Shown here piece after piece: positions 1-64,000 of a stretch of DNA of 64,000 bases (its first letter is position 1; each line of letters opens with the position of its first letter). Under the pieces are notes generated by a model, which was given only the letters and a program-made list of their open reading frames with translations, was not told the DNA's origin and made no database searches. The position numbers and the translations under genes were made by a program. The DNA comes from an uncultured Granulosicoccus sp. (GTDB taxonomy: Bacteria; Pseudomonadota; Gammaproteobacteria; Granulosicoccales; Granulosicoccaceae), in contig CALKLO010000118.1 in the NCBI GenBank assembly GCA_937991945.1, positions 1-64,000 on the forward strand, read 5' to 3'.

Positions 1-336
1 GTATTGCCTGACATGTTCAGGACTACTCAATACATCTTGATGAGACAAGGTTTCAAAAACGTGCCTACGACTTATTTCTAACGCAGCTTGTAGAACACTA
101 AAACGCGCATCGCCTAAACCATGTACGGCACAAAAGGTTCGCCTGTCCGCTTGTAGCAAAGAGGCCAAGCCTCCAAATTGTTTTAAGAGATTGCGCGCTA
201 CATCGACTGCGGTGCAGCCTTGGGTGCCGGTTTGTATAAATATGGCTAGAAGCTCAGCGTCGCTCAGGGAGCTAACGCCATGTTGCAGGAGCTTTTCGCG
301 CGGCCGCTCAGATTGCGGCCAGCTTTTTATCGTCAT
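1..336 (-). CDS. radC: RadC family protein, 5' part (truncated by window edge)
   Basis: First 112 residues of a RadC/JAB-domain protein; the rest lies beyond base 1. The N-terminus starts MTIKSWPQSERPREKLL and carries SLSDAELLAIFIQTGT (about residues 20-35) and a helix-hairpin-helix-like HGLGDARF segment, all typical of the RadC N-terminal domain. The JAB metal-binding motif would lie outside the window. I chose the ATG at 334-336; an in-frame ATG at 343-345 would add three residues. RadC was once linked to DNA repair, but its function is not settled. It is divergent from coaBC, the usual arrangement in gammaproteobacteria. Confidence 0.9.
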   Translation of the reverse strand, partial: MTIKSWPQSERPREKLLQHGVSSLSDAELLAIFIQTGTQGCTAVDVARNLLKQFGGLASLLQADRRTFCAVHGLGDARFSVLQAALEISRRHVFETLSHQDVLSSPEHVRQY

Positions 337-542
337 GATCAACATCCTTGTGATCGTGGTATGGAGTGGCCAGTAGAGCACAACCACACGAGCGTTTCTA
401 GCCCTCTATAACCCACGGCAAGCCCATCAAAAGCCGCACCACGCTTAGATATGCGTAACCGGCACGATATTTCCCTAGATTTACCCGAACCATCTCGCCT
501 GAGCAGAATCAGACTTCGACAACAAACTGCTACCATTGACTC
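337..542. other. radC/coaBC divergent intergenic region
   Basis: About 205 bases between two divergent genes must hold promoters for both. I see no convincing -35/-10 pair and no conserved structure. An open frame at 339-536 on the minus strand has an arginine/cysteine-rich composition with no recognisable domain and is not called. Confidence 0.4.
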
Positions 543-1757
543 ATGCCAGCTCTAACCAATAAAAAGATCCTTCTGGGAATTTCCGGCGGTATTGCAGCTT
601 ACAAAAGCGCGATATTGGCCCGACGTCTTATAGATGAAGGCGCGAGTGTGAAAGTGGTCATGACCTCTGGCGCACAGGCGTTTATTCAACCATTGACCTT
701 CCAGGCCTTAACCGGCAACCCTGTCCACACAGACCTCCTTGATCCGGCCGCTGAAGCTGCCATGGGACATATCGAGCTAGCTCGCTGGGCCGATTGCATT
801 CTTATCGCTCCAGCCACAGCCAACACGCTAGCCAGAATTGCACACGGCATGAGTGACGACCTACTCAGCACACTGTGCCTAGCCACAGACGCCCCGCTCT
901 ACGTTGCACCGGCCATGAACCGACTCATGTGGAACAACCCAGCAACCACCGCTAATTGCCAAACCTTGGCAGCTCGCGGTGTACAATTTTTTGGCCCAGG
1001 CACAGGCTTTCAAGCCTGTGGTGAAACAGGCTCAGGTCGCATGCTAGAGCCCGAAGAAATTCGCGATGCGCTTATTCACGCCTTAAACGCACCCACCAAC
1101 GACGCACTCGCCGGCAAGCGTATTTTAATTACCGCTGGCCCAACAAGAGAAGCCATTGACCCTGTCCGCTATTTAAGCAATCACAGCTCAGGGAAAATGG
1201 GATTTGCCATTGCCGATGCCGCTGCCAGCATGGGCGCAACCGTCACGTTGGTTGCAGGCCCAGTGTCCTTACAAGCCAGCGCAGACGTTAAACGCATCGA
1301 TGTAACCTCGGCAGACGATATGTTGTCCGCAGTGATGGGTGAGGTGTCTGACAACGATGTATTCATTTCAGTGGCAGCCGTAGCGGACTATCGCCTAGAA
1401 CAGGTCATGGACCAAAAAATCAAGAAAAGCGCTGACACTATGCAGCTGTCCTTGGTACGCAACCCCGATATTCTGAAAAGCGTTTCGTCACTGCCTAACC
1501 GCCCCTTCTGCCTAGGCTTTGCAGCAGAAACTGAAAACGTTGAAGTCCATGCGCGCGGGAAACTAAAAAATAAACACCTAGACATGATTGCTGCCAATAA
1601 CGTGGGTCAAAAAGACAGCCCGGTGTTTGGCAGTGACACAAATGCCTTGGATGTTTACTGGCCAGAAGACGGACATAGTAGTATTGAGTCTGGGAGCAAA
1701 CAAGATGTTGCTAAGGCGTTGCTCGAACTACTCACTAAACGGCTAAAAAACGATTAA
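543..1757 (+). CDS. coaBC: Bifunctional phosphopantothenoylcysteine decarboxylase / phosphopantothenate-cysteine ligase
   Basis: Two consecutive cytoplasmic steps of coenzyme A synthesis: ligation of cysteine to 4'-phosphopantothenate (CoaB) and decarboxylation to 4'-phosphopantetheine (CoaC). The N-terminal FMN-dependent CoaC domain has [10 protein letters not shown] (residues 12-21), the catalytic His at residue 76 in [10 protein letters not shown], and PAMN at 123-126. The C-terminal CoaB half begins near residue 185 and shows [18 protein letters not shown] and the lysine-rich K-I-K-K at about 292-295. At 404 residues it has the normal length. Its stop overlaps the dut start by one base (TAATG), so the two are probably translationally coupled. 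Confidence 0.97.
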
Positions 1758-2212
1758 TGAAGTCCATTGACTACACCATTGTTGACCCTCGCATCGGGGA
1801 CACCATTGAACTTCCAAAATACGAAACACAAGGCTCAGCAGGCCTAGACCTAAGAGCCTGTTTAGACAAAGAACTCTCCCTTGAGCCCGGTAAAACCGAG
1901 CTCATACCCACAGGCATCTGTATACACATTGCCGACTCAGGATACGCAGGCTTCATCCTGCCCCGCTCAGGCCTAGGCCATAAGCACGGCATTGTGCTGG
2001 GAAACCTCGTGGGGTTAATTGATTCAGACTACCAAGGCCAGTTATTTGTCTCATGCTGGAACCGTGGCTCTGCCGCCTATACTATTGAAGTCGGCGCACG
2101 TATTGCACAGTTAGTTATTGTGCCAGTTGCCCAGGTTACGTTTAACCACGTTGAGAGCTTTGACGAGTCCTCGCGCGGTGAAGCCGGATTTGGGTCAACG
2201 GGAAAAAAATAA
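1757..2212 (+). CDS. dut: dUTP diphosphatase (dUTPase)
   Basis: Trimeric dUTPase of 151 residues, hydrolysing dUTP to dUMP and diphosphate; this keeps uracil out of DNA and supplies dUMP for thymidylate synthesis. The conserved motifs appear in order: AGLDLRA (motif 1), [11 protein letters not shown] (2), [11 protein letters not shown] (3), [12 protein letters not shown] (4), and the C-terminal [10 protein letters not shown] arm (5) that closes over the active site. The start codon overlaps the coaBC stop by one base. The coaBC-dut pair is standard in gammaproteobacteria. Confidence 0.97.
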
Positions 2213-2325
2213 CCGTTTTACGACATTAGCTAAAGCCAAGACGCGGTACAAACAAGGAAGCGCTATAAGGATGTATGCAGCGCTTCTACGACACCTGTAC
2301 CCCTAATCAGGAGATTAAAAAGTAC

Positions 2326-3708
2326 ATGAGTATTTCACCCGCTATTTTTCGAGCCTACGACATTCGTGGTGTTGTCAGTGAATCTTTGACACCCGCGGCC
2401 GTTGAACAAATTGGACGCGCATTCGGATCCGAGTGCAAGGAACGCGATATTCCAACCGTCGTTGTTGCACGAGATGGCAGACTCTCCGGCCCTGATCTTA
2501 TTAAGGCACTGAGCACCGGTATTCAAAGCACCGGCGTGAACGTCATTGATATCGGTATGGTTCCAACACCGGTACTGTACTTTGCGACATTCCATCTCAA
2601 CACCGGTACCGGCATTATGGTTACGGGTAGCCACAACCCACCTGAGTACAACGGCCTGAAAATGGTTGTCGGTGGCGATGCGCTATTTGGCGATGGCATT
2701 ACCGCACTTCACACACGCCTGGTTGAAGACAACCTTCACACTGCAGACACCGCTGGCACCTTTGCCACACAGGACATTCTGCAAGACTACCTCGATAGAA
2801 TTTTAGGCGACGTCAAACTGTCCCGCCCTATGAGCATTGCCTATGACTGCGGCAACGGTGTGGCTGGCGCTGCAGCACCTCAAATGTTTGATGCATTGGG
2901 CTGCACATCATCATCACTGTTTACAGAGGTTGATGGCAACTTCCCTAACCATCACCCTGACCCTGCAAAATTGGAAAATCTAAAAGACCTCATTGCCGTG
3001 GTTAAAGAGAAAAAACACGAAGTAGGCTTAGCCTTTGATGGCGACGGCGACCGTGTTGGTGTTGTCGATGATCAAGGCAATGTCATTTGGCCCGATAGAC
3101 AAATGGTTTTATTCGCCCGTGACGTTCTTGAGCGTAACCCAGGCGCACGCATTATCTATGATGTTAAGTGCTCTAAGGTTCTACCTGCAGCAATCACAGC
3201 AGCTGGCGGCGAGCCTGATATGTGGAAGACAGGTCACTCGTTTATTAAAGCGCGTATTAAAGAAACCGGCGCACTGCTCGGTGGTGAAATGAGCGGACAC
3301 ATGTTCTTTAAAGAGCGTTGGTACGGCTTTGACGATGCACTTTATGCAGCGGCCCGTTTACTTGAAATTCTGTCTAAAACAGATCGCCCAGCGAGTGAGA
3401 TTTTTGGTGAGATTCCTAACAGCATCAATACACCTGAACTCAACGTCACACTAGACAGAGACGGTGCTCAGCACGAGTTTGTTGAAAAGTTTGTCGCTGG
3501 CGCCACGTTTGACGGTGCAAAGCTAACCACTATTGACGGTGTCCGTGCGGACTACCCAGATGGCTGGGGCTTACTGCGTGCATCCAACACAACACCGTCG
3601 CTGGTTATCCGCTTTGAAGCCGATACCGATGAAGCTATGACTCGCATTCAAGGTGAATTCCGCCAACACATGCAAAACACTGACAGTTCCGTTAGCATCC
3701 CTTTCTAA
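2326..3708 (+). CDS. algC: Phosphomannomutase / phosphoglucomutase
   Basis: Alpha-D-phosphohexomutase of the AlgC type, interconverting the 6-phosphate and 1-phosphate of mannose or glucose for surface-polysaccharide and LPS precursors. Motifs: phosphoserine loop TGSHNP with Ser102, metal-binding DGDGDR at 238-243, sugar-binding GGEMSGH, and the C-terminal phosphate-binding RASNTTPS. I chose the ATG at 2326 (460 residues, close to AlgC length) because MSISPAIFRAYDIRG matches the family start and an AGGAG lies at 2309-2313; an upstream in-frame ATG at 2275 would add 17 unlikely residues. The enzyme sits in the coaBC-dut-algC-argB cluster, as in Pseudomonas. Confidence 0.95.
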   Translation: MSISPAIFRAYDIRGVVSESLTPAAVEQIGRAFGSECKERDIPTVVVARDGRLSGPDLIKALSTGIQSTGVNVIDIGMVPTPVLYFATFHLNTGTGIMVTGSHNPPEYNGLKMVVGGDALFGDGITALHTRLVEDNLHTADTAGTFATQDILQDYLDRILGDVKLSRPMSIAYDCGNGVAGAAAPQMFDALGCTSSSLFTEVDGNFPNHHPDPAKLENLKDLIAVVKEKKHEVGLAFDGDGDRVGVVDDQGNVIWPDRQMVLFARDVLERNPGARIIYDVKCSKVLPAAITAAGGEPDMWKTGHSFIKARIKETGALLGGEMSGHMFFKERWYGFDDALYAAARLLEILSKTDRPASEIFGEIPNSINTPELNVTLDRDGAQHEFVEKFVAGATFDGAKLTTIDGVRADYPDGWGLLRASNTTPSLVIRFEADTDEAMTRIQGEFRQHMQNTDSSVSIPF

Positions 3709-3728
3709 CTATGCACGGTATTTGTTAA

Positions 3729-4628
<900 letters not shown>

Positions 4629-4649
4629 GTACTAGGCTGATGTGGGGGC

Positions 4650-4709
4650 GGTTGCAGACGCGGTTGCAGACGCGGTTGTAAACGCGCTCGAAAACTCAAT
4701 TGTAAACAC
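4650..4709 (+). repeat. Degenerate 12-bp tandem repeat downstream of argB
   Basis: Five head-to-tail 12-base units. Units 1 and 2 (4650-4661, 4662-4673) are identical GGTTGCAGACGC; unit 3 is GGTTGTAAACGC, unit 4 GCTCGAAAACTC and unit 5 AATTGTAAACAC. Divergence increases with distance from argB. It lies in noncoding space between convergent argB and the DUF4124 gene. No function is evident; replication slippage is the simplest origin. Confidence 0.75.
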
Positions 4710-4734
4710 GGTGAGCACTAGACTCACTGATGTT

Positions 4735-5334
4735 TCACCGTTTAGCTTTTAGCTCGCGATAACGAATTAAGTCTTTTTCGAATTGAATAGCCATTTTCTG
4801 ACGCTCAAGCGTTCTTTCATCAATCGATGTAAGCGTTTGTTCCATTCTGCGTTCAATACGATCCCTCTCACTGTAGAGCGATCTCGACGCAACACCGGTA
4901 TCGTTGTTTCTCTCTTGTAGTTCAATGCGTCTATCCACCGTCTCTAAACGCTCATGCAAAGACAGCATGCGGCCATCCATGATATCGACCATGTTGTCAA
5001 TCAATGACAGGCGATCATCACGAGTGCGTATCAGGTCATTCTCACGCGTAAAGGTCGCAAGTAACGTCCGGTCACGTGTCGCCTTGGCCTTAGCTAGCTT
5101 CTCAGCCAGAGCTTGCTGAAGCCTCTCATCTCGACTGAGTACTCTATCCAGCACAACACCCTGATTATTGAGAATGCTATGCCCTGCATCGCGAGCTGGA
5201 CTAGGCACCCGGTCAGCATAGGTAACTTCGCCATTATTCTCAGAGCGGTAGACTTGAGCGTGCATAGGTGAAGCCCACACAATGATCAACATTGCGCTCA
5301 CAATTCGAGCTTGGGCTATAAGACAACTATCCAT
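4735..5334 (-). CDS. DUF4124-like secreted protein with coiled coil
   Basis: 199 residues, probably exported. After a short hydrophobic N-terminal segment ending near MHAQ, the segment VYRSENNGEVTYADRVPS (about residues 28-45) resembles the DUF4124 domain, a small beta domain of proteobacterial envelope proteins. The remainder is highly charged with long helical stretches rich in Arg, Glu, Asp and Leu, consistent with coiled coil. No enzymatic motif is visible and the function is unknown. The start is uncertain: the signal peptide is atypical, and an in-frame ATG at 5292 would leave only a very short leader. It is convergent with argB and divergent from the exonuclease gene. Confidence 0.7.
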   Translation of the reverse strand: MDSCLIAQARIVSAMLIIVWASPMHAQVYRSENNGEVTYADRVPSPARDAGHSILNNQGVVLDRVLSRDERLQQALAEKLAKAKATRDRTLLATFTRENDLIRTRDDRLSLIDNMVDIMDGRMLSLHERLETVDRRIELQERNNDTGVASRSLYSERDRIERRMEQTLTSIDERTLERQKMAIQFEKDLIRYRELKAKR

Positions 5335-5443
5335 GCAAAGACTATCGTCACATTCTTTACTTATCTAAGCCTACAACACTATTTATGTGAGCCTATTCGC
5401 TTCAAATCAGACCGATCACACATGACGTGTACAATCTTGCCGT

Positions 5444-6223
5444 ATGAAGATCATCACAGCTAACGTTAACGGTATTCGCTCTGCCGCCTCTAAAGGTTTT
5501 TTTAAGTGGTTAGTCAGGCAACGAGCCGATGTTATATGCATCCAAGAGACTAAAGCTCAGGAGTGGCAATTAGAGGATCCGCAGTTTCATCCCAAAAGCC
5601 TACACTGCTATTATCACGACGCCGTCAAAAAGGGCTACAGCGGCACAGCCCTGTATTCCAAGCTAAAGCCCAGCAAAATAATTCGTGGCATGGGTATCGA
5701 CTGGATAGATAACGAAGGACGTTACCTAGAAGCACAATTTGGCAATTTGTCGGTGGTCTCGCTGTACTTACCCTCAGGTACAACAGGCGGCATACGACAA
5801 GACTACAAGTACAAAATGATGGATGTATTTTTGCCTCATTTACTCAAACTCAGAGCCAGCAAACGTTCGGTCATTGTCTGTGGGGACTGGAATATCGCCC
5901 ACACCGAGGCCGATATTCGAAACTGGAAAGGCAATAAGAAAAACTCGGGGTTTCTACCTGAAGAGCGTGCGTGGCTCAGCGCGCTTTTTGATGAGCACCG
6001 CTACGCCGATGCATTCAGGCAACTCCCCCAGAAAGAACACGATTACACCTGGTGGTCGCAACGCGGACAAGCCAGAGCTAACAACGTGGGTTGGCGAATC
6101 GACTATCACATTATTAGCGATGACTTAGCACCTAAAGTGACTAAGACGCGAGTGTACCGTGAGCAGTTTTTTTCCGATCACGCACCGCTTATTATCGACT
6201 ACGATTTTGAGATTAAGATTTAA
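5444..6223 (+). CDS. xthA: Exodeoxyribonuclease III (AP endonuclease)
   Basis: EEP-fold nuclease of 259 residues that cuts at abasic sites and digests duplex DNA 3'-5' in base-excision repair. Catalytic residues of the family are present: N7 in ANVNGIR, E35 in QETKAQ, D148 and N150 in CGDWN, and D245/H246 in SDHAPLII. This separates it from the paralogue Crc of Pseudomonas, which occupies a similar position near argB but has lost catalytic residues. Length and ends match ExoA/XthA. It stands alone on the plus strand, divergent from the DUF4124 gene. Confidence 0.93.
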   Translation: MKIITANVNGIRSAASKGFFKWLVRQRADVICIQETKAQEWQLEDPQFHPKSLHCYYHDAVKKGYSGTALYSKLKPSKIIRGMGIDWIDNEGRYLEAQFGNLSVVSLYLPSGTTGGIRQDYKYKMMDVFLPHLLKLRASKRSVIVCGDWNIAHTEADIRNWKGNKKNSGFLPEERAWLSALFDEHRYADAFRQLPQKEHDYTWWSQRGQARANNVGWRIDYHIISDDLAPKVTKTRVYREQFFSDHAPLIIDYDFEIKI

Positions 6224-6281
6224 AGCTTGGAGGCATTAAAGCCTTGGTATACAGGTATCAGCGTAATACGCCCAAGCGGTA

Positions 6282-6959
6282 TCAATCGTTGCGCTTGTTA
6301 CGCTTTTTTCTCCACGCTTCCATGAGCACAGTTAGTATCTGAGCTTTGCGCATCTCTACTCTGGACGGGTGTTTTGCAGCCGTTGAAGCTTTACTTGCAT
6401 CCCGGCTTTCAGCGTCATCGGGGTCTTCGTCATCAGTGCTACGCGACTTAGCGTAGCCTTGCCGCACATGATTTACACGTGGAGATTCAAAGATAATATC
6501 AACGCCAAGATGCCAGTCCATTGCAAGCGTTAACGCATCAAGCAGCTCATCTAACTGTTCGGCACTGTGACAATCAATGGGCACTTCTTTGCCATCGATG
6601 AGGGCAACAATGGCTGTGTGGTTTGTCTTTGAATTTAGCGCCATATAACTAAATACCGCTATAAAACCCACACATACAACACTCAACACCCAAGGAACTA
6701 TCGGGGCCAACGTGTCATTCTTAAATTGATAGACGGTGTATAGCAGCAAGAGAAAGCCTGCCACGATACCCACATAAAAAACAGCGGTTGCAGGCTGGTT
6801 GGTTTTGTCGTCAAGCCTAACCACCGTTCGCATGGCGTATCGTGACTTATCAACCGAAAGCCAAGACGGTGTGACCTTATACCGATCGTCCTTAAAGAAC
6901 ACCGTGTGTGCCGTAGCAACAGCCGGTGTATTCTTTTCGCTTGAGGGCGTTGTTATCAA
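6282..6959 (-). CDS. Two-TM membrane protein, DUF6232-like
   Basis: 225-residue predicted inner-membrane protein. The N-terminal part (TVFFKDDRYKVTPSWL and following, residues 18-45) resembles the beta-rich start of DUF6232 proteins. Two adjacent membrane helices follow (about 60-80 and 88-108). After them comes a short domain with DGKEVPIDCHSAEQLDELL, then a charged, disordered-looking tail rich in Asp/Ser/Arg/Lys. The only plausible start is TTG at 6957-6959, which overlaps the upstream gene's TGA as TTGA, suggesting coupling. Function is unknown; the family assignment comes from pattern memory and is tentative. Confidence 0.65.
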   Translation of the reverse strand: MITTPSSEKNTPAVATAHTVFFKDDRYKVTPSWLSVDKSRYAMRTVVRLDDKTNQPATAVFYVGIVAGFLLLLYTVYQFKNDTLAPIVPWVLSVVCVGFIAVFSYMALNSKTNHTAIVALIDGKEVPIDCHSAEQLDELLDALTLAMDWHLGVDIIFESPRVNHVRQGYAKSRSTDDEDPDDAESRDASKASTAAKHPSRVEMRKAQILTVLMEAWRKKRNKRND

Positions 6960-7450
6960 TGCAACACCGGTGGTCGAGCAGGCTCCTCCAGCTCATCCAA
7001 TTCGTCGTCCATATCATCAAAACCCATTTGATCGAAACGATGATATTCGTCAAATTCATCTTGAAAGGCGCTATCGGGTTCTGGTGATGCGTGATGGAGA
7101 AGCATTCTCCACCCACCTGATTCAAACTGATAAATGTTGGTGGACACCATAATGCTGACCACTTGGCCATCCAGTTCAATCTCTTCCCTAACCAAGTGAA
7201 CGGCTAACTCATCATTACCGGTATAAAGGGTGTCGACTATGGTGAAGTGCAAAATAGGCGCATCGACGAACAGCTCTACAAAGCTATCCATAACGGCTTT
7301 GCGCCCTTCAATGCGCGTAGCACCAGGATGCACGCAAACAATGTTGTCCTCATTCGACCACACAGCATCCAGCGTTTGGATATCCGCTTGCTCAATGGAC
7401 TCGTAGAACGCGGTTTCCGCATCCTCCGGTGTATTAAATAGTTTACTCAC
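6956..7450 (-). CDS. SnoaL/NTF2-like domain protein
   Basis: 164 residues with the NTF2-like cone fold: an opening helix (FYESIEQADIQTLDAVW), then VCVHPGATRIEGRKAVMDSF and beta strands ending in WRMLLHHASP. This is the pattern of SnoaL-like domains fused to no other module. The tail (about residues 120-164) is acidic and probably disordered. Such proteins can be small-molecule isomerases or binding proteins; no specific substrate can be inferred. The start is GTG at 7448-7450. It lies 38 bases after cysQ and overlaps the next gene, so the three may form one transcript. Confidence 0.75.
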   Translation of the reverse strand: MSKLFNTPEDAETAFYESIEQADIQTLDAVWSNEDNIVCVHPGATRIEGRKAVMDSFVELFVDAPILHFTIVDTLYTGNDELAVHLVREEIELDGQVVSIMVSTNIYQFESGGWRMLLHHASPEPDSAFQDEFDEYHRFDQMGFDDMDDELDELEEPARPPVLH

Positions 7451-7488
7451 ACGTTACCAGGGTCTTTGTTCACCCCGTAAGTTTAAAG

Positions 7489-8313
7489 CTAAAGCGCTTC
7501 GGGCGGGAGATGTTGTAGCCAGTCAACTTTGTCATCACCGAACACAAGGAAGTGCGGGTTGATCAGCGATTCGCGCTTATTGTAAGTCAGGTTGCGACTG
7601 CGTGTGTCGGTAACATGCCCACCAGCCTCTTCCACAATGCATTGTGACGCTGCGGTGTCCCACTCGCCTGTGGGTCCAAGGCGTGCGTAAATATCCGCCA
7701 CCCCTTCTGCGACAAGACACGACTTCAATGCTGAGCCCATCGGTATTTCATCGTGCTCACCGATGGCATCTAGGAACTGTTGTAAACAAGGACCGGTAAT
7801 TGGACTTCGGCTCCGGGCCACCGTTACTGGGTTGGGCGCGGTTCTGACGTGTATGGGTTCGGGTGCAGAATCACCGACTTGTTTGAACGCACCACGACCT
7901 TGTGTGGCGAAGTAGGCAACGTCCAGCACCGGTGCAAAGACCACCCCGGCTATAGAGCGATTGTCTTCAACGAGCGCGATATTGACCGAAAATTCGCCAT
8001 TTCTGCGCAAAAACTCGCGAGTACCGTCCAGAGGGTCAACCAACCAATAAGCGCCCCACTCTGCACGCTCCTCGAATGAAATAACATCAGATTCCTCTGA
8101 CAGTACCGGTAGTTTGGGGTCCAAAGCTTTTAATTTGGCCAGAATAATATCGTGGGCCGCCATGTCAGCTGTGGTGACAGGTGTTTGATCAGATTTATAA
8201 CAAACCGTGCAGTCGTCGCCCACGTACACCTCGACAATTCGCTTGCCAGCATCACGCGCTATGGCCAAGGCCGCTTGCGTTAGTCGTTCTGCAGTGTCTG
8301 GGTCGATACTCAT
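7489..8313 (-). CDS. cysQ: 3'(2'),5'-bisphosphate nucleotidase
   Basis: Li+-sensitive, Mg2+-dependent phosphatase of the inositol monophosphatase superfamily that removes 3'-phosphate from PAP, recycling the by-product of sulfate activation and 4'-phosphopantetheine transfer. Metal ligands are visible: E73/E74 in LSEES, and D93-PLDGT-98. The second metal motif EWDTAA occurs near the C-terminus, followed by EAGGHVTD. I chose the ATG at 8311-8313 (274 residues). An in-frame TTG at 8403 would add 30 residues without homology to the family start. Confidence 0.92.
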   Translation of the reverse strand: MSIDPDTAERLTQAALAIARDAGKRIVEVYVGDDCTVCYKSDQTPVTTADMAAHDIILAKLKALDPKLPVLSEESDVISFEERAEWGAYWLVDPLDGTREFLRRNGEFSVNIALVEDNRSIAGVVFAPVLDVAYFATQGRGAFKQVGDSAPEPIHVRTAPNPVTVARSRSPITGPCLQQFLDAIGEHDEIPMGSALKSCLVAEGVADIYARLGPTGEWDTAASQCIVEEAGGHVTDTRSRNLTYNKRESLINPHFLVFGDDKVDWLQHLPPEAL

Positions 8314-8456
8314 AGCTAGAGTGTCGTTAGTGGTTATTTCGGCTAGCGGCAGGTTACGTAATCTATTGACGGAACTACTCGGCTTTTCACGCAGAAGGCT
8401 CAAAGCAGGCGACGTTTAGCTACATTGCAATCTGACAACATTTAGAGGTATTGCGC

Positions 8457-9230
8457 TTACATCAATCGATTAACGTTGCCTTTGCGCTGGAATCGCACTC
8501 GACCGGACGAATCGGAAGGGCCCATTTGGCGTAACCCATTCACCACCGCCTGAGGAGCTGATGGAGCGGGAGTAAACAACACATTGGCTGTGAAATCGCC
8601 ATTGAGCCCCAACGTTACGCTTCCATCCATGGCCACATCGCCACCAGAGGCCTTGAGAGTGATCAGATGAGACTCTTCACCTTCGGGTTTAATGTCGACA
8701 TCAACCGTACCCAATGACGTGGGGATAGGCGTCTCTAGCTCTGCGTCGTTCCAAGTAAGCGTAGCCCTTGCCTCAGTTAAGAGGTTATCGACCAACGTAA
8801 TTTTATCAATGTTGCCGACAAGCTCACCACTAAAGCTTGCAATGGGCACGGGCAGCAATGGCTCTAGCGCCTTGGCCTGAGCATTGAAGTCAAAATCACT
8901 AATGGATACGTCGCCGTTCCAAGAACGTGTCGCCAGACCCTGACCCGAACCACCATAGCCATCGAAACTAAACGAGGCTCCAGCCCCACCTGTCAATAAC
9001 GCTTTAGGGGCAAGTGCCCACCCAACATTCTGAAATTCCAATGGGAGCAGATCATCGGTGGAACGCACCGTGTCTATCTGGCCCTTGTACAACTTGCCAG
9101 ACACCCCTTCTAGTGCAACAGCACCGAGCTGTGGGCGAACACGATCAATAACAGGGGCTGCAGGGAAAAGAACAAGTACTGCAATGATGTACGCAACAAG
9201 CCCTAATACAACCAAACTGAAAACGCGCAT
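8457..9230 (-). CDS. gspN: Type II secretion system protein N
   Basis: 257-residue bitopic inner-membrane protein: one N-terminal membrane helix (about residues 5-24), then a periplasmic beta-rich domain with alternating hydrophobic residues, as in GspN. Sequence marks include LEGVSGKLYKGQ and the C-terminal FQRKGNVNRL. GspN is an accessory component of the system in some gammaproteobacteria. Its start overlaps the gspM stop by one base (TAATG), and it is the last gene of the gspGHIJKLMN block. Confidence 0.88.
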   Translation of the reverse strand: MRVFSLVVLGLVAYIIAVLVLFPAAPVIDRVRPQLGAVALEGVSGKLYKGQIDTVRSTDDLLPLEFQNVGWALAPKALLTGGAGASFSFDGYGGSGQGLATRSWNGDVSISDFDFNAQAKALEPLLPVPIASFSGELVGNIDKITLVDNLLTEARATLTWNDAELETPIPTSLGTVDVDIKPEGEESHLITLKASGGDVAMDGSVTLGLNGDFTANVLFTPAPSAPQAVVNGLRQMGPSDSSGRVRFQRKGNVNRLM

Positions 9231-9700
9231 TAACTGCGCTCCATATTGAAACGTGCGCTTACCGTGCCTTGGTTCTTACGACTGATTGTAAGCGTAGAGA
9301 CTTGTAAGCCGTACAGTTCAAGCTCTGCCAGTACTCGCACAAGCTTATCGAACTCAACCTCTGCGTATTGCACACGAGCGCCATTGGCACCACTAGGCTC
9401 TACCCTCTCTGGCGGGTCCATGCTGGCTTGTCGAATGATTTGGTCAATCAACAAATACGGCGCTTTGTCAGACGTTTTGCGTTCTGCCGAGCCCGAGCTT
9501 GCGCCTTTGAGCTGAGCCGCGCCACGACGTACAAATTCTAAGGTTTCAGATTTGGACACAAGCGCTTGCTGTGCTTGCGCCTGTCGCGTTGACATGGGAT
9601 GCCACACCATGGCGTACAACAGCCCGATGAGAGTAAGCCCAGACACGACCAATACGATGACTCGGTCTCTGGGTGATTGTCTTAAGTACCACTCTTTCAT
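9230..9700 (-). CDS. gspM: Type II secretion system protein M
   Basis: Bitopic assembly-platform protein of 156 residues, which partners GspL in the inner membrane. It has the N-terminal signature WYLRQSPRDRVIVL, one membrane helix (about residues 15-33), a helical linker, and a C-terminal ferredoxin-like domain (YAEVEFDKLVRVLAELELYGLQV) matching GspM. It begins 15 bases after gspL and overlaps gspN by one base. Confidence 0.92.
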   Translation of the reverse strand: MKEWYLRQSPRDRVIVLVVSGLTLIGLLYAMVWHPMSTRQAQAQQALVSKSETLEFVRRGAAQLKGASSGSAERKTSDKAPYLLIDQIIRQASMDPPERVEPSGANGARVQYAEVEFDKLVRVLAELELYGLQVSTLTISRKNQGTVSARFNMERS

Positions 9701-9715
9701 AATATTAAGGCTCCA

Positions 9716-10930
9716 TCACTCAACGCGAACACGACCGCGGACAGTATTATTTTCGCGATTGGCGGATTGCACGCTCATCGCTAGCGATCCTCGTTTGGCC
9801 AGCTCAGACTTCAAAGCATCCAACGTGGGCACAGCATCGGTGTTCAGATCCAGATCGAAACGTCCGTTTCTGTAGCCGATGGTTTTAAGTGTAGTCTGTG
9901 GTTGAGTGGCAAGACTGGACGCTATTTGCGACAAGCGGTTTGTAAACCCGTCGGTGTTAACGCCACCGATTTGATTCAGTGCCGATTCAATTTGCCGACG
10001 GGGTCGTTGCATACGCGCACCAGGCAGAGCCTGACTAAATGCGCTAGCAATTTGCTCGTCCAGATATTCTTCTTGCTGGCTTAAATCACGGACGTCCATC
10101 CATTTGCCAACAAACAACGCCGCCACTAAGCATGCGGCTAAGGCAGCCGTTGCACGCCATGGCTTCCACGTTTTATCAAAATTTTTCTTCGGGTTATAAA
10201 CCCCTTGCAGCAAATTGATGTTGGATGAATTAGCTAGGCCACTGGCATATAACGACAGGCGGCTATCACAAGAACGCACTTCCTCCTCAATGGAATCGGG
10301 TAGTGGCAAATGCGCAGCAGAGTGCGTTCTGAATATCACCAGCGTGGGGTTAGCATCACTCTCCAGCGCCTGACGAGCACCATCGAGCATGATCGCAGCC
10401 ATACCGTGATCAGTAGCAAAACCTTGGCTTGCGCCCAGTCGAACAACAACTTGGTCTTGATCGAGTAAGGCTGTCCACACTTGTGAGTCGTTGCCTTGGC
10501 TATCGAGCTGAGGCAGGGCTAACGTCTCAGGAACAATGTGCGTGGGTCGTAAACCTGCATCGGCGCACTGCTCGGTTATCTGGTCCATCATGCTGCGACT
10601 GATGACAGCTACGGGGTAGGTATCGCCAGAGCCTTTACTGCCTAATGCAAAATGCAAGGACTCAACATCATCAGCGACTAGTTCTTCTAAGGCATAAGGC
10701 ACCGCTTGCGCAGCTCGCGCCGCAGAGCCACCCGGCACAACCGCTTCCGAAAGCAATACGTCGTCGGCGGGTAGTACCAATGTGACACGGCGACCATCGA
10801 CTTGATCAGCGACCTCTTCAAGTGTTGAAAACTCAACACCCGATGTGAGTTTTCCACGGTCGTCCGCCACGGCCCACTGGACAGTGCTCTCACCCACAAG
10901 GGGCATATATATAATGACGTGTTTAGACAC
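9716..10930 (-). CDS. gspL: Type II secretion system protein L
   Basis: Inner-membrane protein of 404 residues that recruits the GspE ATPase. The N-terminal two thirds is the cytoplasmic actin-like domain (VTLVLPADDVLLSEAVVPGG, then ALEELVADDVESLHFAL). A membrane helix (ATAALAACLVAALFVGKW) lies near residue 260, followed by a periplasmic ferredoxin-like domain ending VRGRVRVE. I chose GTG at 10928-10930 because an AGGA (10937-10940) sits six bases before it and it leaves a 16-base gap to gspK. A longer frame from 10990 would overlap gspK by 44 bases. Confidence 0.92.
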   Translation of the reverse strand: MSKHVIIYMPLVGESTVQWAVADDRGKLTSGVEFSTLEEVADQVDGRRVTLVLPADDVLLSEAVVPGGSAARAAQAVPYALEELVADDVESLHFALGSKGSGDTYPVAVISRSMMDQITEQCADAGLRPTHIVPETLALPQLDSQGNDSQVWTALLDQDQVVVRLGASQGFATDHGMAAIMLDGARQALESDANPTLVIFRTHSAAHLPLPDSIEEEVRSCDSRLSLYASGLANSSNINLLQGVYNPKKNFDKTWKPWRATAALAACLVAALFVGKWMDVRDLSQQEEYLDEQIASAFSQALPGARMQRPRRQIESALNQIGGVNTDGFTNRLSQIASSLATQPQTTLKTIGYRNGRFDLDLNTDAVPTLDALKSELAKRGSLAMSVQSANRENNTVRGRVRVE

Positions 10931-10936
10931 GATATT

Positions 10937-10940
10937 TCCT
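10937..10940 (-). promoter_or_regulatory. Ribosome binding site fixing the gspL GTG start
   Basis: Minus-strand AGGA, six bases upstream of the GTG at 10930, in the gap between the gspK stop and gspL. It is the best Shine-Dalgarno match near the 5' end and supports the GTG over the longer frame. Confidence 0.7.
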
Positions 10941-10946
10941 GTTTCT

Positions 10947-12032
10947 CTAGAGCGTATCGCGCGAGCGGTAAAGCACGCGCGTCTTGCCATCGTTGTTTCT
11001 TTCGAACAGCGTGTATTGCGACAACCTAATTCCTTCTGCCTCTACGTCAATTCGCACTTGATAAAAGCGTGAACGAACATCGTAGGTACCTGGCGGTGCA
11101 GTTTCAGCGCCAGAATCTCCTGAATCAACTTGCTGATCAAAGAGTAGCGTACTCTCGTAAGGTTCCAAGTCTCGCTCGTCGCCTCCCAGAGTTTCCGGAC
11201 CGTCATCTGCACTTAAATCAAAAATGTTCTCACACTCAGGATAGTCTTGATATGCGCCCGTGTCCCAACGAGATAGGTCGGCCGCTAACGGTTTTATTTC
11301 ATCGGACAGTGACGCAAGCACTTCAGGCGTTGCCGTATTGACGTTAATAGCCGTTGGTCGATCATCATTGGGCAACGCTGACACATGCGGAAGCAACAGC
11401 TCGTAATCCTCTGACTCCTCTTCCACCGTACTGCCAAAGCCTTTTACCAGCTGCAATTCGGAGACACTAACAAACGGGGCATTGGCGGCTCTATAACCGG
11501 GCGATACACCCGTGTAATAGTCATCCTCAGCACCTTCAGGGATTGTCGCATTCAGATCGACGTCAACCCAGTCAATAATGGCATCAGCCTTGTTTGGCTC
11601 AATATTGAGTTCGGTCAGTAGCCGTTTTAGCTGCTCGTAGAAGAAGTCGACTCGGACTCCCTCAGCATTGACCAAGTTATTAAGGTTGAAGCGTCCTTGC
11701 ATATCAACGATGCAACCAGAAATGGAGGCATCATCAATGGGCACGGGCGGTATGGTTTGGGCCCAGTCATCATCGAGCGAGTCGGTGTTCTCTCGCAAAC
11801 CGGCTTGAAAGTCTCGGTACAACAACGCCGCTGCGAATCGCTCACCACTAACGCCCAGTGCACGAGCTTGCTGAATAATGCCTTCGTTGCGCTCACGGTG
11901 CATATCCAACTGTTGCCGGCTATTGATAGCCACCATGGTAATAGTACCCAAGGCAATAAGCAGTATGGCCGTAATGATAGCGACCCCTTGCTGCTGTTTA
12001 GCCGGTGGGGTTTTCTTGCGTAAGTTGTTCAT
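10947..12032 (-). CDS. gspK: Type II secretion system minor pseudopilin K
   Basis: Largest minor pseudopilin (361 residues), thought to cap the pseudopilus tip with GspI and GspJ. The prepilin cleavage region is QQQGVAIITAILLIAL, which lacks Glu at position +5, a known feature of GspK. The large alpha domain follows (VDFFYEQLKRLL, then DAIIDWVDVDLN), with INVNTATPEVLASL marking the conserved helix-hairpin-helix-like segment. The start overlaps the gspJ stop by four bases, implying translational coupling. Confidence 0.94.
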   Translation of the reverse strand: MNNLRKKTPPAKQQQGVAIITAILLIALGTITMVAINSRQQLDMHRERNEGIIQQARALGVSGERFAAALLYRDFQAGLRENTDSLDDDWAQTIPPVPIDDASISGCIVDMQGRFNLNNLVNAEGVRVDFFYEQLKRLLTELNIEPNKADAIIDWVDVDLNATIPEGAEDDYYTGVSPGYRAANAPFVSVSELQLVKGFGSTVEEESEDYELLLPHVSALPNDDRPTAINVNTATPEVLASLSDEIKPLAADLSRWDTGAYQDYPECENIFDLSADDGPETLGGDERDLEPYESTLLFDQQVDSGDSGAETAPPGTYDVRSRFYQVRIDVEAEGIRLSQYTLFERNNDGKTRVLYRSRDTL

Positions 12033-12688
12033 CCTGGTAATGCAAAGACGCGTGTGACGTCACCGTAGTCATCAAGCTCTAAGGTGAATTCTATGGCTAG
12101 CGGCAAACCAGGCTCTTCCGTATCAGAGGAGGTAGGAGGCCAGCTTTCGCTCCATTCGCCAGCGCGATCCAAAAAGCGCATGGATAAAGACTCAACACCT
12201 GACAGTAATTGGCGTCGACGAGTCGGCTCCTCTTCAACGGGGTCTAGGTGATACCAATAAAGTCTGATTAATTTGTCGTCGTCTAGGGAATAACCGACAC
12301 GCTGCAAATTGGAACGCACCGGTGACACATCAGCCGCCGGGTTGGTCCACCCTGCGCGGGTAAATTCGAATAAGGTTTCGCCTTGTAGATTTAACTGCAA
12401 GGGTGGTAGCGTTGAATCAACCGCTGAACGCACTGGCCGATCTGCAATTTGAGTAATGTCTTCAGCCATCCAATAGAAGGTTCGCTGTAGCTCGCTGAGT
12501 CGCGTTGATTGCTGCTCGATACGATCACGAGTGGCCGTTATCTGAAACAACATTTGAAAGCCAGCTGAGCCTAAAATAGCCAGTAAAAACATGGCCACCA
12601 ACAGCTCTATTAGCGTGAATGCACGCTGCGATTGACCCGATACTGCACTGCAGCGTCCAACTGTTTTTTCGTGCTTTGAACCGATCAT
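12029..12688 (-). CDS. gspJ: Type II secretion system minor pseudopilin J
   Basis: 219 residues. A basic leader of about 22 residues precedes the prepilin motif RAFTLIELLVAMFLLAILG; cleavage and N-methylation are expected before Phe with Glu at +5. The C-terminal pseudopilin domain has the GspJ signature WYHLDPVEEEP and ends in FALPG. Four-base overlaps with gspI upstream and gspK downstream place it in the middle of a coupled chain. Confidence 0.93.
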   Translation of the reverse strand: MIGSKHEKTVGRCSAVSGQSQRAFTLIELLVAMFLLAILGSAGFQMLFQITATRDRIEQQSTRLSELQRTFYWMAEDITQIADRPVRSAVDSTLPPLQLNLQGETLFEFTRAGWTNPAADVSPVRSNLQRVGYSLDDDKLIRLYWYHLDPVEEEPTRRRQLLSGVESLSMRFLDRAGEWSESWPPTSSDTEEPGLPLAIEFTLELDDYGDVTRVFALPG

Positions 12689-13062
12689 TGTCGATTCTCA
12701 GGATTACCGACAAAGCCTGTTACTGCATAGACATAGCTATCGGCTTCTTTATCTCGACGAACCTCTATATCGAGACGGCGTAGATCAGGGTCTGAGACCG
12801 CTTGCGTACGAGTACGCACAAACCACGTGAAAGCACCCATGTCGACTTCAGTGTTCTTGGTACCAATGCTGGGCCATGCAGGGACAACTTGCAGCTCAGT
12901 TAAAACATTACTCGCTACCCAGCGTCCAAACTCGCGCTCTCGTAGGTATTCAGCACGCCAAGCACTTGCACCTGCCGAGCTCACTAAGGCAGACACACCC
13001 ACCGCAATGATGGTCATGGCTACGAGTACTTCTATTAACGTAAAGCCTTTGGCCTGTTTCAT
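12685..13062 (-). CDS. gspI: Type II secretion system minor pseudopilin I
   Basis: Small pseudopilin of 125 residues, part of the GspI-J-K tip complex. The short leader MKQAKG is followed by FTLIEVLVAMTIIAVG, with prepilin peptidase cleavage after Gly6. The globular part contains FGRWVASNVLTELQ, typical of GspI. It overlaps gspH and gspJ by four bases each. Confidence 0.93.
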   Translation of the reverse strand: MKQAKGFTLIEVLVAMTIIAVGVSALVSSAGASAWRAEYLREREFGRWVASNVLTELQVVPAWPSIGTKNTEVDMGAFTWFVRTRTQAVSDPDLRRLDIEVRRDKEADSYVYAVTGFVGNPENRQ

Positions 13063-13628
13063 ATACCGTCGAGCTTCTGCACAACAACAGGTTCAACATC
13101 GCCCGTGGCTACTTCGTAGCTAACCTCGCCTTCTCTGTCGCTTATACGAATTCGAAAGTCAGGCATGATCTCGCCATTGGAGAGAAAAATAATATGCGGC
13201 TTGAGGGGGTCTTCCTCAGTGGCATCGGCCACTTCTTCTTCAAGATCAGCAAGGATAATCGGTAGACCGGATATATCAACTTGGTAGTCAGTGTCGATTT
13301 TACTGTCCTTGAACCGAAGCTGCTTATCTTCAAAGATTTCCCAAACAGCATCGCCACCATCAGCCTCAGAGAGAATATAAAACTCATAGGACTCAGGATG
13401 AAAGCGTATACCGAACTGCTGGCGCGAATACACGGCTTGATCTGCGGCTAAGTTCATTTGCAAGCCAACGCGTAGCGCATTGTCCCGAACGATTTTCCCA
13501 ACGTTGCGAAAATCGATATTGATCACGACAGCGCCCACCAATATAGAAATAATGGTGACCGTGACCAACAGCTCGATAAGCGTAAAGCCTCTCGAGCTGT
13601 GGGACACACGCTGGCATGAAGCTTCCAC
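13059..13628 (-). CDS. gspH: Type II secretion system minor pseudopilin H
   Basis: 189 residues. The prepilin motif RGFTLIELLVTVTIISIL follows a leader of about 13 residues. The beta-rich GspH domain includes LRVGLQMNLAADQAVYSRQQ and ends with EVATGDVEPVVV. GspH joins the major pseudopilin to the tip complex. It starts four bases after the gspG stop and overlaps gspI by four bases. Confidence 0.92.
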   Translation of the reverse strand: MEASCQRVSHSSRGFTLIELLVTVTIISILVGAVVINIDFRNVGKIVRDNALRVGLQMNLAADQAVYSRQQFGIRFHPESYEFYILSEADGGDAVWEIFEDKQLRFKDSKIDTDYQVDISGLPIILADLEEEVADATEEDPLKPHIIFLSNGEIMPDFRIRISDREGEVSYEVATGDVEPVVVQKLDGI

Positions 13629-13632
13629 TAAT

Positions 13633-14118
13633 TTAGTTATCTAAGCTGCTGATGTCGGCGTTAAAATCTTCGCCGCCTTCTGAGCCGTCGCTGCCCAATG
13701 AGACGATTTCAAAGTTACCGTCTTCGCTTGCATACAAGTAATCGCGACCCCAAGGATCCTTAGACAGCTTCTTAACATAGCCGCTGCGATTCCAGTTTGC
13801 AGGCTCGGGATCACCACTAGGCTTAACGACCAATGCCTCAAGCCCTTGTTCTGTAGACGGATAATTGAAATTATCGAGTCGATACAGCTCTAGCGCTGAA
13901 GAAAAAGATGAGATGTCATTTTTAGCTCTGACAACTCTTGCCTCGTTGGGGCGATCCATAATCAATGGCACAACCGTTGCGCCCAATATCGCTATGATAG
14001 CCACAACAACCATGATCTCAATCAGCGTAAAGCCACCTTGTGATCTTGTTGCTCGACTGACATGCTTTTTCACACCAAACAATGCAGGTGTTTTTACTTC
14101 TCGTACCAGTTTGCCCAT
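13633..14118 (-). CDS. gspG: Type II secretion system major pseudopilin G
   Basis: Main subunit of the pseudopilus, 161 residues. Prepilin motif GGFTLIEIMVVVAIIAIL lies at about residues 28-45, with an unusually long basic leader. The conserved core is YRLDNFNYPSTEQGLEALV, then DPWGRDYLY, and the calcium-loop region SLGSDGSEGGEDFNADI near the C-terminus. The start is supported by GGAG upstream of the ATG at 14118. It is the first gene of the gsp block here; gspC, D, E and F are absent from both flanks. Confidence 0.95.
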   Translation of the reverse strand: MGKLVREVKTPALFGVKKHVSRATRSQGGFTLIEIMVVVAIIAILGATVVPLIMDRPNEARVVRAKNDISSFSSALELYRLDNFNYPSTEQGLEALVVKPSGDPEPANWNRSGYVKKLSKDPWGRDYLYASEDGNFEIVSLGSDGSEGGEDFNADISSLDN

Positions 14119-14202
14119 CAGGGTTATATCTCCCGTACTCTCAAAGGGTTAATCTCTTATGCCAAGAGGATAGCACCGCCCGTATGACTCGACGCTGACT
14201 GA

Positions 14203-14808
14203 ATGATTCAATACATTAAGAACCTGTTACGTTCGCCGGCCTATCTGCTCGCAGCTGCCGTTGCATTACTGTGTATTTCACTGCAATACGCGGGCCTCGA
14301 CGATTTTTTGCGCTTTGAGCGCAGCGCCATCGATCAAGGCCATTGGTGGCTATTACTTACCGGTAATTTTGTACACCTAGGCCAAAGCCATCTTTGGATG
14401 AACATGGCAGGCTATTTCCTGGTTGTTGCTTTGGTTTGGTCACACTTCTCTGCAAGAGTATGGTTGCTGATCATCCTCTTTGCCAGCTTAGTGGTGGGGG
14501 TCGGTTTATGGCGTTTCAACCCCGAGGTGGGCGCATACGTCGGCTTCTCTGGAACCTTGCACGGATTAATCCTCGCCGGTTGTTTGGCAGATTTACGGAC
14601 CTACCCAAAATCTGCCGCCATCTTGCTGACGCTTGTTATTGCAAAGCTGGCCTGGGAGCAGTTTGCTGGCCCATTACCCGGCAGTGAATCTACCGCTGGT
14701 GGCTCAGTGGTGGTTGACTCACATCTGTATGGCGCTATCGGTGGTGCCATCATGGGAAGCATCGTATTACTCTTTGGTCACCTACGCTTAACCACTGCGA
14801 AAACCTAA
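14203..14808 (+). CDS. rrtA: Rhombosortase (rhomboid-family intramembrane serine protease)
   Basis: 201-residue polytopic membrane protease of the rhombosortase subfamily, which cleaves GlyGly-CTERM tails from proteins exported by type II secretion. Membrane segments alternate through the whole length. Family marks: NFVHLGQSHLWMNMAGY (His/Asn loop), the catalytic Ser in GFSGTLHGLI, and the His in DSHLYGAIGGA. It is divergent from gspG with an 84-base gap, fitting the functional link to T2SS. No GlyGly-CTERM substrate was seen in the window. No strong ribosome binding site precedes the ATG. Confidence 0.85.
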   Translation: MIQYIKNLLRSPAYLLAAAVALLCISLQYAGLDDFLRFERSAIDQGHWWLLLTGNFVHLGQSHLWMNMAGYFLVVALVWSHFSARVWLLIILFASLVVGVGLWRFNPEVGAYVGFSGTLHGLILAGCLADLRTYPKSAAILLTLVIAKLAWEQFAGPLPGSESTAGGSVVVDSHLYGAIGGAIMGSIVLLFGHLRLTTAKT

Positions 14809-14815
14809 CACCGCT

Positions 14816-15301
14816 ATGAACTGGCAATTCCATCGATTTGAGTCTTTAACCACCGCACAACTTTTTCAAATGATGAAATTGCGGATAGATGTCTTTGTCG
14901 TAGAGCAACAGTGCCCCTACCCAGAACTCGACGCACACGACAACCACCCAGATACCCTTCACCTACTGTGTGTAGAAGGCGACACCTTAGCCGCCTACGC
15001 TCGCGCCATGCCATCACTGGAGTCGTCGTTAGCAGACGCTAAGGGCGTAGCTAAAATAGGCCGTGTCGTTGTTGCGCCATCACACAGGGGCACCGGACTC
15101 GCTCAAGCGCTCATGCAGCGCATAGTTGACGAACTGGACACCTCCTACCCCGACTATGAGCAAGTGCTCTCAGCTCAAGAGCCTATAACCGCTTTCTACC
15201 AAGCCTTTGGCTTTGTCGCAGAATCTGAAGCGTATTTAGAAGATGGCATCCCGCACGTTGATATGCGTCGAGGCTTACCCTCTTCGGCCACTCATTCGTG
15301 A
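14816..15301 (+). CDS. GNAT family N-acetyltransferase, ElaA-like
   Basis: 161 residues with the ElaA-type GNAT fold. The N-terminal segment LFQMMKLRIDVFVVEQQCPYPELD is the family signature. The acetyl-CoA-binding loop is APSHRGTGLAQALM (R/Q-x-x-G-x-G/A pattern), and the C-terminal half contains FYQAFGFVAESEAYLEDGIPH. The substrate is unknown. It starts seven bases after rrtA and is probably cotranscribed with it. Its 3' end overlaps the convergent transporter gene by 27 bases. Confidence 0.88.
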   Translation: MNWQFHRFESLTTAQLFQMMKLRIDVFVVEQQCPYPELDAHDNHPDTLHLLCVEGDTLAAYARAMPSLESSLADAKGVAKIGRVVVAPSHRGTGLAQALMQRIVDELDTSYPDYEQVLSAQEPITAFYQAFGFVAESEAYLEDGIPHVDMRRGLPSSATHS

Positions 15302-16186
15302 CAAACCAATACCAAGCAAAATGATAACTAAGGCTGCGTAAGCGTTTGCCGGAAATCGTTCATTGAGCATCAACACCCCAAACACCATGCCCACAATGGG
15401 CACTAGAAAATTGATCTGACTTAAAAACGACGCACCTTGCCGATCAATGATCCTGAGAATCATAACGGTAGCGATAGCCGTAGGCCCAACCGCCAAAGCA
15501 ATAAGAGCAAGAATGGAATCTAGGGTTGGCGTAATTTGCCAAGGGCTATCTACCCACAAACTCACAGGCACCAACCACACACTGGCTGCAAACATCAGCG
15601 CCGTCATAGTGGACCACCTAGGTAAACGCGTTAACTTGCGGGTAATGATGGCATTGATGGCGTAGCACACAGCCGCTGCCAATATAGCTGTTTGACGAAG
15701 TAAGTCGTCACCTAAACTGTTTAACGCCGACCACCCCATCAGTACAACCACACCCAACAAACCAAACATAACGCCCAGGAATTTCCAGCGATCCAACTTT
15801 TCATCGTGGGTAAAAATGTGGGCTAATAAGATGGTTGCCAACGGCATGACAGCCATAAAAATAGCGGTCAGCCCAGCTTGCACGCTCACCTGCCCCCAAC
15901 TGATTAGCGCAAAGGGCAATGCGTTACCGAACAAACCCGACGCCAGCAAAGCAATCCATATAGGCCCTAGAGGTGGCATTGTTTGTCCGTTCAATCGCAT
16001 GAGCGGATACAGCATAAACAGCGCAAGGAACACACGACCAGCAGCAAGACTAATGGGCGGGATATCCCGAACGCCCACGCTCGTTAAGATAAAGCTCATA
16101 CCAAATATGATCGACAACGCAATTAGCCATGCGTAGTCCACACTGACAGAAGGTTTTGACTCAACGGCCCCCGCCTTACTTTCCAA
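15275..16186 (-). CDS. EamA/DMT family transporter
   Basis: 303-residue inner-membrane carrier of the drug/metabolite transporter superfamily with about ten membrane helices in two EamA repeats: the first from about residue 18 (AWLIALSIIFGMSFIL), the second from about residue 165 (ILAAAVCYAINAIITRKL). Such proteins usually export amino acids or metabolites; the substrate cannot be read from sequence. The start is uncertain: TTG at 16184-16186 overlaps the upstream dehydrogenase gene by 11 bases, and GTG at 16139-16141 is an alternative. It is probably cotranscribed with that dehydrogenase. Confidence 0.88.
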   Translation of the reverse strand: MESKAGAVESKPSVSVDYAWLIALSIIFGMSFILTSVGVRDIPPISLAAGRVFLALFMLYPLMRLNGQTMPPLGPIWIALLASGLFGNALPFALISWGQVSVQAGLTAIFMAVMPLATILLAHIFTHDEKLDRWKFLGVMFGLLGVVVLMGWSALNSLGDDLLRQTAILAAAVCYAINAIITRKLTRLPRWSTMTALMFAASVWLVPVSLWVDSPWQITPTLDSILALIALAVGPTAIATVMILRIIDRQGASFLSQINFLVPIVGMVFGVLMLNERFPANAYAALVIILLGIGLSRMSGRRG

Positions 16187-17192
16187 CGTTCAACAGAGCC
16201 AGCTCATCCATCATTTTTAAAGACACGTCTACACCGTGCTCTAGGTGCTGAATACGTGTGGAATAGCGTCGCTGTGAAGGCAGTCGAGTACCCGGCTGAT
16301 CAAGCACCTCAGCGAACAAGTGCTCGGCTCTGGTGAGGTGGTCAGCTGAACGGTTGCAGTGAGAGGGGTCGATAGCCATGATGAATTCGCCACCCAAAGG
16401 CGCACCCACACCTTGCGTATCAGAGGCTTTGGATTCGCTACTGGACAGGTCCCCAATAAGAGCACCTGCTAGCAGCTCAACCATTAAAGCAATGCTTGAC
16501 CCCTTGTGCCCGCCGAATGGCAGCTGAGCACCGGCTAATGCCTCGGCTGGGTCTGTGGTGGGTTGTCCGTTAACATCAATGGCCCACCCAGCTGGAATAG
16601 GCTTACCTTCGCGAAGGTGCAATTGTATTTCGCCACGAGCGCTAGCGCTTGATGCCTGATCAAACACCAATGGAGCTTGCCCCTGGCGAGGAAAACCAAA
16701 GGCCATTGGATTGGTTCCATATAAAGGTTTAGTCCCCCCTGCCGGTGCAACGTAAGAATTAGCCGCTGTAAACGCGAACACGACTAACCCTTGCGCAGCC
16801 AAGCGTTCAACTTCAGGCCATAACGCTGCGATGTTGTAGGTATCGTGTATGGCTAACGCGGCAATGCCGTGTGTTTTTGCTTTAGCAGCTAGCGCAGGCT
16901 CACCGACTCGAAGCGACAACGGGCAAAACCCACCGTGAGAATCCACATGCACAACGGCCGACTCAGTAACGGACAGCGTAGGCTCAGCTGTTGGCGCAGC
17001 ATGCTCATTGAGCAGCGCTTTTACATAAAACGGTATACGAAACAAACCATGCGACTGACAGCCGTCGCGCTCAGCGGCGGTCACCGTCTCAGCGATGGCA
17101 TCGGCTTGGTCGGTAGAAAAACCATTCTCGGTCAATATAGTATTGGCCAACGCGTGGATCTCATCCAGGCTCAAACGCTTGACGTTACTCAT
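16176..17192 (-). CDS. Malate/L-lactate dehydrogenase family oxidoreductase
   Basis: 338-residue NAD(P)-dependent dehydrogenase of the Ldh2 family (not the Rossmann MDH/LDH type). Landmarks: GCQSHGLFRIPFYVKAL near the N-terminus with the catalytic-region His, HDTYNIAALWPEVERLA, GTNPMAFGFPRQ, and GGHKGSSIALMVELLAGAL. Family members reduce 2-oxo acids or cyclic imino acids such as delta-1-piperideine-2-carboxylate; which applies here is unknown. I chose the ATG at 17190-17192 (MSNVKRLSLDEIHALA), as the extension to 17258 lacks family similarity. It probably forms a two-gene unit with the DMT exporter. Confidence 0.88.
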   Translation of the reverse strand: MSNVKRLSLDEIHALANTILTENGFSTDQADAIAETVTAAERDGCQSHGLFRIPFYVKALLNEHAAPTAEPTLSVTESAVVHVDSHGGFCPLSLRVGEPALAAKAKTHGIAALAIHDTYNIAALWPEVERLAAQGLVVFAFTAANSYVAPAGGTKPLYGTNPMAFGFPRQGQAPLVFDQASSASARGEIQLHLREGKPIPAGWAIDVNGQPTTDPAEALAGAQLPFGGHKGSSIALMVELLAGALIGDLSSSESKASDTQGVGAPLGGEFIMAIDPSHCNRSADHLTRAEHLFAEVLDQPGTRLPSQRRYSTRIQHLEHGVDVSLKMMDELALLNVGK

Positions 17193-17407
17193 ACACTTAA
17201 TTTTTCCGCTTATTTGGTTTTGCTGTATGGCATCAGACCCAACGTCGTAAAGGGTCAAACAGTCAGAGCAACAAAGTCTCTAATCTCAATTTACACCCAA
17301 AGCTGATCTGATGGGGGCGGAAAAAAAACCACGGCACCTAGATCTAAGCCTAGCTCTATTCCGTAAAGGTCAGATACGTGACTATTTAAGCTATTCCGGC
17401 AGACATC

Positions 17408-18403
17408 ATGAGCACACGCTTTTTCGACAGCCTTATCGAACGGCTGATCGTTCCCAGCTTCTCGAATATCGGCTACAAACTGCGCAAAAAGAACTTTGAT
17501 TGGCCAGCCCTAGATACCTACGATTTAACCGGCAAGGTGGTTGTACTCACTGGCGGCACCTCGGGCATTGGCACCGAGGCTGCGCGCATTTACGCATCTC
17601 TGGGCGCCACTCTCGTCATGGTCGGGCGCAATCCGGACAAAACCCGCTTGTTGGTCGCCGACCTCATTCAAGAATCTAACAACGCCTCCATCCACGCGGT
17701 CATCGGAGATCTGGGCGAACACAGCGATGTACAACAGATAGCCGTCAAACTTGCAGATCGTTTTCCTGTCATTGATGTGCTAGCGCACAATGCCGGCGCT
17801 TTATTCAACACGCGAAAACGAGCGGCCAACGGATGCGACCTGAGCGTCGAGCTCATGGTGGCAACACCCTTTTTGCTCACCGGCCTTCTACTACCTCAAC
17901 TCCGTGCATCGGCCCAAAACGGACATAACCCTGCGCGCGTTCTAACAATGAGCTCGGGTGGCATGTATACCGAACCACTGACCGTCACAGGCCTAGAAAT
18001 GGAGAACGACGAGTACCAAGGCGCAAAGCAATACGCCCGCGCCAAACGTGCGCAAGTGGTACTTAACGAGATGTGGTCTGAAAAAGTCAGCAAAGATGAA
18101 ATTGTGTTTCAAGCTTTGCACCCCGGCTGGGTGGAGACACCCGGCATCACTGAAGCTCTGCCCGGGTTTTCTTCATGGCTGAGTAAGCTTGGCCTGCTAA
18201 GAACACCACACCAAGGCGCAGACACCTTGGTTTGGTTAAGCGCTGACTCCGAACCTGCCAACAGTAGTGGCAATTTCTGGCACGACCGCGCTATTAGGGC
18301 TATCAACATCAGCGCAAAATCGCGCAACGCAGATACCCCTGACAAGCGAGCTGATTTGTGGGCATGGTGCGAAAAGCACACGCAATGGACATCGGCCGAT
18401 TAA
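17408..18403 (+). CDS. Short-chain dehydrogenase/reductase, DHRS12-like
   Basis: 331-residue SDR with a Rossmann fold. A 40-residue N-terminal region precedes the cofactor motif TGGTSGIG (about residues 49-56). Also present are LAHNAGA (the NNAG equivalent), Ser in TMSSGGMY, and the active-site Y-x-x-x-K as YARAKRAQ. HPGWVETPGI follows, as in members acting on lipid-like or bulky substrates. Overall organisation resembles DHRS12-type proteins, but the substrate is unknown. It is a stand-alone gene, convergent with the GGDEF gene. Confidence 0.85.
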   Translation: MSTRFFDSLIERLIVPSFSNIGYKLRKKNFDWPALDTYDLTGKVVVLTGGTSGIGTEAARIYASLGATLVMVGRNPDKTRLLVADLIQESNNASIHAVIGDLGEHSDVQQIAVKLADRFPVIDVLAHNAGALFNTRKRAANGCDLSVELMVATPFLLTGLLLPQLRASAQNGHNPARVLTMSSGGMYTEPLTVTGLEMENDEYQGAKQYARAKRAQVVLNEMWSEKVSKDEIVFQALHPGWVETPGITEALPGFSSWLSKLGLLRTPHQGADTLVWLSADSEPANSSGNFWHDRAIRAINISAKSRNADTPDKRADLWAWCEKHTQWTSAD

Positions 18404-18418
18404 GCCAAGCCGTTGTCA

Positions 18419-18436
18419 CTTAGGCAGGCGCCTAAG
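18419..18436. other. Inverted repeat between convergent genes
   Basis: CTTAGGC and GCCTAAG arms separated by AGGC form a perfect 7-bp stem between the stops of the SDR and GGDEF genes. No T-run follows on either strand, so it is at best a weak or factor-assisted bidirectional terminator. Confidence 0.4.
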
Positions 18437-18444
18437 CGACTCAT

Positions 18445-20463
18445 TCAACCCAGCGTTAGAACGTCTTCGGGCTTATACAACTCTCGAATTAATGATGCTT
18501 CGTGCCGAATAAGACTATCTGTATCTAGGCTGTAGAGAGGCTCGCCGTTTAGCGTGCCGGAGCGATACTGTAACGCCTCAGCCAAACGCTGCTCTAACGT
18601 TGTGGCGGTTGAATCAGGCTGCTTAGTATTGATCACCGGCGAGTCGACGCACTTTGACAGATCAATTTCAAGCGTTTGTCGCATCGCCGCATCGGCTCGC
18701 ACCAATAATTGATCAACGCTGTCGGTACGCTCGTCCGCAGAGGCGAAACCCACACTGACTTTGAGCGTTATATCTTGCCCATACACATCGAAATTCCCAC
18801 CGACACAATTGAGCAGCTGGTCCACTAGTCGATTTGTATCAACTGTGCTCTCCGGCTGTTTAATTAATACAGAAAACTGACTTCCACTCATTCGAGCGCA
18901 TTGCGTAGCATCGCCCACTGTTGCCTGTAACTTACCCGAGAACTGCCGAAGAGCCTGATCGCCAACACCTTGTCCAAACTCTCGGTTTAGGCTGCGTAGC
19001 CCTTCGACATGCAGCAGCACCAATGATGTCTTACGACGTTGATTGCGCGTGTTTAACCGAAGCTGCAATTGCCCTAAAAATTCAGAACGATTCAACAGAC
19101 CCGTTAGCGCATCGTGCGTGGAGGCATGGTGCAGTCGTTGACGAGTTTGATAAAACGATGAGACGTCTTGGCAGACAAACAAATACCCTTGAGCATGGTT
19201 AAGCTCATTAGCCACAACCGATGCATTAATCGCCACCCATCGCACTGAACCATCTGGCTGCTTAAAGCGCCAGACACCCGAATAGTCATCGCCTTTTTCC
19301 AGCGCCTCACCAGCACTCACCCAAGAATCTAGTAAATCCTCGTCGTGAATAGTTTGCGCCCATCCCATACCCTTAGATTGCTCTTGGCTGAGTCCGCTGA
19401 TCTTGCACCAAGCGTCGTTGGTATTTTCACACAGCCAATCGGTATCCAGCTCAACGACACCTAACAGACCGGTGTCTACCAATTTGGCAACGCTAGATTC
19501 GCCAAGCATACTTCGCCTGATGACACTGGGGTGGCTAAACACAAACGTCACCGACACCTGATTATTTTCCACGGTGTAGTACGCGCTCGCAGCCACGGAC
19601 TTCACATCACCTGATTCGTCGAGCACAGTTACTGAACGATTATTAAGTCGCAGCTTTTCTGCTGTGTCAGTTTCATGAGTGGATTGAGCTAAGCGCTGAA
19701 GCGTAGGCATAAAGTACTTCGGTGCTAAGTAACGACTAAAGTCCTCGCCCAATGCTTGTCGCGACTTGCACGAAAACAACTTGGCAGCCGCCGGGTTTAA
19801 CTCCTTGATAACGCCGTCGATTGAAACGGTAACGATGGCGTGTCGCGTTTCTACACTGAGTTGCTTTAGCGCATATTCGCATACGTTATTTTCTTGAAGC
19901 TGCGTGTCTGAATCGATAGTGGTCTGTCGGTGCAAATTACGTTTTGAAATCACATCTGCCAACTCTTCTAGCCGACCCAGTATGTCGCCATGCATTTTTC
20001 CAGTAATAAGAATATTAGGGTTTGCAACTAATAACACGGGCGATGTCGCATGATCAGAATCAACAGGAAGCAACACGAAGTTTTCAAACGTCAGTTGCGT
20101 ATCATTCAGCTGAACGGGAATACCCAACTCAGCAACCGTGCCTTGCATAACAGCACCTGAACGCATGACTTGCTGCGTAACTGAATTGGCTTTACGACTA
20201 GCAAGTAAATCACGATGGGTTTTGAAGCCTTCACCAACACCTTGCGATGCAGCTGCCTCTAACTGTACGAATTGCTCAGCGTATGTGCCTGCACCAATAG
20301 GACTTAGCAACAGAGAAAAGTCGCCACCGGATATTTTGAGAGCATGCACAATGAGCATCTCGAGTTGACGACGCTCAAGCCTTACCTTGGCTTCAGTTTC
20401 AGCAGCAGTTAATTCTTTATGCGCTGCTTGTTGAAACGTTTTTGTTTCGTTGCTACTAGCCAT
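18445..20463 (-). CDS. PAS-PAS-GGDEF protein with degenerate GGDEF and truncated EAL start
   Basis: 672 residues, no membrane helix. About 180 residues of sensor-like sequence come first (GAF-like, tentative). Two PAS domains follow (first around AIVTVSIDGVIKELNPAAAK; second from GVVELDTDWLCENTND, with a PAC segment), then a diguanylate cyclase-like domain beginning DALTGLLNRSEF. The GGDEF active site reads S526-G-S-Q-F530, so cyclase activity is unlikely. After this domain, LEQRLAEALQYRSG and RHEASLIRELYKPEDVL align with the first ~50 residues of an EAL domain, but the protein stops there, before the E-x-L motif. It may act as a c-di-GMP or GTP sensor or scaffold. Confidence 0.85.
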   Translation of the reverse strand: MASSNETKTFQQAAHKELTAAETEAKVRLERRQLEMLIVHALKISGGDFSLLLSPIGAGTYAEQFVQLEAAASQGVGEGFKTHRDLLASRKANSVTQQVMRSGAVMQGTVAELGIPVQLNDTQLTFENFVLLPVDSDHATSPVLLVANPNILITGKMHGDILGRLEELADVISKRNLHRQTTIDSDTQLQENNVCEYALKQLSVETRHAIVTVSIDGVIKELNPAAAKLFSCKSRQALGEDFSRYLAPKYFMPTLQRLAQSTHETDTAEKLRLNNRSVTVLDESGDVKSVAASAYYTVENNQVSVTFVFSHPSVIRRSMLGESSVAKLVDTGLLGVVELDTDWLCENTNDAWCKISGLSQEQSKGMGWAQTIHDEDLLDSWVSAGEALEKGDDYSGVWRFKQPDGSVRWVAINASVVANELNHAQGYLFVCQDVSSFYQTRQRLHHASTHDALTGLLNRSEFLGQLQLRLNTRNQRRKTSLVLLHVEGLRSLNREFGQGVGDQALRQFSGKLQATVGDATQCARMSGSQFSVLIKQPESTVDTNRLVDQLLNCVGGNFDVYGQDITLKVSVGFASADERTDSVDQLLVRADAAMRQTLEIDLSKCVDSPVINTKQPDSTATTLEQRLAEALQYRSGTLNGEPLYSLDTDSLIRHEASLIRELYKPEDVLTLG

Positions 20464-20649
20464 CTGACCTATTCAGAATTGTGTATAACTCTTGATCGCG
20501 TTATGTAGAAAAACGCTATGTATACAGAGCATAGACCATACTTATGGTGTCACAACATCGTATTAATAGTGATTAGTTATAAATTGGATAACATACGTTG
20601 TATCTGGTGCAATAGTGCAGGGACTTGCAAGCAAACTACCCGCTAAGAC

Positions 20650-22761
20650 TTAAACACCACCGTAGTCTTTTTTATCTTCACCAATCCAACGCCTCACTAG
20701 TGCCTGCACATTGGGTGAGTCACATGCCATTAACGCATCGGCAATATCACTAACGTCGTCGAGCAGATCATCATCTCGACCCAGCTGCGCAATTTTGAAT
20801 TCAGCTAAGCCGGTTTGTCGCGTACCTAATACTTCTCCAGCACCACGCAACGATAAATCTTTTTCTGCGATTAAGAACCCGTCGTTAGTTTCTCGCATGA
20901 TGCCCAATCGCTCTTTTCCGTTATTAGACAAGGGCGCTTGAAACATTAATATACAGCTACTTTGTTCACTGCCTCGACCCACACGACCACGCAGCTGGTG
21001 CAATTGAGATAAGCCTAATCGTTCGGCGTTTTCAATAATCATCAAGGAGGCATTGGGCACATCCACTCCCACCTCTATCACTGTCGTGGCAATCAGCAAG
21101 TCAATTTCACAGGCTTTAAACGCCTGCATGATCGCCTCTTTATCGCGCGGCTTTAACCGACCATGAACCAAACCTACTTTATGGTTCGGCAACATATCTT
21201 GAAGCGTTGCATAGGCATCCTCGGCAGCTTCAGCCTGAAGCGACTCAGACTCTTCAATGAGCGTACACACCCAATACACCTGACGACCTTCTGCAACAGC
21301 TTGACCAACGCGCTGAATGATTTCACCCCGCCTTGAATTGTCTATGGCAACGGTTGTCACGGGTTTTCTACCGGGCGGTAGCTCGTCAATAATAGAAACG
21401 TCTAGATCCGCGTATGCCGTCATGGCAAGCGTTCTTGGTATGGGTGTCGCTGTCATGATGAGCTGATGCGGCAAGGTGTTTTCATCGGCGCCTTTGTTTC
21501 TGAGCGCCATACGTTGATGCACACCAAAACGATGCTGCTCATCAATTATGGCAAGCCCTAAGTTTTCAAACTCAACGTCTTTTTGAAACAGAGCATGCGT
21601 GCCCACAACGATGCGTTGCTGCCCCATAGCCACTGCTTCTATCGTGGCTCGTTTTTGAGCTGCACGCAGCTTACCGGTTAGCCACCCTACGCTTATCCCC
21701 ATAGGCTCAAACCACTCAGAGAAATTAAGCATATGCTGCTCTGCCAAAATTTCAGTCGGCGCCATCAAGGCTACTTGATAGCCACTCTCAACAGCTTGGG
21801 CTGCTGCCAGTGCTGCGACCACCGTCTTGCCCGAACCGACATCGCCTTGCACTAAACGCAGCATAGGCTCAGGTGTGCCCATGTCATTGACGATATCCAG
21901 CAATACTCTATCTTGAGCGCCCGTTAGCGAAAACTTCAACGCCTTACGCAATGAGCCCATTAGCTCACCCACCGGCCTAATCAACGGTGCATGTTGCTGC
22001 TGAGCATTGACTCTCAGCAGACGCAAACCAAGTCTGTGCGCAACAAGCTCTTCAAGTGCTAAACGACGGTGCGCTGGGTGTATTCCCTCCATCAATGCTT
22101 GCACATCTGCATCGGGTGGAGGCCGATGCACGATACGTAAAGCAGTTATTAAATCGGGAAGCTCAGTATCTTGAATACTGTCTACAGGCAGTAGGTCTGT
22201 CAGCGCTGACGACTCTAACGCCGCCAAGGCCTGATCGCTTAAACGCCTGAGCGTGGTTTGCTGAACGCCTTCAGTGGTGGGGTAAAACGGTGTGAGCGTG
22301 TTGTCCAAATCGTCTTCAGGGTCAGCATCGGGGGCAAGCACGCGATACTCGGGGTGGACCATCTCCAACATACCCGGGCCACGGCGCACTTCACCAAAGC
22401 ATCGAATCTGGCGGCCGCGTTCAAATTGTTTCACTTGCTGTTGGTTGAAATGGAAGAATCGCAACATCAACGAACCCGTGCCATCGTTGACTCTGACCAG
22501 CAACGAACGGCGCTGCCGAATCACAACATCACTGATTAACACCTCAGCACAAATCACCGCCTCAGTGCCTGGCGTCAAACGGCCTATCTTTGAAAGACGC
22601 GTTCTATCTTGATAGCGAAACGGCAGATGAAACAACACATCCTGCAAGGTATACACACCAATGGCCGCAAGTTTATCTGCCATGGCAGCACCCACACCTT
22701 TAAGCGTTTCTACAGGTGTGGTATCGAGCGTCAGATAGGTGGGTGCAGATTTAGCGACCAT
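20650..22761 (-). CDS. recG: ATP-dependent DNA helicase RecG
   Basis: Superfamily 2 helicase that remodels stalled replication forks and Holliday junctions, 703 residues. The N-terminal wedge/OB domain (LKGVGAAMADKLAAIGV, then MLRFFHFNQQQVKQF) is followed by helicase motifs: GDVGSGKTVVA (Walker A), MAPTEILAEQH, DEQHRFG (Walker B), TATPIPRTLAM (III), and RGRVGRGSEQSSC (VI). Length and order are standard. It is the last gene of the gmk-rpoZ-spoT-ridA-recG series, following ridA after 88 bases that contain a perfect palindrome. Confidence 0.97.
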   Translation of the reverse strand: MVAKSAPTYLTLDTTPVETLKGVGAAMADKLAAIGVYTLQDVLFHLPFRYQDRTRLSKIGRLTPGTEAVICAEVLISDVVIRQRRSLLVRVNDGTGSLMLRFFHFNQQQVKQFERGRQIRCFGEVRRGPGMLEMVHPEYRVLAPDADPEDDLDNTLTPFYPTTEGVQQTTLRRLSDQALAALESSALTDLLPVDSIQDTELPDLITALRIVHRPPPDADVQALMEGIHPAHRRLALEELVAHRLGLRLLRVNAQQQHAPLIRPVGELMGSLRKALKFSLTGAQDRVLLDIVNDMGTPEPMLRLVQGDVGSGKTVVAALAAAQAVESGYQVALMAPTEILAEQHMLNFSEWFEPMGISVGWLTGKLRAAQKRATIEAVAMGQQRIVVGTHALFQKDVEFENLGLAIIDEQHRFGVHQRMALRNKGADENTLPHQLIMTATPIPRTLAMTAYADLDVSIIDELPPGRKPVTTVAIDNSRRGEIIQRVGQAVAEGRQVYWVCTLIEESESLQAEAAEDAYATLQDMLPNHKVGLVHGRLKPRDKEAIMQAFKACEIDLLIATTVIEVGVDVPNASLMIIENAERLGLSQLHQLRGRVGRGSEQSSCILMFQAPLSNNGKERLGIMRETNDGFLIAEKDLSLRGAGEVLGTRQTGLAEFKIAQLGRDDDLLDDVSDIADALMACDSPNVQALVRRWIGEDKKDYGGV

Positions 22762-22790
22762 ATTCAGCGGCGTGGATTAAGTGCAGATTT

Positions 22791-22829
22791 CTCCTTGTGC
22801 AGGGCAATTGAATTGCCCTGCACAAGGAG
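22791..22829. repeat. Perfect 39-bp palindrome between ridA and recG
   Basis: Arms CTCCTTGTGCAGGGCAATT (22791-22809) and its exact reverse complement (22811-22829) flank a single G at 22810. All 19 base pairs match. It lies 21 bases past the ridA stop and 30 bases before the recG start. There is no T-run on either strand. It would form a long hairpin in mRNA, or a cruciform in DNA. Confidence 0.9.
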
Positions 22830-22849
22830 CACAGCTACAGCGGTCCTGC

Positions 22850-23236
22850 TTAGTCACCCAAATACATCACGCCTTCGACCTCAACCGCAACATTGCGCGG
22901 CAAGGAGGCGACACCGATAGCGGCACGCGCTGGGTAGGGAGCACTAAAGCGTTCTTCCATGACTTCATTCACGAGTGGGAAGTCACCTAGATCGGTTAAG
23001 AATACCGTGAGCTTGACGACTTTATCGAACGACCCACCACTGGCAACACACACAGCTTCTAGGTTGTCGAACACTTGTACGATCTGAGTGCGCACATCGT
23101 CACTGACCAGTTCCATTGTCTCAGGCACTAGCGGAATCGCACCTGACAAGTAAACCGTATCGCCTGCCTGAACAGCTTGCGAATAAGCGCCAATTGCGCT
23201 GGGAGCCTTGTCGGTATTGAATATTTTACGTGGCAT
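22850..23236 (-). CDS. ridA: RidA family 2-iminobutanoate/2-iminopropanoate deaminase
   Basis: 128-residue trimeric cytoplasmic enzyme that hydrolyses reactive enamine/imine intermediates released by PLP enzymes such as threonine dehydratase. Signature segments: [12 protein letters not shown] at the N-terminus, [20 protein letters not shown] in the middle, and [22 protein letters not shown], containing the Arg that binds the substrate carboxylate. It lies between spoT and recG, a common position in gammaproteobacteria. Confidence 0.95.
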
Positions 23237-23377
23237 TGTCGAATTCTCGTGATCGATAAGGATAATGCCAGCGAGTATATCGTCTCACTAGTCAAATCAC
23301 GACTTATTAGGTGCCACAGCGTTGATCAAGGAGCGCACAAGGCTTACAAGAACCTAAGCCCTCAGGGTGGAAGCTAC

Positions 23378-25648
23378 TTAGCTTTCTCGCCTGACGCTGC
23401 GTACTACGGTCAGGTTTCTGAGTCGACGCACAATACGAGCAAGCTGCAGACGGTTCTCAACAGCAAGCACGAAGCGGATGCTGATATCGTCATCGCGATT
23501 ATTGAAATCCATATTTTCAATGTTGACGTTCATGAGTGACATGGTTGATGTCACTCGAGCCAATGCGCCTGGCTGATGCAGCAAATGCAGCAAAATAACC
23601 ACTTCAAATTGGCCGGATATATCCGATGCCCAATCAACAGCGACCCATTCTTTAGGTCGTCGTCTAAAGCGACGTACATTGCGACAGCCAGAGCGATGTA
23701 CAGCTACGCCCTTACCCGGCGTAAAGAAGCCTTGTACGTTATCCCCGGGTAGCGGGTGACAACATTGGGACATGTACAACGTGGGACTCACGGCAGAATC
23801 AATGAGCACAGGCGCTGTTTCAAGCGTGGGTAACGGCTCAGCGTTAACAGGGTCTCCAGACTCAACAGCTATGAGCCGTTCAGCTATCTGGCTGGGCAAG
23901 TGCAAGCCTAGGCCGATGTCTTCGTATAGTTCTTCAACGGCTGTGAATCTGCGCTCTGCGAGCACGTCGTGTATGACTTTCTCAGGGATATTATCCAGTG
24001 AACGCTCGTGCCGACCCAGTGCACGCCTGAGCAAACGTTCGCCAAATTGTATGGCTTGAGTTTTGTCCAAAGCACGCAAGTAATGACGAATAGCGGTGCG
24101 AGCCTTAGCGGTGACAACCGTGTTCAACCACATAGGGCTGGGGGCGTCTTGATCGCCAGTAATAATTTCAACGGTTTGCCCACTCTCAAGTGGGTCACTC
24201 AAAGAAGTCAGTCGCCTATCAACCTTGGCCGCCACACATTTGTTGCCCACCTCAGAGTGAACGGCGTAAGCAAAATCAACCGGTGTGGCTTTGCGCGGTA
24301 ACTGGATGATGGTGCCCTTAGGAGTAAATACGTAAATTTCTCCCGGAAACAAATCGATTTTTACGTTCTCAACAAACTCCAACGTATCGGGTGCTGATTG
24401 CTGAATGTCTGCAAGGTTAGACAACCAACCAGGGGTTCGACTTTGTGCGGTTGTGTCGCTGCCGTCCTTGTAAGCCCAATGCGCAGCAATACCTGACTCC
24501 GCTTGCTCATCCATTGGCTGGGTACGAATTTGCACTTCAATAGGCGTACCTTCAGTGCCATCAGTGCCGTGGTTTAACACGGTGTGCAAGGACTGATAAC
24601 CGTTTTGCTTAGGCACTGCGATGTAATCTTTGAAGCGTGAAAATATGGGTGTGTAGAGCTGATGCACTAACCCTAATACTTGGTAGCAATCCTCAACTGA
24701 GTCGACCACCACACGCAACGCCAGCATGTCGAATACCCGTTGAAAGGGCAGCTGCTTCTTCTGCATCTTGTTGTACAAACTGTAGAGATGCTTTTCGCGC
24801 CCAGTAATAGAGGCGTTTATGCCTTTTTCACTCAGTGCTGTCTCTATGCGAGCCGTCACTTTGTCGATAATGTGTTCGCGATTTCGCTGAGACTGCTTAA
24901 CCGTGTCGGCCAAAATGCGGCTACGCATGGGGTAGCAGGCTCTGAAACCTAGTGCCTCCAGCTCAGTTTTGACACCGAACATACCCAGCCTTGCCGCAAT
25001 GGGCGAATAGACTTCCAGGGTCTCTTTGCCGATACGCCGGCGCTTATCAGGCCGTAGCGAACCGATTGTGCGCATGTTGTGCAGCCGATCGGCTAGCTTA
25101 ATCATGATGACCCGAATATCGGTCACCATCGCCAGCAGCATTTTCCGAAAACTCTCCGCTTGCGCTTCCTGCTTAGAACGAAATTTAATGTGGTTGAGCT
25201 TACTAACGCCATCAACGATGTGAGTGACTTCCTCACCAAACGCTGTAACCATGTCTTCGCGGGTGACCGGGGTGTCTTCTAACACGTCGTGCAGCAAAGC
25301 CGCCATGATGCTGTAGTGGTCCAATTTCATCGAGAACACGATGGACGCTACGGCTATGGGGTGAGTTATGTAGGGCTCACCTGAACTTCGGGTTTGGGTT
25401 GCGTGGGCATCGCGGGCCATTGTGTAGGCGCGAGATACTTCGGCGATTTGTTCGGTGGTAAATCGGGAATTCAGCTGCTCAAGCAAACTGGAGTAGGCAA
25501 GCCACTCAATACGGGTCGTTTTGCCACCCATTACATCGGTATTGTCAGAATCAGACGAGGCAGCGTCACCCGGATTCGTTGCGATGGGCAGAACGGCGTC
25601 AAGCCCATGCTGGTTGCGATTGCTTTGGTTGTGAGAATCAGCGCTCAC
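23378..25648 (-). CDS. spoT: Bifunctional (p)ppGpp synthetase/hydrolase SpoT
   Basis: Stringent-response enzyme, up to 756 residues. The hydrolase domain retains the HD site (AALLHDVLEDTP) with HPIAVASIVF upstream. The synthetase domain reads SRFKDYIAVPKQNGYQSLHT; the RFKD form is typical of bifunctional SpoT rather than RelA. A TGS domain (IYVFTPKGTIIQLP), a helical region, a Cys-containing zinc-finger-like stretch (SQCCHPLPGD, HRSGCRNVRRF) and a C-terminal ACT domain follow. The GTG at 25646-25648 gives a Ser/Asn/Asp-rich extension with no ribosome binding site; ATG at 25529-25531 (717 residues) fits the family length better and may be the true start. Confidence 0.95.
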   Translation of the reverse strand: MSADSHNQSNRNQHGLDAVLPIATNPGDAASSDSDNTDVMGGKTTRIEWLAYSSLLEQLNSRFTTEQIAEVSRAYTMARDAHATQTRSSGEPYITHPIAVASIVFSMKLDHYSIMAALLHDVLEDTPVTREDMVTAFGEEVTHIVDGVSKLNHIKFRSKQEAQAESFRKMLLAMVTDIRVIMIKLADRLHNMRTIGSLRPDKRRRIGKETLEVYSPIAARLGMFGVKTELEALGFRACYPMRSRILADTVKQSQRNREHIIDKVTARIETALSEKGINASITGREKHLYSLYNKMQKKQLPFQRVFDMLALRVVVDSVEDCYQVLGLVHQLYTPIFSRFKDYIAVPKQNGYQSLHTVLNHGTDGTEGTPIEVQIRTQPMDEQAESGIAAHWAYKDGSDTTAQSRTPGWLSNLADIQQSAPDTLEFVENVKIDLFPGEIYVFTPKGTIIQLPRKATPVDFAYAVHSEVGNKCVAAKVDRRLTSLSDPLESGQTVEIITGDQDAPSPMWLNTVVTAKARTAIRHYLRALDKTQAIQFGERLLRRALGRHERSLDNIPEKVIHDVLAERRFTAVEELYEDIGLGLHLPSQIAERLIAVESGDPVNAEPLPTLETAPVLIDSAVSPTLYMSQCCHPLPGDNVQGFFTPGKGVAVHRSGCRNVRRFRRRPKEWVAVDWASDISGQFEVVILLHLLHQPGALARVTSTMSLMNVNIENMDFNNRDDDISIRFVLAVENRLQLARIVRRLRNLTVVRSVRRES

Positions 25649-25687
25649 AAGCCGCGATCTGCGGTAATGATGCTACGACGCAAACCG

Positions 25688-25719
25688 ACCCACCCTTCTG
25701 TTGATAGGAAGAGGTGGGT
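25688..25719 (-). promoter_or_regulatory. Stem-loop in the rpoZ-spoT spacer
   Basis: Arms ACCCACC plus CTTC pair with GAAG plus GGTGGGT, with one bulged base and a nine-base loop. It lies between the rpoZ stop and the proposed spoT starts. No T-run follows, so it is more likely an mRNA stability or partial attenuation element than a full terminator. Confidence 0.45.
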
Positions 25720-25744
25720 TGGCGCTAGACACGTTGTGGGTGTC

Positions 25745-26011
25745 TTAGAAATCGTCGCGTAACTGGTCTTTATTTTCATAAATAACCGGCTCTACCGGTG
25801 CTGGTGGTGGCGGTGCTTCATTGAGAATTTCTTCACCCACTAAACCATCGGCAATTTCCCGCAGTGCGATAACGGTAGGTTTGTCGTTGTCGTCTGACAC
25901 CATAGGCTCTGCACCCATGGAAATGTTTCGGGCACGCTTTGACGCGATCAAAACGAGATCGAAACGGTTGTTAACCATCGCCAAACTGTCTTCTACTGTA
26001 ACTCTAGCCAT
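25745..26011 (-). CDS. rpoZ: DNA-directed RNA polymerase omega subunit
   Basis: 88-residue omega subunit, which helps assemble the beta' subunit and in gammaproteobacteria forms part of the ppGpp site 1. The start [30 protein letters not shown] is the canonical omega sequence, followed by [15 protein letters not shown]. The C-terminal tail is proline-rich ([11 protein letters not shown]) and probably flexible. It sits between gmk and spoT, the standard order. Confidence 0.97.
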
Positions 26012-26131
26012 GAACGGGCTTCTTCCTGCAATTCACTGAACCGTATACTCTAGTGTTTTCTGCACGCGAATGCCAGACCATAGACGACTTAATTAGCCGT
26101 ATTAGTGTGTAATTCTTGTGAATTTTGCTAA

Positions 26132-26755
26132 TTAGTCGTGTGTAAGGCTTGTTATGAGTCCTGCGTGGCGTAACGCCTGCCTCGGTTTTTGCACCCGATG
26201 ACTCAGCACAACGGCTTTTAACTCGCTCAAAGCCTCTTCAAAATCGTCGTTAATGATCAGATATTCAGCCTGATGGTACTGCTGCATTTCCTGCACAGCT
26301 TCTGCGGTTCGGGAATCGATAACTTCATCAGAGTCCTGTCCCCGGCCCTTTAATCGCTCAATAAGCGTGGCTCTGGAAGGTGGCAAGATGAACACCGACA
26401 CCACATCGGAGAGTTTCTGGCGCACTTGGGCAGCCCCTTGCCAATCGATTTCCAATATCACATCGCGACCCTCTGCCAGGGATTGGTTCACAGCCCCCAT
26501 GCTCGTGCCGTAATAATTGCCAAAGACTTCGGCGTATTCCAAAAAGTGGTCTGAGTCGATCATCTCTTCAAACGCTTCGCGAGACACAAAATGGTAATCA
26601 TGACCATCCTGCTCACCTGGGCGTTGAGGCCGCGTGGTGTGGGACACCGCTACCGTCAGATCGGTGAGATCTTTGATTGATCTGCGCACCAAGCTGGTCT
26701 TGCCAGCGCCGGATGGGGCAGAGACGATAAACATCTGAGCTTGATTATTCTGCAT
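26132..26755 (-). CDS. gmk: Guanylate kinase
   Basis: Phosphorylates GMP to GDP with ATP, 207 residues. P-loop SAPSGAGKTSL is at about residues 12-22. GMP-binding residues lie in SHTTRPQRPGEQDGHDYHFV and in the lid region, with ILEIDWQGAAQVR and FILPPSRATLIERLKGRGQD following. First gene of the gmk-rpoZ-spoT-ridA-recG series and divergent from the thioredoxin-like gene; a promoter is expected in 26756-26835. Confidence 0.97.
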   Translation of the reverse strand: MQNNQAQMFIVSAPSGAGKTSLVRRSIKDLTDLTVAVSHTTRPQRPGEQDGHDYHFVSREAFEEMIDSDHFLEYAEVFGNYYGTSMGAVNQSLAEGRDVILEIDWQGAAQVRQKLSDVVSVFILPPSRATLIERLKGRGQDSDEVIDSRTAEAVQEMQQYHQAEYLIINDDFEEALSELKAVVLSHRVQKPRQALRHAGLITSLTHD

Positions 26756-26835
26756 AAACCTTTATCGGATAACTCAATGAAAACTGCACAACCGTTAATA
26801 TAGCGTTTGATTGCAACTATCTGGACACCTTTTCG

Positions 26836-27387
26836 ATGGTATTAACAAAATCTACCAACCTGACATTGGGCTCCACAGCGCCAGATTTTACGCTACCTGA
26901 CACTCGTGACAATCAATCTGTGGCGTTGTCAGACTATACCGGCAAACCTCTTTTGATCGTATTCATGTGCAACCACTGCCCTTACGTGGTTCATTTGGTC
27001 GATGAACTGGCTGAGCTTGCTCACCAATTTGCAGACGATGGCATCGCAACTATTACTATCAGCTCCAACGATAGCGCCAATTACCCACAAGACGGGCCTG
27101 AAAAAATGGGCGAATTGGCTCGCGCAAAGAATTTCGGCTTTCCGTATTGCTTTGATGAAACTCAAGAAGTGGCTCAAGCTTACTCAGCTGTTTGTACACC
27201 CGACATATTCTTATTCGATCAAAGTCACGGTTTGTATTACCACGGGCAGTTTGACGATTCTCGTCCGGGTGCTGGAGCCGCTCACGGTGCTGATCTAAAA
27301 GCGGCAGGCCAAGCGTTGCTAGCGGGTAAGCCGGCCCCCACGAACACTCACCCAAGCGTGGGCTGCAGTATTAAGTGGAAAGCCTGA
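26836..27387 (+). CDS. Thioredoxin-fold AhpC/TSA-family protein
   Basis: 183-residue cytoplasmic redoxin. It opens with LGSTAPDFTLPDTRDN and carries a CNHCPYVVHL active site; the C-x-x-C core is N-H between cysteines, as in a widespread group of thioredoxin-like proteins of unknown client. A later conserved stretch is YSAVCTPDIFLFD. It probably reduces or detoxifies peroxide-like or disulfide substrates, but no specific role can be assigned. Its 3' end overlaps the glycosyltransferase gene by 13 bases. Confidence 0.85.
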   Translation: MVLTKSTNLTLGSTAPDFTLPDTRDNQSVALSDYTGKPLLIVFMCNHCPYVVHLVDELAELAHQFADDGIATITISSNDSANYPQDGPEKMGELARAKNFGFPYCFDETQEVAQAYSAVCTPDIFLFDQSHGLYYHGQFDDSRPGAGAAHGADLKAAGQALLAGKPAPTNTHPSVGCSIKWKA

Positions 27388-28406
27388 CCCCTGTTGTCTC
27401 CGTGCTACTGCCCATAAGGCAGTGGCGCAGCACCACCCTAGAAGCGGTTCAAAGTGTTCTATCCCAAACCTTGCACAACGTGGAACTTGTCATCATTGGC
27501 CAAGATGATGTCGGGCAGCTTCTAGACAGACTTCCTCAGGACTCAAGAATTGTCGGCGTTGCTCGGCAAGGCGTCGGAATAGTCGCCGCGCTCAATACCG
27601 GCCTAGCGTGCGCACGCGCCCCCTACATTGCCCGCATGGATGACGATGACATCGCCTACCCGCACAGGCTAGAAACCCAACTGAACTACCTAAAGAGCCA
27701 CCTTGATATACAACTGTGTGCTGCTCGTGTTCGCTTCATTGATGAGCAAGGTTCGGTTGATGGCGTGCAAGCCGGCAACAATCGTTATGCCCAATGGCTG
27801 AATGAACTGACCTGCAATGAAGATATTGTGGACGCCTGCTACACGGAATGCCCCATGCCTCACCCAACCTTGATGGCACACAAAGATATTTGGCAAAGCT
27901 TGGGGGGCTATCGAGACATTGATGGACCCGAGGACTACGACCTCATTCTTCGCGCTATGTTGGCAGGCATGAGCATGGGCAAACCTGACGCCTTATTGCA
28001 AGACTGGCGCGAGCATCCAGGCCGTTTAACTTACAGCGACCAGCGCTACCGACGCGAAGCGTTTACCCGTTGTCGCGCGTGGGCAGCCGTACAACCCAGC
28101 AGCCATTTGAATTTACACACGGGGCGCAGTGTTTGGATTTGCGGCACCGGTAAGAGTGCTCGTCAGTGGCACGATGCCTTGCTTGAATACAACGTAAGCG
28201 TTAAAGGTTTTGTTGATGTAAAGCCTGCCAACAAGGAGCGCTCAAAAAGAGGCAAACCTATTATTAGCTATGAAATGCTCATCACTGAGCGCAGCGATAG
28301 CTTAGTCATTACCGCATTGAGCGAGCCGCGTGCTCGCAATGCGTTATTAGCTTTTTTTAAAGAACAACATTGGCGTGCACGCCATGAGTACATTTTGGGC
28401 GGCTAG
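27375..28406 (+). CDS. Glycosyltransferase family 2 with C-terminal nucleotide-binding-like domain
   Basis: 343 residues, no membrane helix. The GT-A domain begins VVSVLLPIRQW and has the acidic metal/nucleotide-sugar motif ARMDDDDIAYP (about residue 92) and GGYRDIDGPEDYDLILRA, as in GT2 enzymes. From about residue 252, WICGTGKSARQWHDALLEY starts a Rossmann-like domain with a GxGxxA-type loop and a later LVITALSEPRAR, an unusual addition to a stand-alone GT2. Start is GTG at 27375, inside the previous gene. No other polysaccharide genes are nearby, so the acceptor is unknown. Confidence 0.85.
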   Translation: MESLTPVVSVLLPIRQWRSTTLEAVQSVLSQTLHNVELVIIGQDDVGQLLDRLPQDSRIVGVARQGVGIVAALNTGLACARAPYIARMDDDDIAYPHRLETQLNYLKSHLDIQLCAARVRFIDEQGSVDGVQAGNNRYAQWLNELTCNEDIVDACYTECPMPHPTLMAHKDIWQSLGGYRDIDGPEDYDLILRAMLAGMSMGKPDALLQDWREHPGRLTYSDQRYRREAFTRCRAWAAVQPSSHLNLHTGRSVWICGTGKSARQWHDALLEYNVSVKGFVDVKPANKERSKRGKPIISYEMLITERSDSLVITALSEPRARNALLAFFKEQHWRARHEYILGG

Positions 28407-28413
28407 CAATTTG

Positions 28414-29463
28414 TTAATACAAACTGTTTAACGCAACACCTAACCCTACTCGTTGTTGCAAATGATCGTAGTCAATCAGTGAGTCGCCATAGCCATTGAA
28501 GTACTGCACAAAGCCCCTGAATTTTGCAAACAAAGGAAAGGTCATGCCAATAGAAATTGCGCCTTTACCGGTTGACGTATTGCCCCGCACACGCACTGCG
28601 TATTCTTTGTTACTTCTGCGCCAAGATGCACCAATTTCACCGTAACCCATGAAGTCCAAGATATCGGGGTTGTCATCGCCTTCCGCGTCATCCTCAGATT
28701 CTTTGGCATCTTCGGGTATGCGATACCAAGGGCGTACAAACCCAACGAACGCACCTTTTTCATAAATCAATGTGGTGTACAAACGATTCCAACTTCTGGA
28801 CAGCCCTTGCACTTGTCCATTGGACTGATGCTCAAACCCAACGACTACAGCCGTGCTGCCATCGAAGGGCCCCCATAACAAAGGCACAAGATAGAAAATC
28901 TCGGGCTGGTAGTTAGTTTCTCTAAAAGGGCTAGACAGTGAATCTGAATACAACTGCCACCACGCCTCAAGAGTGATGCCTACGGATAAGGAGTCTTTTG
29001 CAAACATCAGATCGCTTTCATTGAGCTGACTCTTTAGGCTGATCTGAAACTTCACTTCCGCAGCTTGTAGCCCATCACCGTAAGGCACGTCATTTTCAGC
29101 GTATACCGCCTCATTAATACCGGTGGAATAACTCACCGGCAAAATAAAATTATGCTTATGAGCCGTTAGTACATAGGGGTTAAACGCATCAGCCCGCTCC
29201 TTGCGAACGCGCTCTGTTAACGCGCCTTCTTCAGCAATGGGCTCAACACCTGGCGCTTCATCGTCGGTGGACACGGCATCGACGGGGTTAGCTGTAGAAC
29301 CCAAGTAAAGATCAGCAGCCGGGGACCGTTCACTATTGACGAGCGCCTGGCTGTCGCTCAATGGCACAACGATAGACGGTAGCTTAGGCGCGCCAGCGCA
29401 ACCCACCAGCATGAATGCGACAGACAGCACCCCCACTCGCAACGTGTTGGTTATGTGTGTCAT
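28414..29463 (-). CDS. pldA: Outer-membrane phospholipase A (OMPLA), predicted lipoprotein
   Basis: 349-residue outer-membrane beta-barrel hydrolase of phospholipids. The catalytic triad of OMPLA is present with the same spacing as in E. coli: H212 and S214 in FEHQSNG, and N226 in SRSWNR. Upstream are about 90 residues of low-complexity acidic sequence, then the barrel starting near NPYVLTAHKHNFILPV. The chosen ATG (29461-29463) begins a signal peptide ending in a lipobox, LVGC, with Cys22; OMPLA is normally not lipidated. The frame extends upstream to 29547 without homology. Confidence 0.9.
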   Translation of the reverse strand: MTHITNTLRVGVLSVAFMLVGCAGAPKLPSIVVPLSDSQALVNSERSPAADLYLGSTANPVDAVSTDDEAPGVEPIAEEGALTERVRKERADAFNPYVLTAHKHNFILPVSYSTGINEAVYAENDVPYGDGLQAAEVKFQISLKSQLNESDLMFAKDSLSVGITLEAWWQLYSDSLSSPFRETNYQPEIFYLVPLLWGPFDGSTAVVVGFEHQSNGQVQGLSRSWNRLYTTLIYEKGAFVGFVRPWYRIPEDAKESEDDAEGDDNPDILDFMGYGEIGASWRRSNKEYAVRVRGNTSTGKGAISIGMTFPLFAKFRGFVQYFNGYGDSLIDYDHLQQRVGLGVALNSLY

Positions 29464-29581
29464 GCAATAGTGGCGCAGATGTGATTCATTGCTCCAAGGG
29501 TACCGCGAAAACACATGACGGTGCGTCGCAATAGAGTGGCCGCACAACTGGAATGGTTAGTCTTTTAGCCGCATGAGCGTG

Positions 29582-31204
29582 TTACCGGGCGTCAGCCAAT
29601 ATTATGTCGCTAGCCTTCTCACCCACCATGATGCAAGGTGCATTGGTATTGCCTGTGGGTATGCTCGGGAACACCGATGCGTCAGCGATACGCAAATTTT
29701 GCATACCATGTACCAGAAGCTTCTCATTAACGACGGACGTAGCCGCATCCTGCCCCATGCGACAGGTGCAACTCGGATGAAATACGGTCCAGGCGTTGTC
29801 ACGAACAAAGTCCATCACTTGCTCATCGGAGTCGACAGCGAGCCCAGGGTAAACCTCTTTTTCAACAACCGACTGAAACGCAGGCGCTGCCGTGAACTGA
29901 CGCATGAGACGCATGCCTTTGAGCATTAAAGCTTTGTCGTGTTCTGTGTCCAAATAGTTTGGCTGTATCGTTGGCGCTTCATAGGGGTCGTTTGACTTGA
30001 TGGCAATATGACCTTTGCTGGTCGGCTTGCACGGATTAAAGCCAATAAGAAAACCAGGGAACGGATCAGGGCTTACCAGTGGCCGAGTCAATGGCGGTGC
30101 GCGCGTATAGCTAACCGGCGAAAAATACAATTGCAGATCGGGCGACTCTAGCTCGTCTGATGTTCGAATAAAACCACCTGCCTGATTTAGGCTGAGCGTT
30201 AACGGCCCCTTTCGGCCAAATGCAAACTGTAAGGCTGCACGTACTTTTCCATACCAAGGGCCTAGCTCTTGGTTAAGTGTTGGCACCGTCGTTTTGCAAA
30301 CGATATCAGCACCCAAGTGATCGCTTAAATGTTGCCCAACTGCTGGCAAGTCATGCTTAACAGGCACACCCACCTCGATGAGAGCTGCCGCAGGCCCTAT
30401 GCCGCTAAGCTGCAATAGTTGCGGCGTGTTAACGGCTCCCGCACTTAAAATGACTTCGGCTCTTGCGTAGGCGGTTTTAGTGACACCATTGTGAGCATAT
30501 TCAACACCTGTCGCCAGGGAACCTTCGGTAAGCACTCTAAGCACATGCGCTTTTTGTTGCACCACCAAATTTCCGCGTTGCATTACCGGTCTTAAATAGG
30601 CTTGCGCAGTAGAGGCTCTTAGGCCTTTGTCAGTGGTTATTTGATACAGCGACGCACCGTCCATGTTGCCTGCGTTGTAATCGTTATTTCGAGGAATGTT
30701 TATTTGCTCGGCCGCCTTAAAATAATTATCACAAAGCGGGTGTGCCATATCACTGATATCGGTTACCGATAACGGACCATCAGCACCACGCCTTACATCA
30801 GCCTCTCCTCGCCAAGCCTCCATACGTCGGAACAAAGGCTCGACATCTTGCCAACCCCAACCGGGTGCCACGGATTCCCACTGCGCATAATCACGCTGGT
30901 GACCTCGCACATACACCATGGCATTGATAGAACTTGAACCGCCCAACACTTTGCCACGCGGCCAATAACTAGGGCGGTTATTGAGCTGAGCAACCGGCTC
31001 GGTTAAGTACTTCCAATTGACCCGCTCGTCGTAATAGACCTTGCCGTAGCCCAGTGGTAACTGAACGTACGGTGTTAAATCTGAACCACCCGCTTCAAGC
31101 ACTAACACCGAGTGTCGCCCAGACTCGCTTAAGCGATTAGCCAGCACCGCTCCTGCGGAACCTGCGCCGACAATGATGTAGTCAAAGTGTAGTGTTGAGC
31201 TCAT
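29582..31204 (-). CDS. GMC-family FAD-dependent oxidoreductase (choline dehydrogenase-like)
   Basis: 540-residue FAD enzyme of the glucose-methanol-choline family. FAD motif DYIIVGAGSAGAVLANRL is at the N-terminus, with PROSITE-like segments GGSSSINAMVYVRGHQRDY and GAVNTPQLLQLSGIGP. The C-terminal active-site region includes FHPSCTCRMG and DASVFPSIPTGNTNAP. Substrate could be choline, polyethylene glycol or an aliphatic alcohol; BetA partners (betB, betI) are not adjacent, so betA is not claimed. The ATG at 31202-31204 is preferred over one 33 bases upstream. Confidence 0.88.
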   Translation of the reverse strand: MSSTLHFDYIIVGAGSAGAVLANRLSESGRHSVLVLEAGGSDLTPYVQLPLGYGKVYYDERVNWKYLTEPVAQLNNRPSYWPRGKVLGGSSSINAMVYVRGHQRDYAQWESVAPGWGWQDVEPLFRRMEAWRGEADVRRGADGPLSVTDISDMAHPLCDNYFKAAEQINIPRNNDYNAGNMDGASLYQITTDKGLRASTAQAYLRPVMQRGNLVVQQKAHVLRVLTEGSLATGVEYAHNGVTKTAYARAEVILSAGAVNTPQLLQLSGIGPAAALIEVGVPVKHDLPAVGQHLSDHLGADIVCKTTVPTLNQELGPWYGKVRAALQFAFGRKGPLTLSLNQAGGFIRTSDELESPDLQLYFSPVSYTRAPPLTRPLVSPDPFPGFLIGFNPCKPTSKGHIAIKSNDPYEAPTIQPNYLDTEHDKALMLKGMRLMRQFTAAPAFQSVVEKEVYPGLAVDSDEQVMDFVRDNAWTVFHPSCTCRMGQDAATSVVNEKLLVHGMQNLRIADASVFPSIPTGNTNAPCIMVGEKASDIILADAR

Positions 31205-31680
31205 GAGCGAATGATATACAAAAAAGGGACACCGCACGAATTTAACACCAAACCCGTGGTCTGCATGATGCGCTGAAAATGCTCAGTTCTATTGAGGTTA
31301 ATTACATTTTTATCAACGGCGTATATCAAAACCATGTTGTCTCAGCCGTATTTAAAAACTCGCCTTGCATTATATTCTTACGTACGAAAAATATATATTT
31401 AATGTGCAACTTTTTTGAAAAACCAAATTCAAACTGCGGAATTTTAAACATTCTCAATTAAAAATAAACACTTAACGATTCGGGTTTATCTTCAACATGG
31501 AAAATAGTTGACCCTGCACAAACAATTCAAATGCTATTTTTTTTCTTAACGAAACTTTTCTAATTATCGGGCTTCGTAACTATCACTCGACAGTAAAAGT
31601 CGGGCTGCAACCACTAGTCATTGGATGTGACTACTGATTAGGCCTTAAAGCATCCGCCCGTAAATTTGAGGAACGTTCGC
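31205..31680. other. A+T-rich intergenic leader before the porin gene
   Basis: 476 bases without a credible gene, visibly richer in A and T than the flanking DNA, especially 31290-31560. A frame of 60 codons at 31279-31461 has no recognisable domain and no good ribosome binding site. TTGACC at 31508-31513 could be a -35 element with a poor -10 17 bases on (ATGCTA), which would give a leader of more than 100 bases. The region must hold promoters for both divergent genes. Confidence 0.5.
31668..31673 (+). promoter_or_regulatory. Ribosome binding site of the porin gene
   Basis: GAGGAA seven bases before the ATG at 31681. It selects that start over an in-frame start at 31666. Confidence 0.75.
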
Positions 31681-32724
31681 ATGAAAAAAACAACCATAAC
31701 AAAAGTGATTTTAGCCACAGGTCTTTGTGGCTTAGCCGTAAACACACACGCTTTCGACTTTAAGATATCAGGTCAAATAAGCAGAATGGTTGTAGCTCCC
31801 GATGACGCCGTTGGGGATGAATTACAACATCAGGACATTGGATGGTCTGGCACTCGCTTTCGTATAACGGGAGAAGAAGAACTCGCTAGCGGCCAAACAG
31901 TTGGCTTTAAGTTAGAACAACAAATTCAATCTAACCCTGCATTTGCAAGTGCTGGCGGCAGTCAAACCAATGGAGGCAATGACGACTTCATAGACAACCG
32001 TTTGCAAGACATATTTATTCAAGGCAACTTTGGAAAAATATCAATGGGTAAAGGTGATGGAGCAAGCAACGGTGCTACAGAATCTGATCTTTCCGGCACT
32101 GCACTCAGCTCAAGTTCAAACCATCAGGACAACTGGGGCAATTATGTCGTAGTGGCAGGCGCGACTCCAGAAGAGAACATTACTTGGGACAGCATCTTTA
32201 CTATGAATGACGGCATTAGCCGTGTGAACAGATTGCGATACGACACGCCATCGGCCAATGGCTTTGGACTTTCCGGAAGCCTTGACCAAGGTAACGCGTA
32301 CGAAATAGCGTTACGCTACAGCGGAAATGTAAGAGGCGCTACAGTGAAGTCAGCCATATTCTATGTCGATACTAATGAGTTTGCATCCGACGCCGAAGTG
32401 TTTGGGTTATCCGCCTCGGTACTGTTAGGAAACGGCCTCAATGCAACCGTTGCATTTTCTGATCGCGACAACCGTCCAGACGTCAGCCCTGACCAGGAAG
32501 CGTTCACGATTAAGCTGGGCTACATCTACGGTGTCAATGCAGTCACTATTGATTACGGATTGGGGGAAAGAGGCAACGATGAAGCAGACACCTTCGGCCT
32601 CACATACGCAACCAAACTGAGTGCGAACATTGAAGGCTTTGCAACGTATCGAAAGCTCGATGCTGACATCGACAACGCAAGCTCCGTGGATCTTGCCGCA
32701 CTAGGTGCTCGCATTAAGTTTTAA
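31681..32724 (+). CDS. Gram-negative outer-membrane porin
   Basis: 347-residue general porin. The cleavable signal peptide MKKTTITKVILATGLCGLAV ends near NTHAF; the mature part starts DFKISGQISRMV. Alternating strand pattern, RFRITGEEELASGQTVGFKLE and GNFGKISMGKGD are typical of the OmpC/PhoE-like superfamily, and the chain ends in Phe (ALGARIKF), the sorting signal for BAM. The pore's specificity is unknown. It is a monocistronic gene with a long upstream A+T-rich leader and a stem-loop after the stop. Confidence 0.9.
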   Translation: MKKTTITKVILATGLCGLAVNTHAFDFKISGQISRMVVAPDDAVGDELQHQDIGWSGTRFRITGEEELASGQTVGFKLEQQIQSNPAFASAGGSQTNGGNDDFIDNRLQDIFIQGNFGKISMGKGDGASNGATESDLSGTALSSSSNHQDNWGNYVVVAGATPEENITWDSIFTMNDGISRVNRLRYDTPSANGFGLSGSLDQGNAYEIALRYSGNVRGATVKSAIFYVDTNEFASDAEVFGLSASVLLGNGLNATVAFSDRDNRPDVSPDQEAFTIKLGYIYGVNAVTIDYGLGERGNDEADTFGLTYATKLSANIEGFATYRKLDADIDNASSVDLAALGARIKF

Positions 32725-32749
32725 ACCGCTTTTGATGTTGTGACGTGTA

Positions 32750-32782
32750 CTAGGAGAGCCTCACTAGTTGCAGCTCTCCTAG
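32750..32782 (+). terminator. Stem-loop downstream of the porin gene
   Basis: CTAGGAGAGC (32750-32759) and GCTCTCCTAG (32773-32782) form a perfect 10-bp stem with a 13-base loop, 25 bases after the porin stop. Additional TGACG/CGTCA arms flank it. There is no T-run after it, so it is a weak intrinsic terminator or a 3'-end stabilising hairpin. Confidence 0.5.
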
Positions 32783-32868
32783 CTCGTCACGCTAACAAAG
32801 CAACTTGCCACATACCCCTCATGATGCACTAACATTACGCTATCCAAAAAACACATGAGTAAATTTGC

Positions 32869-33039
32869 ATGTCAAAGAAAGTGGTTAAGTTCGAATACGA
32901 GAAAGAAACCAAGAACAGCGTTCGTTATAAAGAAATTCCTGACGAAGGAGTCGCACCCATTGTTGGGTCTCTGTATGTTCAAAAATGGTTTGCAGGCGAT
33001 AGCAAAACTCTTGAGATCACTGTCGAAAAGAAGGATTAG
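32869..33039 (+). CDS. Small conserved 56-residue protein
   Basis: Starts MSKKVVKFEYEKETKNSVRY and ends LEITVEKKD. The pattern K-x-T-K-N-x-x-R-Y, then a short loop and IVGSLYVQKWFAGD, matches a small beta-rich protein found in many bacteria and archaea, as I recall it; function is unknown. Codon use is normal for the window, and the charged, ordered composition argues for a real gene. It follows the porin by 144 bases and is too short for many annotation cut-offs. Confidence 0.75.
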   Translation: MSKKVVKFEYEKETKNSVRYKEIPDEGVAPIVGSLYVQKWFAGDSKTLEITVEKKD

Positions 33040-33143
33040 TAAACATCATCGCGTTGGTTTTTGACCCATTTCGACGCTGATAGAATTTATATCCTTTCAT
33101 TGACCCAATAGCGCTAAGTTTCAGCGCTTCGTTGGCAATGACT

Positions 33144-34322
33144 TTAACGCTGCAAGCGCATCCTTGTCAGCCCCAACATAGAGGCTACGCCAACAGCAGG
33201 CCCTAACGCTAGAATACAAAACAATACCGGCCATCCAAACAACTCGGCAACAAACGGTGTCATCTGCACCGTAAAAATGGTTAACGCAAAACCTAAGGCG
33301 GTTTGCAATGACATTAAACTGCCTGCCATCTCTCCCGGTGATAGATCCGCCACCATGGCTGAGAATTGCGCAGAGTCAGGTATTACGGCTAAACCCCAGA
33401 ACACAAACACAACAGCGACCAATGGCATGGGGCCACCAAACGACACAGCCGCTAACAATGCCGCCGAACCACTGAGGGTCATCGCTAAAATGGTCAGCTC
33501 TGCCTTACCAATTTTGTCGGCTATACGCCCGGCAAATGGACATAGCAAGGCCCCCGATGCGATAGCAATAAAGGCTGTTAATTTTGACAACTCAGCAGCA
33601 TTGTCTGCGGTTGTTTGGAAGCGGTATGAGGCCGCTGCTGCCGGTGCTATCCATGCCCATAAGGCGTATAGCTCCCACATATGACCTAAGTAGCCTAGGA
33701 AGGCACGGCGTAGTTTTTTATGCGTCCACGCTAGTGTGATCATGCGCGGGTTCATGGTTGCTTGCGCCGCGTGGTAAGGACCTAACGTACTAAACATCAC
33801 AAGCACTGCAGCCAACACAGCCAATACAGAGGCCAACACGGTTGTTAACTGCCAGTTAGAGCCGCCCATCCACGCTAACAAATGTGGTGCTGCTGAGCCT
33901 AAAGTTAGACCACCAACAAGTAAACCGACCAGCCAGCCTCTATCTTCGCGCCCCCAACCTACGGCTATTTTCATACCGACGGGGTAGACACCCGCTAGGA
34001 AAAATCCTGTCGCTAAGCGCAAGGCAATGCTGATATTCCCACCAGGCTCGATGATCAATTGCAATGCATTTGCTGCCGCTGCAAACAAGGCTGCTAGCGC
34101 AAAGACTCGGCGCGGGTCATAGCGATCTGCAATACCGGACATCGCCACGTATAACGCACCGATAACAAAACCTGCCGGGACAGTGGAGACTAACAAGGCA
34201 GATTTTAAGGCGCTTAGCTCAATCTCTTTTTGCAAGTCCACCAAGGTGGCGGAAGAAACAAACCATAGCGTCATGGCCGCCACTTCAGCCAACACCAGTA
34301 GTGTGATGGATTTGGCTTTCAT
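33144..34322 (-). CDS. Major facilitator superfamily transporter
   Basis: 392-residue inner-membrane transporter with about twelve hydrophobic segments. The loop between helices 2 and 3 reads GIADRYDPRRVFALAAL (an MFS motif A variant), and a second copy, GRIADKIGKAELTILAM, follows the central loop. The protein resembles nitrate/cyanate-type MFS members in outline, but substrate is not inferable. I chose ATG at 34320-34322; a GTG six bases upstream is in frame. It is convergent with the small gene and porin. Confidence 0.87.
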   Translation of the reverse strand: MKAKSITLLVLAEVAAMTLWFVSSATLVDLQKEIELSALKSALLVSTVPAGFVIGALYVAMSGIADRYDPRRVFALAALFAAAANALQLIIEPGGNISIALRLATGFFLAGVYPVGMKIAVGWGREDRGWLVGLLVGGLTLGSAAPHLLAWMGGSNWQLTTVLASVLAVLAAVLVMFSTLGPYHAAQATMNPRMITLAWTHKKLRRAFLGYLGHMWELYALWAWIAPAAAASYRFQTTADNAAELSKLTAFIAIASGALLCPFAGRIADKIGKAELTILAMTLSGSAALLAAVSFGGPMPLVAVVFVFWGLAVIPDSAQFSAMVADLSPGEMAGSLMSLQTALGFALTIFTVQMTPFVAELFGWPVLFCILALGPAVGVASMLGLTRMRLQR

Positions 34323-34514
34323 GGGCACTTAGAGTCTAAAAGAGAGCATGGAGAAAACAACCTATAAACGATACCGGGCGCATGCCCACGATATAGGTCC
34401 GACGCAACGAAGAGCCGGTAAGTTCCGATGGAACATAATTACTACGAATTTAAGTAACTACAACTCAACAGCTTGTGTAAGCGCTAAGCACCTACACAAG
34501 CTACGTTGATGTTT

Positions 34515-35981
<1,467 letters not shown>

Positions 35982-35996
35982 TTATGGTTGTGCAAC

Positions 35997-36002
35997 ATTA
36001 TA
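35997..36002 (-). promoter_or_regulatory. Putative lpdA promoter -10 element
   Basis: Perfect minus-strand TATAAT, 46 bases upstream of the lpdA ATG, in the 108-base gap after the esterase gene. The -35 region 17 bases further upstream (AAGGCA) is a poor match. It suggests lpdA is transcribed independently of the esterase gene. Confidence 0.45.
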
Positions 36003-36059
36003 GCCACCTAGGGTCTTGGTGCCTTAGAAACCGTATATCAAGGTTATGTAATGCATTCA

Positions 36060-37778
36060 TCAATAGTGAAATGCACCCGACACGTTCCACACACGTTTCA
36101 TGGCGGCATAGTACCTACGGCCTTGCTCGCGCAGGGCTTGCGCACCGAAATGTACACACGACGTCTGTCCACAGGCGTATTGCGGCGGCACGAGATCATC
36201 GTTATTCACAAAATCAGCATGGGCGATGTACTGACTAACCGAACGTTGAGCGGCATCAACCTGAACTTTTGAGCTGTTGAACGTTGAAAACTCCCCTCTT
36301 TCATCATCACCACGGCTCTGCGTGGCCACAATGAACGGAATGTTGGCTTCACTGCCACGGGCTTGACTACCCCGACCATCTTGACGGGCCTCTTGTCGAA
36401 GCCGTGCAGCCAACTGGGATAGGTTATCCGCATAACTACTCGCACAATCTGGATTGTTCGAATCTGCACCACCCTGATGCCAAAGAATGCCACGCAAGAT
36501 ACCGCCCGTTTCACGTAACGTCATGTTCAATCGGGTCAGCGCTCGATCGGCTAGCAGTGTTCCACCCAGATAGGACTCATCAGGTGTTGCAGATGCATTC
36601 CAAGCTAACTCCCCATTAGCATTGGCGCAAAAACCGGTAGCGCCCCATGCGGCTGGCACTAGATAAATATCGGCTGTTGTGCTGCCAAGCGCTGACTTTG
36701 CGAACGTCAGACCCAGGCCAACAAACGTGGCTTCTTTGCCGTCTATGCCGATAAATCTGGGCTCATGCAAAGGGTCCTCAGCCGGCACAAATGTCGGTGT
36801 GGAAATATTTTGTTGTTCATCGCGGAACAGGTTGTCGTCAAAGAAAATCGAACGACTATTGGGCTGAACATTCAGCTGCTTGATTCGCTCATTACGCTCA
36901 TCTAAGCCTCCTTCATAAGCCTGCCGACTACCCAGCTCGCTATACCCTTCCATGTTGCTTTGCCCTATCAGCAAATAAACATCTGGGGCGCTCGACGGCG
37001 CTACATCGATAGTTAGTGGCACCGTGGTGCGTGAAACACCGTCGCTAGCGATAATTCTGAAATTACGCTCGTGAACCAACAAGGGGGCAACACTGATATC
37101 CAAACGCAGCGTCAACACAGATCCGGACTCATCCGCATTCAGTGTCGTGCTGGAGAACTCGTGACGAAGGTTCAGAGCATCGCGATCACCCACAGCTTCC
37201 AAAGACAACTCTACGGCCCGTTGCTCGCCCCGACGCTCTAACGACACGGCAATCGATACCCCATTAGCATCACCTTCTTGCAACGTCGCACGGCCAGAGG
37301 CGCTATAGAGCACAAGCTCTGTACCGTCTTGAGCGAGAGTCTCAGTGGGTAGATCTTCGTCCACGGGCTCAACAGCTCCTGCTATCGATGAGCTTGTCTG
37401 CTCGCCATTAATTGCTGATATATCAACTAGCCTAGCCGGACCCTCGTTACCAAAACTATCAATCGCACTGACTTGATACCGATAAGCGACGCCTGGTTGC
37501 AAAGTAGGCTCAAACACACTGCGAGCATCCCGTACGCCGAGTTCCGTACCGTCTCGATACACTCGGTACCCAACGATAGTCGACTCGTCCACGGCAGAGG
37601 ACCAGAATATCTCACCTGCCGTTGGTGAATAGCGCACGCCTTGAAGGCTCTGCGGCTCGCTGGGAGGATTGCTTTCCGCAAAAACAGGTAAGCAAAAACA
37701 ACAGCTAAGCACCAGCAAACACGACTTTCTAGTCGTGGCAAGACGCTTTCCGATGAGCTTCAACGTTTCACTTTTCAT
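36060..37778 (-). CDS. Secreted SASA-family carbohydrate esterase with FN3 domain
   Basis: 572 residues, exported by a signal peptide ending near PVFAES. A fibronectin type III domain occupies about residues 40-125 (PPSEPQSLQGVRYSPTAGE to VSAIDSFGNEGPA), then a beta-rich segment with charged repeats. The SASA/CE6-type esterase domain starts near residue 265: catalytic Ser in LIGQSNMEGYSE, GATGFCANANG, ILWHQGGADSN with block-III-like residues, and the catalytic His in TSCVHFGAQALREQG. It probably deacetylates polysaccharide side groups outside the cytoplasm. It lies between sucB and lpdA, an atypical place. Confidence 0.85.
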   Translation of the reverse strand: MKSETLKLIGKRLATTRKSCLLVLSCCFCLPVFAESNPPSEPQSLQGVRYSPTAGEIFWSSAVDESTIVGYRVYRDGTELGVRDARSVFEPTLQPGVAYRYQVSAIDSFGNEGPARLVDISAINGEQTSSSIAGAVEPVDEDLPTETLAQDGTELVLYSASGRATLQEGDANGVSIAVSLERRGEQRAVELSLEAVGDRDALNLRHEFSSTTLNADESGSVLTLRLDISVAPLLVHERNFRIIASDGVSRTTVPLTIDVAPSSAPDVYLLIGQSNMEGYSELGSRQAYEGGLDERNERIKQLNVQPNSRSIFFDDNLFRDEQQNISTPTFVPAEDPLHEPRFIGIDGKEATFVGLGLTFAKSALGSTTADIYLVPAAWGATGFCANANGELAWNASATPDESYLGGTLLADRALTRLNMTLRETGGILRGILWHQGGADSNNPDCASSYADNLSQLAARLRQEARQDGRGSQARGSEANIPFIVATQSRGDDERGEFSTFNSSKVQVDAAQRSVSQYIAHADFVNNDDLVPPQYACGQTSCVHFGAQALREQGRRYYAAMKRVWNVSGAFHY

Positions 37779-37888
37779 GATGTAATTCCAGCTTCCTGCT
37801 TATAAAAGAGTGACTAACACACGTATAACTGGGCTTAAGATCAACGTATTGCTAGTATTCCAATAGACACCGTTTAACTAGATCATCT

Positions 37889-38944
37889 ATGAGCTCTTTG
37901 CAAGCAGCCAAGCAGGTTGTTCTCGATTTTTGCGATGCATTCGACAATGCACCGCTCGCGCAATTAACCGAAACACTCAAAGCCCACACCCATGACGATT
38001 ACCGCTGGCGTGGTTTGCATCCGTTCCATGAAATGGAAAGCGCGGAAGAGGTCTGCACGACTTTTTGGCACCCACTCAGAACGGCTTTCACGCGTTTACA
38101 ACGTCGCCCCGATGTCTTTTTCGCCGGTGAAAACATCATTCACTCTGAGACTTCAGACAAACAAACCCCAGACATTTGGGTGTGCCAAATGGGTCATTTT
38201 ATGGGGCTGTTTGACCATCCTTGGCTGAGCATTCCAAGCACACACCGCATGTGTTTTATCCGTTATGTGGAATTTCATAGGGTAATTGATGGGCGTATTG
38301 CCGAATCAGCGCTATTTATCGACCTTATTGGCGTGATGAGACAAGCTGGGCAGAATCCTCTGCCGCCACAAACTGGCAGCTCGTTTGTCTACCCCGGCCC
38401 CAAAAGCCACGACGGCTTGTTACTCAACGAGCACCCTCAGGAACAGGGCGTTGCAACCATTGAGTTGATCAACCGCATGATCAACGATTTGAGTGCCGCT
38501 AATGAGCACGCCATCAAAACGAACGACAACAAGGTGCCACCATCGGTGCTCGCATCGAGCTGGCACGAAGACATGATTTGGTATGGCCCTGAAGGTATTG
38601 GTGCGACTTACACCATTGAACGCTACCAACATCAGCATCAATACCCGTTTCGTTACAACTTGGCTGGCAAAACTTTCAACGGCCATGTTGCACGCTTCGC
38701 TGAAGGCAACTACGGGTGTTTTTTTGGTTGGCCAAATCTGACAAACACCGCCACAGGCGGTTTTTTAGGCATGACCGGCAGCAGCACACCCGCGGACATG
38801 CGCGTCGTCGATGTCTACCGACGTGACGGGGACAAACTGGCAGAAAACTGGGTCATTATCGATCTGCCACACTGGCTTGCCATGCAAGGCTTGGATGTTC
38901 TTGAGCGCATGCGACAACTACTTGGCTTGGAAGAATTTAGCTAA
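37889..38944 (+). CDS. Tandem SnoaL/NTF2-like protein
   Basis: 351 residues with two SnoaL-like halves. The first (about residues 1-165) contains YRWRGLHPFHEMESAEEVCTTFW and FFAGENII; the second (about 185-340) has WHEDMIWYGPEGIGATYTIE and a beta-rich end. No signal peptide or membrane helix is visible. Single SnoaL domains include polyketide cyclases and isomerases; the tandem form here has no assigned function that I know. It is divergent from the esterase and separated from sucB by a bidirectional terminator. Confidence 0.75.
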   Translation: MSSLQAAKQVVLDFCDAFDNAPLAQLTETLKAHTHDDYRWRGLHPFHEMESAEEVCTTFWHPLRTAFTRLQRRPDVFFAGENIIHSETSDKQTPDIWVCQMGHFMGLFDHPWLSIPSTHRMCFIRYVEFHRVIDGRIAESALFIDLIGVMRQAGQNPLPPQTGSSFVYPGPKSHDGLLLNEHPQEQGVATIELINRMINDLSAANEHAIKTNDNKVPPSVLASSWHEDMIWYGPEGIGATYTIERYQHQHQYPFRYNLAGKTFNGHVARFAEGNYGCFFGWPNLTNTATGGFLGMTGSSTPADMRVVDVYRRDGDKLAENWVIIDLPHWLAMQGLDVLERMRQLLGLEEFS

Positions 38945-38952
38945 TTGCAGGC

Positions 38953-38986
38953 AAAAAAAAACCGCCGCATAGAGCGACGGTTTTTT
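38953..38986. terminator. Bidirectional intrinsic terminator between sucB and the SnoaL gene
   Basis: AAAAAACCG-C-CGC, loop ATAGA, GCG-A-CGGTTTTTT: a stem with one C/A mismatch flanked by A-runs on the left and T-runs on the right, so it can terminate in both directions. It lies between the convergent SnoaL-like gene and sucB, isolating the two transcripts. Confidence 0.9.
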
Positions 38987-39016
38987 CCAACTCAACTCTT
39001 TATTAAAAAGAGCTGA

Positions 39017-40258
39017 CTAGATATCAAATACGATACGGGCTGGATCCTCTACCAATTCCTTAATCGTTTTAAGGAAGCCAACCGCACCTTTGCCATCCAC
39101 GATACGGTGATCGTAACTTAGCGCAACGTACATCATAGGTCGGATAACCACTTCGCCATTGATAGCAACTGGGCGATCTTGTGTGGCATGCATACCCAAA
39201 ATGGCGCTTTGTGGTGGGTTCAAAATAGGTGTTGATAACAACGAACCAAACACACCGCCGTTAGAAACAGTAAAGGTGCCGCCCGTCATCTCTTCTAGAG
39301 ACAGTTTGCCATCACGCGCTTTTTCGGCATAGTGACCAATACTTTTTTCAACGTCAGCCAATGACATGAATTCAGTGTTACGCAGAACTGGCACCACTAA
39401 ACCACGCTCGGACGATACTGCAACTCCGATATCGCAATAGCCGTGGTATACCACTTCATCACCGTCGATAGAGGCATTGATATCTGGGTAGCGCTTGAGC
39501 GCTTCCGTCGCAGCTTTAAGGAAGATAGACATAAAGCCAAGCTTTACACCATGCGATTTTTCAAACTTGTCTTTGTACTGGCCTCGAAGTGCAATGAACT
39601 GACTCATGTCAATTTCATTGAACGTTGTCAGCATGGCTGTGTCTTGGCTCGCCGAGAGCAAGCGCTCTGCGATTCGAGCACGAAGCCTAGACATCGGAAC
39701 ACGCTTCTCAACTCGCTCACCGTCAGCCATGATAGGCAACGCTGTTGCACTAGCCGCAGGTGCTGCAGCTTTTGCAGGAGCCGCACTAGCCGCTGGCGCC
39801 GCCGTTGCGCCCGCAGCAATATGCTGCTCAACATCGGCTTTGGAAATACGTCCGTTTTTACCAGTACCTTTCACATCAGCAGCATTCAGCGAATGCTTGT
39901 CCAACAACTTACGCACTGAAGGACTAGTTTGGCCTGCAGCAGCGTTGTCAGCAGCAGGTGCCTCTTCGCTCTTTGCAGCTTCTGGAGCGGCTGCCGGGGC
40001 AGCGGCTGGTGCGGATGCTGAAGCGGCCTCTATAGAACCAATCACTTGATGAGCAGCAACCGTTGTGCCTTCGGGCTCAATGATTTTTCCCAGCACACCG
40101 TCTTCGGCAGCGGGTACTTCCATGACGACTTTATCGGTTTCAATATCAACCAACACTTCATCGCGGCTGACGGGATCGCCTTCCTTTTTATGCCACGTCA
40201 CGATCAATGCATCAGCAATTGATTCGGGCAGTGTCGGCACTTTGATCTCGGATGTCAT
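39017..40258 (-). CDS. sucB: Dihydrolipoamide succinyltransferase (E2 of 2-oxoglutarate dehydrogenase)
   Basis: 413-residue core subunit that transfers the succinyl group to CoA in the TCA cycle. The lipoyl domain carries the modified Lys in [13 protein letters not shown] (Lys43). An Ala/Pro-rich linker is followed by the peripheral subunit-binding domain ([30 protein letters not shown]) and the catalytic domain, with [13 protein letters not shown] at the active site. It begins 42 bases after sucA and ends before a bidirectional terminator. Confidence 0.97.
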
Positions 40259-40300
40259 GAAGCTTGCCTTTGTGTTTGATTCAAGTTGTTAAGGGTAGAT

Positions 40301-43174
40301 TTAATGCGTCTGACTATTGGGTATTAAACCCAGGCACTCTTCAACCAGACGCTTTTGTTCGATTTGATGTTGACTCATGTAGCCACTAGCCGGTGAGGCT
40401 GACGGCGAACGACCTGCAAATTCCAGAACATTAACCGACTCTGGCAGCACTCGCTCAATACGATGACGATTAGAGCGCCAAGCACCTTGGTTGCGCGGCT
40501 CTTCCTGACACCAGACAATAGATGTTGCATTCGGATACTGCTGAACAGCCTCGTGCATTTCGTCATAAGGGAACGGATACAGCTGCTCCAATCTAACCAA
40601 AGCAACATTGCCCATTTCCTTTTTACGCCGTGCTTCGAGTAAGTCGTAGTAAACCTTGCCACTGCAAAACACGAGTCGGTCGACTGCGTTGGCATCAAGC
40701 TCATCAATTTCAGGTAGCACTGGCTGGAATGTACCTTCGGCCAAGTCTTCCAGTGTCGACACTGCAAGCTTATGGCGAAGCAAACTTTTGGGAGACATAA
40801 CAATCATAGGACGGCGCATTGGCCGAACCATCTGCCTACGCAACATATGATAAGCCTGTGCCGGTGTACTAGGCACCAATACCTGCATGTTGTCCTCGGC
40901 ACACAGTTGCAAAAAGCGTTCTATTCTTGCCGATGAATGCTCTGGTCCCTGCCCTTCGTAACCGTGAGGCAGAAGCAGTGTCAAACCGCACAAGCGTCCC
41001 CATTTGGTTTCACCGGAGCTAATGAATTGATCGATCAGTACCTGAGCACCGTTGGCGAAATCGCCAAACTGAGCTTCCCAAATAACGAGTGTGCTCGGGT
41101 CAGCAGTTGCATAACCATATTCAAAGCCTAGAACAGCCTCTTCAGAGAGTACTGAATCGATAACCAAGAAGTTAGCTTTGTCAGTGAGTTCTCTAAGTGG
41201 CACATGAGCACCCATTTGAGCCTGGTTGTGCAGCACTGCGTGCCGGTGGGCGAACGTACCGCGACCACAATCTTGTCCAGACAAGCGCACTGAAAAACCG
41301 TCGTCTAGCAACGTGGCGTAAGCCATTGTTTCAGCGTAACCCCAATCTAGCGGCAACGCGCCAGCGGTCATTTTGCGCCGATCTTCAACAATCTTTTTGA
41401 CTCGTGAATGCAGTACCAAGCCATCTGGCAACGTACCCAGCTGAGTGGCTAATGACTGGATCTTTTCCAGTGCAACCCTACCTTCGTAAGGTACGCGCCA
41501 ATCTTTGGAGGCATATTTTGCCCAGTCCACGTGTAATTCAGGTGCTTCAGCAAGACCTTCAATGATGCCTGGCGCAACATTGACACCATCGTCAAGAGAC
41601 TGACGATAGTCTTCGACCATTTTGTCAGCCTCAGCTGCCGTGATAATGCCTTCTGAGACGAGCTTCTCTGCGTACAAAGTACGTGTCGTAGCAAGTGCCT
41701 TGATGGACTTGTACATTATAGGCTGCGTTACCGACGGCTCGTCAGTCTCGTTGTGCCCGTGACGTCGGTAACAAACCATGTCTATTACGACATCCTTGTT
41801 GAACGCCATACGAAAATCCAGCGCCAGCTGCGTCACGAAGTAAACCGCTTCAGGATCGTCACCGTTGACATGAAAAATAGGCGCGTTGATCATTTTCGCA
41901 ACATCGGTTGCGTACAACGTTGAGCGCGCATCAGCCACGTTACTGGTTGTGAAGCCGATCTGATTGTTGACGATGATATGAACCGTACCTTTCGTGGAGA
42001 ATCCACGCGAGTCGGCCATATTGAACGTCTCCATAACAACGCCCTGCCCGGCAAAAGCCGCATCGCCATGTATGGCAATAGGTATGACCTTGTCACCGTC
42101 TTTATCGCCGTAGCGATCCTGACGAGACCGCACTGAGCCTTCTACAACAGGCGATACGATTTCTAAATGAGAGGGGTTAAACGCAAGCGACAAGTGCATA
42201 TGCCCATGCGGTGTGCGGATGTCTGAGCTAAAGCCTTGATGATACTTAACGTCACCAGAGGACAAGCTTTCGTTGTGCTTACCTTCAAATTCTTGGAATA
42301 AATCTGCAGGGTTTTTACCCAAAATGTTGACCAGCATGTTGAGCCTGCCACGATGCGCCATGCCAAGAACCATGTCCTTAACGCCTGCAACACCGGCACG
42401 CTTGACCAGCTCGCTCATAATCAGGATCAGACCCTCTCCACCTTCTAAGGAGAATCGCTTTTGTCCGACATAGCGAGAGCCAAGGTGACGCTCCATACTC
42501 TCCGCAGCTGTTATGCGTTGCAGAATCCACTGTTTCGTATCGGCATTTAGAATCGGCGCGGAGGCCACGCTTTCGATGCGCTGCTGCAGCCAGTCTTTTT
42601 GCGGCGTGTAATCGATGTACATAAATTCGTACCCGATTGAACTGCAATAGCACTTCTCTAAGTGAGAAATAATATCTTTGAGAGGCGCTCTATCGATACC
42701 TTCTAGTGAAGGAGTTGGAAATACCGTGTCTAAATCTGACTCAGCAAGTCCATTTTCATGCAACCGCAACTCGCGCACCTTGGCTTCAGACTGACTGCCC
42801 AAAGGATCGGTCTTAGCCAACTGATGGCCTCGCACCCGATACGCGTTGATCAGCTGCGTTACATAGATTTGTTTGAGTTCGACGGCATCGCTTGAGCCAC
42901 CCGTTGATGCGCCACTAGCTCGAGCCATTGGAGACTTGGCAAGCTGACGAAATTGGGCACGAATCTCGGAGTGAGCCACTTCGCGAGCGTTTTCGGCCAC
43001 CATGGGCAGAGCCGCGAAGTAATCACGCCACGTTTCATCAACCGAGTTGGGATCTCGTAAATACTGCTCGTATTGACTTTCCAACCAAGGAGAATTAGCA
43101 CCGCCGAGCAATGAGGTATCCCACTGCTCCTGCATTCCAGGCTTAGCGTCGACTGTTTTAGACGTTGAACTCAT
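40301..43174 (-). CDS. sucA: 2-oxoglutarate dehydrogenase E1 component
   Basis: Thiamine-diphosphate-dependent decarboxylase of the 2-oxoglutarate complex, 957 residues. The N-terminal E2-binding helix includes SPWLESQYEQYLRDP. The ThDP region has GMAHRGRLNMLVNIL, IHGDAAFAGQGVVMETFN and GHNETDEPSVTQP; the C-terminal half includes DCGRGTFAHRHAVLHNQ and LPHGYEGQGPEHSSARIERFLQ (shown in part). It lies 57 bases after the isocitrate dehydrogenase-like gene, and icd-like-sucA-sucB appear to be one transcript. Confidence 0.97.
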   Translation of the reverse strand: MSSTSKTVDAKPGMQEQWDTSLLGGANSPWLESQYEQYLRDPNSVDETWRDYFAALPMVAENAREVAHSEIRAQFRQLAKSPMARASGASTGGSSDAVELKQIYVTQLINAYRVRGHQLAKTDPLGSQSEAKVRELRLHENGLAESDLDTVFPTPSLEGIDRAPLKDIISHLEKCYCSSIGYEFMYIDYTPQKDWLQQRIESVASAPILNADTKQWILQRITAAESMERHLGSRYVGQKRFSLEGGEGLILIMSELVKRAGVAGVKDMVLGMAHRGRLNMLVNILGKNPADLFQEFEGKHNESLSSGDVKYHQGFSSDIRTPHGHMHLSLAFNPSHLEIVSPVVEGSVRSRQDRYGDKDGDKVIPIAIHGDAAFAGQGVVMETFNMADSRGFSTKGTVHIIVNNQIGFTTSNVADARSTLYATDVAKMINAPIFHVNGDDPEAVYFVTQLALDFRMAFNKDVVIDMVCYRRHGHNETDEPSVTQPIMYKSIKALATTRTLYAEKLVSEGIITAAEADKMVEDYRQSLDDGVNVAPGIIEGLAEAPELHVDWAKYASKDWRVPYEGRVALEKIQSLATQLGTLPDGLVLHSRVKKIVEDRRKMTAGALPLDWGYAETMAYATLLDDGFSVRLSGQDCGRGTFAHRHAVLHNQAQMGAHVPLRELTDKANFLVIDSVLSEEAVLGFEYGYATADPSTLVIWEAQFGDFANGAQVLIDQFISSGETKWGRLCGLTLLLPHGYEGQGPEHSSARIERFLQLCAEDNMQVLVPSTPAQAYHMLRRQMVRPMRRPMIVMSPKSLLRHKLAVSTLEDLAEGTFQPVLPEIDELDANAVDRLVFCSGKVYYDLLEARRKKEMGNVALVRLEQLYPFPYDEMHEAVQQYPNATSIVWCQEEPRNQGAWRSNRHRIERVLPESVNVLEFAGRSPSASPASGYMSQHQIEQKRLVEECLGLIPNSQTH

Positions 43175-43231
43175 TGAATAGGTCCTAACCCTTTTGACCC
43201 CTGAAGCTCCAGAGGCTCTGGTGTTACCCGG

Positions 43232-44269
43232 CTAAAGATGTGCCGGAATATTGTCAATGACGACTTGAGTAAATTCGTCGGTGTTAAGTTTACCGCCCAA
43301 ATCCCTTGTGCTGTGACCATTTTCGATACAACCCAACAAACTTAACCGTAAAGCATGACCCAAATCGTAGCGATCTACATGATCTAGTAGCATACCGAAT
43401 GCCAACAGAACAGCCGCAGGGTTAGCTACGTTTTTACCAGCGATGTCAGGTGCTGTTCCACCTGCTGGGTCAAACATAGCGATATCCACATCGTTGTTTT
43501 CATCAAACGAGTAATTTCCACTCGCCCCGGTGCCTAGACTACCAACAAGACCGGAGGCCATGTCTGAAAGAAAATCACCGTACTCATTCAATACCAGCAC
43601 AACTTCATAGGAAGAAGGATCGATAATAATCTTTGCCAACAAGGCATCGAATAACTCCACGTTGTGCTCAACGTCCGAGAATTCTTTGTGGACGCCTGCG
43701 ACCACTGATTCAAATAAACCGTCAGTGACGCGCTGAATGGTGTGTTTAGAGGAGCTCGTCATTGAGTAGTGGCTGCCACCGTAGGTCATGCCTTTCGAGC
43801 GCGCCAACTGGAAGGCGAATTTAGCAGCCTGCTCGCACGGCTTACGCTCGACCATTCGCAGCGACACAGCGGCATCCTTACCAATTAATTGACCCGGGTC
43901 GTCATAGGTACCACCCGTGGCAATCCGCACGATGTGTAAATTGACGTTTTCTTTGAAGTTGGTGTGTATGCCTTTAATAGAAATGGCAGGACGGTAGATG
44001 ACACTGAAGTCACAACGCCGTCTTATCAGGGCATTCGGGCTGCTCTTGTTCGTTATCGTTGGGTATTTAACCGCCAACTTGGTGTCTCGCATGGAAGCCT
44101 CGGCTTCATCGATAACGGCATCGCCCAAAGCTTCACGGTTCTCTAAGGACCAATCTACTGGAATAAAAGCAAAATCGACAGGCAAAGACTCGGCTACAGC
44201 GTGAACTGACTCGGCTAGCTCTGGCCCAATGCCATCGCCTAGCAACTCAGTGATCCGGATGGTACTCAC
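43232..44269 (-). CDS. Isocitrate/isopropylmalate dehydrogenase family protein, probable isocitrate dehydrogenase
   Basis: 345-residue beta-decarboxylating dehydrogenase. N-terminal ELLGDGIGPELAESV and C-terminal PAGGTAPDIAGKNVANPAAV are family hallmarks. The substrate-binding region is unusual: KYPTITNKSSPNALIRRR and IVRIATGGTYDDPGQ replace the common IDH/IMDH sequences, and the metal-binding segment reads YGDFLSDMASGLVG. The position directly before sucA points to isocitrate as substrate; cofactor preference (NAD or NADP) cannot be read confidently. It could instead act on another 2-hydroxy acid. Confidence 0.75.
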   Translation of the reverse strand: MSTIRITELLGDGIGPELAESVHAVAESLPVDFAFIPVDWSLENREALGDAVIDEAEASMRDTKLAVKYPTITNKSSPNALIRRRCDFSVIYRPAISIKGIHTNFKENVNLHIVRIATGGTYDDPGQLIGKDAAVSLRMVERKPCEQAAKFAFQLARSKGMTYGGSHYSMTSSSKHTIQRVTDGLFESVVAGVHKEFSDVEHNVELFDALLAKIIIDPSSYEVVLVLNEYGDFLSDMASGLVGSLGTGASGNYSFDENNDVDIAMFDPAGGTAPDIAGKNVANPAAVLLAFGMLLDHVDRYDLGHALRLSLLGCIENGHSTRDLGGKLNTDEFTQVVIDNIPAHL

Positions 44270-44369
44270 GTGACTCTCCTAAATACAGTGCCTTTGTGCA
44301 CTTAAAGCTTTCAAGCAGATTGCCTGAAGGGTTAAAGGTTCTACAACGTTATTGCGTACAGCTAGGTCG

Positions 44370-44924
44370 TTATTCTTCTTCGTCCGAATCCATGTAGATA
44401 TCCAGATCTTCATCAAGTTCAAAGCGTGCTGGGTTTGCCCAAAAACGCGCATTTAACCAATCTGGCGATTGTTTGTAATGACTCAACCGAAATTCATACC
44501 ACCGATTTTCTTCGCCAAGCACCGCATCACTCGACACGTTGAGTTTTCTGAACCCCAAAGAGAAAAATAACGAATCTGGTGCATGCTCTAATTGAGTGTA
44601 GACGATGAGCCTGTGAGGAAAAGCACGAACTGCTTGTCCAATGACAGGAGCCAGATTTGATTCAATCTCTTGGATATTTAAAACAGCCGTATTGAGATCA
44701 CTACCAGGCTCATCTGAGGCTGTAGAGGCTTTGAGTAGATTTTCTGCCTCATCCAGCGTATCCAGTCGCACAACATCTTGTGACATCTCTGACTCATTGG
44801 GCCAAGACAAATCGGACTCAGGGCAGGCAATCAGAAATAAACGTCCCTGATCGCCATCCAGCAGATAGTCCGCAAGAGGTGTTCTATCGCCTTGCAGGGG
44901 GTGAACTGTGGGCTTTTTGTCCAT
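44370..44924 (-). CDS. DUF6231-like hypothetical protein
   Basis: 184-residue acidic cytoplasmic protein. The segments FFSLGFRKLN, HYKQSPDWLNARFWANPARF and the acidic C-terminus are reminiscent of DUF6231 proteins of gammaproteobacteria, an assignment from memory. The central part reads like a GNAT- or TOPRIM-like alpha/beta domain but has no active-site motif. It begins nine bases after the DUF1244 gene and likely shares a transcript with it. Confidence 0.7.
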   Translation of the reverse strand: MDKKPTVHPLQGDRTPLADYLLDGDQGRLFLIACPESDLSWPNESEMSQDVVRLDTLDEAENLLKASTASDEPGSDLNTAVLNIQEIESNLAPVIGQAVRAFPHRLIVYTQLEHAPDSLFFSLGFRKLNVSSDAVLGEENRWYEFRLSHYKQSPDWLNARFWANPARFELDEDLDIYMDSDEEE

Positions 44925-44933
44925 AGGTTACGC

Positions 44934-45242
44934 CTAGTCGTGAGTCGCCTTGTACTGGGCAGACTGCTCGGGAGTGGCTTGAGTTTGGTGTTTAGATTTC
45001 CACTCAGCGTAAGGCATACCGTAGACTCGCTCGCGAGCGTCTTCATAGCTAAGCTCGATATTTTTATCCGCACCTGCGGCCACATAGTATTTAGACAAAC
45101 AATTTCGGCAGAACCCTGCCAAGTTCATGAGGTCGATATTCTGAACATCGGTACGCTCTCGCAAGTGCTCAACCAAGGTACGGAAGGCAGCAGCCTCCAA
45201 CTCGGTTTGTGTTTGCTGGTCCAGAGTGTTGATTTCAGCCAT
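44934..45242 (-). CDS. DUF1244 family protein
   Basis: 102-residue cytoplasmic protein. RTLVEHLRERTDVQNIDLMN, then LAGFCRNCLSKYYVAA, is the DUF1244 signature, a helical family with conserved Cys pair of unknown function. The ATG at 45240-45242 is supported by AAGGA about ten bases upstream; the longer frame to 45287 is not needed. The DUF1244/DUF6231 pair runs toward the isocitrate dehydrogenase-like gene with a 100-base gap. Confidence 0.88.
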   Translation of the reverse strand: MAEINTLDQQTQTELEAAAFRTLVEHLRERTDVQNIDLMNLAGFCRNCLSKYYVAAGADKNIELSYEDARERVYGMPYAEWKSKHQTQATPEQSAQYKATHD

Positions 45243-45315
45243 AGTCGTTATTTCCTTGTGACAGATGCACCTATTATAAGGAGTCACTCCGGTAACGGTA
45301 GATGAAGATCACACC

Positions 45316-45663
45316 ATGTCAGGAAACGCCCTACTAGATTTACTCATTATCGCCATACCGGCCGCACTTGCCAGTCTCTGGTGGACCGGATCACGGGCAC
45401 GCGAATTGGCCATAGGACACGCTCGCCAAGCCTGTAAGCACCGGCAGCTCCAGTTTTTAGATCAAACTGTGTCCATAAATAAGATGAAACCTGTGCGAAG
45501 TAGCACCGGCTCAAACTGCTTTCTTCGCGAATATGGGTTCGAGTTTACCGACCAAGGGCAGTTTCGAGATACGGCTATTGTCACCATGCGTGGCCACGTA
45601 TTGAAAAACATCCATTTCCCTTATACCCGCGATAGTGAAGGCAATCGCATCTATGTGCATTGA
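45316..45663 (+). CDS. DUF3301 family membrane-anchored protein
   Basis: 115 residues: one N-terminal membrane helix (LLDLLIIAIPAALASLWW), then a cytoplasmic domain with ARELAIGHARQACKHRQLQFLDQ and ending HFPYTRDSEGNRIY, the DUF3301 pattern. Function is unknown. It is divergent from the DUF1244 gene and upstream of ychJ. Confidence 0.82.
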   Translation: MSGNALLDLLIIAIPAALASLWWTGSRARELAIGHARQACKHRQLQFLDQTVSINKMKPVRSSTGSNCFLREYGFEFTDQGQFRDTAIVTMRGHVLKNIHFPYTRDSEGNRIYVH

Positions 45664-45721
45664 AACCCCAAGGATTACGCTAAACTTGGCCATCAATTTA
45701 GATTAACCAGCAGGAAACCGT

Positions 45722-46216
45722 ATGTCAGATTGTCCGTGTGGCTCAGGAACAGCCTTATCCGAGTGCTGTCAGCCCATCATCAATGGCGATGTCAAAGCCG
45801 AAAAAGCAGAATCGCTCATCCGAGCGCGCTACACAGCTCATACGCTGGGTGCCATTGATTTCATTATGACAACTCACCACCCGTCCACCCGCACCGATAT
45901 CGACGAGTCGGCTACAGCGCGCTGGGCAAGTGAATCACAGTGGCTTGGACTTGAAATTCTTGACGTAGACGGTGGCGAAGCTGAAGATAGCTCAGCCCGA
46001 ATCGAATTCATGGCTCGTTACCGAGACAGTGCTCGACGTCGACATACTCACCACGAAAGAGGCGTATTTGAGAAATATCACGGCCAGTGGTACTTCAGAG
46101 ATGCTGAGGTTCCAGATGTGAACCAATTTCGTCGCGAAGCGGCAAAACAAGGAAGAAACGAACCTTGTGCTTGCGGAAGCGGCAAAAAACATAAGAAATG
46201 CTGCGCTGCCGCGTAG
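45722..46216 (+). CDS. YchJ family SEC-C motif protein
   Basis: 164 residues of the UPF0225 family. A zinc-binding SEC-C-like motif is at the N-terminus (CPCGSGTALSECC) and a second at the C-terminus (EPCACGSGKKHKKCC), around an NTF2-like core (SLIRARYTAHTLGAIDFI). Function is unsettled. AGGA sits six bases before the ATG. It precedes fadD by 26 bases and may be cotranscribed with it. Confidence 0.92.
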   Translation: MSDCPCGSGTALSECCQPIINGDVKAEKAESLIRARYTAHTLGAIDFIMTTHHPSTRTDIDESATARWASESQWLGLEILDVDGGEAEDSSARIEFMARYRDSARRRHTHHERGVFEKYHGQWYFRDAEVPDVNQFRREAAKQGRNEPCACGSGKKHKKCCAAA

Positions 46217-46242
46217 CTCTATAAAACTCTAGAGGAAATCGC

Positions 46243-47907
46243 ATGGACAAGCCTTGGCTAAAATCTTACCCGGAGTCCGCACCGGAGACAATCGATGTCG
46301 ATGCGTATAACTCTGTAGTTGATATTTTCAACGAAGCGACCACACGCTTTGCAGATAAACCTGCGTTTCACAACCTAGGCACGACGATGACTTTCGCCGA
46401 GCTGGATGTGAAGACGCAGCAGTTTGCGGCTTGGCTTCACCACGAAGCAGGCTTGAAAAAGGGCGATCGCATAGCGGTCATGATGCCCAACTTACTGCAA
46501 TACCCAGTCGTGGTATTTGGTGCTCTGCGTGCGGGTCTGGTGGTTGTTAACACGAACCCTTTGTACACAGATCGAGAGCTAGAACATCAGCTAACCGATT
46601 CTGGAGCTAAAGCCATTGTTGTGGTTGAAGCGTTTGCTCACACACTCGCTGAAATCATTGACAAGACAGAGGTGCAAACAGTCATCACTACGCGCTTTGG
46701 TGATCTGCTCGATTTTCCAAAATCCATTTTGGTTAATTTTGTTCTCAAATACGTTAAGAAAATGGTGCCGCCTTTTTCCCTACCAGGCTCACATTCATTA
46801 AAAGACGTACTGGCTAAAGGCGCGACCTTAACGGCACCGACAGTTGAGATCACACAAAAAGACTTAGCGTTTTTACAATACACCGGCGGCACAACAGGCG
46901 TAGCTAAAGGCGCCATGTTATCGCACCGAAATATGGTGGCTAACATCCAACAGGCTTATGCCTGGATCAACACCACCGACCAAGTAGAGGGCGAAGAAAT
47001 CATCGTAACCGCCCTACCGCTTTATCATATCTTTGCCTTAACAGCGAATGGACTAACGTACATGAAGCTTGGGGCTATGAACCTCTTGATCACAAATCCT
47101 CGCGACATGCCAGGGTTTGTTAAAGAGCTTCAGAAATTTAAATTCACAGCGTTTACGGGTGTTAACACGCTATTCAATGCGTTGATGAATACACCGGGTT
47201 TTGACAAGCTGGATTTCAGCAGCTTAAAACTCACGCTTGGTGGTGGCATGGCAGTACAAAAAGTCGTCGCCGATCGCTGGAAGGAAGTTACCGGTATTCC
47301 ACTGATTGAAGCTTATGGATTAACCGAGACCAGTCCTGCGGCTTGTATTAACCCGATGAATTCAGAAGGCTTCAACGACTCTATCGGCTTGCCGTTACCG
47401 TCAACTGAAGGCTCTATTCGTGATCCTGACAACAATGCCCTGCCTCCTGGTGAGGCCGGTGAGCTTTGCATACGTGGCCCGCAGGTCATGGAAGGCTATT
47501 GGCAGCGTCCTGAAGAGACTGCCAACACGATTGATGCTGACGGCTGGCTGCATACTGGCGATGTTGCCATCATGAATGAAGAAGGCTTCTTCAAAATTGT
47601 TGATCGTCTTAAAGACATGATCTTAGTCTCTGGCTTTAACGTCTATCCGAACGAAATTGAAGCCGTCATCGCCATGCACCCAGGCGTACTGGAAGTCGGT
47701 GCTATTGGTATACCTGACGCTCATTCGGGTGAAGTCGTCAAAGTGGTTATTGTGAAGAAAGATCCTGAACTAACAGAGGAGTCTATTAAGGCTCACTGCA
47801 AGGAAGAACTCACAGGCTACAAACGACCCAAAGTCATCCAGTTCGTTGAAGAGCTACCGAAGACCAACGTGGGTAAAATCCTGCGCCGCGAATTACGCGA
47901 GCTCTAA
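46243..47907 (+). CDS. fadD: Long-chain-fatty-acid-CoA ligase
   Basis: 554-residue acyl-CoA synthetase that activates fatty acids for beta-oxidation or lipid synthesis, associated with the inner membrane. AMP-binding motifs: [17 protein letters not shown] (P-loop), [19 protein letters not shown], and the gate/linker [13 protein letters not shown]. The C-terminal Lys is in [17 protein letters not shown] precedes the ATG. It is convergent with the Nudix gene. Confidence 0.95.
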
Positions 47908-47922
47908 GACAACCTACACGCT

Positions 47923-48498
47923 TTACGAGGGGTGCCTGAGGATATCCACAGGTGCCCCGGGTCGACTATGGATGTCGGCACAATAGACTCGTCTATCGCG
48001 TTGCTCCCGCATTTCGTAATACCGCATTAGGGTTTCTGTGACCACGGGAAAGGCTAGATCTTTCCACGGAATGTCAGACTGGTTAAACAGGCCCACTTCC
48101 AAAGTTTCTTCGTTAGCTTCAGCAAAGCCGTTTTTTAGCTGACCAAAAAACATGATGTACACCTGGCTTATGCGCGGCAGGTTATACACAGCAAATAAAC
48201 GCAGGTCATCACTCTCAGCTGTCGCTTCCTCGTAAGCCTCGCGAGCTGCACCTGCCACTGTGCTCTCCTCGTTTTCCATAAAGCCTGCAGGCAGCGTCCA
48301 GTAGCCATGGCGTGGCTCGATGCCTCGCTTGCACAACAACACCTTGCCTTGCCACTCCAGCAAACATCCCACGACATTTTTCGGGTTCTCATAGTGTATG
48401 AACCCACACGCAGTACACACCTTGCGAGAACGGTTGTCCCCTTCAGGTATTTGCTCTTCAACCTTACTGCCACACTGCGTACAAAATCCGATGGACAT
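47923..48498 (-). CDS. Nudix hydrolase with N-terminal zinc ribbon
   Basis: 191 residues. A zinc ribbon (FCTQCGSKVEE ... KVCTACGFIHYENP) leads into a Nudix domain with the box GFMENEESTVAGAAREAYEE (G-x5-E-x7-R-E-x-x-E-E pattern). The architecture resembles NADH pyrophosphatase NudC-like or ADP-ribose/nucleotide-sugar hydrolases; the NudC SQPWPFPxS motif is not evident. It begins eight bases after the thioesterase gene. Confidence 0.87.
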   Translation of the reverse strand: MSIGFCTQCGSKVEEQIPEGDNRSRKVCTACGFIHYENPKNVVGCLLEWQGKVLLCKRGIEPRHGYWTLPAGFMENEESTVAGAAREAYEEATAESDDLRLFAVYNLPRISQVYIMFFGQLKNGFAEANEETLEVGLFNQSDIPWKDLAFPVVTETLMRYYEMREQRDRRVYCADIHSRPGAPVDILRHPS

Positions 48499-48506
48499 AA
48501 TTGCAA

Positions 48507-48917
48507 TTACTCAGGTGAAAACAGATTTTTAACATCGACAGGCAACGGCACGGATTTACCAAGCACTGTGTCGATCCACACTACTTTGGCACTACCACGC
48601 GTATAGAGTACATCGTCAACGGTTAACCGATACGTAGTAATAAACGAGCTTCTGCCAGCAGAATGCCCACACATTTGTACGTTAATATGCATCGGATAGG
48701 TTACGGGTTTTAAGTACTCTGCGTGATTATCGACAATAACAATCCCGTGGTTTTCAGGGTTCGAGGCGGCATAACCTGATTGCTCATACCATTCGAGTCG
48801 AGCTTGCTCGAAATAGCGAAAGTACATGATGTTATTGACATGACCCATCGCATCCATATCACCCCACCGGATAGGGAAATCAGTTTGATGGAGGAATATC
48901 TCTTTCGAATCTGCCAT
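48507..48917 (-). CDS. Acyl-CoA thioesterase, 4HBT hot-dog family
   Basis: 136-residue hot-dog-fold thioesterase. The N-terminal catalytic pattern FPIRWGDMDAMGHVNNIMYFRYFEQA is the 4HBT/YbgC signature with the active Asp. It probably hydrolyses acyl-CoA or acyl-ACP esters in the cytoplasm. It lies downstream of the LplT-PlsC fusion by about 40 bases on the same strand, consistent with a lipid-metabolism role. Confidence 0.9.
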   Translation of the reverse strand: MADSKEIFLHQTDFPIRWGDMDAMGHVNNIMYFRYFEQARLEWYEQSGYAASNPENHGIVIVDNHAEYLKPVTYPMHINVQMCGHSAGRSSFITTYRLTVDDVLYTRGSAKVVWIDTVLGKSVPLPVDVKNLFSPE

Positions 48918-48957
48918 AGGAATTTACTAAGTAGAATAGGTACAGCTGCGCAGCGGA

Positions 48958-50868
48958 TTATCGCCGCTCACCTCGAAGTTGTCGAACGTTCTCTTTTAAC
49001 GCCTCTAAATCGAGATTGTCTGGCGCTACCGCCTCACCCACATTCAAACCGATGCGAGCGAAAACGCGACGCGGCAATTTAAAGAAAGCAGCGCCGCCTT
49101 TACGGCTAAACAAACTGCCCCACAAACCCTGAAGCGCTACCGGAATAACTGGCACCGGCTGCTCTCCCAGCACGCGAACAATGCCTGGCTTGAAGGGATT
49201 CATTTCACCGTCTCGAGTAATTTCACCCTCTGGGAAAATACACAATAAATCGCCATTGGCCAGTGCTGCCTTCATTTCGACGAATGCACTATCGAACATC
49301 GCTTTGTCTTCACGCTGACCGGCAATGGGAATGGCTTGAGCCGTTCTAAAAATAAAATTAAGTACTGGGATCTGATAAATTTTGTAGTACATAACAAACC
49401 GCATAGGCCGTCGTATACACCCTGCAAGAATAAGCGCATCAACAAAGCTGACATGATTGACAGCAATGATTGCCGCACCCTCGTCAGGAATATTCTCTAA
49501 GCCTCGCTTTTGAACTCTGTAGGCCGTATGCACTAGAAGCCATACCAAAAAGCGCATAAAAAATTCTGGTACTTGCTTGAAAATGTAGAGCGCCACAGCG
49601 GCGTTCATGATTGCCAAGACCAAAAACATTTGAGGAACTGTTGCGCCAGCACTCAACAGAAGCAAAGCGAACACCGCCGACAACACCATGAACAACGCGT
49701 TAATAATGTTATTGCAAGCAATAGCGCGAGACAGTCTTTCAGGTGCACTTCTTTGCTGGATCAGCGCATAGAGAGGGACGATATAAAATCCGCCAAACAA
49801 ACCAATCAACAAAATATCGAATAAAACACGCCAGGCACCATCGGCCAGAATGAATGCCAGCACGCCTAAATCAGCACCCAGTGGAAGCGACGGTGTTGCG
49901 AAGAATAGATCCAGACCAAACACGGTTAGCCCTATTGCTCCAAACGGCACTAACCCAATTTCTACTCGACCATGAGACAAGCGCTCGCACAGTACCGAAC
50001 CTGTCCCGATTCCCACAGAAAAGCATCCCAGCATTATCGTAAACACATCGACGTTTCCCCCAATGACATCTCTAGCGAAAACGGGAAACTGAGCCAAATA
50101 AGTTGCTCCTAAAAACCAGAACCATGAGATGGCAAGGATTGATTGGAAAACAACAAAGTTCTTAGATGTTTCTCTTACCAGCTTGACGGTTTCAGTAAAC
50201 GGGTTGAACCGGACAATTAATGTCGGATCGCTCGCTGGTGAGTGCGGTATCAAGCGACTTGCCACATAACCTGAAATGGCAACTACGAGAAGGACGACGG
50301 ACACCAGCACAGTACTGCCGTCAGTTGCGCTGGCAATAAGTTGCGTTCCCGAGATAGTGCCAATCAGAATCGCTAAAAATGTACCCAACTCAACTAACCC
50401 AATTCCACCGGTTAGCTCAGCAGGCGTCAGATGTTGAGGCAGTATTCCGAACTTTATCGGACCAAAGAAGGCCGACTGTGTACCCATGAGGAACAGGACA
50501 CCAATAAGCAATGGAACACTTTGCAGGTAGAAGGCCGCGACGCCACAGCTCATGATGCCAATCTCGGCCAACTTGATTCGGCGGATTAGAGCCGACTTTT
50601 CGTATTTGTCGGCTATTTGACCGAAGATCGCCGAAAAAAGGAAAAAGGGCAATATAAAAAGCCCCGCCGCCAAGTTAATCATCAATCCATCGTTCATGGA
50701 GGATGACTGAACCGCAGCAAAAGCGATCAGCGCTATGAGCGCATTTTTATAAACGTTGTCATTGAATACACCCAGAAATTGCGTTATGAAAAACGGTGCG
50801 AACCGCCTTTGCCTCAGCAATTGAAATTGACTCGGGGAATGACTCGTTTGGGTCTTCTCTTGATTCAT
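48958..50868 (-). CDS. MFS (LplT-like) - lysophospholipid acyltransferase fusion
   Basis: 636-residue inner-membrane fusion. The N-terminal half has an LplT-like MFS transporter of about twelve helices (FITQFLGVFNDNVYKNALI), which flips lysophospholipids. The C-terminal half carries a PlsC-type acyltransferase: VNHVSFVDALIL with the H-x4-D active site, and FPEGEITRDGEM for substrate binding. The acyl-ACP synthetase domain found in some Aas fusions is absent. ATG at 50866-50868 is preferred over GTG at 50910. Confidence 0.9.
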   Translation of the reverse strand: MNQEKTQTSHSPSQFQLLRQRRFAPFFITQFLGVFNDNVYKNALIALIAFAAVQSSSMNDGLMINLAAGLFILPFFLFSAIFGQIADKYEKSALIRRIKLAEIGIMSCGVAAFYLQSVPLLIGVLFLMGTQSAFFGPIKFGILPQHLTPAELTGGIGLVELGTFLAILIGTISGTQLIASATDGSTVLVSVVLLVVAISGYVASRLIPHSPASDPTLIVRFNPFTETVKLVRETSKNFVVFQSILAISWFWFLGATYLAQFPVFARDVIGGNVDVFTIMLGCFSVGIGTGSVLCERLSHGRVEIGLVPFGAIGLTVFGLDLFFATPSLPLGADLGVLAFILADGAWRVLFDILLIGLFGGFYIVPLYALIQQRSAPERLSRAIACNNIINALFMVLSAVFALLLLSAGATVPQMFLVLAIMNAAVALYIFKQVPEFFMRFLVWLLVHTAYRVQKRGLENIPDEGAAIIAVNHVSFVDALILAGCIRRPMRFVMYYKIYQIPVLNFIFRTAQAIPIAGQREDKAMFDSAFVEMKAALANGDLLCIFPEGEITRDGEMNPFKPGIVRVLGEQPVPVIPVALQGLWGSLFSRKGGAAFFKLPRRVFARIGLNVGEAVAPDNLDLEALKENVRQLRGERR

Positions 50869-51066
50869 AGAGCTCGTCAGCAAAACAGCTGCTCGACTGA
50901 GAGCTATCACATAACCTACATTGAATCAAAAATGGTGCCATAGATCCAGCTTTAAAGCTGCATCGCGCCTGCCTACTATATCCAAGCAGGCTTTGCTCGG
51001 TCAAAGCGACCGATAGGCACCCAATTTTTTGACGCCCGTAGTGGGCGGCACGATAGTGATAGTGCC

Positions 51067-51279
51067 TTAAGCGACTGGCGCAACTTCAGATGCTTGCCAC
51101 CCTTTATCACCTTGACTAGCAACAAATTCGACCTGTTGGCCTTCACTCAACGAGCGATAGCCTTCACCTTGGATAACTCTGTAGTGAACAAAAACATCAT
51201 CACCTTGTGGGCTAACAATGAAACCGTAGCCTTTCGCGTTATCAAACCACTTTACAGTGCCTTGCTGTCGATCGGACAT
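51067..51279 (-). CDS. Cold-shock domain protein
   Basis: 70-residue RNA/ssDNA-binding OB-fold protein. RNP1 is KGYGFIV and RNP2 is VFVHY, with the start [10 protein letters not shown]. It ends [16 protein letters not shown] nine bases upstream of the ATG supports the start. A structured leader precedes it. Which paralogue (CspA, CspD or CspE type) cannot be assigned. Confidence 0.96.
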
Positions 51280-51301
51280 AATTTGAGACTCCTCTCCTCA
51301 G

Positions 51302-51322
51302 GCCCCACAAGCACTGCGGGGC
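51302..51322 (-). promoter_or_regulatory. Hairpin adjacent to the cold-shock gene ribosome binding site
   Basis: On the minus strand, GCCCCGCA and TGTGGGGC pair over eight positions (one G-U) with a five-base loop. It ends a few bases upstream of a purine-rich stretch (GAGGAGAGGAG) that holds the Shine-Dalgarno. It may modulate translation as in other csp leaders, but no temperature-dependent switch can be claimed from sequence alone. Confidence 0.5.
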
Positions 51323-51410
51323 TCAACATTGGAGAAAAATAGCATGAGCTATGCACAAAGCTAGGATAGCTACATCGGTTGCAACGCTTGTTCACATTTG
51401 CCGGTTTAAA

Positions 51411-54101
51411 TCACTTCAAACTCTTACTGACTAACTCATACACGTCAGGCGACAACTCACCGGATTGCAGTATGCGTTCAAGCTGCGCTTTCATAAGCTC
51501 TTTTGATTGCGCTTCCAGTTTCTTCCAGCGCCCAAGCGGACTGACCATGCGCGCAGCAACTTGTGGATTAAATTTATCCAACTGAATGACCTGATCAGCG
51601 AGCAACCGATACCCTGCACCATCGCCACCATGAAAACCACGGGGGTTACTCATAGCGAAGCTGCCTACGACAGATCTCAACCGATTCGGATTTGCCGCAT
51701 CAAAATCTTCATGCGTTAACAACGTGTTTATATCACCCACTATGCTTGCTCGCCGTGACAGTGCTTGCACTGCAAACCATTTATCCAACACCAATCGGTT
51801 TTCACGTGCCGACTGATAGAAGTCGTTTAAACACTCTGTCCTTGCAGGGCTATCGGTATGACATAAACACGCAATAGCTGCGAGACGATCAGTCATGTTT
51901 GTTGACTGTTGATATTGCGCGACAGCCATAGCCTGCCAACGCTCGGCTGGCAAGAAGCTCAATAGTGCCAGAGCTGTATTTGCTAGACTTCTCAACCCCA
52001 TAGATTGAGAGTCCAGTAGGGGTAGATCAGTACGCCTACTGTTAGTCACCAAATTTGATAGCTGAACGTACAGTGTCTGTGCAATATGTGCAGACACTGC
52101 ATCAACGGCTGCCACCAGCTTGGAATAATTTAAGTCTATGACTGCCTCGGCAATGGTATCGATGGTGGGCAAGCTTAGCGCTTCAGCTTTAAATGCTGGA
52201 TCAAGAGTGTCATCATTCAACAAGGCTTCTAATGCCGAAATTAAACCGCTTGCAGCATCGGTTAGGCTATTACCGTTCATAACATTAATAATGACGCGCT
52301 GGGCAAGTCTCTGGCCAGCCTCCCAACGATTAAACGCATCAGAATCGTTAGCAATAAGAAAGGACAGGGTCTCTTCAGACACCTCTTGATTCAAAATAAC
52401 CGGTGCCGAAAAACCTCTCAGTAATGAGGCAACGGGGGCTTGCGGTATATCTTGAAAACGAAAGGTTTGTTCACGCTGCGTTACATTCAAAAGCACACCA
52501 TGCTCGGTTGGCGAGCCAGGCAACGAATACTCATTACCGTTGGCATCTAACAAGCCGACAACCAACGGAATATGTAACGGTGGCTTTTCAGCTTGCCCTG
52601 GTGTCTCAGGACACGACTGCCTTATCATTAGTGAATAACACGAGGAATCTTCGTCGTAGCTTTCGGTCACGCTCAGCGTTGGTGTGCCAGCCGTGCTGTA
52701 CCAACGCCTGAATTGAGAAAGGTCCAATTCGGCAACACTCTGCATCGCATCGATGAAGGCGTCGCAGGTTGTTGCCGATCCATCGTGCCGGGCGACGTAT
52801 TCGTCCATACCTAACCGCCACTGGTCAGCACCTAGCAGCGTATGCAGCATGCGTATGACTTCTGCACCTTTCTCATAAACGGTTAGCGTATAAAAATTAT
52901 TGATCTCTATATAACTATCGGGGCGTATGGGGTGCGACATAGGGCCAGCGTCTTCAGGAAACTGACGCGCCCTTAACAGCCTGACATCTTCAATGCGTTT
53001 TACCGTCGCTGAGTGCATATCGCTGGAAAAACATTGATCTCTGAATACCGTTAACCCTTCTTTCAGACTCAGCTGAAACCAATCACGGCACGTAATTCTG
53101 TTGCCTGTCCAATTATGGAAATACTCATGCGCAATAACCGCCTCAACACCTAAGTAATCACTATCGGTGGCGGTCTCAGGGTCAGCCAGTACAAACCGTG
53201 AATTAAACACATTGAGCCCTTTGTTTTCCATGGCCCCCATATTGAAGTCATCAACCGCTACGATCATAAAACAATCAAGATCGTACTCAAGTCCGTACAC
53301 CTCTTCATCCCAACGCATGGAGGCAATTAACGATTGCATAGCAAAATCGCATCGCTCAATATTGTGTTGCTGCACGTAAATTTGCAGTAGCACGTCTCGC
53401 CCTGATGCCGTAACAAAGCGCTCTTCTATGTGAGCAAGATCTCCTGCTACCAACGCAAATAAATAACACGGCTTTGGGTGAGGGTCATGCCATTTAGCAC
53501 GGTGCAAACCGTTGTCGAGCTCTTCATGCAACACTCGGTTGCCATTGGCAAGCAACACAGGGTAGTCCTTCGCATTGGCCACTATCTCAACGTCATAGAT
53601 GGACAAAACATCGGGTCTATCGAGGTAGTAGGTAATTTTGCGAAAACCTTCTGCTTCGCATTGGGTGCAAAAATTTCCGCTAGAACGGTACAACCCTTCT
53701 AACGCTTTATTAGCATTTGGATTGATGATGGTCACGATACTGACCACACAGCGCCCAGGAAGCTTAACAAGGTGCAGCTCGGTTGCACTGACGGTATAGG
53801 CATCTTTAGGCAATAGAGCGCCGTCTAAAGAAACTGACTCTAGAACACAGTCGACCCCTTGAAGCACTAACTCGAAGTGCTGGCGCTCAGTTGCACTCGC
53901 AGTTGCACTCGCAGTTGCACTCGCAGTTGCACTCGCAGTTGCACTCGCAGTTGCACCCGCGCTTGCGTGCGCCAGTGTCAACTCACTGGTGACTCGCGTG
54001 GCTGTAGGGTCTAACTCGAAAAGCAAACCTGTATGAGCGATTGACCACTCAGGCGCTAGATAGTCTTCTCGGTATATGGTGACGGGGGTGTTCGTGTCCA
54101 T
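51411..54101 (-). CDS. pepN: Aminopeptidase N (M1 family)
   Basis: 896-residue zinc aminopeptidase, normally cytoplasmic. Exopeptidase motif GAMEN lies in DDFNMGAMENKGLNVFNSR. Zinc ligands are H325-E-Y-F-H329 and E348 in the KEGLTVF segment. The N-terminal beta domain, catalytic domain, Ig-like domain and helical C-terminal domain match PepN. An Ala-Thr-Ser repeat (about residues 48-72) encoded by a 12-bp tandem repeat lengthens a loop in the N-terminal domain and may explain the extra length over E. coli PepN (870 residues). Confidence 0.95.
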   Translation of the reverse strand: MDTNTPVTIYREDYLAPEWSIAHTGLLFELDPTATRVTSELTLAHASAGATASATASATASATASATASATERQHFELVLQGVDCVLESVSLDGALLPKDAYTVSATELHLVKLPGRCVVSIVTIINPNANKALEGLYRSSGNFCTQCEAEGFRKITYYLDRPDVLSIYDVEIVANAKDYPVLLANGNRVLHEELDNGLHRAKWHDPHPKPCYLFALVAGDLAHIEERFVTASGRDVLLQIYVQQHNIERCDFAMQSLIASMRWDEEVYGLEYDLDCFMIVAVDDFNMGAMENKGLNVFNSRFVLADPETATDSDYLGVEAVIAHEYFHNWTGNRITCRDWFQLSLKEGLTVFRDQCFSSDMHSATVKRIEDVRLLRARQFPEDAGPMSHPIRPDSYIEINNFYTLTVYEKGAEVIRMLHTLLGADQWRLGMDEYVARHDGSATTCDAFIDAMQSVAELDLSQFRRWYSTAGTPTLSVTESYDEDSSCYSLMIRQSCPETPGQAEKPPLHIPLVVGLLDANGNEYSLPGSPTEHGVLLNVTQREQTFRFQDIPQAPVASLLRGFSAPVILNQEVSEETLSFLIANDSDAFNRWEAGQRLAQRVIINVMNGNSLTDAASGLISALEALLNDDTLDPAFKAEALSLPTIDTIAEAVIDLNYSKLVAAVDAVSAHIAQTLYVQLSNLVTNSRRTDLPLLDSQSMGLRSLANTALALLSFLPAERWQAMAVAQYQQSTNMTDRLAAIACLCHTDSPARTECLNDFYQSARENRLVLDKWFAVQALSRRASIVGDINTLLTHEDFDAANPNRLRSVVGSFAMSNPRGFHGGDGAGYRLLADQVIQLDKFNPQVAARMVSPLGRWKKLEAQSKELMKAQLERILQSGELSPDVYELVSKSLK
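53888..53959 (-). repeat. Six-copy 12-bp tandem repeat inside pepN
   Basis: Plus-strand unit CAGTTGCACTCG is repeated exactly five times (53888-53947), then once as CAGTTGCACCCG (53948-53959). As a 12-base unit it preserves the reading frame and encodes an Ala-Thr-Ala-Ser repeat. Copy-number changes would alter the protein by four residues each. Confidence 0.92.
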
Positions 54102-54209
54102 ACTGCTCCATTCTCAGGGGAATTCAACATGACCCACATGAGGATCATGTCCAATAAAGCAGCAATCTTACCTCAATCCTCGCCGAGTCTTGAGTCACCT
54201 AAATCCATA

Positions 54210-55517
54210 CTACTTAAATCCTGGCATCAACAATTTGGGTAACCACAAGACGATTTCAGGGAAAATAATGATAAGAAGCAAAATCATCAGCATCGGTGCA
54301 AGGATGATGACAACGTCTCGCAACACTGTCACCACATTAACCTTGGCAATGGAGGCCGATATGAGCAAACACAAGCCGTAAGGTGGCGTAACCAAACCAA
54401 AGGCAAGTGACACGATACCGATAATGGCAAACACCACTGGGTGAATCTCAGCGGCGGCGGCCACCGGATACAACACCGTACCTAAGATGATAATTGCCGG
54501 TATCGCATCAATGAACAATCCAAAGAGTAGAAAGAAGATGGCAATGACAATGGAGGTACCAAACTGACCCATTTCAAGACCGGTCATAACACCTACCATA
54601 AGTCTTGGCACATTATAAAAAGCCAACATCCAACCAAACACTGAAGCGGTGCCTATTGCAAATAACGATATCGATGCAAAGCGCCCCGTCTCATAGAGAA
54701 TACCGATGGTGTCTTTAATATTGATGGTGCGGTAAACGACAACACCCAGAAAAAGTGAGTAAAACGCAGCGATGATAGCGCTCTCTGTGGGTGTGACTAT
54801 TCCGCCAACAATACCGCCAATCACGAATACCGGTGTCAACAGCGCCAAACCAGCGCCTTTGAGCGCACGCCACAATTCACCCCTTGCCGGCTTACCAGTG
54901 GTCGGATACCCGTACACGACGGCATACCCATACACCGTCAGCATCAGCGCACCTGCAATCATAAGGCCCGGGATTGCACCCGCTAAAAATAATGCACCCA
55001 CTGATTGAGACATGACCCCCCCCCACACAATCATGAGGATGCTGGGAGGAATAATGACACCCATAACGGATGAGCAAGCGGTGATAGCGACGGTAAAGCG
55101 TGCATCGAAACCTTGCTTGGTCATTGCTGGGATCAGTATTTTTCCACAACCAGCAGCATCGGCTGTTGATGACCCTGATATGCCTGCAAACAACATAGAC
55201 ACCATGACGTTTACATGCCCCAAACCACCAGGCAGCCAACCTGTTAATACCGTGGCCAAGCCAATTAGACGATCTGTAATTTTGCCGCTATTCATTAGGT
55301 TCGCAGCAAGAAGAAAGAACGGCACAGCTAGTAAAATAAACGACGTATACGAATTTAGCATCCGGTCCATGATGAGGAACGGCGTTAATCGAAGGTCAAG
55401 AACGACTAACGGTATGGTGGCGATACCCAGCGCAAAAGCTACAGGGACTCGCGCAATAACCAAAGAAATAAATCCGGCAAGTAGGATGAAACAAGCCATA
55501 CCTGTTGAGACGATCAT
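54210..55517 (-). CDS. dctM: TRAP transporter large permease DctM
   Basis: 435-residue membrane protein of the tripartite ATP-independent periplasmic transporter. Around a dozen hydrophobic segments, with AGISGSSTADAAGCGKILIP and GRFASISLFAIGTAS, match DctM. It uses a sodium gradient and receives substrate from the DctP protein encoded upstream. Substrate is unknown. Its start overlaps the DctQ stop by four bases. Confidence 0.94.
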   Translation of the reverse strand: MIVSTGMACFILLAGFISLVIARVPVAFALGIATIPLVVLDLRLTPFLIMDRMLNSYTSFILLAVPFFLLAANLMNSGKITDRLIGLATVLTGWLPGGLGHVNVMVSMLFAGISGSSTADAAGCGKILIPAMTKQGFDARFTVAITACSSVMGVIIPPSILMIVWGGVMSQSVGALFLAGAIPGLMIAGALMLTVYGYAVVYGYPTTGKPARGELWRALKGAGLALLTPVFVIGGIVGGIVTPTESAIIAAFYSLFLGVVVYRTINIKDTIGILYETGRFASISLFAIGTASVFGWMLAFYNVPRLMVGVMTGLEMGQFGTSIVIAIFFLLFGLFIDAIPAIIILGTVLYPVAAAAEIHPVVFAIIGIVSLAFGLVTPPYGLCLLISASIAKVNVVTVLRDVVIILAPMLMILLLIIIFPEIVLWLPKLLMPGFK

Positions 55518-56011
55518 TGTGCAACTCCGTCGCCACTAAGCTTGAATTCTTGAAAAGTCTGCCAGAGTCTAAAAATCGAAAACGCGGCCCAGCTAAAGCC
55601 GGCAATTGGCACAGTGATATAAATGATAAGCATATTCACTTGCAGCATTACAGATGTTTGTATTGCGCCAAATTGTGCGTAACCAATACCGTAGTAGGCA
55701 AACAGCACGGCAAAAATACACAGTACAACTTGTACAAACCCTTGTTGGATTAACTTGCCAAGCCGAGACTTAGCTACAGGCACAACATGCACATCAAAGT
55801 GAGTGCCCTCCCATACCGCAATAATGGACCCGAGCATTACCATCCACACAAACAAGAAGGTAGCCAATTCTTCAGTCCACAAATAGACCGGGATTATTCC
55901 GGTGTATCTGGCCAACACCTGCATAGACACGGGGATAATCAAAGCGCCGACAAGGCAACCTAATACAACGCGAAGAAACTGACAGTATCCTTCAAGTACT
56001 TTTTCAATCAT
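55514..56011 (-). CDS. dctQ: TRAP transporter small permease DctQ
   Basis: 165-residue protein with four predicted helices; the segment YLWTEELATFLFVWMVMLGS is the DctQ signature. It partners DctM. I chose ATG at 56009-56011 (MIEKVLEGYC) because AAGGA (56017-56021) lies at the proper distance; the longer frame to 56032 lacks this support. It follows dctP after 145 bases that contain a strong hairpin. Confidence 0.92.
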   Translation of the reverse strand: MIEKVLEGYCQFLRVVLGCLVGALIIPVSMQVLARYTGIIPVYLWTEELATFLFVWMVMLGSIIAVWEGTHFDVHVVPVAKSRLGKLIQQGFVQVVLCIFAVLFAYYGIGYAQFGAIQTSVMLQVNMLIIYITVPIAGFSWAAFSIFRLWQTFQEFKLSGDGVAQ

Positions 56012-56016
56012 GACGT

Positions 56017-56021
56017 TCCTT
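56017..56021 (-). promoter_or_regulatory. Ribosome binding site fixing the dctQ start
   Basis: Minus-strand AAGGA five to six bases upstream of ATG 56011. It favours that start over the upstream in-frame ATG at 56032. Confidence 0.7.
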
Positions 56022-56084
56022 TCGGGGCACAAAGGGCGACAATCGTCCTCGATAAGTGCCTTGATCGATTTTATGAAAAGCTCC

Positions 56085-56119
56085 CTCCTCCCACAACCCG
56101 GTACTAGGTGTGGAAGGAG
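56085..56119 (-). promoter_or_regulatory. Hairpin between dctP and dctQ
   Basis: Arms CTCCTCCCACA (56085-56095) and TGTGGAAGGAG (56109-56119) pair in the minus-strand transcript over eleven positions with one G-U. GCTTTTC follows a few bases later. It probably causes partial termination or protects upstream dctP mRNA, giving more solute-binding protein than permease, as seen in many binding-protein operons. Confidence 0.6.
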
Positions 56120-56156
56120 AACACGAGCCTTATTAAGAGCCTAAAAAATACTGTAA

Positions 56157-57152
56157 TTACTTACTACGAATTGCTGCTAACAACTCTTCAGCACCTAGCT
56201 CTGCAGCGTAAGCATCCTGAACAGGTGTTACTAACTCGAGTAATTTCTCTCGGTCTGCAAAGTCATGAACTTCGATTTGACCTGCAACTTTCATTTGCTC
56301 AAGCTTCAGTGAATCTTCTGAAGATTCAACTCCACGACCATAATCGCCTGCTTCTGCACCAGCTTGCATAACAACCGCTTGTAGTTCAGCAGACAGCTTA
56401 CGGAAAGACTTTCCACTCATGATGATTGGACGAACCGTGATGGAATGCTGAGTCAAAGTGATATGCGGTGCTACTTCAAAAAACTTGTACTGAAGTAAGC
56501 TTGCAGATTCGTTTTCAAGACCATCTACAACACCTGTTTGAATCGCGTTATACACTTCTGAATACGCGATAGCTGAAGGAGCAGCAGTTATGGCTTGGAA
56601 AACTCTTGCCTGAATGGGAGCACCCATAACACGCATTTTGTGGCCACCTAACTCTTCAATGTTAGAAATTTTCTTGTTAGAGATTAGGTTTCTAGTACCA
56701 CCACCCGCATAACCAACAATGATCAGATCAGCTTTGTCTAAAAGCTCTTCTTCTAATGGCTTTAATACGTCCGAAGATAAAACTGAATTCCAATGCTCTA
56801 GATCACGGAATACGAACGGCATATCCATTAACGGAAGTGAAGGCGCAAAACGAGCTAGGTTAGATGGGGCAATAATCGCATAATCGATAGCGACGCCTTG
56901 AGTTAAAAAGTTAACGTAGTCAGGCTCAATGCCCAGTTCGCTGTTGCCGCGTAAATCGAAGGTGATTTGCTCACCAGCCTTCTCATTGACCAATTCACCA
57001 AACTTGATCAGCGTCTTGCTATAGGAATGCTCGTTGTCAAACAAGCTAGCTCCGCGCAGCGTTAAATCAGCAGCACCCGCTGAGGTGACAGCCATTACCG
57101 CAAGCCCTGCAACCGCAGCGCTGGTCATTCTTTTTTTAAGATTCTTAATCAT
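56157..57152 (-). CDS. dctP: TRAP transporter solute-binding protein DctP
   Basis: 331-residue periplasmic binding protein. The signal peptide MIKNLKKRMTSAAVAGLAVMAV ends near SAGAAD (first 20 residues or so). The DctP fold has DMPFVFRDLEHWNSVL and the conserved GHKMRVMGAPIQARVFQ with the substrate-carboxylate Arg. The segment QTGVVDGLENESASL is also typical. Ligand is an organic acid of unknown type. GGAGGGAAT precedes the ATG. First gene of dctPQM, preceded by a promoter and palindromic operator. Confidence 0.94.
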   Translation of the reverse strand: MIKNLKKRMTSAAVAGLAVMAVTSAGAADLTLRGASLFDNEHSYSKTLIKFGELVNEKAGEQITFDLRGNSELGIEPDYVNFLTQGVAIDYAIIAPSNLARFAPSLPLMDMPFVFRDLEHWNSVLSSDVLKPLEEELLDKADLIIVGYAGGGTRNLISNKKISNIEELGGHKMRVMGAPIQARVFQAITAAPSAIAYSEVYNAIQTGVVDGLENESASLLQYKFFEVAPHITLTQHSITVRPIIMSGKSFRKLSAELQAVVMQAGAEAGDYGRGVESSEDSLKLEQMKVAGQIEVHDFADREKLLELVTPVQDAYAAELGAEELLAAIRSK

Positions 57153-57219
57153 ATTCCCTCCATATGCCCTTTAGAGCAACCAATGAAATGCCGAGAATCC
57201 CTCTAAGAAAAACGTGCTG

Positions 57220-57249
57220 AACATAGTCTCAGTCAAGGGCATCAGCCAA
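57220..57249 (-). promoter_or_regulatory. Putative dctP promoter
   Basis: On the minus strand, -35 TTGGCT (57244-57249) and -10 TATGTT (57220-57225) are separated by 18 bases. The -10 lies about 68 bases upstream of the dctP ATG. The spacing is good; hexamers are moderate matches. Confidence 0.5.
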
Positions 57250-57254
57250 TCCAG

Positions 57255-57266
57255 TATACTAGTATA
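57255..57266. promoter_or_regulatory. Palindromic operator-like site upstream of dctP
   Basis: TATACTAGTATA, a perfect 12-bp palindrome starting six bases upstream of the proposed -35 of dctP. Its A/T-rich symmetrical form with a central CTAG resembles sites of GntR-family regulators, which commonly control TRAP genes. No regulator gene is adjacent in the window. Confidence 0.55.
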
Positions 57267-57596
57267 TTATTTGAGGGCAAGACATATTTAACCATTCGTC
57301 ATAGACCGCACCCTACCCATAAGCGGCTTATCACCCACCGCCATCGCCTCTCACAACTAAGTTCTGTGGTTTTTAACGAGGGTTATTTGTGAGTTGAAGC
57401 AGGTTGACGATGGCCAAAACCAGACAAAGACCACCTTACTAAGACCATGAAACTAAAGCCGAACGCCCCAGATCCGACACCAATAGAAGTGTCGTTTCGG
57501 CGCAGCCAGTAACATCAGCTGGCAGTAAGAAACTGAGCCTGCTGTATTGCAGGCAATCCACAGCGGTAGGTAGTGAAACCATTACAGGCATCGCTC

Positions 57597-58376
57597 ATGA
57601 AGTTCACACGATTCACCATTATTAGGATTACATTGCTTCTGGGTTGCTTAGCGGCCGTTGCAGCGACCAGCGCTCACCAACGGGAGCACACCCGAAACTG
57701 GGAACAGAGCATCGAGGTCACCGTCTTTCCAATCAATGCAGATAACAGTGTAAAAACTGACAACTACATAATGGAGCTGACAGATACCGATTTCAGCATT
57801 ATCAATCGCTGGGGCGTACGCGAAGCCGAGCGACATGGACTCCCCTTACAGAAACCCTTCAATGTCACCCTTGGTGATACGGTCTATGCACTTCCACCTG
57901 CATTTCCCGAGCAAGCCAACTCGCTCTCCGTGCTGCTTTGGGGTCTAAAGTTTCGATATTGGGCATGGCGAAACACCCCTGACGATGGCGGAGGACTTAC
58001 GCGTGTACGTATGTTCGTTCTCTATCAAACGGGCAGTGATGGCATCCCATTGCGACATTCACTCGGATTAGAAAAAGGCCTCATCGGCCTCATTCACGCG
58101 TTTAGTTCAAAGCGGCAAACACAACAAAACAATGTAGTCATTGCCCACGAGCTACTGCACACCGTTGGCGCACAAGATAAATACGATACTCAGGGGCATC
58201 CCCTATTGCCCATTGGCCTCGCCGACCCAAATCAACTGCCACTGCTGCCTCAAACTCGCGCAGAAATCATGGCAGGTCGAATACCCAAATCCGCACAGCG
58301 CTCTGAAATGGCTGACTCTCTGCGCAACGTTCGAATCAACGCCTTCACCGCCACGGAAATCAACTGGATCAAGTAA
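57597..58376 (+). CDS. Predicted secreted zinc metalloprotease-like protein
   Basis: 259 residues. The signal peptide RITLLLGCLAAVAATSAH suggests export. The zinc motif is H184-ELLH188-TVGAQD194-KYD, i.e. HExxHxxGxxD, the metzincin-type site with Asp as third ligand. Further conserved-looking features are VTVFPINADNS and MAGRIPKSAQRSEMAD near the C-terminus. I know no named family for it. ATG 57597 was chosen for the signal peptide; GTG at 57573 is an alternative. It leads the PGPGW-EnvC-CtpA cluster. Confidence 0.75.
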   Translation: MKFTRFTIIRITLLLGCLAAVAATSAHQREHTRNWEQSIEVTVFPINADNSVKTDNYIMELTDTDFSIINRWGVREAERHGLPLQKPFNVTLGDTVYALPPAFPEQANSLSVLLWGLKFRYWAWRNTPDDGGGLTRVRMFVLYQTGSDGIPLRHSLGLEKGLIGLIHAFSSKRQTQQNNVVIAHELLHTVGAQDKYDTQGHPLLPIGLADPNQLPLLPQTRAEIMAGRIPKSAQRSEMADSLRNVRINAFTATEINWIK

Positions 58377-58418
58377 GATGCAAGCTCACAACCCACAGCG
58401 CCATGACGGCGAAGAGGA

Positions 58419-58838
58419 ATGGACGAACTTCTAAATTGGTGGAATCAATACTCGTTCTTTTTTTCAGCTCTTGCGGGCTTATCGCTGCTTTTATTTGTCT
58501 TGAGTATTGCCGCTACGCCTTGGTTCATTGCCTCACTGCCTAGCGACTACCTACAACCTAAAACTGACAATCCCAAACGCTCAGGAGCCTTTGGGGCTCT
58601 GCTGCGCACGCTCAAAAATATATTCGGATTTTTGCTCGTAGTATTAGGCCTTATCCTAATGATTACCCCAGGACCTGGACTTATAGTGCTACTGGTGGGA
58701 ATCTCTGTGGCCGAGTTTCCAGGCAAGCAACAACTGCTCGTTAAAATAGCGGTTCAGCCAAACGTATTCAGATCACTAAATTGGATGCGCTTTAAGCATG
58801 GTAAGCAGCCTTTTGAGAATCCTGCGACTACACTTTAA
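58419..58838 (+). CDS. PGPGW-type membrane protein
   Basis: 139-residue predicted inner-membrane protein: two to three helices, with LILMITPGPGLIVLLVGIS (about residues 80-98) forming the membrane-embedded PGPG motif of the PGPGW family, here ending GL rather than GW. Function is unknown. It lies 42 bases after the metalloprotease gene and three bases before envC, consistent with one transcript. Confidence 0.8.
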   Translation: MDELLNWWNQYSFFFSALAGLSLLLFVLSIAATPWFIASLPSDYLQPKTDNPKRSGAFGALLRTLKNIFGFLLVVLGLILMITPGPGLIVLLVGISVAEFPGKQQLLVKIAVQPNVFRSLNWMRFKHGKQPFENPATTL

Positions 58839-58841
58839 CGT

Positions 58842-60020
58842 ATGAATCGCTCTCTACCCCTCCTAGCCGTCCTGTGCATTTGCACCGCCACTTTATTGTT
58901 GAACGTGGCAACCGGGCATGCCCAAGGCGCTAAAACTCTGGGCGATGTTGAGCAGCAGATCCAAGACACCTCAGATCAACTTCGCGCCCTAGACGAAGAA
59001 ATTGCGCGTAGCAACGAATTGAAAGAATCTCTGGTTAAGTCTTTCAACGAAGCACAAAACAAAACCGGTGAAAGAAACGAACGGCTACAAGGCCTTGATC
59101 AAGATATTGAGCGCTACGGCCAACGCTTAAATGCTTTGGATTTACGCCTACAAGAGGCCGAGGAAGGCATAGAGGCACGAAAATTCCTGATGGCCGAAGT
59201 GCTCCGAAACTCACAATCCATCGGCAAACAAACAGCGCTTAAAATTGTCCTTCAAAACGATGACCCAGCGATTGCCGATCGGCTCGGGGTCTACACCGAA
59301 TACGTTCTGGCCGCGCAAAACGCCACCATCGAGGAACAAGTCGCTGTCTTAGCCCGCGTTCAAACAGCGAAAGACACCGCACTAAAAGATCGCAACTGGC
59401 TGAATTATTTGAAGAATAAAGCTTCGAAACAACGAGATTCTTTTGCCAGCACCGCTCAAAGCACGCAAAAGAATTTGGGCGAGGTTGAAGCAGGCATTAG
59501 CGAAAAAACACGCTCAGTGGCGCAACTGAGGGCAGATCAAGAACGATTACAGGCGCTTATGGAAGAGCTGAAAACTCTTCAAAGCTCAGAGTCTGGGTAC
59601 TTTGTTGCTGGTAAAGGGCGATACCCGGCGCCGGTGAAAGGCGAGGTAAAAGCGCGCTTTGGGGATATAAAATCTGTCGGGAAGCTGCGCTGGGACGGTC
59701 TATTCATTGAGGCCAAACTCGGACTCCCAGTGCGAGCAATTGCTGACGGAGAAGTCATTTATAGCAAGTGGCTACAAGGTTTCGGCAACTTGGTCATTAT
59801 CAATCACGGTGATAACTACACGAGCCTGTATGGCGGCAACCGAGAAGTCACCGTACCTGCCGGCCAATGGGTCGAGTCAGGTGTGACAATTGCAACTGTT
59901 GGTGATTCTGGCGGTCAGAGTTCTGGCGGCGTTTATTTTCAAATACGTCACAATGCTCAAGCCGAAGATCCTGAAAGCTGGTTCGAACCAAATTCTGGCC
60001 TGCAAAGCGCCAGCAAATAG
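58842..60020 (+). CDS. envC: Murein hydrolase activator EnvC-like protein
   Basis: 392 residues, exported (leader ends near GHAQGA). A long periplasmic coiled coil (about residues 35-250) is followed by a LytM domain (PAPVKGEVKARFGD to QIRHNAQAEDPESWF). Catalytic His positions of active M23 enzymes are missing: WDGLF, YGGN and GGVYFQI replace the zinc-binding sites, as in E. coli EnvC, which activates amidases AmiA/AmiB at the septum. It starts three bases after the PGPGW gene and precedes ctpA by 118 bases. Confidence 0.92.
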   Translation: MNRSLPLLAVLCICTATLLLNVATGHAQGAKTLGDVEQQIQDTSDQLRALDEEIARSNELKESLVKSFNEAQNKTGERNERLQGLDQDIERYGQRLNALDLRLQEAEEGIEARKFLMAEVLRNSQSIGKQTALKIVLQNDDPAIADRLGVYTEYVLAAQNATIEEQVAVLARVQTAKDTALKDRNWLNYLKNKASKQRDSFASTAQSTQKNLGEVEAGISEKTRSVAQLRADQERLQALMEELKTLQSSESGYFVAGKGRYPAPVKGEVKARFGDIKSVGKLRWDGLFIEAKLGLPVRAIADGEVIYSKWLQGFGNLVIINHGDNYTSLYGGNREVTVPAGQWVESGVTIATVGDSGGQSSGGVYFQIRHNAQAEDPESWFEPNSGLQSASK

Positions 60021-60138
60021 ACATTTAATATCAGTATCTAGCTAGACTCGAATAACACTGTGGTTCGATTCACATTCGATCCTAAAACGACCCTGTTCCA
60101 TTTGTCGTATATATAAGAAAATCCGGAGTAACACGTCA

Positions 60139-61452
60139 ATGAAGGTATCTACACGCTCAGTTTCACTGGTACTGCTAGGTGCAGTGATCGGTGGATCTTT
60201 GACACTGACTCAGCACGTTATGGGAGCTCGGAGTGCCAACGAACTGCCGCTTGAGCAGATGCGAACATTTACTGATGTTTTTACTCGTATCAAAAATGAC
60301 TACGTGGAAGAAGTCTCCGATGACGAACTCCTTGAGCACGCCATACGCGGAATGCTGCAAGGCTTAGATCCTCATTCAGCCTACCTAAACACAGAAGAAT
60401 TCAACGAGCTTCGCATTGGTACCACCGGCGAATTTGGCGGACTGGGTATCGAAGTTGGAATGGAAGACGGTTTCGTCAAAGTTGTCTCCCCTATCGACGA
60501 CACACCCGCAGCCAAGGCGGGCGTTCTGGCAGGCGATCTCATCATCCGTTTAGACGACACACCCGTTAAAGGCTTATCTCTGAACGATGCCGTCAAATTG
60601 ATGCGTGGTAAGCCCGGCAGCGAGTTAACGTTGACCATCATTCGCGAAGGCGCCGATAAGCCGCTTTCTATCGATATTGAACGTGCCGTTATCAAGACCA
60701 CCAGCGTTAGACACCGAATGCTAGACGAAGACTTCGGCTACCTGCGCATATCAAACTTCCAAACTAAAACAACAGCGGATTTACTAAAAGCTGTTAAGAA
60801 AATGAACAAGGAAAACGACGGCCTCAAAGGTTTAGTGCTTGATTTACGAAACAACCCGGGCGGTGTATTGTCTGGCGCGGTCGGTGTATCAGATGCTTTT
60901 CTCAACGACGGTATGATTGTCTACACCGACGGACGTGAGAATGACTCAAAGCTTCGTTACGATGCTACTGACGGCGACATACTCGATGGCGCACCTCTCA
61001 TTGTCATGGTTAATGGTGGCTCAGCTTCGGCATCAGAAATCGTTGCCGGTGCCATGCAAGATCATGGACGCGCTATTGTTCTTGGCAGCAAAACGTTCGG
61101 CAAGGGCTCAGTACAAACTATCCAGGATTTACCTGCTGGTGGCGCTGTGAAACTCACAACCTCTCGTTACTTCACACCGAAGGGTCGCTCAATTCAGGCA
61201 CTCGGTATTGAACCTGACATTTCGACAAAGCCAGGCTCATGGACACGACCCGATGACGAAGACGGCTATACACCATTGACGGAATCTAGCTTGCGCGGCG
61301 CTCTGAGCAATACCACTGTCGACGAAGATGAAGCCACAGAGGAAGAAGCAGAAGCCGCAAAAGAAGACAACTTAGTGTATGACGATTATCAGCTGTTCGA
61401 AGCATTGAACCTGTTGAAGGGCTTAGCTATTTTGAACAAAAAATCCAGCTAA
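60139..61452 (+). CDS. ctpA: S41 family C-terminal processing peptidase
   Basis: 437-residue periplasmic serine protease. N-terminal signal/anchor (SVSLVLLGAVIGGSLTL), PDZ domain (FGGLGIEVGMEDGFVKV to GSELTLTII), then the S41 catalytic domain: LDLRNNPGGVL, nucleophile Ser in NGGSASASEIVAGA and the Lys of KTFGKGSVQT (Ser-Lys dyad). An acidic Glu/Ala-rich tail follows. Orthologues cut C-terminal tails and regulate murein hydrolases; EnvC upstream suggests linked envelope roles. It is followed by a strong terminator. Confidence 0.95.
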   Translation: MKVSTRSVSLVLLGAVIGGSLTLTQHVMGARSANELPLEQMRTFTDVFTRIKNDYVEEVSDDELLEHAIRGMLQGLDPHSAYLNTEEFNELRIGTTGEFGGLGIEVGMEDGFVKVVSPIDDTPAAKAGVLAGDLIIRLDDTPVKGLSLNDAVKLMRGKPGSELTLTIIREGADKPLSIDIERAVIKTTSVRHRMLDEDFGYLRISNFQTKTTADLLKAVKKMNKENDGLKGLVLDLRNNPGGVLSGAVGVSDAFLNDGMIVYTDGRENDSKLRYDATDGDILDGAPLIVMVNGGSASASEIVAGAMQDHGRAIVLGSKTFGKGSVQTIQDLPAGGAVKLTTSRYFTPKGRSIQALGIEPDISTKPGSWTRPDDEDGYTPLTESSLRGALSNTTVDEDEATEEEAEAAKEDNLVYDDYQLFEALNLLKGLAILNKKSS

Positions 61453-61508
61453 TTTAGTGGATCATTAGCCCCTCTAAGCCAGTTGCGGTTTAGGGCTGGG
61501 CAATCAGA

Positions 61509-61543
61509 GCGCCAAAGGCTTGCAGGCTTTTGGCGCTTTTTTA
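61509..61543 (+). terminator. Intrinsic terminator after ctpA
   Basis: GCGCCAAAGGC and GGCTTTTGGCGC arms (one G-U) with a small loop form a 12-pair stem followed by TTTTTTT. It ends the EnvC-CtpA transcript 57 bases after the stop. Confidence 0.92.
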
Positions 61544-61661
61544 TGTGCGTTGGAAACACCCAACTTAGCAATGATAAAAGATTGATCGCGTTGGGTATTG
61601 AGCTTACCAATCACATGTGCCAAATTGGACGAACGTACAGATTCGCCGAATAGCCAAGCTC

Positions 61662-63710
61662 ATGTCGAACGACCCACTGCTACAACCGTTTCAACTCAAG
61701 CATCTGACGCTTAAAAATCGCATCATGACGACAAGCCATGAGCCTGCCTACCCTGAAGACGGCATGCCCAAGGATCGCTACCGGGCCTATCACGAAGAAC
61801 GAGCTAAGGCTGGTGTTGCGTTGGCAATGACAGCGGGCTCTGCTGCGGTAAGCCGCGACTCTCCCCCGGTATTCAATAACGTGCTTGCGTATAGAGATGA
61901 CGTTGTACCGTGGATTAAAAATTTAACCGACGCCTGTCACGAACACGGCTGCGCGGTGATGATTCAACTCACTCACTTAGGCAGAAGAACAGCTTGGAAT
62001 AAAGGCGACTGGCTGCCCAGCGTTTCACCATCCATTCACCGAGAACCCTCTCACCAACATTTCCCTAAACTGATAGAAGACTGGGATATAGAGAGAATCG
62101 TTACCGATTTTGCGGATGCAGCAGAACGCATGCAAGCCGGAGGTATGGACGGCATCGAACTGCAAGTGTATGGGCATCTTCTCGATCAGTTTTGGTCACC
62201 TCTGAGTAACAACCTAGAAGGTGAATACGACAGTAGCTCCTTAGACAACCGACTGCGATTCCCCATGCAAGTGCTTGACGCCATCAGGACTCGAGTAGGC
62301 AATGATTTTATTGTCGGGCTTCGTTACACCGCCGATGAGGCCGCGCCTGGAGGCATAACCCCTGACGAAGGACTCGAGATATCCAAACGCTTAGCCAACT
62401 CTGGGAAAGTTGACTTCCTCAACGTGATTCGCGGCAGAATTCATACAGACCCTGCCATGACAGATGTCATTCCCATTCAAGGCATGCAAAGCGCCCCTCA
62501 TCTGGATTTTGCAGGAGCCGTGAAAAAAGCAACTGGGCTACCCACCTTTCATGCGGCAAGAATTCCAGATGTTGCCACCGCCAGACACGCTATTGCCAGT
62601 GGCTTATTAGACATGGTGGGAATGACTCGTGCGCACATGGCAGACCCTCACATAGTGCGAAAAATCGTTGAAAAGCGCGAGCATGATATTCGGCCTTGCG
62701 TAGGTGCTACCTATTGCCTTGATCGTATCTACCAAGGCGGAGAGGCATTGTGCATTCACAATGCAGCAACTGGGCGTGAACTCTCTATGCCTCACACCAT
62801 TGAACCCGCAGCCATACAAAAACGCGTAATCATCGTAGGCGCAGGACCTGCCGGCCTTGAAGCTGCCAGAGTCGCTGCCGAACGTGGCCACCATGTCACT
62901 GTGTTTGAAGCAGCTGCAGAACCTGGCGGACAAATTAGACTCACGGCCCGAAACCCACGTCGTAGCGAAATGATGTCGATCATTGATTGGCGCATGGAAC
63001 AATGCACCGCTCGAAATGTTGAATTTAAATTTAACGTGTTTGCTGAAGCAAGCGATGTGCAAGCGCTCTCGCCTGATGTGGTCATCATTGCCACCGGAGG
63101 CTTACCCGATACCACCTTGTTTGAACAAAAAATTGCTCTAGAAAATGTCATAACCAGTTGGGATCTTATTGCTGGCGACAAGGTAACCCCTGAGGAGAAT
63201 GTGCTCATCTATGATGAAAGCGGTGACCATCCAGGACTACAGGCTGCTGAAGCTGCCGCAAGCTTCGGCGCAAACGTTGAGGTCATGACACCTGATCGTA
63301 CATTTGCTCCTGGCATTATGGCCATGAACTTAACGCCCTACATGAGAGCGTTGCAAGATAAAAATGTAACCTTCACCGTTGCACGTCGCTTACTTAACGT
63401 GGAACGCGACGGCAACCGTTTAAAGGCGACTATTGGGACAGACTACAGCGACCATAAAAGCACGGCCCACTATGACCAAGTTGTTATTAACTACGGCACA
63501 CAACCCTTAGCAGAGCTGTACTTTGAGCTTAAGCCCTTGTCCTCAAACCTAGGGGCCGTCAATCACAATGAGCTTATACAGGGCATACCGCAAACCATCA
63601 CTAACAATACGCAAAGTACTTTCCAGTTATTTCGTATTGGTGATGCTGTGTCATCACGAAACACTCACGCTGCCATATATGACGCACTAAGGTTAGTCAA
63701 AGACATCTAA
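61662..63710 (+). CDS. TMADH/DgcA-like NADH:flavin oxidoreductase
   Basis: 682-residue fusion: FMN-binding TIM barrel of the old-yellow-enzyme family (about residues 1-340, LKNRIMTTSHEPAY), a cysteine region, then a FAD/NAD(P) domain (VIIVGAGPAGLEAARVAAERG). Trimethylamine dehydrogenase and 2,4-dienoyl-CoA reductase share this layout. Cys346, Cys352 and Cys364 remain but the fourth ligand position is Ala349 (CVGATYC), as I recall for dimethylglycine-demethylating DgcA homologues. ATG 61662 fits the family; GTG 61617 is upstream. The substrate is not established. Confidence 0.85.
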   Translation: MSNDPLLQPFQLKHLTLKNRIMTTSHEPAYPEDGMPKDRYRAYHEERAKAGVALAMTAGSAAVSRDSPPVFNNVLAYRDDVVPWIKNLTDACHEHGCAVMIQLTHLGRRTAWNKGDWLPSVSPSIHREPSHQHFPKLIEDWDIERIVTDFADAAERMQAGGMDGIELQVYGHLLDQFWSPLSNNLEGEYDSSSLDNRLRFPMQVLDAIRTRVGNDFIVGLRYTADEAAPGGITPDEGLEISKRLANSGKVDFLNVIRGRIHTDPAMTDVIPIQGMQSAPHLDFAGAVKKATGLPTFHAARIPDVATARHAIASGLLDMVGMTRAHMADPHIVRKIVEKREHDIRPCVGATYCLDRIYQGGEALCIHNAATGRELSMPHTIEPAAIQKRVIIVGAGPAGLEAARVAAERGHHVTVFEAAAEPGGQIRLTARNPRRSEMMSIIDWRMEQCTARNVEFKFNVFAEASDVQALSPDVVIIATGGLPDTTLFEQKIALENVITSWDLIAGDKVTPEENVLIYDESGDHPGLQAAEAAASFGANVEVMTPDRTFAPGIMAMNLTPYMRALQDKNVTFTVARRLLNVERDGNRLKATIGTDYSDHKSTAHYDQVVINYGTQPLAELYFELKPLSSNLGAVNHNELIQGIPQTITNNTQSTFQLFRIGDAVSSRNTHAAIYDALRLVKDI

Positions 63711-63786
63711 GCAACTCGACGCGAACCAAACAACGCGTTTGAGGTTGAATAGTATAAAGTGACCCTAACGGATCTGGAGTTAAACC

Positions 63787-64000
63787 ATGGGCTGTCAGTA
63801 CTACGCACCTACCGATAACGGTGCCGATTCATTTACTGTAGCAATGCCACGACTAACAGTAGGCAGAGGCACTCTAAGCGAAGTGGGCGAGCGCTCGGCA
63901 AAGCTAGGTATGCGACGAGTTGCGCTGTTTACAGATCCGCAACTCGCATCAGGACCACTGGTAAAAATTGCCAGCGAGTCACTAACAAACGCAGGCATCG
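63787..64000 (+). CDS. Iron-containing alcohol dehydrogenase, HOT-like (partial)
   Basis: First 71 residues of a group III (iron-type) alcohol dehydrogenase, cut by the window end. The start MGCQYYAPTDNGADSFTVAM and PRLTVGRGTLSEVGERSAKL, then RRVALFTDPQLAS, resembles bacterial hydroxyacid-oxoacid transhydrogenase homologues, which interconvert 4-hydroxybutyrate/succinate semialdehyde with 2-oxoglutarate/2-hydroxyglutarate. GGAG lies eight bases before the ATG. The metal site would be outside the window. Confidence 0.75.
   Translation, partial: MGCQYYAPTDNGADSFTVAMPRLTVGRGTLSEVGERSAKLGMRRVALFTDPQLASGPLVKIASESLTNAGI

Follow-up and report, generated by a model that had tools for sequence, protein, structure and literature searches.

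A divergent isocitrate dehydrogenase-like protein, predicted to be NAD-dependent, encoded directly upstream of sucA in Granulosicoccaceae

The gene at positions 43232–44269 (reverse strand) of the window, the whole 64,000-nucleotide stretch of DNA from an uncultured Granulosicoccus sp. analyzed here, encodes a 345-amino-acid protein whose clade we refer to by the working name IDHX. We consider it probable, at roughly 0.72, that IDHX is a working NAD-isocitrate dehydrogenase (NAD-IDH) whose branch is apparently undescribed and which provides 2-oxoglutarate and NADH next to 2-oxoglutarate dehydrogenase (OGDH). In the best reading of the data, it would be an auxiliary, and sometimes possibly the sole, NAD-IDH feeding OGDH. 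Isocitrate dehydrogenase (IDH) is a textbook family, and conclusions on how NAD- and NADP-dependence evolved draw on its three-type classification. Searches of the open-access literature returned no description of IDHX, nothing joining either Thiothrix (plus TCA cycle) or Granulosicoccus with isocitrate dehydrogenase, and nothing on a "type IV" NAD-IDH phylogeny.

The IDHX reading frame begins with GTG and is preceded by AGGAGA (44275–44280, reverse strand), which reads as its probable ribosome-binding site. Its stop codon is followed by a gap of 57 bp (43175–43231) and then, 3' of IDHX on the same strand, by sucA (40301–43174; 2-oxoglutarate dehydrogenase E1, 957 aa; NF006914, 1331 bits, cut-off 764) and sucB (39017–40258; dihydrolipoyl succinyltransferase, E2, 413 aa; NF004309, 599 bits, cut-off 449), both of which pass their NCBIfam equivalog cut-offs. 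A preliminary description of this DNA had placed the gene 57 bases before sucA, exactly as found, and had also called it fused to sucAB; a literal fusion is ruled out, the two being separate ORFs across the gap. A promoter and terminator scan detected no consensus-like site inside the 57-bp interval and was otherwise uninformative; we infer that IDHX and sucA are co-transcribed. On the other side, also on the reverse strand, lie genes for a DUF6231 protein (44370–44924; PF19742, 64.6 bits), the upstream neighbor in most Granulosicoccaceae loci by synteny, and for a DUF1244 protein (44934–45287; PF06844, 120 bits). Two further reverse-strand genes of the window drew attention in their own right: an aminopeptidase N-like protein (51411–54101) carries a run of SAT/ASAT repeats in its N-terminal part, ATASATASATASATASAT, and a 650-aa protein (48958–50910), judged from its sequence, resembles a fusion of an MFS transporter and a PlsC-type acyltransferase.

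Because dN between IDHX and five relatives is low (approximately 0.03–0.18) while synonymous sites are near saturation, we take the gene to be functional, under strong purifying selection and no chance ORF, and a pseudogene is ruled out on the same values.

Family membership was assessed with curated profiles. The sole Pfam match of the protein is PF00180 (184.5 bits, E = 4e-54, residues 6–337), well past the gathering cut-off of 27 bits; PF03971, the domain of type III monomeric IDH, is absent among its Pfam matches. The family hallmarks GDGIGPE and GTAPDIAGK, already pointed out in the preliminary description, are both present in the ORF, as are TITNKSSPNALIRRR, IVRIATGGTYDDPG and GGSHYSMTSSSKHTI. 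Eighteen NCBIfam models match, all far below their own cut-offs, and no curated equivalog is reached. The best of them is the NAD isocitrate dehydrogenase model PRK08997/NF006529 (197 bits, cut-off 510), against which distant IDHX members score similarly at 178 and 198 bits. Scores also fall below the cut-offs of the homoisocitrate dehydrogenase models AksF and AksF2 (186 and 149 bits; cut-offs 540 and 500), the LeuB model TIGR00169 (101; 353), the type I NADP-IDH (icd) model (67; 567) and the type II models PRK08299 and TIGR00127 (28.8 and 17.7; 335 and 397).

With the single protein as query, phmmer against PDB sequences returned human IDH3 alpha first, at 160 bits. A profile built from 21 IDHX family members (profile A2) matched Xanthomonas NAD-IDH 6m3s (204 bits), IDH3 alpha (approximately 200), yeast IDH2 (192) and Methylococcus NAD-IDH 6lky (186) at the top, followed by regulatory IDH3 subunits (up to 148), homoisocitrate dehydrogenase (145), LeuB (up to 138) and type I NADP-IDH (up to 98); no type II chain was among its best 60 PDB matches. 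Profile–profile comparison with hhalign gave 351 for NAD-IDH (E = 3.5e-51), 196 for LeuB, 160 for type I and 75 for type II. By these profile scores, the small NAD-IDHs (Xanthomonas IDH, Methylococcus IDH and IDH3 alpha) are nearest to IDHX; LeuB, type I NADP-IDH and type II score far lower. Most likely, IDHX resembles the small NAD-IDHs in how it works, yet lies outside the PRK08997 equivalog as currently curated.

The active-site residues are consistent with this placement. Human IDH3 alpha uses K69, T74, S82, N84, R88, R98, R119, Y126, D230 and D234 in its active site and E260, G264, T265, A266, D268 and N276 for NAD (PMC6827300). The IDHX counterparts of the first set are K68, T73, S77, N79, R83, R93, R115, Y122, D232 and D236; those of the NAD set are G271, T272, A273, D275 and N283. 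K175 and D208 take the places of the catalytic Lys and the third metal Asp, with the same spacing as in IDH3 alpha. These isocitrate, metal, K175/D208 and NAD positions do not vary among 21 sequences, which range down to 65% identity. The ligand set of the short type I-like NAD-IDH class (T, S-x-N-x3-R, R, R, Y, K', D', D, D) is thus complete in IDHX, and the earlier claim that its substrate region does not look like that of a classical NAD- or NADP-IDH is not supported: all isocitrate ligands are kept and the IDH signature S-x-N-x3-R is present. Across the alignment, T73 and the S-x-N pair occur in all small NAD-IDH, type I and type II rows and in no LeuB, homoisocitrate dehydrogenase (HICDH) or tartrate dehydrogenase row.

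For the coenzyme, D275, I276 and A282 of IDHX form the Asp-Ile-Ala set associated with NAD in type I IDHs (PMC10380307), with A282 replaced by Cys in some relatives; Asp-Ile stands where type I NADP-IDH has the Lys-Tyr NADP motif. IDHX departs from IDH3 alpha at Glu260 (Asp267) and His263 (Gly270) of the NAD loop, at Leu72 (Thr71), and in having IATGG for ENTEG. Gly at the NAD-loop His position is also found in E. coli LeuB. The latter is an NAD enzyme, and the idea that loss of this His signals an inactive IDHX is weakened accordingly. A 7-residue GGSHYSM insert was considered as a defining trait of the clade and ruled out, being absent in families f155, f12, f97, f141, f11 and f9.

On these residues, IDHX would be a catalytically competent NAD-dependent IDH of the short (approximately 340-aa) type I-like class. 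It is expected to form a homo-oligomer in which K175 and D208 of the partner subunit complete the active site; Mg or Mn would be held by D208', D232 and D236, and isocitrate would be oxidized and decarboxylated to 2-oxoglutarate and NADH. With the gene directly 5' of sucA in Granulosicoccaceae and two other families, IDHX would form its product side by side with the enzyme that consumes it. Within the window genome, IDHX would be an NADH-yielding companion of a monomeric IDH, and in a few relatives it may be the main IDH.

Comparison with characterized systems places IDHX close to, and outside, two of them. It shares with the small bacterial NAD-IDHs (6m3s/6ltf of Xanthomonas campestris, 6lky of Methylococcus capsulatus, PRK08997) the fold, the length of approximately 340 aa, all isocitrate and metal ligands and the Asp-Ile NAD motif; it differs in its identity of only approximately 31%, its shortfall against the PRK08997 cut-off, its separate clade, IATGG for ENTEG, Asp/Gly for the NAD-loop Glu/His, and S-P-N for other forms of S-x-N. 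Human IDH3 alpha and yeast IDH2 are the nearest single matches, with the Lys and three Asp in constant register; IDHX is approximately 31% identical to them, has no regulatory partner gene at its locus and, as far as the locus shows, is not hetero-oligomeric.

Phylogenetic analysis, performed without the row LeuB_L133 (an antisense ORF), recovered IDHX as one clade with support of 98/89. The suggestion of a possibly distinct IDH class fared well here, given this clade and the absence of a fitting curated family. With type II sequences included, IDHX joins type II (support 96/98) through a type II branch of approximately 7 changes per site; with type II left out, it falls on the IDH3 alpha branch. 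In AU tests on a smaller tree, grouping with IDH3 alpha (p = 0.32) and with type I (p = 0.14) was not rejected, and grouping with LeuB was (p = 0.008). The safe statement from these inferred trees is that IDHX forms its own clade outside LeuB.

A first AF2 model from close relatives only (pLDDT 53) was set aside; with distant relatives added, the model reached pLDDT 83 and pTM 0.86. Its best Foldseek matches were IDH3 alpha and Xanthomonas IDH. VIA-align Z scores were 35–37 and close across NAD-IDH, homoisocitrate dehydrogenase and LeuB, with rows within Z 1 counted as tied, and therefore the substrate cannot be read from the fold alone. Type II IDHs were not among the 50 VIA-align entries shown, which is no evidence against type II kinship.

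The main rival to the NAD-IDH reading is that IDHX is an active beta-decarboxylating dehydrogenase acting on a different 2-hydroxyacid (homoisocitrate-, alkylmalate- or tartrate-like); its coexistence with canonical IDHs, NAD-type ones included, would then be explained. The LeuB-like T-G-G-x-Y in place of E-N-T-E-G, the Gly at the NAD-loop His and a homoisocitrate dehydrogenase as the top VIA-align row, albeit a tied one, would all suit such an enzyme. We nevertheless regard it as unlikely: LeuB lacks the S-x-N isocitrate pair, which together with T73 sets IDHX with the IDH rows of the alignment and apart from LeuB, HICDH and tartrate dehydrogenase; LeuB kinship is rejected by the AU test; and the sucAB neighborhood points to 2-oxoglutarate. 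LeuB resembles IDHX in TGGxY and, in E. coli, in the Gly that precedes SAPDIAGK, and the window genome has a LeuB of its own. Alternatively, IDHX could be a non-catalytic regulatory or structural partner, comparable to yeast IDH1 or IDH3 beta/gamma, that perhaps adjusts OGDH or another IDH. The changes in the NAD loop (Asp for Glu, Gly for His) and the usual presence of another IDH would fit that role, to which we give very little weight given that the catalytic Tyr, the Lys and the three Asp never vary, that the catalytic alpha/IDH2 subunits score higher (192–201 bits) than the regulatory ones (138–148), that no partner gene lies beside IDHX, and that one genome (G147) has no other candidate IDH.

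Partial likeness to the type II (eukaryote-like) IDHs had been pointed out in the preliminary description, and this has a basis. Single positions are shared (T71, P78 of S-P-N, A117 and G119 of R-x-A-x-G, and A212), a likeness that is local only, and the motif R-x-A-x-G-x-x-Y and the tree that joins the two groups point the same way. Overall kinship is not supported: type II gave the lowest profile score of the classes tested, with hhalign at 75 versus 351 for NAD-IDH and NCBIfam scores of 29 and 18 bits where 335 and 397 are required; the join in the tree runs through the very long type II branch, IDHX with IDH3 alpha is not rejected, and leaving type II out moves IDHX to the IDH3 alpha branch. 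The NAD-specific type II enzyme of Congregibacter, ClIDH, is described as hexameric, with 580 aa and a 163-aa insert (PMC4420465), which sets it apart from the 345-aa IDHX. Membership of the type II subfamily is accordingly highly improbable. A bolder formulation makes IDHX a deep, undescribed IDH subfamily that branches near the split of type I-like NAD-IDH and type II, has the NAD site of type I and a substrate loop resembling that of type II, is linked genetically to 2-oxoglutarate dehydrogenase and is the sole IDH of some gammaproteobacteria; this we hold to be possible, though doubtful.

The distribution of IDHX was then examined. A scan of the contig collection with window-derived patterns yielded 13 close copies (75–96% identity) in Granulosicoccaceae, Thiothrix, Thiolinea and Thiofilum, together with four distant LeuB-like proteins. 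IDHX is present in 17 of 369 sampled gammaproteobacterial genomes, representing nine families, and in half of the genomes of the window's order (24/48), where it lies directly 5' of sucA in every case (24/24). The order DUF1244–IDHX–sucA also occurs in families f94 and f155, and one f155 locus reads IDHX–sucA–sucB–lpd. Thiotrichaceae and families f11, f12, f97 and f141 have other neighbors and no IDHX–sucA linkage; locus L112 (f9) was left out of this comparison. The linkage recurs in three families and is missing in others, and therefore it is probably ancient, with losses in some lineages. A TCA role, earlier suggested from proximity to sucA, fits this recurrence. IDHX was absent from the viral contigs searched, and the plasmid matches listed for it reach approximately 33% identity or less. 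In one genome (G214; L071/L114), two in-frame TAG codons interrupt the IDHX copy, through decay or assembly error, and the copy of its sister genome G062 is intact. A contig of the viral collection (L136, IMGVR_UViG_3300009504_000946, 66.6 kb) encodes at 1989–3029 a 346-aa NAD-IDH-like protein, 45% identical to L086; the gene is flanked by two genes without assigned function and may be an auxiliary metabolic gene or come from host DNA.

To place IDHX among the isocitrate dehydrogenases of its genomes, the PF00180 and PF03971 proteins were compared. The window genome encodes a monomeric IDH (PF03971, 1280 bits) outside the IDHX locus. The preliminary description had taken a second, canonical icd to speak against its proposal; this enzyme removes the need for IDHX as the only IDH, not its predicted activity. 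PF03971 proteins occur in 41 of the 48 genomes of the order. Thiothrix relatives combine type I icd, monomeric IDH and IDHX, and four genomes (G191, G267, G365 and G465) pair IDHX with a PRK08997-like NAD-IDH; two NAD-type enzymes would duplicate each other there, a hint that substrate or regulation may differ.

Four draft genomes more than 90% complete contain IDHX without type I, small NAD-IDH or type III IDH, the classes covered: G147 (99%), G004 (95%), G038 (92%) and G005 (91%). G147 has citrate synthase, LeuB and IDHX, and no further PF00180 or PF03971 protein. The other three have no PF03971 protein, and their remaining PF00180 matches are LeuB, tartrate dehydrogenase-like or unclassified. 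G018 (93% complete) has no canonical IDH, no IDHX and no LeuB among its matches, and therefore assembly gaps matter for such cases; that IDHX is the sole IDH in some draft genomes is suggestive only.

IDHX would be a candidate for the IDH role where a genome showed no other. Conserved yet uncatalogued, and pairing the NAD site of type I with a substrate loop similar to that of type II, the clade would make a useful test case for the history of NAD and NADP use; defining it would also give NCBI-style annotation a name for a protein that at present satisfies no specific model. Should IDHX be only a redundant NAD-IDH, its interest would be limited to annotation.

Two further PF00180 groups were noted in these genomes. 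Three PF00180 proteins are encoded in the window genome, namely LeuB, IDHX and an unclassified 377-aa protein (L002:1435–2568, contig C42) that is LEU3-like (278 bits versus 410), lies below every curated cut-off and has a long branch in the tree; L142 and L148 belong to the same group. A second unclassified group of approximately 355 aa comprises L093 (G144), L137 (G038), L139 (G004), L143 (G005) and L149 (G018) and is marked by GTQSHMDYPP...GRNVSAGFR and MREATEGFY, by His for the nicotinamide-side Thr and by N-x-S in place of S-x-N. Its members occur in Granulosicoccaceae without monomeric IDH, and in others, and the best model for L093 is TIGR02088, at a score below the cut-off.
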